From Myxococcales bacterium (GTDB taxonomy: Bacteria; Myxococcota_A; UBA9160; UBA4427): DNA of 48,765 nucleotides. The translations under genes and the position numbers were made by a program. Location of the stretch: positions 1-48,765 of the forward strand of contig JADFNE010000032.1 in NCBI GenBank assembly GCA_022563535.1, in the 5' to 3' direction. The notes beneath the pieces are model-generated. The model made no database searches. It was given only the letters and a program-made list of their open reading frames with translations, and was not told the DNA's origin. Shown piece after piece: positions 1 through 48,765 of the stretch; the stretch's first letter is position 1, and every line of letters begins with the position of its first letter.

Positions 1-570
1 CTTCACCCTGTGGTGAAGGCCATCATCCTTCATTTCTGGCTCGCTTATGACCATCCCTTCATCGACGGAAATGGTCGAACAGCGAGAGCCCTGTTCTATT
101 GGTCAATGCTGTCGCAAGACTACTGGTTGATTGAATACGTATCGATTTCCAGCATTCTTCGGAAGGCACCAGCCAAGTACGGACGCTCTTTCCCCTATAC
201 CGAAACCGATGAGAATGACATCACGTACTTCATCGATGCCCAGCTCCATGTGATTGGAAGGGCGATCACTGAGCTTCACAACTATTTGGCCAGAAAGATG
301 AATGAAGTTCGCAAGACCGAGCAGCTTCTTCGGTCTTCTGTTCAGCTGAATCACCGGCAGCTAGCACTGTTAAGCCACGCGCTACGTCACCCCGGAACGC
401 GTTACTCAATCGAATCCCACAGACGAAGCCACGACATCACCTATCAGACCGCGCGCTCAGATCTTCTCGATCTCACGGATAAAGACGTGCTCATTAAATC
501 GCGTTCAGGGAAGGCGTACCAATTTACTCCAGTGCATGACCTGTACGAATGCCTAAAGTCTCTCGCCTAG
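1..570 (+). CDS. Fic family protein, C-terminal part (5' end outside window)
   Basis: The reading frame is open to the left edge, so this is the C-terminal 189 residues of a longer protein. It carries the Fic signature HPFIDGNGRTAR, with the catalytic His and the phosphate-binding GNGR loop. Fic enzymes transfer AMP or another NMP from a nucleotide to a target protein hydroxyl. About 60 residues after the motif, the C-terminus (around SIESHRRSHDITYQTARSDL) looks like a winged-helix domain, the usual arrangement in class II Fic proteins. The inhibitory helix motif, if present, would lie outside the window, so activity control cannot be judged. It sits at the start of a run of cassette-like accessory genes. 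Fic assignment is secure; the target is unknown. Confidence 0.93.
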   Translation, partial: LHPVVKAIILHFWLAYDHPFIDGNGRTARALFYWSMLSQDYWLIEYVSISSILRKAPAKYGRSFPYTETDENDITYFIDAQLHVIGRAITELHNYLARKMNEVRKTEQLLRSSVQLNHRQLALLSHALRHPGTRYSIESHRRSHDITYQTARSDLLDLTDKDVLIKSRSGKAYQFTPVHDLYECLKSLA

Positions 571-766
571 AGTAGCCTGACTGCAAGTTCAAAGTGCATT
601 AAAACTCGAGCCTATCACGAACTCCTCCAGGGCGTGCTGACCGGTCGGGCAGGCTAGGGCTCGAGTCAAATTGAACCGTGGTATTCTGCGAACGTATCTG
701 GCGAGTCAGCCGCGGCGCCAGGTTGCCGCCTGCCGCTGAACGCCAAACCGTTGGGCGGCAAACTTG
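571..766 (+). other. Intergenic leader with attC-like 3' arm before first paralog
   Basis: There is no gene here. An inverted repeat (ctcgagcc at 605-612, ggctcgag at 658-665) follows the Fic gene. The segment gagtcaaattgaaccgtg (663-680) recurs with one mismatch at 1763-1780, upstream of the second paralog. The 3' end, around 731-757, reads ccgctgaacgcc, then aaacc, then GTTGGGC (750-756). This matches the right arm of an integron attC site (consensus GTTRRRY), and the next ORF starts 10 nt later, as cassette ORFs commonly do. No complementary RYYYAAC left arm could be found, so this is called a half or decayed site. Confidence 0.5.
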
Positions 767-1239
767 ATGCTTGAAGACCTTGGAAATATCGCTGACCTGA
801 TCGCGGCGATTGCAACCATCGCAACTCTCGGGTACCTCGCGTTCCAGGTCAAACAAAATACGAAGGCCCTCCGGGGTTCGTCGGCTGAAACGGTCATGGA
901 GAGTGAAATCGCTGCCGTTGCATTGACTACTCAACACATCAACGTCTTTCGACGCGGCAATGACAACATTTCAGAGTTGAATGCTGATGAGAGGGCTGTG
1001 TATGACCAACTCATATTTATCGAAATCTCGCAAACCTGGTCCGCGTTCACTCAATATCAGAGCGGACTGATGAGTGAGGTCACGTTCGCAGCGTTTCGCA
1101 CTTCATGGGTACGCTCAATGAGGAACCCGGGTTTTCGAATCTCTTGGGCGGAACAAAAAAAATATTTCCGGAGGATTTTTGCCGATGCTTCGACGAATTG
1201 TCCGCTGCCAGCGAGAGTGCTGCCCCGCTTCCAGATTGA
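767..1239 (+). pseudogene. Membrane-anchored hypothetical protein, frameshifted at an A8 run (paralog of 1877-2347)
   Basis: The N-terminus (MLEDLGNIADLIAAIATIATLGYLAFQVKQNT) is a single membrane helix followed by a soluble domain. It is collinear with the protein at 1877-2347: YLAFQVKQNTK versus YLAFQIRQNTK, then shared spacing of ADERAVYDQL/DERAAYGYL and NPGFRISWAE/RPGFRQIWSE. At the run of eight A (1155-1162) the frame leaves the homology and would run on to 1318 with an unrelated tail. Re-reading one base restores IFPEDFCRCFDELSAASES up to a TGA at 1237-1239. This matches the paralog's WPKEFSQCLDEAVASSE and gives the same length (157 versus 156 residues). A base is therefore missing in the sequence, or the gene is genuinely broken, or it relies on -1 slippage. 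Start ATG 767 lies 10 nt after an attC-like core. Function unknown. Confidence 0.72.
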
Positions 1240-1329
1240 AGTCCGCGGATTCTCCGTGCGAATCAGTACCGGCGTGCAGTTTGATCGGCGTGCCCAGCAC
1301 TGGTCAAGGCAAGCTTAGGAGGACTAAAT

Positions 1330-1734
1330 ATGATTACAGGTCGGTGTGAATGCGGCAGCGTACAGTATCAAGTCGATGGCGAGATCAACGACTTCAGTCA
1401 CTGCCATTGCAGTCAGTGTCGACGGCTCCATGGTGCCGCCTTCGCGACGTACGCCGGTGTTGTACGCAACGAATTCTCCTTTCTATCGGGGCAGCAGGAT
1501 CTAACGAGGTATGGGTCATCACATGATCACACCCGTGTGTTTTGCCGCATCTGCGGGTCCAATATCCTGGTTGAACTCGATTTCGAACCGGAAGCCGTTT
1601 ACCTGGCAATGGGCACGGTAGACGGTGATCCAAAGTGTCCTCCCGCCTACCACATCTTTGTCGGCTCGAAGGCACCCTGGTACAACTTTGATGATTCGTC
1701 TGTGCGGCATGACACTTTTCCGGAGGATGAGTGA
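1330..1734 (+). CDS. GFA family (Gfa-like, CENP-V fold) zinc protein
   Basis: The 134-residue protein starts MITGRCECGSVQYQV. It carries paired Cys motifs for two zinc sites: C-x-C near residues 6-8, HCHCSQC near 25-31 and CRIC near 74-77. Full-length glutathione-dependent formaldehyde-activating (GFA) family proteins have this size and layout. Family members are named for S-hydroxymethylglutathione synthase, but most small homologues have no proven substrate. A strong AGGAGG at 1317-1322 sits 7 nt before ATG 1330, unlike the neighbouring ORFs. GFA proteins are frequent integron cassette cargo, which fits the surrounding core sites, but I see no complete attC directly after this gene. Family call firm; reaction not. 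Confidence 0.9.
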   Translation: MITGRCECGSVQYQVDGEINDFSHCHCSQCRRLHGAAFATYAGVVRNEFSFLSGQQDLTRYGSSHDHTRVFCRICGSNILVELDFEPEAVYLAMGTVDGDPKCPPAYHIFVGSKAPWYNFDDSSVRHDTFPEDE

Positions 1735-1876
1735 GCTGCCTGTCAGCCGACAACGACCAGCAGAGTCAAATTGATCCGTGTTACCGTTCTGGCGGCGCTG
1801 CAGTCCCAACGTTGGTGGTCAGCGCTAGTCGTTGCGGCTGAAACCCAGGCCGTGATGTGGCGCCGAAAGGAAATTG
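1735..1876 (+). other. Leader of second paralog, duplicated from 663-766
   Basis: This gap repeats gagtcaaattgatccgtg (1763-1780), found with one mismatch at 663-680. It also contains gcggctgaaacccaggccgt (1835-1854), which aligns with the attC-like arm before the first paralog but has lost the GTTGGGC core. A palindrome tcccaacgttgg lies at 1804-1815. Leader and gene therefore appear to have been duplicated together. An AAAGGA at 1866-1871 sits 5 nt from ATG 1877 and probably serves as the ribosome-binding site. Confidence 0.5.
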
Positions 1877-2347
1877 ATGAACTGGAACGCGGTAGCGGCC
1901 ATTTCCGAAGCGTTGGGCGCAGTGGGTGTGATCGTAACGGTGATTTACCTTGCGTTTCAAATTCGACAGAACACGAAGTCGATTCAGGGGGCTACTGAAC
2001 AGACCCTCATGAATGCAGAGGTGGACGTGTTCGGATTGTGGGCGCAGCACGCGAGTGTGGCTCGGCGCGGTGACGCTGATCTTGGTGATTTAGATCCAGA
2101 CGAGAGGGCGGCGTACGGGTATCTCGTGAGCGCGGAGATGTCCCAGCTGTATGGTGCATTCGTTCAGTACCAGCGAAAACTCATACCCGAATCTGTTTGG
2201 GTGGCGTATTTAAATAGTTGGCGGGACGTCGTCAATAGGCCGGGGTTCCGACAGATTTGGTCCGAAATTCAAACGAGCTGGCCGAAAGAATTCAGCCAGT
2301 GCCTCGACGAGGCCGTGGCGAGTTCGGAAGGGTCGCTCAATTGCTAG
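1877..2347 (+). CDS. Membrane-anchored hypothetical protein (intact paralog of 767-1239)
   Basis: The 156-residue protein has one N-terminal membrane helix (about residues 5-30, AISEALGAVGVIVTVIYLAFQIRQ) and a cytosolic helical domain. That domain has conserved features shared with the frameshifted copy upstream: Q-N-T-K after the helix, DERAAY, SQLYGAFVQYQ, and RPGFRQIW. Proteins with this layout are common hypotheticals in marine and environmental bacteria, and no activity is known to me. ATG 1877 is chosen over TTG 1874 because an AAAGGA precedes it. The stop codon TAG (2345-2347) overlaps a GTTAGGC core at 2347-2353, placing the gene at a cassette boundary. Confidence 0.75.
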   Translation: MNWNAVAAISEALGAVGVIVTVIYLAFQIRQNTKSIQGATEQTLMNAEVDVFGLWAQHASVARRGDADLGDLDPDERAAYGYLVSAEMSQLYGAFVQYQRKLIPESVWVAYLNSWRDVVNRPGFRQIWSEIQTSWPKEFSQCLDEAVASSEGSLNC

Positions 2348-2353
2348 TTAGGC
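2347..2353 (+). other. attC-like core site GTTAGGC
   Basis: The heptamer GTTAGGC fits the integron core consensus GTTRRRY. The extended decamer GTTAGGCGGC recurs as GTTGGGCGGC at 750-759 and 2807-2816. An ORF starts 11 nt downstream in each of two cases (767 and this one) and 12 nt downstream in the third (2826). No left arm of this site is visible because it would lie inside the preceding gene, so on its own the call is weak. It gains weight from the series. Confidence 0.45.
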
Positions 2354-2364
2354 GGCATGAGATA

Positions 2365-2601
2365 GTGTCGAAACACATTTCAATCGCTCTCCTACTCCGC
2401 ACCCTGGTCGGTTGCAGTGTATTCGCAGCTCCCATCTTCGTGGCCTGTGACTCGAATCTTTTTTCTGAAGGTCCATCCGCTGTCTGCACGGAGTCGGGCG
2501 TACAATGTCAGCTCTCGGCAGGGCCCCTCGGCGTTTGCGAGCGGTCGCCCTGTTCGCCCGGTGCAAACTCGCCCTGCTTCCAATGCACCTCGCAGCACTA
2601 G
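2365..2601 (+). CDS. Small Cys-rich secreted or lipoprotein
   Basis: From GTG 2365 the frame encodes 78 residues: a hydrophobic N-terminus (SIALLLRTLVGCSVFAAPIF), then a short domain with a regular cysteine pattern (C-x6-C-x9-C-x4-C-x8-C-x2-C) ending QCTSQH. The hydrophobic start with LVGC or FVAC could be a lipobox, or a cleaved signal peptide. The tail resembles small Cys-rich exported proteins I associate with Myxococcota-type genomes, but this is from memory. The start is inferred: GTG 2365 is 11 nt after the GTTAGGC core, and the longer upstream frame would run through the preceding gene. The ORF is followed by a full attC site, so it is the clearest cassette cargo in the window. Confidence 0.6.
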   Translation: MSKHISIALLLRTLVGCSVFAAPIFVACDSNLFSEGPSAVCTESGVQCQLSAGPLGVCERSPCSPGANSPCFQCTSQH

Positions 2602-2685
2602 CCATCCTGCGCGACGCGCACGGGGAGTCGCCTGGTTCCGGGTTGAACCCGCCATATTTCACTCGCCGCGAATGAATGAACGTCC

Positions 2686-2813
2686 GCCCAACATGCCGTT
2701 GCACCGGGCGGGCTCACTCTTGGCCGTCACTGAGCGTGGTACCATGCCAGCTCTTCTGGTCTTCAGTGTCGGTGGTAGATCGCCGCCAGCTGCTGAATGC
2801 CGATCCGTTGGGC
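2686..2813 (+). repeat. Integron attC recombination site (128 bp)
   Basis: The left core GCCCAAC (2686-2692) is the exact reverse complement of the right core GTTGGGC (2807-2813). Inside these, atgccgttgcaccgggcggg pairs imperfectly with cgccgccagctgctgaatgc, leaving unpaired bases of the kind that orient attC folding. The centre can form further stems around gtggtaccatgcc. Length, core consensus (RYYYAAC...GTTRRRY) and imperfect L boxes are all typical of attC. The next ORF begins 12 nt after the right core. This is the best evidence that 1-3330 is a cassette array. No tyrosine recombinase IntI gene is present in the window. Confidence 0.75.
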
Positions 2814-2825
2814 GGCCAGAAACCG

Positions 2826-3329
2826 ATGCGTCTCGCTTTGGCCATTGTCGCTGCGATCTTGAACCTGGCGGACGCAAGTCTGGCCAGTGCGTGCCGGTGC
2901 CTTCCAAACGACACGGTCGAGGCTCAGTACGAACGGGCCGAGCTGGTCTTTTTCGGTCGAGTCACCTTCCACAACGGCGCAGAGAGTCGCGAGACCCAGC
3001 GGCGGTTCTGGGAGTTCGAGGTGGAAGGTGTTTGGAAGGGTCCCGTTCAGCAGAAGATTCGGATCTACGCGCATTCACCCAAAAGCGGAGAATTCACTAG
3101 CTGCGACCGCGAGCTGGAGATCGGACAAATGTACCTCGTCTTCGCGAGTACGTTTCAGGGCTATCCCGGGCGTTTCCAGGCAGGCAAGTGCTCAGGAACC
3201 GTGGTGGGTGCCGACGCCATAGAAGCTCTTGGCGTGATCGGTGCCCCAACCCATCGGTTCTCAAGGAACCAGGACGAAGTTGGTAGCCGCGTCGTCGAAC
3301 ATCTGGATCGTAAGGCCGCTGTCGTTTGA
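2826..3329 (+). CDS. Secreted TIMP/netrin-like (NTR fold) protein
   Basis: ATG 2826 gives 167 residues. A signal peptide (MRLALAIVAAILNLADASLASA) is predicted to be cut just before CRCLPND, so the mature protein would begin Cys-x-Cys. The following YERAELVFFGRVTF, then VEGVWKGPVQQKIRIYAH and CDRELEIGQMYLVFA, follow the pattern of the tissue-inhibitor-of-metalloproteinase / netrin OB fold. In animal TIMPs the free N-terminal Cys binds the protease zinc; bacterial homologues are mostly uncharacterised. The gene lies 12 nt after an attC site, so it is probably cassette-borne. Its last 69 bases overlap the 3' end of the opposite-strand gene at 3261, so the C-terminus after about residue 140 may be read-through. 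Fold call good, function inferred. Confidence 0.7.
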   Translation: MRLALAIVAAILNLADASLASACRCLPNDTVEAQYERAELVFFGRVTFHNGAESRETQRRFWEFEVEGVWKGPVQQKIRIYAHSPKSGEFTSCDRELEIGQMYLVFASTFQGYPGRFQAGKCSGTVVGADAIEALGVIGAPTHRFSRNQDEVGSRVVEHLDRKAAVV

Positions 3330-4499
3330 GTGGACGATCACGATCTCGTCTATTCCGTCTTCGTCGAAGTCGATGGCGACGGGGACGACGTTTCCGTCGA
3401 AGTTGGCGAGTTGTGCGTCCTCGGCTGCCGTCAGGTAGCCCGAATCGAGGCCCGGGTTCTGCATCGGCGCGAGGTTTTGGTTGGCGTCGTCAAGGATCAA
3501 GACCTGGTCGGCGAGGGGGCGCTTGAAGGTGATGACGATCTCGTCCAGGCCGTCGTTGTCGAAGTCGCCGGAAGCGGTGTGGAGTTCGCCGTTGCCACCC
3601 GCACCGAGGATGTCCAGAGCGACTTGCATCACGCCCTTGGCTGATCCGGGGAGTGCGAAGTACTTGAAGCCAGTCGTGATGTCGTCCAGGATCTGGAGCT
3701 GGTTGTCCCCGCCGCTGCCCGAACTCACGATCAATTCCTGGTACCCGTCACCGTCGATGTCTCCGCAGGACACGTGGTTTTCTATGACGCGCGCGTAGCC
3801 GTCGAGGAAGTCCGCCCGCACTTTGATCGTTCTTTCGGAAATGCCGCCCGAGCCGTTGGGTCGCCGGTTTCGGATCAAGATTCGGCCGGATTCGCGGCGC
3901 ATGCGCTTGGATTTGGCATTGCTCAGCAGGTTGGTCAGCACGAGATCCACAACGCCGTCGCCCTCGAGGTCGCAGATCGTGTACTCGGTCCCGTAGGAGA
4001 TTTGATTCTTGATGTTCTTGAAGCTTTTGAACTCTTGGGGAAGAGCGTCAAAGGATCCGCTGCTGTCCTCTTCGGTGGCCACACCCATTACGCCCAGGGT
4101 GGCCGCTTCGATGGACATTTCTTCGGAAGTCATTGGCTCATCGGGCACTGCCGCGAGAACCAGCAGCGCATCGGAATACGGGGTCATGACCGCCATGTCA
4201 TCGTAGGCAGAGATTGAGATGAAGTTGTTCTGCGAATCTTCCAGGCTCAACGTGCTGCTCAGCACGCCACCGACCAGGTTGGGCATGCCGACGTCAATGT
4301 GCTGGTCGAAGACATCGGAGGTGGAGCCGACGTGAATCTTGTAGCCAGTGATGCTCGACTGCGCTGCGGGCGCCCATCCGACCGTCACCTCGACCACATT
4401 CGCGCTGGCGCTGGCCGCGGCAAAAGTGGCGCAACTCACAAGCACGATCGCGCGAGCGAGGTGTCGATAGGTTGCGAACGCATGCTGTCTGGCTTTCAT
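3261..4499 (-). CDS. Secreted calcium-binding FN3 / VCBS (FG-GAP) repeat protein
   Basis: From ATG 4499 the 412-residue product has a signal peptide (ARAIVLVSCATFAAASASA). An N-terminal fibronectin-III-like domain follows (VTVGWAPAAQSSITGYKIHVG), then FG-GAP/VCBS propeller blades. Each blade carries an EF-hand-like loop: DLEGDGVVDLVL, DIDGDGYQELIV, DFDNDGLDEIVI and DFDEDGIDEIVI. Such proteins are exported, calcium-stabilised and usually act in surface adhesion or binding. A GTG at 4547 would extend the N-terminus, but 4499 places the signal peptide properly. The region upstream holds a cluster of hairpins (4597-4691), and pckA terminates just before it. No enzymatic motif is seen. Confidence 0.8.
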   Translation of the reverse strand: MKARQHAFATYRHLARAIVLVSCATFAAASASANVVEVTVGWAPAAQSSITGYKIHVGSTSDVFDQHIDVGMPNLVGGVLSSTLSLEDSQNNFISISAYDDMAVMTPYSDALLVLAAVPDEPMTSEEMSIEAATLGVMGVATEEDSSGSFDALPQEFKSFKNIKNQISYGTEYTICDLEGDGVVDLVLTNLLSNAKSKRMRRESGRILIRNRRPNGSGGISERTIKVRADFLDGYARVIENHVSCGDIDGDGYQELIVSSGSGGDNQLQILDDITTGFKYFALPGSAKGVMQVALDILGAGGNGELHTASGDFDNDGLDEIVITFKRPLADQVLILDDANQNLAPMQNPGLDSGYLTAAEDAQLANFDGNVVPVAIDFDEDGIDEIVIVHSNDSGLTIQMFDDAATNFVLVP

Positions 4500-4596
4500 G
4501 CTCGATTCATCGGGAGCGAGCCAGACTGCAAAGGTGATCTTCCTCACAAGTGCTGTGAAAGATTCACCTAAATCCGAAAATTACCCCGGGGAGTGT

Positions 4597-4660
4597 GGGC
4601 CATAAATGGCCCAGCACAGCTGCGCAATCGCGGAAAATGCGTGCGAGTTGCGCAGTGCTG
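4597..4660. other. Two adjacent hairpins between pckA and the VCBS gene
   Basis: The first hairpin is gggccataaatggccc (4597-4612), a 7-bp perfect stem with a 2-nt loop. The second is a larger imperfect hairpin, with cagctgcgcaatcgc (4617-4631) facing gcgagttgcgcagtgctg (4643-4660). Both lie in the promoter or 5' leader region of the VCBS gene and just beyond the pckA terminator. They could be regulator sites, a leader structure or part of a small RNA. No known RNA family was recognised. Confidence 0.4.
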
Positions 4661-4661
4661 A

Positions 4662-4691
4662 TAAAAAAATGGCCGCTGTGAGGACAGCGGC
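4662..4691 (-). terminator. Rho-independent terminator of pckA
   Basis: Read on the minus strand, gccgctgt-cctc-acagcggc (4691-4672) is a perfect 8-bp GC-rich stem with a four-base loop. It is followed at once by catttttttat, a seven-T run at 4663-4669. It lies about 55 nt after the pckA stop codon, in the right orientation. Confidence 0.88.
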
Positions 4692-4745
4692 GTCTCCAGG
4701 CCGTCTGAGCGGGCTGGTTGTGTCGTCCTGGTTTTGGTGCTCGTT

Positions 4746-6287
4746 CTAGTTGAACTTTACCTCGTTGTTCGAAAACAATTGAGCAAGCTTGCGCGCCGCT
4801 TCGTCGTAGGCCGCGGAATCCGCCCAGGTATTTTTCGGGTTGAGAATCTCGGTCGGGACGTTTGCGCAAGTCGTCGGGACGCTGAGCCCGAAGAAGGGGT
4901 CTGTCATGACTTCGGCGCCAGCGAGACTGCCGTCGTGGATCGCGTCGATGATGGCCCGGGTCCAGGCGAGCTTCATGCGCTTACCGACTCCGTAGCCACC
5001 GCCGCTCCAGCCCGTGTTAACCAGCCAGGCGTGGGTGTTCTGGGCCTCCATCTTCTTGGCGAGCATTTCGCCGTAGACCTTGGGGTGGCGCACCAGGAAC
5101 GCGGCACCGAAGCAGGCGGAGAAGGTCGCCTCGGGTTCGGTGACGCCCATCTCCGTGCCCGCGACCTTGGCGGTGTAGCCGGCCAGAAACTGCTGCATTG
5201 CTTGTTCGGAGGAGAGGCGGCTCACCGGGGGGAGCACGCCAAAGGCATCGCAGGTCAAGAAGATGATGTTGCTCGGATGCCCGCCGATACAGGGTACGAC
5301 GACATTCGGAATGAAGTCGATCGGGTAGGAGGCCCGGGTGTTGACGGTCAGCGAATAGTCGCTGTAGTCGACCACGCGCGTGGCAGCGTCGAACACGACG
5401 TTCTCGAGCACGGTGCCAAAGCGGATGGCGCGGAAGATGTCTGGCTCCTCTTCCTCGCTCAGATCAATTGCCTTCGCGTAGCAGCCGCCTTCAATGTTGA
5501 AGATGCCTTCTTCGCTCCAGCAGTGTTCGTCGTCGCCGATCAAGAATCGCTTGGGGTCTGCAGAGAGCGTCGTCTTGCCCGTGCCCGAAAGGCCGAAGAA
5601 GATCGAGACATCCTTGTCTGCGCCCATATTGGCGCTGCAATGCATGGAAAGCACGCCTTTGTCGGGCATCAGATAGTGCATGATCGAGAATACGCCCTTC
5701 TTCATCTCGCCAGCGTACTGCGTGCCGAGAATGACGAACTCGCTCTTTTCGAAGTTGATCGCCACGCTGGCATCAGACGTCACGCCCTCGACTGTGGTGT
5801 CGGCGGACTGCGCGCCGGCGTTGAAGATGACGTAGTCGGGTTCGCCAAAGTTCTCGAGTTCAGAGGCGTTCGGACGCATCAACATGTTGTGCATGAAGAG
5901 TGCGTGATAGGGGCGCGAACAGATGACGCGAATGGAGAGTCGGTAGCGGGGGTCCCAACCCGCCCAACCGTCGACCACATAGAGACGTTCCTGGGCATTC
6001 AGATAGTCGATGGCGATGCGGCGATTTTTTTCAAAGGAGTCGGGGGACAGAGGAATGTTGACGTCGCCCCACCAAATGTTGTCTCGGCTGGTCGGGTGGT
6101 CGACGATGCGTTTGTCCTTGGGACTGCGACCTGTCTTGGCGCCAGAGATCGCGACCATCGCGCCGCTCGAAGTCAACGAACTTCCGTCATACGCAGTGCC
6201 GTGTTCGTAGAGTTCTGCGGGGGAGAGGTTGCGGAGGATCTCCTTGGACGTGATTCCGTACTGATTGAGCTCAATGCTCAGTGCCAT
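4746..6287 (-). CDS. pckA: Phosphoenolpyruvate carboxykinase (ATP)
   Basis: The 513-residue protein catalyses oxaloacetate + ATP to phosphoenolpyruvate + CO2 + ADP in the cytosol, the entry step of gluconeogenesis. It has the ATP-type kinase-1a P-loop GLSGTGKTTLS (about residues 232-242). Upstream is the oxaloacetate-binding region with SGAKTGRSPKDKRIV, and the kinase-2 / metal region HCWSEEGIFNIEGGCYAK lies just after the P-loop. Length is near the usual 520-540. ATG 6287 is the natural start. Transcription ends at the hairpin at 4662-4691. It stands alone, with no partner in an operon. Confidence 0.97.
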   Translation of the reverse strand: MALSIELNQYGITSKEILRNLSPAELYEHGTAYDGSSLTSSGAMVAISGAKTGRSPKDKRIVDHPTSRDNIWWGDVNIPLSPDSFEKNRRIAIDYLNAQERLYVVDGWAGWDPRYRLSIRVICSRPYHALFMHNMLMRPNASELENFGEPDYVIFNAGAQSADTTVEGVTSDASVAINFEKSEFVILGTQYAGEMKKGVFSIMHYLMPDKGVLSMHCSANMGADKDVSIFFGLSGTGKTTLSADPKRFLIGDDEHCWSEEGIFNIEGGCYAKAIDLSEEEEPDIFRAIRFGTVLENVVFDAATRVVDYSDYSLTVNTRASYPIDFIPNVVVPCIGGHPSNIIFLTCDAFGVLPPVSRLSSEQAMQQFLAGYTAKVAGTEMGVTEPEATFSACFGAAFLVRHPKVYGEMLAKKMEAQNTHAWLVNTGWSGGGYGVGKRMKLAWTRAIIDAIHDGSLAGAEVMTDPFFGLSVPTTCANVPTEILNPKNTWADSAAYDEAARKLAQLFSNNEVKFN

Positions 6288-6546
6288 GTTGCGATTCCTA
6301 ATTCGGAGGAGAGGGGCCGCGGGTCTCGCACGGACCCGAGGCGAGGGAGTTTACCCTGAGTGCGGCTTTCGGGTGAGTGATTCGGCGCGAGTTATCAAAA
6401 TCCATGCCTACCCCGCGGGGCCGGACAGCGAGATCTCGCTGCCGATCCTTGAAAGTCACTCTTGCGACCCTACACAATTCGGCGCTGTGAGGTGCAGAAT
6501 TGCTACGGTCGACCCGCAGGAGAAGATATAGGAGAAGAAGAGCGCC

Positions 6547-7266
6547 ATGGGGTTTCTAGAGACCGTTCTCAGCCAGGCGATCGAAATCAATTTCGCCCCC
6601 TTCATCGTGGCCATCGTGGTCGGCAGCGCAATTGGACTCGAACGCGAGATCCACGGACGACCCGCCGGACTGCGCACGCACATACTCGTTTGTCTTTCGT
6701 CGGCCGTGCTGGTTCATGCATCGCGCATGGGATCGCTTGCCGCCCAATCCAACGGCCTTCTCGAAAATTATATCTACGACCCCAATCGACTCGGTGCGGG
6801 AATTGTGACGGGAATCGGCTTTCTGGGGGCTGCGGCGGTGATTCGCTCGGGCGACATCGTGCGCGGCATCACCACCGGTGCGTGTGTTTGGTCGGTGGCG
6901 AGTCTCGGGGTGGTGATCGGTCAAGGCCATTACGCCCTCGCACTGGCTGGCGCACTCACCATGCTGATGGTGTTGGTGGTCTTCGACTATATGTTCGTCT
7001 GGGTGACCCCCGTGGTGTATCGCAAACTCACGGTTAGCGGCCGACACAACCACTTTGTGACCGTCCGGAGCCGCATCGAAGCGCTCCTGCGCGAAGCGAG
7101 AATTACGGTGCAGGACGTTTCGTGCAACCTGCGGCCCGAGGCGGACAGCTTCGATCTCATCTTTCACATTCGCTGCCGAACGCAAGTCCGCGCTCCTGAT
7201 ATCGTGGCCAGAATCGTGGATCTCGAGGGTGTCTCGAGCGGGGAGTGGGGACAGCTTCAGCAGTAG
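6547..7266 (+). CDS. MgtC/SapB family membrane protein
   Basis: The 239-residue protein has four to five membrane segments in the first 150 residues. It shows the family signatures GSAIGLEREIHGRPAGLRTHILVC and GAGIVTGIGFLGAAAVIRSGD...GITTGACVW, followed by a soluble ACT-like C-terminal domain. MgtC-type proteins are linked to growth at low magnesium and to control of the F-type ATP synthase in pathogens, while the wider family has no settled activity. An aggagaag lies upstream (6529-6536). The gene converges with the MFS gene at 7287, leaving a 20-nt gap, and no terminator hairpin is obvious. Confidence 0.92.
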   Translation: MGFLETVLSQAIEINFAPFIVAIVVGSAIGLEREIHGRPAGLRTHILVCLSSAVLVHASRMGSLAAQSNGLLENYIYDPNRLGAGIVTGIGFLGAAAVIRSGDIVRGITTGACVWSVASLGVVIGQGHYALALAGALTMLMVLVVFDYMFVWVTPVVYRKLTVSGRHNHFVTVRSRIEALLREARITVQDVSCNLRPEADSFDLIFHIRCRTQVRAPDIVARIVDLEGVSSGEWGQLQQ

Positions 7267-7286
7267 GCAGCTCCCCGGCAGGTCTT

Positions 7287-8621
7287 TCAACGGGTTGCTG
7301 AACGCTGGCGAGGCTCATCCACAAAAAATAAAACCATCGCGATCGCGCCCAGTTGAAACACGATGGAAACTCCGAAGAGAATCTGCTTCGACCACACAAC
7401 GGCGATCACACCGCCCAATAGCGGGCCGAGAAAGCCGATGAACTCCTGGGCGGAGTTGGCGAGCGCGATCCGCACCGGTAAATCTGCGCGAGATCCAAAT
7501 TCGAGGGCCATGTTCTGGCTCGCCATTTGAAATCCCCCCATACCGGCCCCTACCCCGAGAAAGCCGAGGGCGAAACCCGGAAGGCTCGTCGCCGTCAAGA
7601 TCCCCAACGCGCCTGTGATCCAGACCGCGATGGCAACCAGGAATACGAGCCGAAAGCCCGTGCGGTCGGCGACCAACCCCCAGGCAAAGTTCGTGACCGA
7701 GTTGGCCGTGATGAACGCCGTGGTGAGGATGCCGATGGTGGCGCCGGTGGGCATCGCGTGGCCCGATTCGGTCGCGACGCCGATTACATCTCCCACGTAG
7801 AGGATGTAGAAGGGCACGGCCATACGTCCCATGGTGGCCAGGGCTCGGCTCAGTACGTAGTAGGTGAAGCCCCGGTCGGATCGCAGCAGCGCCGGAATGT
7901 CTCGCAACCGACTCGCGAGAGACACCGCAGGGCGAACCTCTGGGGGCAGCGGTTCGCGAACCATCAGCAACATCGCGAGCCCGACACAAGTGAGCACAAA
8001 GGCCAGCAAAAAAATAACCGCGTAACCGTTGCCAAACACGTTGGGCGCTACCAGATAGCGCCCGCCGAGATACGCGACACCAGCCGCCGTGAGCCCCGCG
8101 AGTGAGGTTCGCAAGCCCACCAGAAAACCCCGCCGATCGACCGGGATCACCTTCGACATCAAGTAGTTGAAGATCACCATCTGCATGCCCATGAAGAAGC
8201 CAAAGAAAAAGAGAAAGACGCAGATCGCGATGACGGTTTCCCGGGGAGCCAGAAAGAAGCCCGCGAGCGCGATCCCCAGCACCTGCAGTCTCATCGCCAT
8301 GCCGACGGCGAAGCCCACGGGCAAGACCCGCCGCCGATGTTCGATCAAATTTGCGCCGAGCATCGGCGATAGAAACATGCCCAGGTACTGAATCGAGCGA
8401 CACAGCCCCACCACAAATTCCGAACCCGAAAGCATCAGGATGTAGGCGGGAAGGAAGGTGGGGGCATTGACCAGGCGAAACCCGGTCTGGCCCAGCAACC
8501 CGTGTGCTACGTGGGCGGCGAAGTTGCGCGGCAAGTCCCGACGGACTTGCTCCATATAGAGATCTTCGGACTGCTGCGCGAGGAGCTCGGTTTTACTGTT
8601 GTCTTTACTGTCGTTCGCCAT
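7287..8621 (-). CDS. Major facilitator superfamily transporter
   Basis: The 444-residue protein has about twelve membrane helices, a central cytosolic loop (REPLPPEVRPAVSLASRLRD) and GLVADRTGFR, the MFS loop motif, after helix 8. It is the last gene of a three-gene minus-strand set (Gfo/Idh/MocA oxidoreductase, SDR, MFS), with only 10 nt to the SDR stop codon. It therefore probably moves the substrate or product of those two dehydrogenases. ATG 8621 is preferred to TTG 8624. Substrate cannot be read from the sequence. Confidence 0.9.
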   Translation of the reverse strand: MANDSKDNSKTELLAQQSEDLYMEQVRRDLPRNFAAHVAHGLLGQTGFRLVNAPTFLPAYILMLSGSEFVVGLCRSIQYLGMFLSPMLGANLIEHRRRVLPVGFAVGMAMRLQVLGIALAGFFLAPRETVIAICVFLFFFGFFMGMQMVIFNYLMSKVIPVDRRGFLVGLRTSLAGLTAAGVAYLGGRYLVAPNVFGNGYAVIFLLAFVLTCVGLAMLLMVREPLPPEVRPAVSLASRLRDIPALLRSDRGFTYYVLSRALATMGRMAVPFYILYVGDVIGVATESGHAMPTGATIGILTTAFITANSVTNFAWGLVADRTGFRLVFLVAIAVWITGALGILTATSLPGFALGFLGVGAGMGGFQMASQNMALEFGSRADLPVRIALANSAQEFIGFLGPLLGGVIAVVWSKQILFGVSIVFQLGAIAMVLFFVDEPRQRSATR

Positions 8622-8631
8622 CAACAGGCTG

Positions 8632-9411
8632 CTATCCGGCGGTGATTCCGTTGTCGATGCTGAAGATCGAGCCGTGAACGCTCAGTGCATCATCCGAAGC
8701 GATGTACGCCACGGCGCCCGCGATCTCCGATGGATCGCTCATCCCCCGTGGCGAGACATAGGCCTGCATGAGCTCGAAGTCCATGTCTTCGGGGAACTTG
8801 ACGCCACTCGTCAGCGGGGTCGTCACACCCCCCGGCGCGACGGCGTTGATGCGGATGGTCTGCTTGACGTACTCGGCCGCCATCGCCTTGGTGAGGTTTA
8901 CGAGTGCGCCCTTGCTCGAGCAATAGGCGGAGCAAAAGGCCTGGCCCATCAGCCCCGCATTCGATGCGATATTGACGATATTGCCGTTGGTCTCGAGCAG
9001 GTGGGGAATGGCGGCCTGAGACAGGAAGAACGGGCCGTCAAGGTTGATTGCGTGAATCAACCGCCATTCTTCCTCGCTGACATCGGTCACGGATGAAAAG
9101 CGCACGATCCCCGCGACATTGGCCAACACGTCCAACTTGCCGAACACGTCCACGGTGACCCTCACGGCTTCGAAGCAATTCGCGCGCTGGGAGACGTCAA
9201 AGGTTGCGGTCTGAATCGCCCCCCCCGAATCGTTTGCGATTTCTTTGACGATCGACTCCGTTTCGGCCAGTCCGTCGCTATTGATGTCGATGCCAAAGAC
9301 CTTCGCTCCTTCCCGCGCGAGTCGTTCGCACACACTTCGTCCGATTCCCGATGCGGCGCCGGTGATGAGCGCAACTTTGTCGTGGTAGCGGTCCTGGTAG
9401 CGAGCTGTCAT
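8632..9411 (-). CDS. Short-chain dehydrogenase/reductase
   Basis: The 259-residue protein is a classical SDR. It has the nucleotide-binding TGAASGIG near residues 15-22, the NNAG-equivalent NVAGIV, and the catalytic Ser, the YCSSK motif (Tyr-x-x-x-Lys) and the C-terminal PGGVTTPLT. It reduces a carbonyl or oxidises an alcohol with NAD(P). ATG 9411 is chosen because aggagaaag lies 6 nt upstream; a longer frame to 9750 overlaps the preceding gene and lacks SDR sequence. It is probably co-transcribed with the genes at 9464 and 7287. Acidic Asp after the second strand (GIDINSD) suggests NAD rather than NADP. Confidence 0.94.
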   Translation of the reverse strand: MTARYQDRYHDKVALITGAASGIGRSVCERLAREGAKVFGIDINSDGLAETESIVKEIANDSGGAIQTATFDVSQRANCFEAVRVTVDVFGKLDVLANVAGIVRFSSVTDVSEEEWRLIHAINLDGPFFLSQAAIPHLLETNGNIVNIASNAGLMGQAFCSAYCSSKGALVNLTKAMAAEYVKQTIRINAVAPGGVTTPLTSGVKFPEDMDFELMQAYVSPRGMSDPSEIAGAVAYIASDDALSVHGSIFSIDNGITAG

Positions 9412-9463
9412 GGATTCTTTCTCCTGTTTCGTTTTCTCGATGCCCGGCTGGGTGGTGATCAGA

Positions 9464-10549
9464 TTATTCGATGTCAACCCAACGCCGTTCGGCTGAAGAG
9501 AGCCTGATGGCGTCGAGCACTTTCTGTCCCGCCACACCGTCTGCGAACGTCGCCGGCGCGGGGTCGTCTGAAGTCTCCAGGCCCAGTGCGCGGTCTCGCA
9601 AGACGGCGCACAACTTAGTGTAAGGCGCGAGGTCGAACCCCGCCGCATGCAGACGATCGTAGGCCGTGACCATGAATTCTGCGGGGGCCGGGTCCGGCGG
9701 ACCGTTGACCAGGTCTTCCGGGACGTCGAGCGTCTTGATGCCATCCGCATTGGCGAGGGTCACGCTGTCGCCTTCGATGGATAGCGTTCCCAGGCTCCCG
9801 TAAATCTTGGAGCAAACGACCGGCATGCCCCAGGCTCCCGCTGTGCTCTGGAGTACGCCGTCCAGCCCACTCTTCATGCGGAAGTGGATGGTGTAGGAGT
9901 CTTCCGCGGTCCAGTCCCGGTCGGAGACGAGCGAAAGCGACGCACTCACCCCGGCAAACTCGCCGAGGGTGGCACGCAGTTGATCAATCACATGCGAGGC
10001 GTAGGCGCCCAACCAGCCCCCGCCGTCTTTTTGCGAGGACCACCACGACGGAACTTCGCCACTGGGGTCGGCGAGGATCGGCACGTTCATGGTGAAGTTG
10101 GCCAGCCGCGGTTCGCCGATACAGCCTTGCTCAATCGATCGCGTGGCAAGGGCTTGCCCGGTCGAAAAGCGAAACTCAGTGCCGAGCATATGCACGATGC
10201 CAGCAGCTTCGGCCGCGTCGAGCATTTGCTGTGCCTCGGCGGCGTTGCGCGCAAAGGGCTTTTCGCAGAGTACGTGTTTGCCCGCAGCGATCGATGCAAG
10301 CGCAATCTCACAATGGGTGTGAGGGGGTGTCGCGATTGTCACGATGTCGACGCCGTCGAGCGCAAGTGCGTCGCTGAGCTTTGTGAGCCCGTGTTCGACT
10401 CCGACTTTGCCCGCGCGATCTCGCGTTCTCTCGGGGTCGCGCCCCACGAGTGCCCGCACGTTGATGCCCGCCCCGCGCAATGCGCGCAGGTGCGTGAGTA
10501 CGCCAAAGCCTGTGCCAACGACAATGGCGCCGAGTCCTGAATCGGCCAT
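9464..10549 (-). CDS. Gfo/Idh/MocA family oxidoreductase
   Basis: The 361-residue protein has an N-terminal Rossmann fold (GAIVVGTGFGVLTHLRAL). The family motif CEKPFARNAAEAQ near residues 93-105 contains the conserved Lys-Pro that binds the cofactor. A C-terminal alpha/beta sheet domain follows, with EDSYTIHFRMKSG and a substrate-face histidine region (GAYASHVIDQL). Family members oxidise or reduce sugars, inositols and related hydroxyls with NAD(P). It heads the probable operon with the SDR and MFS genes, and is divergent from the acyl-CoA synthetase at 10679. Substrate unknown. Confidence 0.92.
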   Translation of the reverse strand: MADSGLGAIVVGTGFGVLTHLRALRGAGINVRALVGRDPERTRDRAGKVGVEHGLTKLSDALALDGVDIVTIATPPHTHCEIALASIAAGKHVLCEKPFARNAAEAQQMLDAAEAAGIVHMLGTEFRFSTGQALATRSIEQGCIGEPRLANFTMNVPILADPSGEVPSWWSSQKDGGGWLGAYASHVIDQLRATLGEFAGVSASLSLVSDRDWTAEDSYTIHFRMKSGLDGVLQSTAGAWGMPVVCSKIYGSLGTLSIEGDSVTLANADGIKTLDVPEDLVNGPPDPAPAEFMVTAYDRLHAAGFDLAPYTKLCAVLRDRALGLETSDDPAPATFADGVAGQKVLDAIRLSSAERRWVDIE

Positions 10550-10678
10550 GGGGGGCTCCTGGGCATATGAACGAATGGAGGAAACTTAGATCTGAGGCTT
10601 AGCTCAACCCGGCACTCACGTCACACGGTCGCGGGAACGTACCGAACCGTCCACACGAGACCGTGATAGACTGCGGCA

Positions 10679-12232
10679 ATGAGTTCGCCTCTCGATCAAT
10701 TGACGGTTCTCGCTGACCGGCATCCCGACAAACTCGCGCTCATCGAAGACCCGCCCCCCGGAGGTCGAGGCAACGCGGTGCGCTGGACTTACCGCGAACT
10801 CGAGGCCGAAGCCAACAAGCTTGCGAACGTACTGCTCTCCCTCGGCGTCGAGCGCGGTGACAAGGTGATCTGGTGCGGTCCCAACTCGTCGGGTGTGGTG
10901 CGAATGATTCACGCCGCGCGCAAGGCCGGGGTCTCGGCCGTGCCCCTGGGCTACCGCTTGACCGCAGAAGAGTCTGCCTACGTGGTCGAAAACTCGGATG
11001 CAGTACTGGCCTACATCGACGGCGACTATGTCGAACTCTTCACAGAGATACGCGGCAGCTGTCCAAAGCTGCGCGAAATCCTGGTCTTCGATGGAACGCC
11101 CGCGACGGGAATGAAAGACGCCGATGTTCTGATTGCGGACGCCAGCGCGGACGAGCCAGCCGTCGAAGCCGCGCGAGACACCGCCGGGACCATCATCTAT
11201 ACGTCCGGCACTACCGGCAAACCCAAGGGTGCCATGCGTCGAGGGGGTGGCGATCCCAAGACTTCGATCGGCTTGATGAAATTAATCGGCTACACCCACG
11301 ACGATATCTACCTTACGACGGGCCCGATCTACCATTCAGGTCCCGGCGGGTTCATGGGGATCGCGTATGCGCTCGGCCAGACCGTCGTGCTGCAGCGCAA
11401 GTACGATGCAGAAGACTGGCTGCGGTTGATCGACCAGTTCAAAGTAACGAGTTCGTTTGCGGCGCCGACGCCGGTCCGCATGGCGTGCAATCTTCCCCGC
11501 GAGACCAAAGCGAAGTACGACCTGACGAGTATGAAGCGATTTGTCGCCAATGCGGCACCCTGGTCATGGACGCTCAAAGAAGCCTATCTCGAGGACTTTC
11601 CCGAGGAGTCACTGTTCGAGATCTACGGCTCTACTGAACTCGGTGTAAATACGATCCTGTGTCCGGAGGATCAGCGTCGCAAGAAGGGATCGTGCGGCAA
11701 ACCCGCGCCCCACGTAGAACTCGCGCTCTTCGACGACGCTGGCAATCAGGTGACCGAACCCCATGTCGAGGGCGAACTCTTCGTCCGAAGCAAGAACGTC
11801 TTCTCGACGTACTACAAGGCCGAGGGCAAGTACGACGAAAGCCGACGAGGCGACTTCCACACCGTCGGAGACGTGGCGTACTACGACGAAGAGGGCTTCT
11901 TCTTTATCTGTGATCGCAAGCGCGACATGATCATCTCCGGCGGCATGAACATCTACCCGGCAGAGGTCGAAGCCGCGCTCGAACAAAACCGAGGCATCCT
12001 GGACGTTGCGGTGTTCGGAATCCCGAACGAAGAATGGGGCGAATCGGTTCACGCCGTGGTGGTGCGAAAGGGCGACGATCCACCGAACGAGCAACAGATC
12101 ATGGACGATTCGCGAAAGTTTCTCGCGGGCTACAAGATCCCGCGCTCGATCTCGTTCATTGACGAGATCCCGCGCAACGGATCGGGAAAAATCTTGAAGA
12201 AGGAACTCCGCGCGCCCTTCTGGCAGGAGTAG
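10679..12232 (+). CDS. AMP-dependent acyl-CoA synthetase / CoA ligase
   Basis: The 517-residue protein activates a carboxylic acid with ATP to an acyl-adenylate and then a CoA thioester. Motifs are in order: A3 P-loop YTSGTTGKPKG (residues 174-184), EIYGSTELG (A5), GDFHTVGDVAYYDEEGF (A7), the hinge CDRKRDMIISGGMNIYP (A8) and the catalytic Lys region GSGKILKKELR (A10). Length is typical for fatty-acid or aromatic-acid ligases. It is flanked by an oxidoreductase operon and a flavin monooxygenase, suggesting a degradation pathway. Acid specificity cannot be read from sequence by eye. Confidence 0.95.
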   Translation: MSSPLDQLTVLADRHPDKLALIEDPPPGGRGNAVRWTYRELEAEANKLANVLLSLGVERGDKVIWCGPNSSGVVRMIHAARKAGVSAVPLGYRLTAEESAYVVENSDAVLAYIDGDYVELFTEIRGSCPKLREILVFDGTPATGMKDADVLIADASADEPAVEAARDTAGTIIYTSGTTGKPKGAMRRGGGDPKTSIGLMKLIGYTHDDIYLTTGPIYHSGPGGFMGIAYALGQTVVLQRKYDAEDWLRLIDQFKVTSSFAAPTPVRMACNLPRETKAKYDLTSMKRFVANAAPWSWTLKEAYLEDFPEESLFEIYGSTELGVNTILCPEDQRRKKGSCGKPAPHVELALFDDAGNQVTEPHVEGELFVRSKNVFSTYYKAEGKYDESRRGDFHTVGDVAYYDEEGFFFICDRKRDMIISGGMNIYPAEVEAALEQNRGILDVAVFGIPNEEWGESVHAVVVRKGDDPPNEQQIMDDSRKFLAGYKIPRSISFIDEIPRNGSGKILKKELRAPFWQE

Positions 12233-12269
12233 TCCGCAAGATTTGCAACCGGGGCGTTGCGAGCATCGC

Positions 12270-13241
12270 TCAGAGTCGCGGCAGCACCTTGTCGGCTATG
12301 AGTTCGAGGCTCGCCCAGGCAATCTCCGGCGGCAGCCCGCCACACAGTGGCTGCAACATCAGGATCTGGTTCTTCTTTACGTAGTCGACCGCTTCGTCGG
12401 GTGTAAAGATCTGATACGCACCCTGCTGCGCGCGCAACTCGTCGACGGTCTGCGCGGTTGACTTCGAGACGGAGCGCGCGCTCCCCAACCACTTGGCGTA
12501 CATCTGCGCGTCGTGAAGCATATGCGGACCGATCTCGGCCCAGGCGCGATCGAGATCGTCTGCGACAAACGCGGTCATGACCAGGCCCGCCTGGGGGTTC
12601 AGACAAATGCCGGGTTCGACGCCCTGGGCCTCGCATTCTTCGCGATAGATCGTTTCGAGTTCGGGATTCAGTCCCTGGGCCAGCATCCCCATCCCAAAAC
12701 GGGCGGCTCGCCGTGCGGCCGCTCGGGTGTTGCCGGCCATCAGCATGCCCGGCCCCCCAACCGTTGCGGGTTTGGGCGTGACCCGCACCGTGCGCCCCTG
12801 GTATTCAAAGGGTTCCCCCGTCCAGGCGCTTCGCATGGCTTCGAGGGATTCGTCCATGCGCTTGCCCCGCCCCTTGAACGAGCGGCCGAACTGGTCGAAC
12901 TCCCGCTCCAGATAGCCGACGCCGGTCGCGTAGGTGACGCGTCCTCCGCTCAGCAGGTCGAGTACGGCCATGTCTTCTGCCAGGCGCAACGGATCGTGAA
13001 GGGGAACGATGAGCGCGCCGATCTGGATCCCGATCGTCTTCGTGCGTCCGACCATCGCGCTGGCGAGAATCAGCGGTGAAGGCAGGTAGCCGTCCTCGGA
13101 AGCGTGGTGTTCGGAGATCACGATCTGAACACAGCCGTGCTCCTCGCCCCAGATCGCCATATCGAGGGCCGCCCGATACAAATCTTGGCTGCTGGCCGAA
13201 CTAAAGGCCGGCGCTCGCATGTCGAAGCGCATCAAGTACAC
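12270..13241 (-). CDS. LLM-class (luciferase-like) flavin-dependent oxidoreductase
   Basis: The protein is a TIM-barrel luciferase-like monooxygenase or F420-dependent oxidoreductase. Signatures include ISEHHASEDGYLPSPLILA, where the EHH motif is typical of the alkanal-monooxygenase subgroup. DLLSGGRVTYATGVGYLEREF and RVTPKPATVGGPGMLMAGNT follow. GTG 13241 is chosen because gagggga lies 7 nt upstream, while ATG 13232 (MRFDMRAPAF) is the alternative; the longer frame to 13331 adds a non-homologous tail. It converges with the acyl-CoA synthetase at 12232 and is divergent from the epoxide hydrolase. Cofactor (FMN or F420) not determinable here. Confidence 0.9.
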   Translation of the reverse strand: MYLMRFDMRAPAFSSASSQDLYRAALDMAIWGEEHGCVQIVISEHHASEDGYLPSPLILASAMVGRTKTIGIQIGALIVPLHDPLRLAEDMAVLDLLSGGRVTYATGVGYLEREFDQFGRSFKGRGKRMDESLEAMRSAWTGEPFEYQGRTVRVTPKPATVGGPGMLMAGNTRAAARRAARFGMGMLAQGLNPELETIYREECEAQGVEPGICLNPQAGLVMTAFVADDLDRAWAEIGPHMLHDAQMYAKWLGSARSVSKSTAQTVDELRAQQGAYQIFTPDEAVDYVKKNQILMLQPLCGGLPPEIAWASLELIADKVLPRL

Positions 13242-13456
13242 AGGAGTTCCCCTCTTTGGTTCCGGTTTGGGCCGGCCCGCGGTCGGGAGTGTTTTTTCGA
13301 ACCTCCAGCGTACCGAGCCTACCCGAACCATGCCTGAGCAGCCGAAACGCGAGTGCCCCCGGGAGAAAGGTCACTCCTGGGCGATTGCATTGGGCGCCGG
13401 CTAGCGCGTAGACTTCTGCTCCTGAGCCGAAAGAGAAGCTCGCAAGAAGGAGCAAC

Positions 13457-14596
13457 ATGTCGAACGAAATCAGACCCTTCAAAATCGAAACTTCGGACGC
13501 AGAACTCGATGATTTGCGTCGGCGCCTGAGCGCGACCCGCTGGCCCGAGGCCGAAACCGTCGACGACTGGTCCCAGGGGATCCCTCTCTCCTACGTACAG
13601 GAAGTCTGCGCCTACTGGGGCGAGAAATACGATTGGCGCGCGCGCGAGGCGCTGCTCAATCAATGGCCGCAGTTCAAGACCGAGATCGACGGTCTTGACA
13701 TTCACTTCGTTCACGTGCGCTCGCCCCACGAAGATGCGATGCCGCTCGTGATCACCCACGGCTGGCCGGGATCGATCGTAGAATTCCAGAAGATCATTGG
13801 CCCCCTGACCGATCCCACTTCCTTTGGCGGCCAGGCGAGTGATGCCTTTCATGTCGTCTGCCCTTCCATGCCGGGTTATGGCTTCTCGGACAAACCCGCA
13901 ACAACCGGGATGAGCGTCGACAAGATTGGCGAAACTTGGGCCAAGCTGATGGCGCGCCTGGGCTACGACCGTTACGCAGCGCAAGGGGGCGACTGGGGAT
14001 CGATGGTGACGAGTGCCCTCGGGATGCAGGACACCGAGCACTGCCTCGGCATCCACCTCAACATGCCGATCGTGGGCCCCGACCCCAGCACCATGAACGA
14101 CTTGACCGAACGCGAAAAAGCGGCGTTGGCCTCGATGAAGCACTACGAGCAGCAGGGCTCGGGTTATTCGAAGCAGCAAGCAACCCGGCCCCAGACCCTG
14201 GGTTATGGGCTGACGGATTCACCCTCCGGACAGGCGGCGTGGATCCTCGAAAAATTTCACGCCTGGACCGACTGCAACGGCCATCCCGAAAACATACTCA
14301 GCCGCGATGAACTCCTCGACAATGTGATGTTGTATTGGCTGCCCGGAACCGGTGCTTCCTCGGGCCGACTCTATTGGGAAAGTTTTGCGAGTGTGAAAAT
14401 GGATGAAATTTCGATCCCGGTGGGTTGCAGCATTTTCCCGCACGAGATTTTTCGCTGTTCGCGACGTTGGGCGGAGAAACGCTTCAAGAACATCATCCAC
14501 TGGAACGAGTTGGAAGTTGGCGGGCACTTCGCGGCCTTCGAACAACCCGAGTTGTTCATCGAAGAAATCCGCACCTGCTTCCGCAATCTGCGCTGA
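13457..14596 (+). CDS. Epoxide hydrolase (EHN-type alpha/beta hydrolase)
   Basis: The 379-residue enzyme has the N-terminal EHN domain (FKIETSDAELDDLRRRLSAT...W) followed by an alpha/beta-hydrolase core. The oxyanion motif HGWPGS is at residues 101-106 and the nucleophile elbow GGDWGS has Asp at 179. A C-terminal catalytic histidine lies in GGHFAAFEQP. It hydrolyses epoxides to diols through a covalent ester on that aspartate, and microsomal-type members share this layout. An AAGAAGGAG precedes ATG 13457. The substrate could come from the monooxygenases elsewhere in the window, which is inference. Confidence 0.93.
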   Translation: MSNEIRPFKIETSDAELDDLRRRLSATRWPEAETVDDWSQGIPLSYVQEVCAYWGEKYDWRAREALLNQWPQFKTEIDGLDIHFVHVRSPHEDAMPLVITHGWPGSIVEFQKIIGPLTDPTSFGGQASDAFHVVCPSMPGYGFSDKPATTGMSVDKIGETWAKLMARLGYDRYAAQGGDWGSMVTSALGMQDTEHCLGIHLNMPIVGPDPSTMNDLTEREKAALASMKHYEQQGSGYSKQQATRPQTLGYGLTDSPSGQAAWILEKFHAWTDCNGHPENILSRDELLDNVMLYWLPGTGASSGRLYWESFASVKMDEISIPVGCSIFPHEIFRCSRRWAEKRFKNIIHWNELEVGGHFAAFEQPELFIEEIRTCFRNLR

Positions 14597-14642
14597 GGGC
14601 AGCTGTCGCCCCGCTTGCGCTGTATTCGCAGTCCCGTTTGGG

Positions 14643-15995
14643 ATGCTACTTTCGTTTGCGGTGAACGCATCGAGTCCCGCTGTCCAGCGGCTTCGCAAGG
14701 GGCTGCCCATTCTGGTTCTGGCCCTCGCACTGGTGTATTGCGTCGGTGCCCACTTTCACATTCATCGCGTCAATACCGAGATTGTGAAGGCCGACCAGGG
14801 CGCCTACATCGCCTACGCGCGGCAAATGTCGTTGACCCGCTATGCGGTGGTCGGGGGCCGGAACCAGATGCCGGTCTTTCCGTTTCTGATCAGCACTGTC
14901 GATCGCTACGGGATTTCGACCGATGACCTTTTTCTGCGTGCGAAGTATCTGAATGTCGGCTTGAGTCTGTTGGTTCTGGTGGGTGTCTTCGGGTTGCTGC
15001 GCCGCAACCTGCCCGGTTTCGAAGCCCTCGCGTTGACGCTCATCACGGCGTTCACGGTTTACGTGTACCGTGCTGGATACGCACAGGCGGAACTGCTCTT
15101 CTACGGGCTGTTCTTCTTGTCGTTCCTGCTCGCGCTGTCACTGCTCGCGACGCCCGCCTGGGGCGTTGCCGTGCTTTGCGGACTCGTCATGGGGATTGCG
15201 TTTCTCACCAAGGCGTCGGTTTTGCCGCTGCTTGCTGCGTTTGTCTTCTGGGGGCTCGCCGCCGCCGCGGCGGGAAATGCGAGATTTCGGGCGATTGCCG
15301 TCACTGCAATGGTGGCGGTCGTCTTTCTCGCGACCATCTCTCCGTACATTCACACGAGCAAGGAACGCTTCGGTCGCTGGTTCTACAACGTCAACACGAG
15401 CGTCTACATGTGGGCCGACTCCTGGGACGAAGTGAAACAGCTCATGCGTGACACCGGCGATCGCGAACACTGGCCCGATCTTCCAGAACATTTATTGCCG
15501 AGCCCGCAGCGATACTTCAAAGAACACAGTCTGGGCGAAATTGCCGCGCGAGTTGCAAAAGGGTTCTGGACCAGCGAATTGCGTCATCTGATCCAGATGC
15601 CGTTCGGCTATGGCAAGTATCTGATCTTCTACTCGCTCGTCGCGCTGGCGGTCACGGTTCGCTGGCGCGAGAAGGTCTTTGCCAGTTGTTTGGCTCACGG
15701 TCGTTGGATTCAAACCGGATTCGTACTCAGCGTCATTGTCGGCTACGTGCTCGCGTACGCGTTCTATTCTCCGATCGTTCGCGGACCGCGACTCGTCCTG
15801 GCCCTCTACCTGCCAGCGATGTTTTCTATTTTTTGGCTGCTCACGCGCAAGGAGATCGCCGAACAATCCTTGTGGTCGTCCGGCCGCTTCGAGGTTGGAT
15901 TGGTTCACCTGCATGCCCTAGCGTTGATGATGTTGGCGTTCGATATCGTCTTCACATTGCCCGACGTCATTGTCACAACTTTTGCCGGTGCCTGA
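14643..15995 (+). CDS. Polytopic GT-C-like membrane protein (paralog of 42649-44004)
   Basis: ATG 14643 gives 450 residues with about ten to twelve membrane helices. A large first loop contains an acidic residue (VKADQGAYIAYARQM) and the pattern GGRNQMPVFPFL. After the middle helices comes HTSKERFGRWFYNVNTSVYMW. This resembles GT-C glycosyltransferases (PMT/ArnT type), whose first extracytoplasmic loop holds the catalytic Asp. No named family was recognised. The same signatures, in the same order, occur at 42649-44004. It probably forms a unit with the TMTC-like gene starting 27 nt downstream. A donor would be a polyprenyl-phosphate sugar if the GT-C assignment is right. Confidence 0.7.
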   Translation: MLLSFAVNASSPAVQRLRKGLPILVLALALVYCVGAHFHIHRVNTEIVKADQGAYIAYARQMSLTRYAVVGGRNQMPVFPFLISTVDRYGISTDDLFLRAKYLNVGLSLLVLVGVFGLLRRNLPGFEALALTLITAFTVYVYRAGYAQAELLFYGLFFLSFLLALSLLATPAWGVAVLCGLVMGIAFLTKASVLPLLAAFVFWGLAAAAAGNARFRAIAVTAMVAVVFLATISPYIHTSKERFGRWFYNVNTSVYMWADSWDEVKQLMRDTGDREHWPDLPEHLLPSPQRYFKEHSLGEIAARVAKGFWTSELRHLIQMPFGYGKYLIFYSLVALAVTVRWREKVFASCLAHGRWIQTGFVLSVIVGYVLAYAFYSPIVRGPRLVLALYLPAMFSIFWLLTRKEIAEQSLWSSGRFEVGLVHLHALALMMLAFDIVFTLPDVIVTTFAGA

Positions 15996-16022
15996 TTTGT
16001 CGACTGCAAGCGAGATTCAGCG

Positions 16023-17657
16023 ATGAGCAATGAAGCGCAACCCACAGAAGCGCCCCTGGCGGAGACCGAAGCAAGCGGCATTGTGGCGGTCGTCGACTGG
16101 CTTGCGGGGTCGAACGCCCGAGTCGCTGCAACCCAGGCCGCCCTTGCCTTGGCGATCTACGCCGTCGTGCTCAGCGCGCCGCTCTTTTTTGACGATCAAC
16201 AGTTCATCGAGTGGAACCATCACGTCACCGGCTTCGACCTGGCAGAAATCTATTCTTCCAGCGTAACCGAGGGCGCGGGATTTCAATCCAACACCTACCG
16301 GCCCAACCAACAGTTCGTATACGCCCTGATCTACAAGTTCTTCGGACTGTCTCCCGTTCCCTATCACCTGTTCTCATTGATGGTCCACATCGCCAATGCC
16401 ATGCTGGTCTTTTTGCTCCTCAACGCGTTCTCGCTCCACAGAACGGGTTGCTTTCTCGCTTCGCTGGTGTTTCTCGTTCATCCCATCCAGACCCAGGCGG
16501 TGAGTTACGTGTCGGGACTGGCCGGGCCGTTTGCGCTCATGTTCTTGCTCGCCGGAATTCACGCGTGGATCGCGAGTCTTGCGCAAGAGAGTTCGGGACG
16601 GCGCGCCGGATTGTTCGCAGCTGCATTGATCTTGTTCGTGGGGGCGTTCTTTACCAAGTCCGACATGGTGATTCTTGCGCCCTTGACCCTCGTGTTGGCG
16701 ATCTACTTTGTGCTGAGCGGGCGCATTCAGGTCAGCCGCTATCTCGTGCTGTCGCTTGCGAGCTTTTCACTGCTCGCCTTTGGCTTCCTGGCCATCAAGC
16801 TCACGCTGCTCAATTTTGCCGGGGCCTCGGGCATGATTACGGGCAGTAACGTCTACACCGAGAACCTTCACATCCGTCTCTTTACCTTCATCAGTGTGCT
16901 CGATCGCTATGCCGAGCTGATCCTGTGGCCTGCGGTGATGAGCTACGGCAAGCCGCTGACTGCGTATTCGAGTTTGCTCACGTATCACGGCCTTGCGGGG
17001 CTGCTGATTCTCGCGATCGGAGCGATGGCGGTGCTTCGCGTCAGACAGGCGCCGCTCGTGTTTCTCGGCTGTGGCTGGTTCTTTGCTGCACTGGCCCCGT
17101 ATTCTGGCGTCATTCCCCTGACTGCGATGTATCTCGAACACTGGCTCTACGCTCCGCTGATCGGCCCCGTGATGCTGCTCGCCGGTCTCTATCATCAGCT
17201 GACACCCGCCGCGCGCAATCGAGCAGCGGCGATCGCGGTTTCTGTTTTGCTGATCCTGATGGTTCGCACCGGGGTGCGAAACTACGAATGGGCGGATGCC
17301 GAGCGCTTCTATCTCGCAGAGATACGAAACGCCGGACCTTCGATGCAGATGTTCAACAACCTTGCCATTCATCTCGAGAGTGTGGGGAAGACCGATGAAG
17401 CGATCGAAGTACTGGAATTCATCATCAGTAACGTGGATACAGCTCCGGAACCCCATGTCAATCTGGCCCGGATCTCCGCCGAGCGCGGCGAGTTCGAACG
17501 CGCTCGGGGAGGATTTCTGCGCGCGCTCGAGATCGATCCAGTCAATTACAATGCGCTCATCGGCCTACGGGATCTCTACGACGCCCGGGGAGATGTCGAG
17601 CAGGCGATGAAGGTCGATCAACAGATCCGCGGGATTGAACGCGATCGGGGACTCTAG
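16023..17657 (+). CDS. TMTC-like membrane protein with C-terminal TPRs
   Basis: The 544-residue protein has an N-terminal membrane domain of ten or more helices. Its first loop carries FFDDQQFIEWNHHVTGF, with the acidic pair typical of PMT/TMTC-type O-mannosyltransferases, then NTYRPNQQFVYALIYKFFGLSP and HLFSLMVHIANAMLVF. The last roughly 150 residues form tetratricopeptide repeats (NLAIHLESVGKTDEAIEVLEFI; NLARISAERGEFERARGGFLRALEIDP; NYNALIGLRDLYDARGD). Eukaryotic TMTCs glycosylate cadherins; bacterial homologues are of unknown acceptor. ATG 16023 follows agcg directly, with a weak ribosome site, suggesting coupling to the upstream GT-C-like gene. Confidence 0.78.
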   Translation: MSNEAQPTEAPLAETEASGIVAVVDWLAGSNARVAATQAALALAIYAVVLSAPLFFDDQQFIEWNHHVTGFDLAEIYSSSVTEGAGFQSNTYRPNQQFVYALIYKFFGLSPVPYHLFSLMVHIANAMLVFLLLNAFSLHRTGCFLASLVFLVHPIQTQAVSYVSGLAGPFALMFLLAGIHAWIASLAQESSGRRAGLFAAALILFVGAFFTKSDMVILAPLTLVLAIYFVLSGRIQVSRYLVLSLASFSLLAFGFLAIKLTLLNFAGASGMITGSNVYTENLHIRLFTFISVLDRYAELILWPAVMSYGKPLTAYSSLLTYHGLAGLLILAIGAMAVLRVRQAPLVFLGCGWFFAALAPYSGVIPLTAMYLEHWLYAPLIGPVMLLAGLYHQLTPAARNRAAAIAVSVLLILMVRTGVRNYEWADAERFYLAEIRNAGPSMQMFNNLAIHLESVGKTDEAIEVLEFIISNVDTAPEPHVNLARISAERGEFERARGGFLRALEIDPVNYNALIGLRDLYDARGDVEQAMKVDQQIRGIERDRGL

Positions 17658-17688
17658 GGGCCAAACCTGTGGGACTACAACTTCAGGA

Positions 17689-19710
17689 CTACCACTTGTA
17701 GGCAGCCGGCCCCTCGATCACCTTGCGTACGACATCGACCAGGGCATCGGGCATGAACGGCTTCTGCAGGAACCCCGCCAGGCCCAGTCCCTCAAGCTCT
17801 GCGGCGGCCCGCTTTTCCGAGTAACCACTCACCAGCACGACCTGGGCGTCGGGGCGGATCTTGCGAATCTTCTGAAACGCCTGGAAGCCTCCCATCGTCG
17901 GCATGGTTCGGTCGAGCAACACCAGCTTGATCTCGTCGGCGTTGCGGGCGAAGACCTCGACGCCTTCGCGACCGTCCGCAGCGGTGACGACCTCGAGCCC
18001 CACCCGTGTGAGAATGTCGACCGCAAGTTCGCGCACGCCCTGGTCATCGTCCACGACCAGCACCATGTCACTCGCCCGCCAGGTCGTGGCTCGCGGGCTA
18101 CTTGAAGTCGTTGTAACCGCGGCTCCCTGGGAGGCCGGAAACAACACGCGAAACGAAGTTCCGACATCGGGTTCGCTGTTAATCTCGACCGCGCCCCGGT
18201 GGCCCCGAACAATGCCTGCGACCGCCGCCAATCCGAGCCCCCGGCCGGTGAACTTGGTCGTGAAGAACGGGTCGAAGATCTTTGAGGTGGTCTCTGCATC
18301 CATGCCGCACCCGGTATCTGTCACTTCGAGATAGACGTGTCGACCGGGGTTGAGGTTTTCCGAAAAAATCGCTTTGGCGGGCGCCTTCGAGAGATTCACC
18401 ACTCCGGTTCGCACGTTGATCTTGCCCTCGCCATCGGACAGTGCTTCGCTGGCGTTGCTGATCAGGTTGATCACCACCTGGCTGATCTGTGCGGAGTCGG
18501 CTTCCATCGGCGGCAGCTCCGTAGCGAGATCGAACTCCAGCACGGTCTTTCCCGACACCGCCGATTCGACCAGCCGCCCCATCTCCTCGACGAGCTGCGA
18601 AAGGTCGATTTGTTCGAGTTGCAGCGGCCCCTTGCCCGCGTAGGAGAGCATCTGGTTGGTGAGCGCCGCGGCGCGTTCGGTGGCCTGGCGAATCTTCAGC
18701 AGGCGCTTGCGCAACGGCGAATCGAGCGGGACTTCGTCGAGCACCAGGCTGGCTTCACCCATGATGGGGGTCAAGAGATTGTTGAAGTCGTGCGCTATGC
18801 CGCCGGCCAACACGCCCAGGCTCTCGAGCTTCTGGGTATTGACCATCTGTGCTTCGAGGTCCCGGTGCTCCGCGTTCTCCCGCAGTTCGTCGGTGATGTC
18901 GTGAGTGACCGACAGCAGGCGCTGCTCCCCATCACTGCGTTGGTAGACATGGCCCTTGGATTCGAACCAGAGATAATTTCCGTCCTTGGTACGCACCCGA
19001 TAAGGTTCGAAGCGCGCGATCTCCCCGGTCTCCACCGACCGCTCGGAAATCTCACGGATGCGATCGACATCATCTTCATGAATGAGTGCATACGGCGGCA
19101 TTGCGAGCAACTCTTGTTGGGTGTAGCCAAGCGTTGCGGAGTGATCGGAACTGATGAACCGAGTCAGGCCATCGGTCGTCGTTTCAGTGATCAGATCGCG
19201 ACTCATCTCTGAGACCACGCGATAGCGCTCCTCGCTCTCGATCAGCTGGCGTTGCGCATACACCAGTTCCGTGATGTCCCGGGTGACGGACATTGACTGA
19301 TAGCCACCGTTGGCATTTTTGTACGAAGCCTGTGAATTGATTTCGAGCCAGCGCCATTCTCCGCGTTTGTGCTTTGTGCGGATCACGCAGCGGAAAGCTC
19401 GTCCGTGCGTGGAGAGAGCAGTTGCGCCCTTGACCAGGACTTCCCGATCATCCGGATGAATTTCGATGCAATCCCCGGCGAGAACCTCTTCGGGGGTAAA
19501 GCCCAGGACATCGACACAGCCAGGGCTCACATAGGTGGTCTGCGACTGATCGTCCGCCTCAGTGACAAAACCATTCGTCTGGTCGACCAGGCTCAAGAGA
19601 CGATCGATACGTTTGGCGAGTACGGGAAGGTCGAGATCCGGTGAAGGGGTCGGGATCCGACTGATCACTTGATTCTTGAAGGTCTGCCCCGCAGATTCAT
19701 CATTGGCCAT
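17689..19710 (-). CDS. Hybrid sensor histidine kinase (PAS-PAS-HisKA-HATPase-REC)
   Basis: The 673-residue cytosolic kinase has no membrane segment. PAS domains with PAC tails cover about residues 35-150 and 165-280 (SVTRDITELV; SVTHDITDEL). Then come the HisKA box GGIAHDFNNLLTPI with the phosphorylated His, an HATPase with N box INLISNASEAL, G1 DTGCGMD and G2 GRGLGLAAV, and a C-terminal receiver (VLVVDDD...LLDRTMP). The DFNN-type H box and its attached receiver are typical of kinases that phosphorylate a separate response regulator. No output partner lies adjacent. The signal is unknown. Confidence 0.94.
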   Translation of the reverse strand: MANDESAGQTFKNQVISRIPTPSPDLDLPVLAKRIDRLLSLVDQTNGFVTEADDQSQTTYVSPGCVDVLGFTPEEVLAGDCIEIHPDDREVLVKGATALSTHGRAFRCVIRTKHKRGEWRWLEINSQASYKNANGGYQSMSVTRDITELVYAQRQLIESEERYRVVSEMSRDLITETTTDGLTRFISSDHSATLGYTQQELLAMPPYALIHEDDVDRIREISERSVETGEIARFEPYRVRTKDGNYLWFESKGHVYQRSDGEQRLLSVTHDITDELRENAEHRDLEAQMVNTQKLESLGVLAGGIAHDFNNLLTPIMGEASLVLDEVPLDSPLRKRLLKIRQATERAAALTNQMLSYAGKGPLQLEQIDLSQLVEEMGRLVESAVSGKTVLEFDLATELPPMEADSAQISQVVINLISNASEALSDGEGKINVRTGVVNLSKAPAKAIFSENLNPGRHVYLEVTDTGCGMDAETTSKIFDPFFTTKFTGRGLGLAAVAGIVRGHRGAVEINSEPDVGTSFRVLFPASQGAAVTTTSSSPRATTWRASDMVLVVDDDQGVRELAVDILTRVGLEVVTAADGREGVEVFARNADEIKLVLLDRTMPTMGGFQAFQKIRKIRPDAQVVLVSGYSEKRAAAELEGLGLAGFLQKPFMPDALVDVVRKVIEGPAAYKW

Positions 19711-19820
19711 GACGCCACTCCATCCGTCTAGATAGAGTAACCGAAGCGCAACACTGGTGCAGTGATGGGCTTTTGGCCCATATATCCGGTTGTGCTGCCC
19801 CAGGAGCGTGCGAGGTGTGC

Positions 19821-21143
19821 CTATTCGGGCTTGCGCATGCGTACTGCGCGCGCGTGGGCGGTCAGTCCCTCGCGCGTGGCAAAGTCCACGACCGCGTCGG
19901 CATCCTCGGCGACGCTCACATCGTCGTATTCGAGCGTGCTGCTCGCTTTGATGAAGTCGTTACACGACAGAGGCCCGAAGAAGCGCGCGGTTCCCCCGGT
20001 GGGGAGTACGTGGGAGGGGCCGGCAAAATAGTCACCGAGGGGAACGGGTGTGTTGACGCCGGTGAAGATCGCCCCCGCGTCCAGGATCGCGTCCGCGCAA
20101 GTCGCGTCTTCCGTAGTCATGATCTGCAGGTGTTCCGGCGCGAAGCGGTTCGCGATCGAACAAGCACTGGCGAGGTCCCGCACGAGGATGATTGCCCCAT
20201 AGGATTCGAGTGCGGGACGAATCACATCGGCGCGCTCGAGTTCGCTGAGTTGCGATTCGACGCACTTCTCGACTTCGGTCGCAAATGAAGCATTCGGCGT
20301 GATGAGCACTGCCGAACCCGGGTTGTGTTCCGCCTGGGCGAGTAGATCGGCCGCAACCCAGTCTGCCCGGGCGCTCTGGTCGGCGACGATCACGACTTCG
20401 CTCGGCCCGGCGATCGAATCGATCCCCACCCGTCCAAAGAGCTGCCGCTTGGCTTCGGCGACGAACGCATTGCCCGGGCCAACGATCTTGTGGACCGCGG
20501 GGATGGACTCTGTCCCATACGCCATGGCGGCCACCGCCACGGCTCCTCCCAGACGGTAGACCTCGCTGATCCCGAGTTCGCCCGCGAGTGCGAGCGCCAT
20601 CGAATTGATTTCGCCATCGGTCGGAGGGGAGACCATGACGATTTCACTGACACCCGCGACCTGGGCGGGAACGACCGTCATGAGCACCGTTGAGGGATAG
20701 AGCGCCTGTCCGCCGGGTACATAGACGGCCGCGCGTTTGATCGGCGTGTAGCGCACCCCGAGTTTGCGCCCGCCGCGAACAAGTGGTGCGGGGGCTTTGA
20801 TCAGGATGTGCTCTTGATAGGCCCGGATGTTGTCGATCGCGCGGCGCATCAGGGCGAGAAACTCGGGCTCGGCTGCGGCGTGGGCTTTGGCGATCAATTC
20901 CGCGGGAACGCGCAAACTCTCGGGGGAGATGTCTGCACGATCGAAGCGCGAAGTCAGTTTCGCCGCGGCCTCGTCGCCGCCGCTGCGCACCTGGCTCAAG
21001 ATGTCCGAAACAATCGCGGGTACGTCGAGGTCCGACGCCGCGTCGGCTCCCAGCAGTCCGCCAGCGAGAAGAACGGCGAGCAAGGCATCGAGTTCGGCCT
21101 CGCCGCTCGGGCTGCTCATTTGAATCAAGCGAATTGCGCTCAT
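19821..21143 (-). CDS. hisD: Histidinol dehydrogenase
   Basis: The 440-residue enzyme carries out the last two steps of histidine synthesis, L-histidinol to L-histidine with 2 NAD and zinc. The family signature is present: KIVGPGNAFVAEAKRQLFGRVGIDSIAGPSEV, given here in overview, with the catalytic FAPEHLQIM later and the C-terminal HVLPTGGTARFFGPLSCNDF. Length is standard. It is not in a his operon here: the next gene on the same strand is a sensor kinase. Some hisD homologues act on other amino alcohols, but the zinc ligand and FAPEH region look intact. Confidence 0.94.
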   Translation of the reverse strand: MSAIRLIQMSSPSGEAELDALLAVLLAGGLLGADAASDLDVPAIVSDILSQVRSGGDEAAAKLTSRFDRADISPESLRVPAELIAKAHAAAEPEFLALMRRAIDNIRAYQEHILIKAPAPLVRGGRKLGVRYTPIKRAAVYVPGGQALYPSTVLMTVVPAQVAGVSEIVMVSPPTDGEINSMALALAGELGISEVYRLGGAVAVAAMAYGTESIPAVHKIVGPGNAFVAEAKRQLFGRVGIDSIAGPSEVVIVADQSARADWVAADLLAQAEHNPGSAVLITPNASFATEVEKCVESQLSELERADVIRPALESYGAIILVRDLASACSIANRFAPEHLQIMTTEDATCADAILDAGAIFTGVNTPVPLGDYFAGPSHVLPTGGTARFFGPLSCNDFIKASSTLEYDDVSVAEDADAVVDFATREGLTAHARAVRMRKPE

Positions 21144-21304
21144 GCTTTGTCGCCACCCTCGCCGAGACTGTGCTCAGCCGCTTCGAAACCGCAGTATAAT
21201 AGTTCTTGTCACCCGCGCGAAATCGAGTCCGAGAGGGTAGTCTGCCGGGGGGCTAGACGCCGACAAACGAAGAGAAGCCGCCGAGCCGCCGAGCCGTAGA
21301 ACCG

Positions 21305-21700
21305 ATGATACCCGCGCTGAAAAGATTCTTCCGATTCCTCATTTCCGGCGATCCCGGAAACCAGCCCCACCCGGCGCCGCCGACTAACCTCGACGCAAAG
21401 GTCACGGAAACCTCCGAGTCAAGCGCCGACACCGAATCCCGGGCAAACCATTTCACGAGGAATCAGATCCTCGAGGATCTGGTGGCCCACATCTGTTCAA
21501 CGATGCCCGACCCCCGATCTCCCGACGAGATCGATATCCGCTTGCACATGTACGATGCCGGCTATCTGACGTCCATAACCGCAGCAGACCTGCTCGTCCA
21601 CGTCGATGCTCGCTATGGGATCGATATTTCGGAGACCCAGCTCATTGGACCGCTGCAAAATCTCGACGCCCTCGCCCGGTACGTTGCGTCGGGTCGCTAG
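21305..21700 (+). CDS. Acyl-carrier-like protein with N-terminal extension
   Basis: The 131-residue protein has a C-terminal four-helix carrier-protein pattern (about residues 50-128): ILEDLVAHI, then DAGYLTSITAADLLVHVDARYGIDISETQL and NLDALARYV. The serine in LTSIT sits where carrier proteins have the phosphopantetheine Ser, usually DSL or DSI. Here the preceding Asp is Thr, so modification is likely but not certain. The first 45 residues are a basic, Pro-rich low-complexity leader that could contact a membrane or partner. It is divergent from hisD and convergent with the Amt-kinase gene, sharing 4 bases with its stop. No adjacent synthase is present. Confidence 0.7.
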   Translation: MIPALKRFFRFLISGDPGNQPHPAPPTNLDAKVTETSESSADTESRANHFTRNQILEDLVAHICSTMPDPRSPDEIDIRLHMYDAGYLTSITAADLLVHVDARYGIDISETQLIGPLQNLDALARYVASGR

Positions 21701-24700
21701 CCCGGCTTGCCCTCACCCTTACTCCCGTCATCCAGCCACCGTCCCAGCACGCGAACGAGTTCAGCGGGTTGAATCGGCTTGCTCACATAATCGTCCATTC
21801 CCGCGGCTAGACACTGTTCGCGGTCGCCCTGCATCGCGTTGGCGGTTACGGCGATGATCGGAATCCGATTCGTGGACTCCGACTCTCGAATGGCTCGAGT
21901 GGCCCCGTAGCCGTCGAGGATTGGCATCTGGCAGTCCATGAAGACGAGGTCGAATGCCGATTGCTGAAGAGCGTCGACGGCCTGCTGACCGTCTTCGGCG
22001 ATCACCACCGTGCAGCCTAGTTTTGTCAGCATCTTCTTCACGACCTTCTGGTTCACCAAATTGTCTTCTGCCACGAGGATGCGGGCCTCGAAGAACATGG
22101 CTTCGGGCTGTGGGGGATTCTTCGCGCTCGACTTGACGTCTTGCGTTTCGCCCTTGGCCTCGTCGAATTGAAAAGGAATGACAAACCAAAACGTCGATCC
22201 TTCTCCCTCAGTGCTTTCGACGCCGATCTCGCCTCCCATCAACTCAACCAGTTGTTTGGAGATTGCGAGCCCGAGACCGGTTCCGCCGAACACGCGAGTG
22301 GTTGAGGCGTCGGCCTGGGTAAACTTGTCAAAAATGTTCTCGAGGCGATCCCATGGAATGCCAACTCCGGTGTCTTCGACCGCGATGCGAATCTTCGCAG
22401 ATGTCTCGTCGCGGGATTCACAGCTCACCTTGATCACGATCGTCCCTTCGGGCGTGAACTTGATCGAGTTCCCTGCCAGGTTCAGCATGATCTGTCTCAG
22501 CCGGCCGTCGTCCCCGACCAGATGACGTGGGACATCCTCTGCGATCTCCGCGTGCATGCTCAGGTTACTGTCCTGGGCTCTCGAAGACAGGAGCCCGACG
22601 ACCCCTTCCACGGTCGAGACAAGATTGAACGGCAATGGCTCGATTGCGAGCTTGCCCGCCTCCATCTTCGAAAAGTCGAGTATGTCGTCGATGATCGTGA
22701 GCAGTGCAGTCCCCGAACTGGCGATGGTTTCTGCTTGTTCGCGCTGTTCAGCGTCGAGCTCGGTATCGAGCAACAAGTTGGTCATGCCGATCACACCGTT
22801 CATAGGTGTGCGGATTTCGTGACTCATGCTGGCGAGGAATTCACTTTTTGCGATCGATGCAGCCTCAGCACCCTCTTGCGCCTGTCGCAAGTGCGACTCG
22901 GCAAGCTTGTGCTCGGTAATGTCTCGAAAAATCCCGCTAAAATAGGTATTCGGGCCGACCTGAAATGTGTTGATCGCGAGATCCAGCGGAAATTCGTCCC
23001 CATTCCTTCGCTTTCCCGTGACCTCGCGGATCGTTCCGATCACGCGCTCTTCGCCGGATTCGAAGTACCGGGCAATGTGGCCATCATGAGCGCTGCGATC
23101 GGGTTCTGCGGCGAGTGTCGAGACGTTTTCGCCGATCACGTCGTCGCTGGTGAATCCAAAAATCTCTTCGGCTGCATTGTTGAAGGAACGAATGATCCCC
23201 CGTTGATCGATCAAGACATGTCCATCGAGCATGGTGTCGAGTACGGCGCGTTGGCGCGCTTCGCTGGCCTCTGCTTGCTTTCGGACGTCCTCGTGATCGC
23301 GCAGCAAATTCAAGGACGCGCGGCGCATTCGCTGCACTTCGTTCAGCTTCTCTGCCAGATTCAACTCTGATGTCTGCAACTGTTCGCGTTCGTTCTCGAT
23401 GCGTCGCAGATATTCTTTCGCCTGCTCTTCGGCAAACTTCTGCTCCGAAACATCGCGGATGATCGCGGTGGTGGTGCCGTCCGTGGTCTCCCGGGCCCCA
23501 GGCTGATGTCGGCGGGAAACAAGTCTCCATTCTTGCGGCAGCCGAGCATTGGTTTTGTGCTCGACAGCTCCAAATTGACGGCGAAATCAGCACTGGGGAT
23601 CGTGTCTTCTGAGGAATGCTGTTCTTTGAGCAGCAGGGTTGCCGGCTGGCCAATGACCTCGGCGGCCGATCGTCCAAATAGATTCTCCGCGCCCGGGTTG
23701 AATCCCACGACGAGTCCGTCCGGGGCGATCGTCACCACACCTTCGCTGATGTTGCGAACGATTGAGTCTGCGAGGCTGACTGCACCTTGCAGGGAATCCA
23801 TCACCTTGTTGTAGAGAACGGCGATCTGGCCCAGTTCGGTGAAGGGTTCGGCTTGGACGCGAATATCGAGATTTCCAGTCTGCGCCTGCTCACTCATCAC
23901 ACTGAGCATGTCCAGGAGTTCGGTGGAGGCACCGTGTTCGGCGGCGCTCAATCCGATGTGTTCATCCTCAGGAGATACTCTCAGCGGAAAAATGCGGTTG
24001 ATTCCCCGAAATACCACGGTTACCGCGCCAAATGTCCAAACGAAACAGACCAACACCCCGAGTAGTTGAACGGCGAATTGATCGAAGCGCGAGAGTCCGG
24101 TTCCAAGGGTCTCGAGGTCTCCAAACAGCGCGACTGCCAAGGTTCCCCAGACTCCCGCAGCGGCGTGGACCGGGAATGCGCCGATGACATCGTCGATCTC
24201 GTGGCGCTCGAGCAACTCGCTCATCCGCAGGGCGACCAACGCCCCCGCGGCTCCAATCACCACCGATATGGCGGGGCCGACGGCAAAGCATCCCGCGGTT
24301 ATGGCAACGAGTCCCGCGAGGGATCCATTGACCAGATCCGAGTAGTGCACCTGGTTGCGCCAAAGGCCATTCCGGCCGCTGACCCTCCGCAAGCGGCGAG
24401 AATCGTGTTTGCAATGATCTTCGGAACCCTGTCGTCGAAGGCGAGAGTGCTCCCGCCGTTGAATCCGATCCATCCGATCCATAACAGGAGCGCTCCGAGC
24501 ATCGCGAGGGGTGCATTGTATCCCGTAAACGGTTGCGTCCGCGTACCCCCGCCTTCGCGGGCGACAAAGCGATCCTTTCGGGGCCCAATGATCATGACCA
24601 AAGCGAGCGCGGCCCAGCCCCCGACTCCGTGAACCACGGTCGAGCCCGCGAAATCCACGAAGCCAAGCTGATTCAACCAACCCGCTTGTGCTCCATCGGC

Positions 24701-25129
24701 TCCGGCGTTCCACACCCAATGGCCAAACAACGGGTAAATCAGCGTCGAGAGGACGACTGTGACGAGCAGGTAGGATGAGAAGCGAATTCGTTCGGCGACG
24801 GCGCCGGAAACGATTGTCACGGCCGTTCCGCAGAACATCATCTGGAACAAAAAGACGGAGTAGGCGCTAGCGGATTCGCCGCTGACTTGGGTGAATATTT
24901 CGGGACTTCCGAGGACGCCGCCAAGCGAGCTGCCAAAGATGATCGCAAAACCCGCCGCCGCGAAGATGATGCTCGACAGGGCGAAGTCCGCGATGTTCTT
25001 GATCGCCACGTTGATACTATTTTTGGTTCGGGTCAGTCCCGATTCCAGGCACAAAAAACCTGCTTGCATCAACAACACGAGCGTGGCACTCAGGAGGATC
25101 CACAAAATGTCGATCGGTGAAGATTCCAC
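21697..25129 (-). pseudogene. Ammonium transporter fused to PAS-PAS-histidine kinase-receiver, interrupted by two frameshifts
   Basis: Three overlapping frames join into one protein of about 1144 residues. Residues 1-420 are Amt: both pore histidines are retained (STVVHGVGGW and FPVHAAAGVWG) and the C-terminal GLSAAEHGAS motif is present. A HAMP-like linker and two PAS domains follow. The kinase has H box SMSHEIRTPMNGVIGM and HATPase G boxes GVGIPWD and GTGLGLAI; the receiver has ILVAEDN and FMDCQMP. Frame changes occur near 24362-24364 (a T missing in a TTT run on the coding strand) and 23496-23499 (a G missing in GGGG). Both are one-base losses in homopolymers, so sequence error is as likely as real decay. 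ATG 25129 overlaps the stop of the haem sensor, so the two genes are coupled. Amt-kinase fusions are known ammonium sensors; haem pairing is inference. Confidence 0.85.
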
Positions 25130-26496
25130 TACGATGAGCCTCCCAGCTGCAGTTCTTCGTCATCGCTTACGTCATATTTAGCTTCGCTGCCGTTGTCGAC
25201 GAGTAGGTTGTTCACTTCTGTCTTCAAGTCGACCATGCGAAGTTCGCGGTCTACCGAAAAATGGTTGAAGGCCTCGAGGTCAACGCGGCTCTGTTCGGCC
25301 TCGTCCAGGGCTCCGCGCAATTGGTCTTCTCGCTGGATGCGATCCGAAATGTCGTGCATGCAAGCGATGAACGAGACTTCACCATCACGGCTGGCCTTCG
25401 TGATCGAAATTTCAATTGGGAACTCGCTGCCGTCGGCGTGCAATGCGTTTACTTCAATTCGCTTTCCAGACAATTCTCGGGTGTGATCCGCAAGGATCTG
25501 CTGGACCCCTCTTTTGTGTGCTTCGTAGCTGGAGGCAGGAATCACGAGATCTGTGACTCGCGACCCGATTGCGGTGTTGCGAGGAAAGCCAAAAATCTTC
25601 TCTGCCGCATGATTGAATTCCGTAATCAGGCCCTCTTCGTCCATTGCGATGATGGCTTCGTCCGCTGAATCCAGAATGAAACCTTTGTGCAGCTTGCTCT
25701 GTTCGAGTTCGAATTCGACGCGAGTGCGCCGCATTGTCTCGTCGCCGAGCCGGCGCTCGCCTTCGGCCAACGCACTGGATCGGTCGATGATCGTGCGGCC
25801 GAGATAAGCGAGAATCCCAAGCACCACCATCGTCCCGAGCCCTACGAGCCACCATATGGCGTCGAAGCTCGCCTGGGTTCGCGCGATTACCAATTTGAGG
25901 GGTACCGAGACTTCGACGACCCCGCGAACGTCCCCAACCTTCCAGTCATTCCTGGGTGTCTGGGGGTGCGAGTTGTGACAGTTCACGCAAGCTTCGCGCA
26001 TCAAGTCTGCCGTCGCGTAGTAGATCCATGGATCTTCGCCCAGGAGTTCCAGCCTGACGACGTGGGCCTTGGGGTCTGCACGCAAAGTATCAATCGTGTC
26101 GAGGTCGAGCTGACTCAGCGCTCCGCGTTCTTCTGCCCGCCACGGGAACGGGAACTCGCTGAAGAGACGGGTCTTGCCACCACCCCTGGCAGCCAGACGG
26201 TTTCCGAGCATCATGCTCAGGGTGGCGGGGAGGGGAATTGCGCCTTCGTGGGATTGGTAGTCATGGGTAATCCGGACACCGCTCTTTTTTGCGTTGCGGA
26301 CGACTTCTGACGTATAGAGGGTACGAAACTCGCGGATCACCGTAGAGAGCTGCGAGGCGTTTTCGATTGCATTCGAGCGAATCAGATCATGCGAAAGCTG
26401 ATTCATTTGCCAGTACACAAACCCGATCACCGCGAGGAAGACTGCCCCCGTCAGCCAGAGTTTGTTCTCCGTCTTGTCATCGAATGACGTCGACAC
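25129..26496 (-). CDS. Membrane sensor: DUF3365 c-type haem domain + PAS
   Basis: The 455-residue protein has an N-terminal membrane helix (TGAVFLAVIGFVYWQ), then a periplasmic DUF3365 (Tll0287-like) domain with the c-haem motif CVNCHNSHPQ. A second helix (WWLVGLGTMVVLGILAYLG), a coiled linker and a PAS/PAC domain (ILDSADEAIIAMDEEGLITEFNHAAEKIFGF ... given in part, to CMHDISDRI) follow. A final coiled coil, AFNHFSVDRELRMVDLKTEV, is often seen at the end of kinase-less sensors. There is no kinase, cyclase or GGDEF domain, so it must signal through a partner. The Amt-kinase ORF starts within its stop codon. Haem in this family suggests redox, NO or oxygen sensing. Confidence 0.88.
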   Translation of the reverse strand: MSTSFDDKTENKLWLTGAVFLAVIGFVYWQMNQLSHDLIRSNAIENASQLSTVIREFRTLYTSEVVRNAKKSGVRITHDYQSHEGAIPLPATLSMMLGNRLAARGGGKTRLFSEFPFPWRAEERGALSQLDLDTIDTLRADPKAHVVRLELLGEDPWIYYATADLMREACVNCHNSHPQTPRNDWKVGDVRGVVEVSVPLKLVIARTQASFDAIWWLVGLGTMVVLGILAYLGRTIIDRSSALAEGERRLGDETMRRTRVEFELEQSKLHKGFILDSADEAIIAMDEEGLITEFNHAAEKIFGFPRNTAIGSRVTDLVIPASSYEAHKRGVQQILADHTRELSGKRIEVNALHADGSEFPIEISITKASRDGEVSFIACMHDISDRIQREDQLRGALDEAEQSRVDLEAFNHFSVDRELRMVDLKTEVNNLLVDNGSEAKYDVSDDEELQLGGSS

Positions 26497-26814
26497 GCCT
26501 AACCAACCCCCGGTTCGATCCGAAGCGCCGCAGCGGAAATTCGGCCCGCTTACACGGTTGTCGCATCGGGATGCCTGTGTGCGCGATCAATGACGAGAAC
26601 CGGCTATCTGGGCGGGAGCCTGGTGCCGAATCGGGAAGCGAATTGCGACCATCACTCGTTTCGCGGCGCCAGATCGATGCGGATTCGCATTGCAAGAGTC
26701 TGCAAAAGTGCAACACTATCGTTGTGAACAAACGTTCGTGAACAACCCCTCGGTGCCCTTGCGGAATCCTCCGATTGAGACTCCCGCAGGCCCCGTGCCA
26801 GCAGGAGACCCTAG
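26497..26814. promoter_or_regulatory. Divergent control region between haem sensor and P450
   Basis: There is no gene in this 318-bp gap. It must hold the promoters of the minus-strand sensor operon and the plus-strand P450. A dyad, caacactatcgttgtg, lies at 26711-26726; a similar one, caacactcaagttgt, lies at 30866-30880. aggag at 26803-26807, 7 nt before ATG 26815, is the P450 ribosome-binding site. No riboswitch was recognised. Confidence 0.4.
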
Positions 26815-28056
26815 ATGGCGAGTCCGGCCCCGGATTTCAACGAGTTCAATCTCGTTCACCCCGTCCACTACGCAGAACAAGGTTATCCCCACGAGACCTG
26901 GAAGTGGTTGCGGCAGAACGATCCAGTTCACTACTGGGAAGAAACCGAGGGCATCCCGTACTGGGCGATCACCAAGCACGCGGACATTACGACGATCGGC
27001 AAGCTGCCGACCAAGTTCCTCAACGGCCCGATGCTCACCATCAGTCACCTGCCCCCGGTCCCGACTAGTTTTCCCCCGACTTTGATTCAGCTCGACCCGC
27101 CAAAGCACGGCGTGTTCCGGCGACTCATCAGCAAGGGCTTCACTCCCCGTGCGCTTCGACGCTTTCATGCCGAAATCGACCGCATTGGCAAGGAGATTGT
27201 CGATGACCTGGTTCAAACCGAAGCCGGTGAATGCGACTTCGTGACGGAGATTTCCGCCCCGCTACCGATCGCGGTCATTGCCTGGATGCTGGGACTGCCG
27301 AAGGAAGACTGGAACCTGCTCTTTGATTGGACCAACCGGATCATCGGCGCCGGGGATCCCGAATTTACGGCCGAAGGCAAGACTCCCGAAGAATCCGCCA
27401 ACGAAACCATGACCGAGTTGTTTCTCTACTTCACCAAGCTCGTCGAGGAGAAGACGAAGAATCCCGCCGATGATCTCGTAACCAAGTTCACCCAGATGGA
27501 GATCGACGGCCAGAAGCTGTCCCCGATGGACGTACTCACCTGGTGTCTCATCATTGTCATTGCGGGCAACGAGACCACCCGCAACGCGACCACCGGCGGC
27601 ATGCTGGCGTTCATCGAAAACCAGGCCGAGCTTCGCAAGCTACAGCAAGACCCGAGCCTGCTCCCTCAGGCGGTCGAAGAAGTCGTGCGCTGGACTTCCC
27701 CCATCATTCACTTTGGACGCACCGCAACAGAAGACTTCGAACTCCGAGGCAAGAAGATTCGCAAGGACGATGTGCTGGCGCTCTTCTATCCCTCGGCCAA
27801 TCGAGACGAAGAGATGTTCGAGCAACCCGACAAGTTCGACATTAGTCGAAATCCCAATCCGCACCTGGGCTTTGGGGTGGGAGAGCACTTCTGCCTGGGC
27901 GCTCATCTCGCTCGACTCGAAATCGAAGTGGCGTACAAGTACCTGCTGCCGCGCATCGAAGAGATAGAGCTCACGGGCCCGGTCGATCGCTTGCACTCGA
28001 GCCTGGTGGGCGGCGTCAAACACTTGCCGATCCGCTACAAGCTCAAGGCGCAGTAG
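26815..28056 (+). CDS. Cytochrome P450
   Basis: The 413-residue soluble P450 has an I-helix AGNETTRN (oxygen-activating Thr), the EXXR helix VEEVVRW near residue 285 and the haem loop GFGVGEHFCLG (residues 352-362, Cys 360 as thiolate ligand). It is a bacterial class I type needing ferredoxin and reductase, and neither gene is adjacent. The overall pattern (DPPKHGVFRRLISKGFTPRAL; GNETTRNATTGGM; FGVGEHFCLGAHLARLE) recalls steroid, terpenoid or alkane hydroxylases of the CYP125/CYP142/CYP107 area. That is a resemblance, not a family assignment. Confidence 0.95.
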   Translation: MASPAPDFNEFNLVHPVHYAEQGYPHETWKWLRQNDPVHYWEETEGIPYWAITKHADITTIGKLPTKFLNGPMLTISHLPPVPTSFPPTLIQLDPPKHGVFRRLISKGFTPRALRRFHAEIDRIGKEIVDDLVQTEAGECDFVTEISAPLPIAVIAWMLGLPKEDWNLLFDWTNRIIGAGDPEFTAEGKTPEESANETMTELFLYFTKLVEEKTKNPADDLVTKFTQMEIDGQKLSPMDVLTWCLIIVIAGNETTRNATTGGMLAFIENQAELRKLQQDPSLLPQAVEEVVRWTSPIIHFGRTATEDFELRGKKIRKDDVLALFYPSANRDEEMFEQPDKFDISRNPNPHLGFGVGEHFCLGAHLARLEIEVAYKYLLPRIEEIELTGPVDRLHSSLVGGVKHLPIRYKLKAQ

Positions 28057-28131
28057 AGGCGCAGGCGCCCACTTCGTGGCCTGCTATCGGAACCGGCTCG
28101 CGTGCGAAATTGCGTCCGGTACACTCAAAGC

Positions 28132-29199
28132 ATGACGGACCGACACCCCTATCGAATTTCCGGCGATTTACCCCTCGCGATCGGACCCCTGAGCGACGCC
28201 CCATCCGATCGAGATTTCGTCGCACTATGTTGCTGGTTGCAAGAAAATCGAGCTTGGGTCCACGAGCAGCTCATGGAGCACGGCGCTCTGCGTTTTCGCG
28301 GTTTCGGGATCGACACACCCAAGCACTTTGAAATTCTTGCTCGCTCGATCGACGCAGAACTCAAAAACAACTACCTCGGTACGTCGCCGCGCAACGAGCT
28401 CACGGAGTACGTCTTCAGCGCGAGCGAATTGCCCGACTACTTTCCGATTCCTCAGCACTGCGAAATGAGCTTTTGCAGTACGCCGCCACGTCGACTCTTC
28501 TTTCAATGCCTCGAAGCACCCGCTGCCGGCAGTGGCGAAACGACTCTCTGCGATTTTCGCAAGGTCTGGCGCGATCTTCCCGACGAAATCTGCAAGCGAT
28601 TCGAAGAGAAGGGTATCCGTATCGTGCGGAACTATGCCTGCAGGAACACAGAGTCCACGGAAAACGAGCGAAGCAACGATCCAACCATGCTCAAGAGTTG
28701 GGACGAGATGTTCGGGACCACCGATCGTAATGAAGTCGAAAAGCAGTGCCGCGAAGAGGGATTCGAAACCGAGTGGCTCGAGCACGACGGCCTGCGCCTG
28801 ACCAGCACGCAGCCGGTGTTCAGGGATCATCCAGTCACCGGAACCCGAGCCTGGTTCAATCACACGACGACTTTTCATTCGGGCACTGCGCTCGCCGAGC
28901 TTTCACGCATTGCGAAGTACCGTCCCAGCGAGCGACACCAGGGGTTGGTGAAGATTGCGACATTGCTACAGGAAAAACTCGAAGCCACACCTCCCGAAGA
29001 GCGCTCGATGCACTGCACTCATCTCGACGGCAGTGAAATCTCACAGGCCGACCTCGAAGTCGTGCGCGACACGATCTGGAAGCATCTGGTTGTAGAGCCC
29101 TGGGAAAGGGGCGACGTCGTGGCAATCGACAACTATTCCATTTCCCACGGCCGCCTTCCTTATGAAGGAGCCAGGAAGATTGCGGTTTGCTGGGCTTGA
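28132..29199 (+). CDS. TauD/TfdA-family Fe(II)/2-oxoglutarate dioxygenase
   Basis: ATG 28132 gives 355 residues. The iron ligands are visible as HCEMSF (His-x-Glu; the family often has His-x-Asp/Glu) and the distal His in DNYSISHGRLPY, followed by the Arg (GARKI) that binds 2-oxoglutarate. The middle insertion (about residues 170-240, rich in Glu, Arg and Asn) resembles the SyrP-like subgroup that hydroxylates carrier-bound amino acids. Other TauD members oxidise taurine, sulfate esters or carnitine precursors. It lies 75 nt after the P450 stop and overlaps the following sulfatase by 13 bases, so a role with that sulfatase (sulfate ester use) is possible but unproven. Confidence 0.85.
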   Translation: MTDRHPYRISGDLPLAIGPLSDAPSDRDFVALCCWLQENRAWVHEQLMEHGALRFRGFGIDTPKHFEILARSIDAELKNNYLGTSPRNELTEYVFSASELPDYFPIPQHCEMSFCSTPPRRLFFQCLEAPAAGSGETTLCDFRKVWRDLPDEICKRFEEKGIRIVRNYACRNTESTENERSNDPTMLKSWDEMFGTTDRNEVEKQCREEGFETEWLEHDGLRLTSTQPVFRDHPVTGTRAWFNHTTTFHSGTALAELSRIAKYRPSERHQGLVKIATLLQEKLEATPPEERSMHCTHLDGSEISQADLEVVRDTIWKHLVVEPWERGDVVAIDNYSISHGRLPYEGARKIAVCWA

Positions 29200-30662
29200 T
29201 CGGTAATCAGCACCGTAGACTTCGAGCCCTGGTTCTTTTGTGCGCCACGCTGCCGATCTTCGGCACCGCGTGCTCTACTGAAGCCAAGCGGCCCAATGTT
29301 CTGTTCATCGTGGTAGACGATCTCAGCGACTGGACTTCAGTGTTGAAGGGTCATCCCCAGGCCCGTACCCCAAACCTCGATCGATTGGCCGCGCGAGGGC
29401 TTTCCTTCACCAATGCCCACGCGCCCGCGCCGACCTGCGGCCCCTCGCGCGCGGCGGTAATGACGTCGATCCGTCCCAGCACTTCGGGCAACTACAAAAA
29501 CACGGATACGTACACCGGCAATCCAGTGCTCAATCAGGCGCTTTCCCTGCCCGAGCTGTTTCAACGAGGAGGTTATCAGGTGACGGGCGCCGGCAAGCTA
29601 TTTCACGGCCACCACTTCAAAACTGAACTCAAAGGACGCGGTTTTGACGTCTATTGGCCGTCCAAGGAAAACGATCACTACAAGGAGCCGAAAGCGCGCG
29701 CGCGGCCCAAGCCCATGGCGGACTGGGGCCAGGGCGCGAAGAGTTTCTGGGATTGGGGTCCGATGGCTCCTCATATTACTTTCGACGACATGTCTGATGG
29801 CCGCATGGTGAACTGGGCCCGAGAGCAGCTCCGCTCCGGGGCGATTCAAGAACCCTTCTTTCTCGCAGTTGGGATCATCCGACCTCATCTTCCCTTCTAC
29901 GCGCCCCAGTTCTATTACGATCAGTACCCGATCGAGGAAATCGAACTCCCCGAAGTTCTGGAAGATGATCTCGCGGATGTCCCACTCGCTGGTCGAATGA
30001 TGGGCATTGGCGAAGCGCAACATCAACAGATCACGAGCCACGGTCAGTGGAAGACGGCGGTCCAGGGTTATCTCGCAACGACCGCATTTGCGGATGACTG
30101 TGTCGGAAGAGTTCTCGATGGATTGCAGGACAGCGGCTATGCGGACAACACCATCGTGGTGCTGTGGTCCGATCACGGTTGGCAGTTCGGTGAAAAGAAA
30201 CACTGGGCGAAGTTCACGCTGTGGGAGCGTGCCACCCGGGTCAACTTGATTTTTGCGGGCCCCGGTATCGTCGAGGGCATGAGCTCCGATGCGTCGGTCA
30301 ACCTGCTCGACCTCTATCCCACGCTCGCCGAACTGACGGGGCTCGAGCTTCCCAAGAAGCAGATCGAAGGCCGTTCGCTAACCTCGCTACTCAGCGCGCC
30401 TGAACTTGCCTGGCCCTTTCCGAGCGTCACCACCTATGGCTATATGAACCACGCCGTGAGAGACCAGAACTGGCGCTACATCCGCTACCAAAACGGCACT
30501 GAAGAACTCTACGATCACCGAAACGATCCTCGCGAATGGACGAACCTTGCGCAGAACCCTGCCTATCGGGAAGTCAAGCAGAGCCTCGCACGTGCGCTGC
30601 CCAACACGAATGCGGATCGAATCGAGGGGATTTCGGCTCCGCGAGTTCGCGCGCTGCCGTAG
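29187..30662 (+). CDS. Sulfatase (iduronate-2-sulfatase-like), exported
   Basis: The 491-residue protein has a signal peptide with lipobox-like FGTAC (residues 25-29), so it may be a lipoprotein. The alkaline-phosphatase fold begins RPNVLFIVVDDLSDW, with the first Ca-ligand Asp pair. It has the formylglycine motif CGPSR at residue 84 and the DHGWQFGEKKHWAKFTLWE region typical of iduronate-2-sulfatase-like enzymes. It hydrolyses organic sulfate esters, after Cys to formylglycine conversion by a sulfatase-modifying enzyme not seen in this window. The start is TTG 29187, overlapping the dioxygenase by 13 bases. Confidence 0.93.
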   Translation: MLGLIGNQHRRLRALVLLCATLPIFGTACSTEAKRPNVLFIVVDDLSDWTSVLKGHPQARTPNLDRLAARGLSFTNAHAPAPTCGPSRAAVMTSIRPSTSGNYKNTDTYTGNPVLNQALSLPELFQRGGYQVTGAGKLFHGHHFKTELKGRGFDVYWPSKENDHYKEPKARARPKPMADWGQGAKSFWDWGPMAPHITFDDMSDGRMVNWAREQLRSGAIQEPFFLAVGIIRPHLPFYAPQFYYDQYPIEEIELPEVLEDDLADVPLAGRMMGIGEAQHQQITSHGQWKTAVQGYLATTAFADDCVGRVLDGLQDSGYADNTIVVLWSDHGWQFGEKKHWAKFTLWERATRVNLIFAGPGIVEGMSSDASVNLLDLYPTLAELTGLELPKKQIEGRSLTSLLSAPELAWPFPSVTTYGYMNHAVRDQNWRYIRYQNGTEELYDHRNDPREWTNLAQNPAYREVKQSLARALPNTNADRIEGISAPRVRALP

Positions 30663-30692
30663 TTTCCACGTTCTGGAACTACATCACATTAC

Positions 30693-30783
30693 CTAGGTGC
30701 CTGACCCAAGACTCTCGTGGAAAGCCCAGGCGGCGATGCACTGGTGCATGGGCGTCGCGACGAGTCTTGGGTCAGACACCTAG
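30693..30783. repeat. Long inverted repeat / REP-like or MITE-like element
   Basis: The outer arms ctaggtgcctgacccaagac (30693-30712) and gtcttgggtcagacacctag (30764-30783) are complementary apart from one mismatch, and two further inner bases (30713-30714 and 30762-30763) also pair. A central stem, atgcactggtgcat (30737-30750), lies inside. The gtgnctgaccc sequence resembles repeats that accompany REP-associated (Y1, Transposase_17) transposases. It sits between the sulfatase stop and the riboswitch promoter and could also terminate transcription, but lacks a T-run. Confidence 0.55.
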
Positions 30784-30853
30784 TTGCGGCAACCAAATGG
30801 AAACTACTGGGAAGCCCGTGCGAAACTCACTCTCGCCTTTGCGAATTCCAAGA

Positions 30854-30883
30854 TTGAAAGAATTGCAACACTCAAGTTGTAAT
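30854..30883 (+). promoter_or_regulatory. Candidate sigma-70 promoter for the riboswitch-controlled gene
   Basis: ttgaaa (30854-30859) and tgtaat (30878-30883), 18 nt apart, fit a -35/-10 pair. They lie about 85 nt before the riboswitch aptamer, with no other promoter-like pair nearer. A small dyad (caacactcaagttgt) overlaps the -10 area. Confidence 0.45.
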
Positions 30884-30965
30884 TTTTGGGGCCGATCAGT
30901 GAGGTTGGTCACAGTGTGACTGCGGCCAGCGGAGCTCGGACGAACCTGTCGTTCTGATGGCTCCT

Positions 30966-31057
30966 CGAAAAGAGCAAACCCAGCGAAAGCTGGGGACGCA
31001 AAGCCAGTGCCCTATTTCGGAAAACGCTTCCGAGCGGGTCGAACGGCTACCGAAGGG
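30966..31057 (+). ncRNA. Cyclic di-GMP-I (GEMM) riboswitch
   Basis: The aptamer shows the GEMM-I conserved blocks in order: agcaaaccc, a gcGAAAgc tetraloop hairpin, ggggacgcaaagcc, a variable second hairpin, and ggctaccgaagg closing P1. Its 3' end runs into the ggagc ribosome-binding site (31055-31059) of the lytic transglycosylase whose ATG is 31066. Ligand binding can therefore directly affect translation start. The sign of regulation cannot be fixed from sequence, and no terminator stem with a T-run is visible. Confidence 0.93.
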
Positions 31058-31065
31058 AGCACGCC

Positions 31066-31674
31066 ATGACGAGCGAGCGCAAGCAACACACCCTGATGCT
31101 GGTTCTTCTGATTCCACTTCTGGTCTCCGCAGGGACCCCGCCCCCAGTTGTTCTCGAAGCACGAGAGTTCGTTCCGATACCCCCGCCACACTATGTAGAG
31201 GTGAGAGACTTTCTCGCGTCTCGTCGCACTCGGCTCCCCGATTCGGAAATCAAAGTTTTGACCCGTACGATTCTCGACGAAGCGCGCCGAAGTGGCATCG
31301 AGCCGCGTTTGATCCTCGGCTTGATCCACGTCGAGAGCAGCGGAAACTCGAGGGCCGTATCCCGGGTGGGTGCGTTGGGTCTGATGCAGTTGCGTCCCGA
31401 CACCGCTGCCGCCATGGCGCGAGAACTCGAGATTCAATGGGATGGGCCGGAGAGTCTTTTCGATCCCAATCTCAATGTTCGCCTGGGTGTGCGTTATCTG
31501 ACCCGATTGATTGACCGGTTCGGCGATATCGATGTCGCCCTTGCCGCCTACAACTTTGGACCCACCCGCATCGCCCGGGCGATCCGCCGAGGGCGTCCGG
31601 TGCCGGTTCGTTACTCCGACAAGGTGCACCGCGCATACCTTGCAACTACAGTTTCAACGACAGCCTTGATCTAG
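31066..31674 (+). CDS. Soluble lytic transglycosylase (SLT domain)
   Basis: The 202-residue enzyme has a signal sequence (LMLVLLIPLLVSAG) and one SLT goose-lysozyme-like domain. Catalytic Glu is E90 in GLIHVESSGNSRAVS, followed by GALGLMQLRPDTA, then GVRYLTRLIDRFGDIDVALAAYNFGP. It cleaves peptidoglycan between MurNAc and GlcNAc with 1,6-anhydro product, in the periplasm. Its mRNA begins with a c-di-GMP riboswitch, linking wall remodelling to surface or motility control, for example for assembly of appendages. It converges with alkB 19 nt away. Confidence 0.94.
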   Translation: MTSERKQHTLMLVLLIPLLVSAGTPPPVVLEAREFVPIPPPHYVEVRDFLASRRTRLPDSEIKVLTRTILDEARRSGIEPRLILGLIHVESSGNSRAVSRVGALGLMQLRPDTAAAMARELEIQWDGPESLFDPNLNVRLGVRYLTRLIDRFGDIDVALAAYNFGPTRIARAIRRGRPVPVRYSDKVHRAYLATTVSTTALI

Positions 31675-31693
31675 CAGCCTGTTGAGGCGCGGT

Positions 31694-33178
31694 TTAAAAG
31701 CCGATTACGTTCGTCGTGATCGTCCCGATCGTGAAAAGCATGCCCATGGCAGCACTCCAGCGCAGGCCTTCGCTTGACTTCGTATCCGATAGGCGGCGGT
31801 ACACCCGAATCATTGTGTAGAACGCAGCGAGGATCCATGCGTCGAGCGCAAACCGCCCGACGAATGAAAGCGCTCCGGGGTTCTCGAACTGCACGCCCAC
31901 GGTCAATACCAACACGACACCCAGCAGGATTGCGATTCTCGGCAGTACGACGCGAAGGCCGCGCTCGCCCTCGGCGTTGGGTCCAAAGAGGCCAGCGTGG
32001 GGTGGTTTCGTGTGGGCAAGAATCTTTCGCGCGGTTTCGTGGGCACGCTCGGCTTCTTCGGGCTCGGTCTCTGGGCTGAACGGGCCGAGCTCTCGCTGCA
32101 TGAGCTCTCGAACCGCTTGCTGTTGGAATTCATGATTCCTACCCGTCATCATGAAGATCAGTCCGATGTACCCGGTCGGGAGAACGGGCGCTTCTTCAAA
32201 CACTTGCAGCTGTTGAAACGGTCGCGCGGGCTCGCGGTGGTGATCCGCGTGGCGAGACAGGCCCGTCAGTCCGTAATAGGTAAACCAAGAATGAGTGTCC
32301 CAGGAGTCGCTTGGCCGTATCCGGCGTGCGGTTCTGCGCAGACCCCAATGTTCGAAATAGTTGACGACCTCGAGCAGGCGCGATGCCATGAAGGCTTGAA
32401 CCAGGAAGACTGCAAAGGATGCAGGTCCAAACTGAAACCAGATCGCAAAGCCGATTCCCCAACCGACCACGATCCCATGCAGCACCCGGTTGCCCAGGGT
32501 GCGTACGTCGAAGAAAGGCATGTTGGGGTCGCCGAGACGCTTGGCTTCGATTCGCCAGGCGCTGCGCATCTGGGCCGGCACGGTTCTGCGGTAGAAGGCC
32601 TCGTAGGACTCGCCGAAGCGGGCGGTCGCCGGGTCGTCGGGCAAGCCGACCTTTACGTGATGGCCTCGCAGATGCTCGGTGTAGAAGTGCTCCTGCAGAA
32701 CCGACGCGAGCACGAGCCGACCCAATGTTCGCTCAAAGAGATTGTTTCGGTGAATGAGTTCGTGGGCGTTGATGATCGAAAACCCAGAACTCCCCCCGAC
32801 GACGAGCAACACCATCGCGGTGTCGACCGAGAAGAAACCCTGGATCGCGTACATCCGCGCGAGTTCGAAGACGATCAAGAGTTGCAGACCGGCGAGAAAG
32901 TAGACCAATCCATCGAAGGGCCACCCGGGCGTGCTCGCCACCGGCTGTCGTCGTTCTACGGTTGCATTCGAATCGATGTCGAGTAAGAACACGGAAGGCA
33001 ACATGAATAGAGGTGCGACGTACCAGGGATGGGGGCCCGTCCACAGAAACGCCAACGTGCTGATCGGGAACAACAGAGATGTGAGGTGGCGAGTCCAGAT
33101 CCAGGAAACAGCTGGCCAGCTCAGCGCGTGTTCCGCGGCTTCGGGGGAAACAGATGAAGTAGAGGGTTCGAGCGACAC
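31694..33178 (-). CDS. AlkB-type alkane 1-monooxygenase with C-terminal extension
   Basis: The 494-residue integral membrane di-iron hydroxylase has the three histidine boxes: HELIH (residues 139-143), HLRGHH (169-174) and RHADHH near 320. It also has the diagnostic AlkB motif NYFEHWGLRR. It would hydroxylate medium-chain alkanes with rubredoxin electrons, and no rubredoxin gene is adjacent. AlkB proteins are usually near 400 residues. This one has about 90 extra C-terminal residues with two or three more membrane helices (AILLGVVLVLTVGV; WILAAFYTMIRVY). The start is GTG 33178, with gaggaag upstream. Paralogues in the family act on fatty acids or xylene, so the substrate is open. Confidence 0.88.
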   Translation of the reverse strand: MSLEPSTSSVSPEAAEHALSWPAVSWIWTRHLTSLLFPISTLAFLWTGPHPWYVAPLFMLPSVFLLDIDSNATVERRQPVASTPGWPFDGLVYFLAGLQLLIVFELARMYAIQGFFSVDTAMVLLVVGGSSGFSIINAHELIHRNNLFERTLGRLVLASVLQEHFYTEHLRGHHVKVGLPDDPATARFGESYEAFYRRTVPAQMRSAWRIEAKRLGDPNMPFFDVRTLGNRVLHGIVVGWGIGFAIWFQFGPASFAVFLVQAFMASRLLEVVNYFEHWGLRRTARRIRPSDSWDTHSWFTYYGLTGLSRHADHHREPARPFQQLQVFEEAPVLPTGYIGLIFMMTGRNHEFQQQAVRELMQRELGPFSPETEPEEAERAHETARKILAHTKPPHAGLFGPNAEGERGLRVVLPRIAILLGVVLVLTVGVQFENPGALSFVGRFALDAWILAAFYTMIRVYRRLSDTKSSEGLRWSAAMGMLFTIGTITTNVIGF

Positions 33179-33320
33179 AGGCTTCCTCGCGGCTTTTCGG
33201 AGCTTTCTCGGGGTCTACTAACGAGTCGTTACGCAGTGGGCGCGCGTAGGGCAGAAAACGATTGACGTGATTATCGGGCACAAACCGAGTGCGGTAAAGG
33301 AAAATCCGATGCGTTTCGGT

Positions 33321-34040
33321 TCAGTCCAGGTCTCGCCTCATCAACTTCACCAAGCTGTGGAGTAGCTTGAGCTCTCCTACCCGCGGCCGCGACCGCCCAA
33401 ACAGTCTGCGGATTTTTGCCAGGGCGATATCGCGCCCGGCGTCGACGAGAAAATCTCGCGAATCCAGCGTCTCCTCCAGGTATTTGTAGAAAAATTCCAT
33501 GTCGCTCTGAGGCGGGTAGTCAATTGACTTGGGGTCGGGTGGCTGGAACTGGTCCGAGGCCAGAAAAATTTCGTAACAGAGCAATTGCACAGCGGATGCG
33601 AGGTTGAGCGACGGGAACTCGGGGTTGGTTGGAATCGCAAGTTGGAAATTGCATGCGTTCATGTCGTGGTTGCTGAGGCCAGTTCGCTCTGGACCAAACA
33701 GTACCGCGACGGGTGCGCGATCTGTGGCGTCGCGCACGAGTCTCTCGCCGCAGGTTCTCGCACTGAGGGTTGGATGGGGGTGTGCGCGGTTGCGAGATGT
33801 CGTCCCGACCACGGTCGGACAGTCTCCAATCGCATCCTCGAGGTTCGACACGATCTTGGCAGCAATCAAGGTGTCGATCGCCCCGACCGCGCGACGCTCG
33901 GCATCGTGGGATGGGAAGTTTACGGGGCGAACGATGTAGAGGCTCTTCATCGCCATCGTCTTCATCGCCCGGGCAACCGCGCCAATGTTGCCGGGGTGCT
34001 GAGGTTCAACGAGAACGATGCGAATGTTGTCGAGGCTCAA
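33321..34040 (-). CDS. trmJ: TrmJ-type tRNA 2'-O-methyltransferase (SpoU/TrmH superfamily)
   Basis: The 239-residue SPOUT methyltransferase starts with IRIVLVEPQHPGNIGAVARAMK (motif 1). It has LFGPERTGLSN (motif 2) and IPTNPEFPSLNLASAVQLLCYE (motif 3, knot). This is the layout of TrmJ, which methylates position 32 of tRNAs using SAM; the C-terminal extension is a helical dimer and tRNA-binding tail. Start is TTG 34040 with gaggaaag 5 nt upstream, an unusual but well-supported start. It stands between alkB and the sulfotransferase, on the same strand. Confidence 0.9.
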   Translation of the reverse strand: MSLDNIRIVLVEPQHPGNIGAVARAMKTMAMKSLYIVRPVNFPSHDAERRAVGAIDTLIAAKIVSNLEDAIGDCPTVVGTTSRNRAHPHPTLSARTCGERLVRDATDRAPVAVLFGPERTGLSNHDMNACNFQLAIPTNPEFPSLNLASAVQLLCYEIFLASDQFQPPDPKSIDYPPQSDMEFFYKYLEETLDSRDFLVDAGRDIALAKIRRLFGRSRPRVGELKLLHSLVKLMRRDLD

Positions 34041-34066
34041 TGTCTTTCCTCGTTTCTTCTGATTCG

Positions 34067-35266
34067 TCAGCCCATATCGATGTCGAAGCGGTCGATATAG
34101 GGTACAAAGCGCGTCGTTACATCCTCGACGGTCAAGCCCCAGTCGTCCAACTGATACTGGTGTTTCCCGTGCTGCCCTTTTGGGTGGGCCGCGATGTGGG
34201 TGTTCATCGCCTGTCTTGCTGCATCGCCGAGTTCCAGGTCGAAGTGATCGTAGATCTGCCCCACGACTCCCATCGAGTCCGCTACGAAACTATCGTGTTT
34301 GACGTCGATGAAGCGCGCGGGGTCGCATTGGTCCCGCAACGCGAGCCCGCGCTCGAGGGACGTGGCGTAGAAGTCCATCACGATCGGGCCGAGCTCTTGC
34401 TTCGACATCTCAACCTGATCTTGCATCAGCATGTGGGTCATCGAACAAATAGAAGCCGTGCAGGCCAGCGGGTCGCGGTGACTCCATACGATTGAAACGT
34501 CGGGAAAGGTGTCGATCAGCGAATCGATGCCCCACATATGCGCCGGTGCCTTCAAGAGCCAGCGGTCCCCCGGGCGCTGCCAGTCGAGCATCTGCAGCAG
34601 CAGACGGTAGTAGGAATACATCTCGTGCAAATCCTGCTTCCGGTACCAGGAACCGTACGGTTCCAGCATGACTTCGGTGCCGAAGTGTACGCCGCCCAGG
34701 GAATAGGCGTGGAGCAGTACGCACTCTTCGGGAGTGTCCGCGCTGGAGAAGTGCATCTTGGTGAACTCGGGATTCTCTTTCCGGCTCTGTTTGTAGTAGG
34801 CCTCGATGGCATCGTGGCGCGGATCGCTGGCTCCGGGTGCAAGGCCTTCCATCGGATCCGGGAACTGGGTCTCCCACAACAACAGCGCTCGTGCGGATGG
34901 GTCGGCGCCGAGCAGGTTGAAGAGCGCAGAGGTCCCCGAGCGGGGCATGCCCGTGAGCACCATCGGAGAATTTATCGGCCGCTCTTTGATCTCGGGATAC
35001 TTCCGCAGCGCCTCCGCGACGCGAAGTCGCGTGGCCAACAGGCCAACGACGCGACGGTACGCTTTTTTGCGTCCCTTGGTACTGGTGATGTGGCTGTCGT
35101 AGGTGCGGAGCAGGACATCGAGCGCTGGGCGGAAATCTCCCGGACCGAAGTCGGCGAGCTGCGTATTGCCGCGCGCATCTTCAAGCAGGGCTTCGGGGTC
35201 AAAGCGGATTTGACTCGTGTCATTGCTCAACGGAAGGGGGTCTCCGGGTAGTTCGCTGGGGGTCAC
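34067..35266 (-). CDS. Sulfotransferase family protein
   Basis: The 399-residue protein has the 5'-phosphosulfate-binding loop VLTGMPRSGTSALFNLLGAD near residues 105-120. The 3'-phosphate-binding segment is SIVWSHRDPLACTASICSM. These bind PAPS, from which a sulfuryl group is moved to a hydroxyl or amine. The substrate cannot be told. GTG 35266 starts directly after the TGA of the DUF3820 gene, so the pair is translationally linked. Two sulfatases lie elsewhere in the window, so sulfate-ester turnover is a theme. Confidence is high on family. Confidence 0.92.
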   Translation of the reverse strand: MTPSELPGDPLPLSNDTSQIRFDPEALLEDARGNTQLADFGPGDFRPALDVLLRTYDSHITSTKGRKKAYRRVVGLLATRLRVAEALRKYPEIKERPINSPMVLTGMPRSGTSALFNLLGADPSARALLLWETQFPDPMEGLAPGASDPRHDAIEAYYKQSRKENPEFTKMHFSSADTPEECVLLHAYSLGGVHFGTEVMLEPYGSWYRKQDLHEMYSYYRLLLQMLDWQRPGDRWLLKAPAHMWGIDSLIDTFPDVSIVWSHRDPLACTASICSMTHMLMQDQVEMSKQELGPIVMDFYATSLERGLALRDQCDPARFIDVKHDSFVADSMGVVGQIYDHFDLELGDAARQAMNTHIAAHPKGQHGKHQYQLDDWGLTVEDVTTRFVPYIDRFDIDMG

Positions 35267-35575
35267 TCACTTTTGACGATAGCGAAGAGCTGGCTCCAGG
35301 TGTTTTAGATTTCGTGGACGCTTCGGGTTGCGCAACTCATCGAAAAGCGGCTCGAGGCCGTTGGCCTTCACTTCGTAGAGCATCCCCAACAACTCGCCCA
35401 GCCTGCCCTTCGGAAAACCGTTCTTCTTGAACCAGACGACATACGGCTCTGGAAGATCGATCAGGACTCTTCCCTTGAAACGGCCGAACGGCATGGGCAT
35501 GCGCGCCAGGTCATACATCATCGAAGGGTCTGGGACATTTACAAGCAATGCCGGGGAGTTTTTGGAATCAGCCAT
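35267..35575 (-). CDS. DUF3820 family protein
   Basis: The 102-residue protein contains MPFGRFKGRVLIDLPEPYVVWF and FPKGRLGELLGMLYEVKANGL, the core pattern of DUF3820 (putative exonuclease-like or quorum-linked small domain, function unproven). ATG 35575 is chosen; a GTG at 35587 is possible. Its TGA is immediately followed by the GTG of the sulfotransferase, so they share a transcript, but no functional link is known. Confidence 0.85.
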   Translation of the reverse strand: MADSKNSPALLVNVPDPSMMYDLARMPMPFGRFKGRVLIDLPEPYVVWFKKNGFPKGRLGELLGMLYEVKANGLEPLFDELRNPKRPRNLKHLEPALRYRQK

Positions 35576-35644
35576 TTTCGATGTCACCCGTTTACGCTGG
35601 CGGGACGGTGGCGGGGACGAGGCTCCTGACCCCCGGCGTGCATT

Positions 35645-36241
35645 CTAGCTTGCGCCCAGCTGGCAGGCTCGTGTCAGCGCCTCGGCGGAAGACAGCGCGA
35701 AGCGTTTCTGAAGCCGGCGAACCCAGAAATAGCCGATCTTCGAGAGAGGGACCGCGGGACGTGAGAATGCGAGTATTTCGTAGCTCACTTCCCCGGTTGT
35801 CGGATCGAAGCTGACCGCGAATCGTTCCTCACCCCGCTCGACGTGACCCGGAAGCGTGCCATACGCGAAGACCGCTTCGTTGGAGGTGTCGTCGGCACAT
35901 TCCGCGTAGACGACTCGGCACGGGTTGAGGAACCAAAGACCAGCAAAACGGGTCAAGGTTGCGACAATCTGATCGGATTTCGGTTGCGTCTTGTCGCCAT
36001 GAAACTCGAGCCAGGGAATCTCGAACTGTCGCCACGCCAACAAAGATGTTCGAGCCCGCTCAAAGAGATCGCGACCGATCCCCAATGAAAAACGGTGCCG
36101 GTCTACGTCGTAGTGGACTGCGATGGAATCGAGAGAAGCGGAAGTCGCGGTCGCTCCTACTTCGGGATAACTGAACGAGCTGTCGGAAAGACTCAGGTGA
36201 TCGTCGATCTCAATTTGGGACGGACGGCAAAACCGAATCAC
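35645..36241 (-). CDS. DUF1990 family protein
   Basis: The protein of about 198 residues has the DUF1990 pattern: PFSYPEVGATA-like start (FSYPEVGATATSA), SLGIGRDLFERARTSLLAWRQF, LWFLNPCRVVYAE, FAYGTLPGHVERGEERFAV and ILAFSRPAVPLSKIGYFWVRRLQKRF. It belongs to the START/lipid-binding-like helix-grip group of unknown role. GTG 36241 is preferred to TTG 36268 because gggag lies about 7 nt before it and the family usually starts close to that point. It follows the NDH-2 gene by 13 nt, so it is probably co-transcribed. Confidence 0.85.
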   Translation of the reverse strand: MIRFCRPSQIEIDDHLSLSDSSFSYPEVGATATSASLDSIAVHYDVDRHRFSLGIGRDLFERARTSLLAWRQFEIPWLEFHGDKTQPKSDQIVATLTRFAGLWFLNPCRVVYAECADDTSNEAVFAYGTLPGHVERGEERFAVSFDPTTGEVSYEILAFSRPAVPLSKIGYFWVRRLQKRFALSSAEALTRACQLGAS

Positions 36242-36254
36242 TTGATCGCTCCCG

Positions 36255-37541
36255 CTACTGCCGCTCAACCGAGTCGTCCGTCTCCTCGGGATAGAAGCGC
36301 CAATCCTTTCCCACGATCAGACGCGCGCCGCGGCGATATGTGAAATAGGACCAGACCCATTGAAGTACCACGAACAGGCGATTCTTGAATCCGGCGAGGT
36401 AGTAGATATGAATGACCAGCCACGCCGCCCAGGCCGTGATCCCGGCGAACTTGATGTTTCCAGATTCGAGGATCGCACGGCGTCGACCAATGGTGGCCAT
36501 CTGGCCCTTGTCGTGAAAGCGAAAGTCCGGATAACTGCCTCCACGCACCATCTTGCGTATGCGGCGCGCGAGATATCGCCCCTGCTGGAGCGCGGCGGGC
36601 GCCATGCCGGGCAGCGGATTGCCGTTTTCATCGGCGACGTGGGCTTGATCGCCCGCGATGAAGACTTCGGGATGCCCCGGAAGACTGAGATCGCCACCGA
36701 CCATCACCCGCCGCTGCCGATCGAGCTTTGCCCCCAACCGAAGTCCCAGGGATGAGGCCTTGACGCCGGCGGCCCAAAGGACAGTCCGGCACGCGAGGCG
36801 TTTACTCCCGACGTCCAGGCCACTGGCGTCGATGTCGGTTACCGGGCTTTCGGTCCAGATCTGCACTCCGAGACTCTCGAGATCCCGAACTGCGCGGGCA
36901 GCGAGTTTGTCGTCGAACGTTGGAAGGATCCGCGGCCCGGCTTCAATCAAGATGATCCGGGCCAGCGCCGGATCGATCTGTCGAAAATCTCGCGTGAGTG
37001 TAAAGTGGCTCATCTCGCCAATGGCCCCCGCGAGTTCCACTCCGGTCGGCCCGCCGCCCACGATTACAAAGGTCAGCAGAGATCGTTTGACTTCGGGTTT
37101 GGTTTCCTTTTCCGCTTCCTCGAAGGCCGAAAGCACCCGTCGTCGAATCTCGGTCGCCTGTTCCAAGGTTTTGAGCCCCGGCGCGTATTCTTCCCAGGCC
37201 TCGTTGCCGAAGTACGCGTGCTTGGAGCCGCAGGCCAGAATGAGATAGTCGTAAGGATGATCGCCCGCGTCGCTCACCACTACCCGTTTGGACAAGTCGA
37301 CGTCAAGCACTCGCTCTCGCAATACTCTGATGTTGCGAGCCCGGGACAGGATCCCGCGGATCGGTTCGGCAATTTCAGCCGGGCTCAACCCCGCGGTTGC
37401 GACCTGGTAGAGCAAGGGTTGGAAGAGGTGGTGATTGCGTTCGTCGATCAGGATGACGTCGATGTCGCGCGCGTTGGCGAGGCCTTTGGCTGCGTTGAGT
37501 CCTGCGAAACCGCCGCCGACGATGATTACGCGCTTCGTCAT
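36255..37541 (-). CDS. ndh: Type II NADH dehydrogenase (NDH-2)
   Basis: The 428-residue flavoprotein has an FAD-binding VIIVGGGFAGLNAAKGL and NAD-binding VIVGGGPTGVELAGAI. FIAGDQAHV (residues near 285, FAD C-terminal motif) is followed by a membrane-associating C-terminus (AGITAWAAWLVIHIYYLAGFKNR). It oxidises NADH and reduces quinone without pumping protons, and the AAWLVIH membrane segment is shared with many bacterial NDH-2. It precedes the DUF1990 gene on the same strand. Start ATG 37541 (GTG 37544 also possible) has no strong ribosome site. Confidence 0.93.
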   Translation of the reverse strand: MTKRVIIVGGGFAGLNAAKGLANARDIDVILIDERNHHLFQPLLYQVATAGLSPAEIAEPIRGILSRARNIRVLRERVLDVDLSKRVVVSDAGDHPYDYLILACGSKHAYFGNEAWEEYAPGLKTLEQATEIRRRVLSAFEEAEKETKPEVKRSLLTFVIVGGGPTGVELAGAIGEMSHFTLTRDFRQIDPALARIILIEAGPRILPTFDDKLAARAVRDLESLGVQIWTESPVTDIDASGLDVGSKRLACRTVLWAAGVKASSLGLRLGAKLDRQRRVMVGGDLSLPGHPEVFIAGDQAHVADENGNPLPGMAPAALQQGRYLARRIRKMVRGGSYPDFRFHDKGQMATIGRRRAILESGNIKFAGITAWAAWLVIHIYYLAGFKNRLFVVLQWVWSYFTYRRGARLIVGKDWRFYPEETDDSVERQ

Positions 37542-37564
37542 CACAGCAGGCTAGCCGCTTCGCG

Positions 37565-38620
37565 TTACCCGTCCAACCAGTTCACGAACTGTCCGTGGAA
37601 GCCGCACTCGGCAAGTACGCGATCCTCTCGTACGCCGCTTCCGGGCCAAAGAGAGAGTCGAAGCTCGCATACATCCACGGAACTCGCTTCCATGCGAAGC
37701 CACGCGAGGGGAGCCGTGGTATCCGCGGCAGCTCCCTTCTCCGCAAGCAGCGCCTCGACGCCCCGCCGGTCTTCGTGAGTCATGTAGTACCAGAAAACCG
37801 AGTGGAAGATGACCGTCACTCGACCGGGCGAAGGGGCGGCCAGCTTTGCTTCGAGCCAAGGCAGGGCGCGGGCTGCATCGATCTCGACCCGCGCGTTCCG
37901 CACTCGTTCTGCAGCCTGGGCAAAACGTTGGCGACGTTCGGGTTGATCGGGCCAAATGAACGAATCCAAGCGAAATTCCGCTTCCGCCTGGCTGAGGTCG
38001 ATCGGAAACAGATCACACGCTGCGCGCTCCGCGACGACTAGCTTTGCATCGAGCTTTGGCGGAGGGCCAGACCACGCCGTGTCGAGCAGAGGCAAGGCAT
38101 CTGCCGCCCCCCAATGGCAATCTCCAAGTCGATAGCGATACTGATCCCAAATATGATTGAGCCCAGCGCTTGCGCCCAACTCGAGCTGTCGCAGCGGCAT
38201 TTCCGTAGCGGCGGCAAGCTCGAGAAAGCCTCCGAGCAGAACCGCCGAGCGACACACTTCGTTGGTTTGAACTTGTTCCTCGAGTTCAGGAACGATGCGA
38301 TCGGCCTCAGCCGACACCGCTGCAAGAAAGGCTTCCTCCAACCGAGGCGATTCGGGCTTTCCACCCATGCTCGGGTAATGGCGCGCCAACTCGGGCAATT
38401 CGCCTTTCAAGACGAGACGATGGACCGCTCCAAACAGACGCATCGCCACCGCATCCAAGAGGGCATTGCCCGACCATCCTTCCAATAGGCTGGCTACCGG
38501 TCCGCCTTTTTCGAGATCCCGGGCACACGCACGAGAGAGCGCAGTGTACAGCGGTGAGCCGAGTCGCTCACAAATATCTGCCTGTGCGTCGAAATAGCGT
38601 ATGACATCTCGAGTTTGCAT
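37565..38620 (-). CDS. DUF2332 family protein
   Basis: The 351-residue protein matches DUF2332: RYFDAQADICERLGSPLYTAL, then LELGASAGLNHIWDQYRYRLG, DLSQAEAEFRLDSFIWPDQPERRQRF and VTVIFHSVFWYYM. The LELGASAGLN motif is like the SAM-binding glycine motif of methyltransferases, so it may be a methyltransferase relative, which is a resemblance only. ATG 38620 is chosen over the longer frame because the family starts there. It is divergent from the sulfatase gene at 38713. Confidence 0.85.
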   Translation of the reverse strand: MQTRDVIRYFDAQADICERLGSPLYTALSRACARDLEKGGPVASLLEGWSGNALLDAVAMRLFGAVHRLVLKGELPELARHYPSMGGKPESPRLEEAFLAAVSAEADRIVPELEEQVQTNEVCRSAVLLGGFLELAAATEMPLRQLELGASAGLNHIWDQYRYRLGDCHWGAADALPLLDTAWSGPPPKLDAKLVVAERAACDLFPIDLSQAEAEFRLDSFIWPDQPERRQRFAQAAERVRNARVEIDAARALPWLEAKLAAPSPGRVTVIFHSVFWYYMTHEDRRGVEALLAEKGAAADTTAPLAWLRMEASSVDVCELRLSLWPGSGVREDRVLAECGFHGQFVNWLDG

Positions 38621-38712
38621 ACGGGCAGTGCTTCCAATGCAGCGGTCTAATATAGTAGACACTACGTGTCCACGTATCGATAGCATGCTTCGAGCGAGAC
38701 GGAGGTGTACTG

Positions 38713-40362
38713 GTGACGCATTCCATGATGACACGACTCGGGTTCCCTGCAGCCGCCGTGACACTGGCAATCTTGCTGGCTCCCAGTTTCGCTTCACCGG
38801 CAGACGCAAAACCCGATCGTCCCAACATCATCATAATGGTGGCGGACGATCTCGGTTGGGCCGACGTCGGGTTCCGGGGTGGTCCCATCGAGACCCCCTC
38901 CCTCGATCGTCTGGCCGCCGAGGGCACCGAGCTGCACCGCTTCTACACCACTCCGATCTGCTCTCCTACTAGAGCTGCCTTGATGACGGGACGGGACCCG
39001 ATCCGGCTGGGCGTCATGTACGCGGTGATCATGGCTTGGGATACCAACGGCATTCATCCCGATGAACACTTCATGCCGCAGTCCTTTCAGGCGGCCGGTT
39101 ACCAGACCGCCATGGTGGGCAAGTGGCACCTCGGCCATGCGCAACAGAGTTACCACCCGAACGAACGCGGCTTCGAGCATTTCTATGGCCATCTCCACAC
39201 TGAGGTGGGGTACTACCCGCCCTTTGCCAATCAGGGCGGCAAGGACTTTCAGCAAAACGGCAAGTCGATCGAGGGTGATGGCTACGAGACGTTTCTCTTG
39301 AGCACTGAAGCATCGCGCTGGATCAAGGCGCGGGACAAAGAGAAACCGTTCTTTCTCTACATGCCGTTCATCGCCCCCCACACTCCACTCGACGCGCCAC
39401 CCGAACTGAAGAAGAAGTACGAAGACATCGAAACCGATCTCGAACCCGCGCGCAGCAAGGGAACCGACGGAACCCGGCTCATGGCCAAACTCTTGCTGCG
39501 CCCGAGTGCGCGCCCGATGTACGCTGCCGTGGTCGATGCACTCGATCAGGCAATCGGCCGGGTGCTCGACACCCTCGACGACGAGGGCATCGCAGAAAAT
39601 ACCATTGTGCTCTTCTTCAGTGACAACGGCGGCGCCGCGTATTCAGTCGGGGGAGCCGACAACGCCCCTCTGCGCGGGGGCAAGGGGGATACCTTCGAGG
39701 GCGGCATCCGCGTGGTTTCATTGCTGCGATGGCCCGGCAAGGTCGCGGCGGGGGCAAAGATGGACCAGATCATGACCGCGATGGATGTCTTCCCGACCCT
39801 TGCTAGCGCGGCCGGGATTAAAACTCGCAACCGACGTTCGCTTGACGGACGCGACATGTGGCCCGCAATCGCCGAAGAAAAGAAAATATCCCGCAAGGAG
39901 TACATCTATTTTGGTTCGGAAACGCCCATCTACGGTTCGATCTCATTGACGGCGTTCAACGACGAATGGAAGTTGGTACAGGAAGTCGAACAGGAACAGA
40001 TTTCGGCAACCGTCACCAACTACTTGTTCAAGATCAGCGAAGACCCCAACGAATACAACAACCTCGCTGCGGCTCATCCGGATGTGGTCGCGGACCTGGC
40101 GACCAAGATTCACGACTGGCGCGCGCTGTATCCCATCAGCGGAACCCGTAGCCAACTCGTCCCGCCTCCGGGCTGGAGAGCACCCAAGGACTGGGCCAGT
40201 TATCCGATTCCACTAGATGAGTTGCAGGACGAACCCGCCCCGGGGATGCCACCGCCCGGACTCGAGAAATTACTCGATCGCATGCACGGAGAACGCGGTC
40301 GCCTGATCTACGACTGCGCTCCGAAATGGTGGCTTGCCGGGGTCTGCCTCGAGGAAGACTGA
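38713..40362 (+). CDS. Arylsulfatase (sulfatase family, secreted)
   Basis: The 549-residue protein starts GTG 38713, with ggagg 7 nt upstream. A signal peptide ends near residue 28 (AILLAPSFASPA). The sulfatase fold is RPNIIIMVADDLGWADVG with the calcium Asp pair. The formylglycine motif CSPTR is at residue 83 (then AALMTGR), and VGKWHLG and FFSDNGG follow. The pattern is arylsulfatase B/A-like. It hydrolyses aryl or sugar sulfate esters outside the cytoplasm; a second sulfatase lies at 29187. The modifying enzyme for CSPTR is not visible here. Confidence 0.94.
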   Translation: MTHSMMTRLGFPAAAVTLAILLAPSFASPADAKPDRPNIIIMVADDLGWADVGFRGGPIETPSLDRLAAEGTELHRFYTTPICSPTRAALMTGRDPIRLGVMYAVIMAWDTNGIHPDEHFMPQSFQAAGYQTAMVGKWHLGHAQQSYHPNERGFEHFYGHLHTEVGYYPPFANQGGKDFQQNGKSIEGDGYETFLLSTEASRWIKARDKEKPFFLYMPFIAPHTPLDAPPELKKKYEDIETDLEPARSKGTDGTRLMAKLLLRPSARPMYAAVVDALDQAIGRVLDTLDDEGIAENTIVLFFSDNGGAAYSVGGADNAPLRGGKGDTFEGGIRVVSLLRWPGKVAAGAKMDQIMTAMDVFPTLASAAGIKTRNRRSLDGRDMWPAIAEEKKISRKEYIYFGSETPIYGSISLTAFNDEWKLVQEVEQEQISATVTNYLFKISEDPNEYNNLAAAHPDVVADLATKIHDWRALYPISGTRSQLVPPPGWRAPKDWASYPIPLDELQDEPAPGMPPPGLEKLLDRMHGERGRLIYDCAPKWWLAGVCLEED

Positions 40363-40566
40363 ACTGGAGACCTACTACTTAACTTTGTGTAGAAGTCATG
40401 CTGACTGTGCAGCTGACGTCTCAGTGCTTCCTGGAGTGCCCCCTGGGTTGAGACTCGGGGCCGGGTCGACGGTTCTACGGATCGAGTCGCTTCTTCGCCC
40501 TGCCGATCCGGAGGGAAACTGATCGCGTCGCTGGCCTGTCCGGTACGCAACGAGGCTTCCCAGGCT

Positions 40567-41988
40567 ATGCCCAAAACGCTCTCGCTCTTGATTGTCGACG
40601 ACAACCCCGGCGATCGAGAAATCTACACTTGCTTCCTCCAGAAGGACACCGAGCGCACCTACCAGATCCACGAAGCTGCCACGTTGGAAGAGGCGCGCCA
40701 GTGCATCGCCAAAACGAACTTCGACGTCGTGTTCCTCGACTACGGTCTTCCCGATGGCCCAGGACTCAAGTTGATCGAATGTCTGGAAGAGAATTCAGAC
40801 GAAACTCCCGCGGCAACGGTCATCATGCTCACGGGGCAAGGGGGGGAAGAGATTGCCGCCGAGGCGCTGCGGGCCGGGATCAGCGACTACATCATAAAAG
40901 ACAGTTTCAATGCTCAAGTCTTGATTCATGCCGTAGAAGCCGCTTTGTCCCGGGCGCGTCTGCGGCGCAAGCTCAAGCATCGCAACGACGAACTCCGCGC
41001 GCTGGCGAGCACGATGGCCCACGACCTTCGAACGCCCCTTGCCACCACGCAGAAGTCGGCTGCGATTCTGAAGCGGAGCGCTGCGGACAAGCTCAACGAC
41101 AAAGAACGGCGAATACTCGATCGCATCATCGCGAGTCATCAGCGCATGGACCGCTTGATGGTCGACATGATCAAATACTCGCGAGTCGACGCATCCAAGG
41201 AGCCGACCCACCCGATATCGCTCCCAGAAGTTTTGCACGAGGTGCTGTTGGATCTCGAGGGCCAGATCGATGAATCCGGGGCATTGATTTCGATTGGGTC
41301 CCTGCCGATTGTTGTGGGCGAGCACCATCATTTTCGATCCCTGTTCATGAATTTGATCGGCAACGCAATCAAGTTTTCCGCCGATGCACCACCCGAGATT
41401 CGGATATTCACCGAAAAATTCGACGACGAATCCGCAGTCTGTGTTGAAGACCAGGGCATCGGGCTGGATTGCCGGCACGCGAGCCGGATATTCGAAATCT
41501 TCCAACGTCTCCATACCGAGGACGAGTACTCGGGAACGGGGCTAGGGCTGGCGATCTGCAAGAAGATCGTCGGAAATTGGGGCGGGCGAATCTGGGTCGA
41601 TTCCGTTCCGGGAAACGGCTGCCGCTTCTATTTCACAGTCGAAACCGCAAAGAAATATGCGAGTCTACCTGCACCCCGCGTGCGTCCCAAGAGACGACGG
41701 CCTGTCTGGGTTGCGATCGGCCACGAGTCTGGGAACAACCAGCAGGCGCGAAACATCAGCTCGACCGGTATCGGGATCTACTGCGACCCCTCGTCAAACG
41801 CTCTCACGGTCGGCCAGGAGATCGATCTAAAGCTCGAGTTGCCGTCCCTGTTGCCATTCGCATTGAACGGCATCGTTCGACACGTCACCCAACAGTCGAG
41901 TGTGTCGAGCCATGTTGGAGTCGAGTTCTTCGGACTCGAGACGGATCAACGGGCGCACATCTGCCACTACATCGATCATCGCGAATAG
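40567..41988 (+). CDS. Receiver - histidine kinase - PilZ fusion
   Basis: The 473-residue soluble protein starts with a receiver (LLIVDDNPGD, FLDYGLPDGPGL, phospho-Asp near 58). A HisKA domain follows (LASTMAHDLRTPLATT) and an HATPase (MNLIGNAIKFSA; EDQGIGLD; GTGLGLAIC). The tail, about residues 375-470, fits PilZ: basic RVRPKRRRPVWVAI, then ARNISSTGIGIYC (usual N/D-x-S-x-x-G) and GIVRHVTQ...VGVEFFGL. PilZ normally binds c-di-GMP through an RxxxR and DxSxxG; here Asp is Asn, so ligand binding needs testing. No conventional input domain other than the receiver and PilZ is present. ATG 40567 fits the receiver start. Confidence 0.85.
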   Translation: MPKTLSLLIVDDNPGDREIYTCFLQKDTERTYQIHEAATLEEARQCIAKTNFDVVFLDYGLPDGPGLKLIECLEENSDETPAATVIMLTGQGGEEIAAEALRAGISDYIIKDSFNAQVLIHAVEAALSRARLRRKLKHRNDELRALASTMAHDLRTPLATTQKSAAILKRSAADKLNDKERRILDRIIASHQRMDRLMVDMIKYSRVDASKEPTHPISLPEVLHEVLLDLEGQIDESGALISIGSLPIVVGEHHHFRSLFMNLIGNAIKFSADAPPEIRIFTEKFDDESAVCVEDQGIGLDCRHASRIFEIFQRLHTEDEYSGTGLGLAICKKIVGNWGGRIWVDSVPGNGCRFYFTVETAKKYASLPAPRVRPKRRRPVWVAIGHESGNNQQARNISSTGIGIYCDPSSNALTVGQEIDLKLELPSLLPFALNGIVRHVTQQSSVSSHVGVEFFGLETDQRAHICHYIDHRE

Positions 41989-42070
41989 TCCGAATCCTCC
42001 GCCCCACCGCTTGCGCAATCGATGTCACGCTTGATCACCGGCATTTCAGGCGAACAACCACACCCGAACT

Positions 42071-42272
42071 CACCACCCGCCCCTTCGCGATCAAACCCAG
42101 ATCCCCGATCATGCACGTAGGTAGGAAGCGCAAACGTGACAGCTAGTTGCGCTCACGGTCCGGCGAGTAGCGGCGTATGGCGGCATGGAGGGGTGTGGGG
42201 GACGGCTCCACGGCTCCAGACGGCTCCAACGAACTCGACTTCAAATTCGTAGCAATGGCGTACGAACACCTC
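42071..42272. repeat. Direct repeat R1 (of three), 202 bp
   Basis: This copy aligns without gaps to R3 (46756-46957) over 202 bp and to R2 (44384-44542) over 159 bp. It contains the short tandem acggctcc units (cggctcca, cggctccag, cggctccaa). It lies downstream of the kinase-PilZ gene, in the flank of the accessory block. On the minus strand it holds the end of a frame reading SSLEPSGAVEPSPTPLHAAI...RERN*. R1/R3 substitutions fall mostly at its third codon positions. Confidence 0.8.
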
Positions 42273-42648
42273 TTGTCTTTGGGGACTGAACCGCATCATT
42301 CAAAATTACCTGCGGTAGATTCATCCAGCATGAGCGCGGCACCCCCGCGGCACTGGCTTTTTCTACTAAAGGGGCACCCAACGCCCTTTCCTGAATCGAA
42401 TTAGGAGAGACGACCCATCTCCAGATCTGCCTGCTACTCGCAAACCCATTGATTATCGAGCTTTTTGCAATGATCCGGCGAGCCGCGCATATCCCATAGT
42501 TAGAGATATAGGGCTTACGCGCGTCGCTGGCCTGCACCATCGCTACATCTGGGGGAAAGCGGCTTAGTCGTTGCTCGGCAACACGCACGGGTGGTGTTGT
42601 TGGCTTCGAATGCGAGTTGAGGACCCGCAGGGTCTCCGTTCCCAAGAG
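42273..42648. other. Gene-poor stretch, possible decayed coding DNA
   Basis: I recognise no gene or RNA. A minus-strand open frame (42241-42645) gives unsupported sequence, so it is not called. The GC bias is lower than in the core genes. It may be remnant mobile-element DNA next to repeat R1. Confidence 0.3.
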
Positions 42649-44004
42649 TCAGTTTCCCGTGTACCTGTGCAGGATCCAGTACGGATAAACCAGGACGATC
42701 ACAGCGCCCAGCACGCCGAGCATCCCGCGGTGCCAGTTTCGGGGCCGGATCGTGCGCCCCCCCTTGCGAAACAGCACGGTCTCCCGAAGATCGCGGTGCG
42801 TAGAGAGGTAGATCATACAAAACAGGGAGGGTAGGAAGAGCGCCATAACCAGACGCGCACCAGATGCGATGGGCGCGTAGAACGAGTACAGGAGCAGATG
42901 GCCGAGGATGTGGCTGGTGATGAAGCCGGTTACGACCCAGCGATCGTCATCGAATAGGACTCGACCCATCGCCGAGCGCGCCCGTACCGAGATGGTAAGG
43001 ATCAGAACGAGGTAGAGGGCCAAAAGGCCCGCGGCCGCGGGTTGATGCTTGGCTTTCTTCATTACCCTCACGAAGCCGTTGGCGGTTCGGCCGGCGATCT
43101 GACTCGCCGTGTGCTCACGAAGATACTTGCGAAGGCTCGGAATCTCCTCTGCGGGCATGTCCGGCCAGTGCAGACGGTCCCCGTGCGCCCCCGTCGTAGC
43201 CTTTGCTTCTGCGAAGGAATCACACCAGACATAGAAGGTCGAATTGACGTTGTAGAACCAGTGGCCGAAGCGCTCCTTGCTCGTCTGGATGTAAGGGAAG
43301 ACGGTCATGAGGAAACCTGCGAGCAGCAGCAACATGGCGAGGGGACGCCGCCAGCCAATCGGCGTCGGCGCTCCATTGCGTAACGAACGTCGAAGGTCGA
43401 CTATTGCGCCCACAGCACTCCAGGCCAGGAGCAGGATTAGAAATGGCAGGAGCGACGCCTTGGTCAACTGCGACACCCCGGTGGCGACGCCGGTCAGCAA
43501 AGCCAGCCACCATGACGGTCGGTGCAGCACGCGCAGCGCTAGCAGAAACGCAAAGAAGCTCATCGTGTAGAACAGAATCTCAGCCTGTGCGTACGCCGAT
43601 TTGTAGACGAATACGCCAAAGGCAGCGATCAAAGCGAAGGTTGTCGCCTCGAGTGGAGGAAGCCATTGCCGCGACACCCACCAGATGGCGACCAGCGACA
43701 GCATCGAGAGAATAATGTTCAGGTGTTTGACCCGGTTGAAGAAAGCTTCCTCGCTCATCCCGTCCTGATAAACGAGGCTGGCTAGAAAGGGGAAGGCGGG
43801 CATTCGATTTCGTCCGCCAACGTACGCGTAGTCCGTCTTGGCTATCTCGCGGGCGTAATTCAAGTAGGCGCCTTGGTCCGTCCGATGAATTTGATCGTTG
43901 ACCCGGTGGAGGTGCTGCCATGCACCCACCCAATAGACGAGCGCAAGCAACACCATGACCGTGGGCACAAGCCAGTGTGGCAGAGACTTTTTGGCTGTAA
44001 GCAC
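42649..44004 (-). CDS. Polytopic GT-C-like membrane protein (paralog of 14643-15995)
   Basis: The 451-residue protein has about ten to twelve membrane helices. The first loop carries IHRTDQGAYLNYAREI and VGGRNRMPAFPFL. FPYIQTSKERFGHWFYNVN follows the central helices, as in the copy at 14643 (HTSKERFGRWFYNVN). The acidic loop residue and overall layout suggest a polyprenyl-sugar-dependent glycosyltransferase, which is inference. The start is GTG 44004. It lies between repeats R1 and R2 on the minus strand, so this copy may have arrived with that accessory block. No partner TPR gene is adjacent. Confidence 0.72.
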   Translation of the reverse strand: MLTAKKSLPHWLVPTVMVLLALVYWVGAWQHLHRVNDQIHRTDQGAYLNYAREIAKTDYAYVGGRNRMPAFPFLASLVYQDGMSEEAFFNRVKHLNIILSMLSLVAIWWVSRQWLPPLEATTFALIAAFGVFVYKSAYAQAEILFYTMSFFAFLLALRVLHRPSWWLALLTGVATGVSQLTKASLLPFLILLLAWSAVGAIVDLRRSLRNGAPTPIGWRRPLAMLLLLAGFLMTVFPYIQTSKERFGHWFYNVNSTFYVWCDSFAEAKATTGAHGDRLHWPDMPAEEIPSLRKYLREHTASQIAGRTANGFVRVMKKAKHQPAAAGLLALYLVLILTISVRARSAMGRVLFDDDRWVVTGFITSHILGHLLLYSFYAPIASGARLVMALFLPSLFCMIYLSTHRDLRETVLFRKGGRTIRPRNWHRGMLGVLGAVIVLVYPYWILHRYTGN

Positions 44005-44102
44005 GCACTATCCTCGGCAATGAGAGTCAGCGCACGAAAGTAGACCACCCTGACGCGACCGTGAAGGTCGATACCCGTGCATCGTCAATAATCATAACTG
44101 CC

Positions 44103-44252
44103 CTATGTAGTCCTTCGAAGTTTCCGCGAGTAGCGATGGTGCAGCCCCTCGAGCACGATCCGGATCTTCTCCTCCGGCGCGAACTTCCTGCGGGTCCTAC
44201 GTCGGATCTCACGAACTGCTGATTCGGAGGATTGCTTTCTTCTTCCTGCCAT
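44103..44252 (-). pseudogene. IS3-type OrfA transposase remnant
   Basis: A 49-residue frame from ATG 44252 reads ...REIRRRTRRKFAPEEKIRIVLEGL, matching the N-terminal helix-turn-helix start of IS3-family OrfA (typically RRKFSPEEKIRIVLEGLRGE). The frame then breaks (HHRYSRKL*). OrfB is absent. Upstream on the minus strand, tgagtgtttcccgtcagcag could be the IS left end, but no matching right end was found. This marks past transposition between two repeats. Confidence 0.75.
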
Positions 44253-44383
44253 TTCGAGACTCTCCTCGGGGCACGAGACCCCGTGATGTGTCTCTTAACT
44301 TAGGGCATCCAAATGTCCGAGTTCTGCTGACGGGAAACACTCAACGCCCAACCCCCTCAACCCCTCGAAACCACACCCGACTT

Positions 44384-44542
44384 CACCACCCGCCCCCGCG
44401 CGATCAATCCCAGATATCCGATCATGCACGTAGGTAGGAAGCGCAAACGTGACAGCTAGTTGCGCTCACGGTCCGGCGAGTAGCGGCGTATGGCGGCATG
44501 GAGGGGTGTGGGGGACGGCTCCACGGCTCCAGACGGCTCCAA
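44384..44542. repeat. Direct repeat R2 (of three), 159 bp
   Basis: This copy is collinear with R1 and R3 but stops at the ggctccaa unit (44542), beyond which sequences differ. Its 3' two-thirds are identical to R1. Several changes from R1 lie in the 5' third, around cgcgatcaatcccagatatc. It separates the two large membrane-protein genes. Confidence 0.78.
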
Positions 44543-44794
44543 GAATCCGCACGACAGATTCAAGCTCAAACGCACACGAGTATCCCCCGCAGCCCTTGTG
44601 CCCTCGCTCGAGGAGCAGTCATCCGACGGCCTTGCACGGTTGCAGGAGAGGTGACGGCCTGGTTCGTGCCACGTGACGGTCGTCGAAGATCACCGACGAC
44701 TAATGCGAGTGTCGGAGGCCCGCCGCCTCGCCGTCATATTCGTGTGGAGTGATCATAAAGCTCAGCCCTTGGCAGAGCTCTTCGGGACTCGCGC
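44543..44794. other. No recognisable feature
   Basis: The stretch between repeat R2 and the next gene stop holds no gene, RNA or clear hairpin that I can support. A short frame reading RFKLKRTRVSPAALVPSLEE is open on the plus strand through R2, but has no homology I recognise. Confidence 0.3.
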
Positions 44795-46654
44795 TCAATA
44801 GACCTGGAATAGCACTGCGTCGGCGTCCTCAAACACAACATTCAAGCCGGCCTGCTCCATTTTTTTCACCCAATAATCCGCTCTGTCACCGCGTTCAGGC
44901 GGAGTGAGGTGAATTACCACGTAACGAACGGAGCCCCCTGCGAGCTCTGCCTTGATTTGCTCCTGTTTCATGCCCCTCATGCGGCCAACGAGGGATTCAA
45001 CTACGCGACCGACTGCGTAGCCCTCGGCGATGGGCAGACCGTGGTCGGTTTGGTATGCCAGGTAGAGCGCGATGTTCGTAGAGGTGAGCGGAAGATCGAG
45101 GATCCCGAAACGCAGCTCATCCCTCGGGATGGCCGCGTAGACCGCTGGAGGAATCACGTTCGTGTGCTGTCGGGCGACGGAAAAATAGTCGAAGAAGATC
45201 ACCATGGCGGCACCCAGAACGAAGGCGTGCTGGCGCCAACCGGGGGTTAGGCCATCGCGTACACGTCCGATTCCTACCGCCACCAAGATACCGAGAAAGA
45301 GATACACCACCAGCATCCCTCGGTTGGGTGCGCGCAGCGAGTCGAGGAATGGCAACGCCTGCAGGAGCCGAGTGGGCAGCACAACTGGAGTCAGCACTCC
45401 CGCCACCCTAAGGTGTGCTCCCATGCTGAGCAGCAGGAACGCCAGCGCACCGCACGCGAAGCGAGATGCAGCCGCCGGTACTCGGTTGAGCGCCACGCAG
45501 GCAAGAGCCAGACAACTCCAGCCCAAGTAAGCTGTGCTACCGGCTGGGAACCAGCCGTTCAAGGGGAAACGTGCGTTGAGTCGTTGCAAGGGCGGCCATT
45601 CCGCAAGCAGATGTTCGGTGTGTGGCGCAATGAGCGCTGTTACGTCTGCCACGAAAATGTCGTAGCCGGTGTTCCCCATCACGTCCATGTCCCTACTGCC
45701 GGTGGAAACCATGAAGACAATCCATGGCGAAAGCGGCAGGATTCCCGCGCCCACCACAATAAGCGTGGTTCGCAGTACGTCCGGCAGCACCACTTCACCG
45801 CGTCGCCACGCCAGATAGACATACGCGAAGGCCACAAAAAATAGGGCGTAGATGAAGTGGTACCAGCTGCACGCGGCGTTCAACAGGAAAAAGAAGGCCG
45901 CGACTGCGGTATCGCGGGCGGCGGAGGTACGCACGGCCCGAATGAAGTAGAGCACGAAGAAGGGCAGAAACTGGATCGACGAGATGTTCATGTGCGCCAG
46001 CGCGTAGCCGTAATGCACCGGGCTGAAGGCGTACACGAAGCCCGCGACAAGGCTGGTGGCGGAGTCCCGTGTGAGGTATCGGCACAGGGCGAACGCACCG
46101 AGGCCCCCGATCACGAAAGTGTGAAGCTGCAAGAGGTTGTAGATTGCCGGAAGAGTCAAAAAAGCGCGCAGGGGAATCGCGAGCACAAGGTTGTACCAGG
46201 AGTAGACGTGGTATTCGAGGGAGGTGCCTTCCGGGAAGAAGAAGAGGTCTGTAAAGCGGAGCGTCGCATCGCCGCGTCCGAGCAGTGCGTCATGCCCCCA
46301 CCACAGCGTCCAGAGGTACCCGGGCTGATCCGAGGGCGGACCCAGGACTGCCGTTTCGAACTCCGCGAACAGCGGATGGAAGAATGCCAGCGTACAGCCA
46401 ATGTAGACAGCGGCAGCGATCCAGATATCGAAGCGCCAGAGTCGAGGTTCGTCGATGAGCGAGGTGCACGGTCCGCGCTGGGTGGCGCGCATGAGTCTGG
46501 CGAAGACCGTGGCCACTCCCCACACGAAAACCGGGGTGACTGTGATGGTCCAGGCCGAATGAATGTCCACCACTCCGAGCGTGTGAAGGAAAAGCGCGAG
46601 GGCAGCGAAAACTGCGACGAAAACCGCAGCAATCTCGTTGGCACTCTTTGACAT
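44795..46654 (-). CDS. Large polytopic membrane protein, GT-C/YfhO-like
   Basis: The 619-residue protein has about twelve helices. A first extracytoplasmic loop carries AEFETAVLGPPSDQPGYLWTLWW, an acidic residue in GT-C position. Mid-protein SPVHYGYALAHMN and a large soluble C-terminal part (FGILDLPLTST, SVRYVVIHLTPPERGD) resemble uncharacterised YfhO- or DUF2079-like glycosyltransferase families. Start ATG 46654 is good. It lies between repeats R2 and R3. It is not a close paralog of the gene at 42649, although both are GT-C-like. Sugar and acceptor unknown. Confidence 0.65.
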   Translation of the reverse strand: MSKSANEIAAVFVAVFAALALFLHTLGVVDIHSAWTITVTPVFVWGVATVFARLMRATQRGPCTSLIDEPRLWRFDIWIAAAVYIGCTLAFFHPLFAEFETAVLGPPSDQPGYLWTLWWGHDALLGRGDATLRFTDLFFFPEGTSLEYHVYSWYNLVLAIPLRAFLTLPAIYNLLQLHTFVIGGLGAFALCRYLTRDSATSLVAGFVYAFSPVHYGYALAHMNISSIQFLPFFVLYFIRAVRTSAARDTAVAAFFFLLNAACSWYHFIYALFFVAFAYVYLAWRRGEVVLPDVLRTTLIVVGAGILPLSPWIVFMVSTGSRDMDVMGNTGYDIFVADVTALIAPHTEHLLAEWPPLQRLNARFPLNGWFPAGSTAYLGWSCLALACVALNRVPAAASRFACGALAFLLLSMGAHLRVAGVLTPVVLPTRLLQALPFLDSLRAPNRGMLVVYLFLGILVAVGIGRVRDGLTPGWRQHAFVLGAAMVIFFDYFSVARQHTNVIPPAVYAAIPRDELRFGILDLPLTSTNIALYLAYQTDHGLPIAEGYAVGRVVESLVGRMRGMKQEQIKAELAGGSVRYVVIHLTPPERGDRADYWVKKMEQAGLNVVFEDADAVLFQVY

Positions 46655-46755
46655 GACCGCTCCACGGGCCGCTCATTGAACGCGCAGGATGGAGCTTAGG
46701 GCAGGTCTCGACCGGTCTCACCGACGCATCCCTGCACCAACCTCGCAGACAAAGC

Positions 46756-46957
46756 CACCACCCGCCCCTTCGCGATCAAACCCAGATCCCCGATCATGCG
46801 CGTAGGTAGGAAGCGCAAACGTGACGGCTAGTTGCGCTGACGGTCCGGCGAGTAGCGGCGTATGGCGGCATGGAGGGGTGTGGGTGACGGCTCTACGGCT
46901 CCGGACGGCTCCAACGAACTCGACTTCAAATTGGTTGCAATGGCGCACGATCACCTC
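46756..46957. repeat. Direct repeat R3 (of three), 202 bp
   Basis: This copy is collinear with R1 over 202 bp. Among the R1/R3 differences in the part after atggcggcatgg, six of seven lie at the third position of the plus-strand ATG frame, and five of seven are synonymous in the minus-strand SSLEPSGAVEP frame. It precedes the small regulator pair; the plus-strand frame is open through the repeat into the gene at 47030. Confidence 0.8.
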
Positions 46958-47029
46958 CCATTGTTGGGACCTGTTTTCGGCGTTCAATCGCAACCCTTGG
47001 TTTCACAGTACACCAAGCCGGAATCCGCA

Positions 47030-47335
47030 ATGAACGACGATCAGCGACTGCGGAATCACGAAAACCGCCCCTGGGTTCGCTCGCGACCCGTGAAGGCGAT
47101 GTTCTGCCCGCCCGAGTATGCGGACCTCGAAACCATTGCTGAGGGCTGGGGAGTGCCGGTCTCGACGGCGATGTTGTGGGCGATTGTCGTCGGTGAACTC
47201 GCGAGATGGCGACGCCAAGCCCCGGAGTACGGCAAGAACGGCATTGCGATTGCCTCCGCGATCACGGTACTCCGACTCAAGAGTTTGGAGGACGGGAGCG
47301 ATACCACTGCGGTAGACACACTAGAAGAGGATTGA
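47030..47335 (+). CDS. Small ribbon-helix-helix-like protein
   Basis: The 101-residue protein starts ATG 47030; the same frame is open to ATG 46862 inside repeat R3, so a longer N-terminus cannot be excluded. The centre, VKAMFCPPEYADLETIAEG, then WGVPVSTAMLWAIVVGELARW, looks like a beta strand plus two helices of a CopG/Arc-type DNA-binding fold, which is weak. The next gene (HTH) begins 8 nt after its stop, so they are probably one transcript. It may be a regulator or antitoxin; no toxin partner is proven. Confidence 0.55.
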   Translation: MNDDQRLRNHENRPWVRSRPVKAMFCPPEYADLETIAEGWGVPVSTAMLWAIVVGELARWRRQAPEYGKNGIAIASAITVLRLKSLEDGSDTTAVDTLEED

Positions 47336-47343
47336 TCCCGAAA

Positions 47344-47664
47344 ATGGCGCAATCTCGCGCACCGCTGGCGCTCATTCTCCGGGCCCACGGAATCCGCCGT
47401 GTCGATCTCGCTGCAATCGCCGGGGTGGACCTGAAGGTGATCCATCGACTGTGTCGGGGAGACTTCAACGGGATGAAGATCGGGACGTTGTCTCGAGTTG
47501 CGTATACCCTGGGCTTATCATCTGCCGATCTCGTGCCCGCCCTTGTAGAGCGGCCAGCCGTCGAAATTGTTCGGCAGTTGCACCGTCGGCCTGGTCCGAT
47601 CATGTATAGGTGGTCACCGAAGCGTACACTCCACGATCGCGAACCAGTCGGTGGAATGAGTTAG
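47344..47664 (+). CDS. Small XRE-like helix-turn-helix protein
   Basis: The 106-residue protein has a cro/CI-type helix-turn-helix: LALILRAHGIRRVDLAAIAG, then DLKVIHRLCRGDFNGMKIG and TLSRVAYTLGLSSADLVPAL, over residues 8-65. A basic tail of about 35 residues follows. It starts 8 nt after the preceding gene and is convergent with the HEPN-like gene, whose stop is 4 nt away. It is probably a DNA-binding regulator of this accessory block. No operator repeat was identified. Confidence 0.65.
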   Translation: MAQSRAPLALILRAHGIRRVDLAAIAGVDLKVIHRLCRGDFNGMKIGTLSRVAYTLGLSSADLVPALVERPAVEIVRQLHRRPGPIMYRWSPKRTLHDREPVGGMS

Positions 47665-47668
47665 ACGT

Positions 47669-48070
47669 TCAACTGAGTTCCTGCTCGGCCCACCGACCGA
47701 GCATTCGCTCAGTCTTGGCTCGAACCTCAGTATGGGCCTCGACTATCTCAGCCTCAAAATCGATCTGCGTAATCGGTTGAGCGCGATACATGGCCTCATC
47801 ATATCTGTCTTTGAGTAGCCTGTGATATCTGACAATCCCATGCATCGAGCCACCCAAGCGTGTCATTTCTCGACAGCGTTCGGAGTCAGCTCCTGGATGC
47901 TTGTTGATTACCCTTAAGGCTAGTACTGCATCGATGTGATGAAGTGACGACCAATAGGCGCTTGCCACAGCAATCTCGATCTGAGCCTCTACAAGTTTCG
48001 CGAGCGGGTAGTCCTCCACGAATTGCCAGAGCTTTCGAGCCAGATCTAGATGTTCGTTGGTTGAGGGCAT
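47669..48070 (-). CDS. HEPN-like domain protein
   Basis: The 133-residue all-helical protein has features of HEPN/UPF0332-type domains. A first helical pair, YPLAKLVEAQIEIAVASAYW, is followed by SSLHHIDAVLALRVINKHPG, and the C-terminal HRLLKDRYDEAMYRA recalls the Lys-Asp-Arg-x-Asp-Glu-Ala-x-Tyr pattern. The classic catalytic R-x4-6-H is not cleanly visible, so RNase activity is uncertain. It is the last gene of a minus-strand operon, 26 nt after the gene at 48097. HEPN proteins often act in toxin-antitoxin or defence modules, and the context is compatible. Family call moderate. Confidence 0.5.
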   Translation of the reverse strand: MPSTNEHLDLARKLWQFVEDYPLAKLVEAQIEIAVASAYWSSLHHIDAVLALRVINKHPGADSERCREMTRLGGSMHGIVRYHRLLKDRYDEAMYRAQPITQIDFEAEIVEAHTEVRAKTERMLGRWAEQELS

Positions 48071-48096
48071 GTGAGCAGCGGCTTTGCCGTCGCGAC

Positions 48097-48546
48097 CTAC
48101 AAGTTGTAAACGGTCTCATCGCCGCCGGGAGAGGCGGGCCGACCGCGATGCACATGAAATTCAAAAAGAATGTCTGGCAATAATTCGATTAGTTCTTGCT
48201 CGATATCGTAGACTCGAAATCTAGTGCCTTTGTCGTCCTTTGACAGGTAGGTCCATACATGGACCGAGAGTTGACCATCTTTCTCGCGCTCTGCAATCTC
48301 GATATTTTCAACTTCGCTGATCTGCCTCATTCGAGCTTGTAGAAAAGCCTCAAGAGTTTGCCTTGAAGAAGTGTGAAAGACGATCGGTATTTCTTTGTTG
48401 AGCGACTCAATTTTTTGTTCGACTTGGTTTGTATAAAGTATGAAAAACTCGCCAGTACTCTGATCAGACTCGTCTTGGGCCGCCGTACGAGTGAACTGGC
48501 ATTCCGTCGCTATAAAGTAGTCGTCGGCGATCGCAACTGCGCTCAT
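48097..48546 (-). CDS. Hypothetical protein, middle gene of right-edge operon
   Basis: The 149-residue protein (MSAVAIADDYFIATECQFTR...) has a mixed alpha/beta pattern (EFFILYTNQVEQKIESLNKEIP; FEFHVHRGRPASPGGDE near the end). I recognise no family. Its ATG overlaps the TGA of the upstream partial gene (ATGA at 48546-48543), a tight coupling that implies related function. Base composition here is visibly more AT-rich than the metabolic core, suggesting recent arrival. It is followed after 26 nt by the HEPN-like gene. Confidence 0.6.
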   Translation of the reverse strand: MSAVAIADDYFIATECQFTRTAAQDESDQSTGEFFILYTNQVEQKIESLNKEIPIVFHTSSRQTLEAFLQARMRQISEVENIEIAEREKDGQLSVHVWTYLSKDDKGTRFRVYDIEQELIELLPDILFEFHVHRGRPASPGGDETVYNL

Positions 48547-48765
48547 TGAATCTGCCCACCTGGAGGCTTTTCATTGGCTGGTCGGCGTAAGTTGTCCGGA
48601 GACTCGGTCGCTGTAATGTTACTCGACTTGATGAGGTAGACAGGATCTCCTTGAGGGTCGTAGGCATTGTCGATACGCACGATTTCTGAAACAACTAGCT
48701 TGATTCGCACCGTGGAGCCGTCGTTGCACTTGTAAACACACCACGATTCGTCCTCGACTTTGAAC
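48543..48765 (-). CDS. Hypothetical protein, C-terminal part (runs off right edge)
   Basis: From the window end, a frame on the minus strand encodes about 73 residues: FKVEDESWCVYKCNDGSTVR, then IKLVVSEIVRIDNAYDPQGD and PVYLIKSSNITATESPDNLR, ending at TGA (48545-48543). The pattern (C-N-D-G-S-T-V-R-I-K-L, then YLIKSSNI) looks like a real beta-rich domain, not a chance frame, and the stop overlaps the next start. It is the first of a three-gene unit with the 149-residue and HEPN-like proteins. Function unknown; the 5' end is outside the window. Confidence 0.6.
   Translation of the reverse strand, partial: FKVEDESWCVYKCNDGSTVRIKLVVSEIVRIDNAYDPQGDPVYLIKSSNITATESPDNLRRPANEKPPGGQIQ

Follow-up and report, generated by a model that had tools for sequence, protein, structure and literature searches.

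A row of small genes at the left edge of contig C32 raises the question of whether these genes form an integron cassette array and, if so, what became of the integrase. The original prediction had proposed an integrase-less, CALIN-like cassette cluster whose integrase lies outside the window or has been lost. The window, meaning the whole stretch of 48,765 nucleotides (48.8 kb) analyzed here, corresponds to the full length of contig C32. The draft genome it belongs to comprises 147 contigs with a total of 4.63 Mb and is about 98% complete. Two covariance models were used for attC detection. R1, with hand-written R and L stems, was trained on five sites from contigs C97 and C52, leaving the window out, and was searched over 173 kb. 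R2 was trained on 18 sites, all of them from other genomes. Relatives were sampled as 41 genomes of the same order.

An attC with exactly complementary cores had been predicted at 2686-2813, with a covariance model proposed as the check. Both models recovered this site, R1 with 82.3 bits (E 2.4e-15; E 6.5e-14 in a whole-genome scan) and R2 with 72.4 bits (E 4.4e-16), and the boxes R'' (GCCCAAC) and R' (GTTGGGC), exact complements of each other, lie where they had been placed. Across the 48.8 kb window, R2 reported three sites only, all on the plus strand (2681-2817, 629-760 and 1733-1854), and these matches support a cassette cluster at the left edge. Sites of the same type were found on C97, C52, C70, C109, C7 and C2 in scans with R1 and R2. 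An Rfam scan of the window left the attC family unmatched; it placed a c-di-GMP-I riboswitch aptamer at 30963-31054 (plus strand, 64.7 bits). Among 74 distinct sites, 92% of the R and L stem positions pair and 11 of 20 stem pairs show changes on both sides, in an alignment that is biased towards the model, having been fitted to it. Sliding the partner strand by 1-3 columns lowered the pairing to 20-42%. An unpaired G in L'' is kept in 76 of 81 sites; such an extrahelical base is a known trait of attC. The intact site in the window combines complementary R''/R' and L''/L' boxes with the extrahelical base. Free-energy folding of the 2686-2813 site alone, on both strands, was not diagnostic (z about -1.2).

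The decamer GTTRGGCGGC was found on the plus strand at 750, 2347 and 2807, as had been reported, with the genes starting 7-9 nt past it (ATG 767, GTG 2365, ATG 2826) and not 10-12 nt as first given. Genome-wide it occurs in 55 copies, compared with 49 for the reversed control, which is chance level, and it was therefore dropped as evidence; three copies on one strand within 2.1 kb are above chance (about 0.012 expected at the genome-wide rate). For the 28-nt L'-R' box GCYGNTGAAYGCCGATCCGTTGGGCGGC, which was derived from other contigs, a search of the 4.63 Mb with up to three mismatches gave 10 places, and one with its reversed control gave none. Two of the ten places are in the window, at 2789-2816 (0 mismatches) and 732-759 (2 mismatches).

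Table 1. Features of the array in the window, its chromosomal right flank and the attI site on C97.
Feature	Position	Strand	Remarks
Fic-domain gene, 3' part, SoFic-like	1-570	+	Pfam Fic 43 bits; PADLOC SoFic E 6e-22
attC, degenerate	about 629-760	+	R1 54.1 bits, E 1.9e-9; R2 31.6 bits, E 6e-6 (match at 634-760)
Small membrane-anchored protein	764-1318	+	Recurrent cassette family; 38% identity to 1874-2347
GFA-family gene	1330-1734	+	Pfam GFA 95 bits
attC relic	1733-1854	+	R2 24 bits, E 5e-4; R1 13.2 bits, weak
Paralogue of 764-1318	1874-2347	+	Its stop codon coincides with the crossover of the following junction
attI-like junction	2333-2353	+	TCGCTCAATTGCTA followed by GTTAGGC; attI weight matrix
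Small Cys-rich ORF	2365-2601	+	Start resembles a signal peptide; belongs to the last complete cassette; ORF reading
attC, intact	2681-2817	+	R'' 2686-2692, L'' with extrahelical G, L', R' 2807-2813
Last gene, past the final attC	2826-3329	+	Homologues at different loci in G001 and G002
FG-GAP repeat protein, chromosomal right flank	3261-4547	-	Orthologue adjoins PEPCK in G003
PEPCK (ATP), chromosomal right flank	4746-6287	-	Orthologues 82% identical, near CoA-transferase/SDR, in three congeners
attI	C97 5258-5278	-	GGTTAATAACTA followed by GTTRGGC; behind intI relic

The cassettes all point in one direction, with genes starting just past R' (Table 1). The Fic gene, truncated by the contig edge, is the first visible cassette gene, and 59 bp downstream of it lies a degenerate attC that has retained L' and R' (GTTGGGC, 750-756) and lost its R'' half. 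The 3' 109 bp of this site are 98% identical to an attC on C97 (1486-1594). The ORFs at 764 and 1330 likely form one two-gene cassette (11-nt gap, with AGGAGG between them); before 1330, similarity to an attC body was not above that of shuffled sequences. In the relic at 1733-1854 the middle is retained and R' has been mutated away, and its local alignment to the 629 site outscored 300 of 300 shuffles. Decayed boundaries had been proposed before 1330 and before 1877: the latter corresponds to this relic, found with R2, and at the former a site was not detected. The ORF at 2365-2601 begins 8 nt past a GTTAGGCGGC box and had no Pfam match. Beyond the final attC, the homologues of the last ORF end at about residue 148, and its roughly 19 further codons are the FG-GAP gene read antisense; the array therefore ends on its right side near 3265-3272.

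For the protein family represented by 764-1318 and 1874-2347, no Pfam name was found. Of 28 loci with homologues in relatives, at least 8 directly adjoin an attC. The family carries the signature MNWxAIGAIGE..YLAFQIRQNT and reaches 22 copies per genome in relatives, inside as well as outside cassettes. Members of the GFA family adjoin attC in locus L066 and on contig C2 of the same genome. Products of the C97 cassettes include a hemerythrin, a PEMT-like methyltransferase, MAPEG and DUF2164 proteins and others. The cargo of both contigs is ordinary for cassettes.

The genome contains a single strong match to an integron integrase, at C97 5441-5662 on the minus strand (117 bits to TIGR02249). 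It covers only positions 242-314 of the 315 in the model, that is, the last ~75 residues, and the core-binding domain and the integron-specific insertion fall within the missing part. The fragment shares 86-88% identity with the corresponding region of IntI from relatives in which the gene is intact. A TIGR02249 search of the 147-contig draft found no intact intI. A conserved SDR gene lies directly upstream of the fragment, hence the rest of the gene was deleted rather than left unassembled. Thus, the integrase gene proved to be both outside the window and truncated. Behind the relic, an attI site heads the array, and its motif was also found behind intI in G002, G007, G013, G016 and G030. C97 reads, in order, SDR/CoA-transferase flank, intI relic, attI and seven attC sites, all in the same reading direction. 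A TACACT/TACAAT-like box lies upstream of attI on C97 and in several relatives, with no convincing -35 element; the cassettes would be expressed from a promoter near attI.

The two contigs can be related to each other through three congeners. In G001, the CoA-transferase, SDR and PEPCK genes are directly adjacent, with about 100 bp between the end of SDR and PEPCK. In G003, an unrelated ORF and an FG-GAP gene lie between SDR/CoA-transferase and PEPCK, and in G002 other ORFs do. No attC was detected at these loci in any of the three. The original prediction had named the same gene order without attC in relatives as evidence against cassettes; a search for the cassette genes at this locus in the congeners found none. 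In the genome studied here, the two sides are on separate contigs: SDR and CoA-transferase flank the intI relic of C97, and the array of the window on C32 is flanked by FG-GAP and PEPCK. The orientations of C97 and C32 are collinear, which suggests that the assembly broke up one chromosomal integron, the distal end of which is in the window. The simplest reading of the sequences would be a single integron between SDR and FG-GAP/PEPCK that was split by the assembler, with C97 and C32 as probable neighbors; among the contig ends compared between the window and the other attC contigs, C97 included, no overlap was found. C52 was considered as the missing middle piece and rejected, as its array is likewise at the end of a contig, with a chromosomal flank of its own. 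We put the probability at roughly 90% that the first 3265 or so positions of the window form the distal and oldest end of a chromosomal integron whose attI end is on C97.

Under this reading, IntI would once have inserted circular cassettes at the attI behind its own gene, using single-stranded hairpins of the attC bottom strand, each entry displacing earlier cassettes distally. The window would then hold the oldest end, whose sites have decayed. Further cassettes presumably occupy the unsequenced gap between C97 and C32. With intI truncated, reshuffling in cis would have ceased and the sites of the array would drift. Because intI is reduced to its C-terminal part, the array looks like the frozen remnant of a known type of system.

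Three other explanations were weighed. An IntI acting in trans might have inserted cassettes off-target near PEPCK, independently of the C97 array. The window by itself has no integrase, and several other attC clusters in the genome lack intI (C52, C7, C109, C70, C2), in keeping with such an independent CALIN. However, the right flank of the window and the flank of C97 neighbor each other, in matching orientation, in all three congeners, and the degenerate site in the window shares 98% identity over 109 bp with an attC on C97. Separate insertion is consequently very improbable; the CALIN of the original prediction finds no support as an independent entity, and the synteny points to the window and C97 as two ends of one integron.

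Alternatively, the integron might be whole and still active if unassembled DNA, or a sister strain that was not captured, carries an intact intI. The assembly is a draft, and intact IntI of the same type occurs in 19 of the 41 genomes, but C97 is unbroken between the conserved SDR and the intI relic, so the gene of the platform itself is truncated, and a second strong TIGR02249 match is absent from the genome. We regard this as very improbable. Hardly any chance is left for a reading without an integron, in which chance palindromes or some other dispersed repeat lie between small genes. The unremarkable free folding and the chance-level frequency of the decamer would agree with it, yet it is contradicted by the very low E-values from two covariance models, one of them (R2) trained on other genomes, by the covarying pairs and the extrahelical base, and by head-to-tail attC arrays behind intact intI in relatives.

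Within the array of the window, the junction at 2347 differs from the others. The decamer there had been taken for the end of an attC, yet the attC body is missing: upstream of 2347, similarity was not above shuffles. Instead, the junction resembles attI. With a weight matrix built from seven attI sites behind intI genes, 2333-2353 scored 20.7 bits, and the next best place in the window 10.2. The left 14 nt, which were not used in picking the site, are matched or exceeded in score by only 4 of 97,502 14-mers of the window. The 2347 decamer would thus be the 3' tip of an attI and not the end of an attC, and the junction is possibly a delta-attI closure of the 1874 cassette. Further attI copies were observed on contigs that carry attC, on C52 (L019, 10-30), C7 (L103, 1253-1273) and C99 (L023, 9026-9046). 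They are 75-88% identical to each other and to the attI of C97 (60 bp), and no intI was found beside them. On C52 and C99, the attI is preceded by an attC 5' half (136 bp shared, 83%), making these sites attC/attI hybrids. At 2160-3323 of L103, ORFs resembling an IS3-type transposase pair lie within the attC/attI cluster of C7.

R1 matches were found in 26 of the 41 genomes of the order, and IntI above the family cut-off in 19. The named carriers of the L'-R' box are mostly metagenome-assembled genomes (MAGs) labelled Deltaproteobacteria, Myxococcales or Myxococcota. MAGs labelled as Phycisphaerae and Dehalococcoidia carry the box on short contigs as well (L065, L069), either through transfer or through binning errors. 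In 10 of 11 loci of relatives in which both intI and attC could be placed, intI lies on the cassette strand and points at attI. C97 follows this arrangement, with the relic and the attC sites on the minus strand and attI at the 3' end of intI. The sole divergent, canonical platform in the order is L122 (G024:C27), whose attC sites are longer, about 180 nt. In the IntI tree, G024 separates from most same-strand platforms; the deep forks are weak, and a single origin of the reverse layout is hence not shown.

A wider reading is offered tentatively, at rather less than even odds: in an uncultured deltaproteobacterial order with mostly reverse integrons, one genome lost its integrase and kept attI copies and attI/attC hybrids, so that attC-less ends would arise outside clinical integrons and fossilise. 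The attI copies and hybrids in the window (2333) and on C52, C99 and C7 would then mean that such ends arise naturally. Several of these sites in one genome provide a natural test case for the origin of attC-less cassettes. The case shows the fate of a chromosomal integron after loss of its integrase, with sites decaying singly and cassette genes remaining. It also illustrates how one integron can pass for two CALINs once it is split in a draft assembly, and that flank synteny in congeners rejoins split arrays, which is applicable to other MAGs with supposedly inflated CALIN counts. The lineage is a second large group with reverse-oriented platforms. A decayed chromosomal integron is a known kind of system and the platform is unusual; the points of interest are the demonstration of the split array, the reverse layout and the attI-like junctions.

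Among known systems, a CALIN is an attC cluster without an integrase, for which loss of intI is one proposed route (PMC9024848, PMC8618304). The window alone resembles one, having attC sites and no integrase, whereas by synteny it is part of an assembly-split platform with an attI and an intI relic. IntegronFinder 2 sets the CALIN minimum at two attC sites, and the window has one intact, one degenerate and one relic. Split arrays inflate CALIN counts in draft genomes (PMC9024848). In the Treponema integron, intI is transcribed in the cassette direction, towards attI (PMC3607928). The platform described here shares this arrangement, a likeness of layout, in a different lineage. In class 1 and 2 integrons, an attI tip substituting for attC beside the stop codon has been described (PMC12901181). 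The junction at 2333-2353 is alike in that a short attI 3' tip lies between the stop codon and the next cassette, although the array is chromosomal and belongs to an uncultured lineage; a longer attI stretch, fused to an attC 5' half, is present on C52 and C99. Unlike in a typical chromosomal integron, only the C-terminus of intI is left and the far end has decayed. As in chromosomal (sedentary) integrons, a TIGR02249-family intI and an attI stand at the head of tandem cassettes in one direction, with R''/L''/L'/R' attC sites, an extrahelical base and covarying stems.
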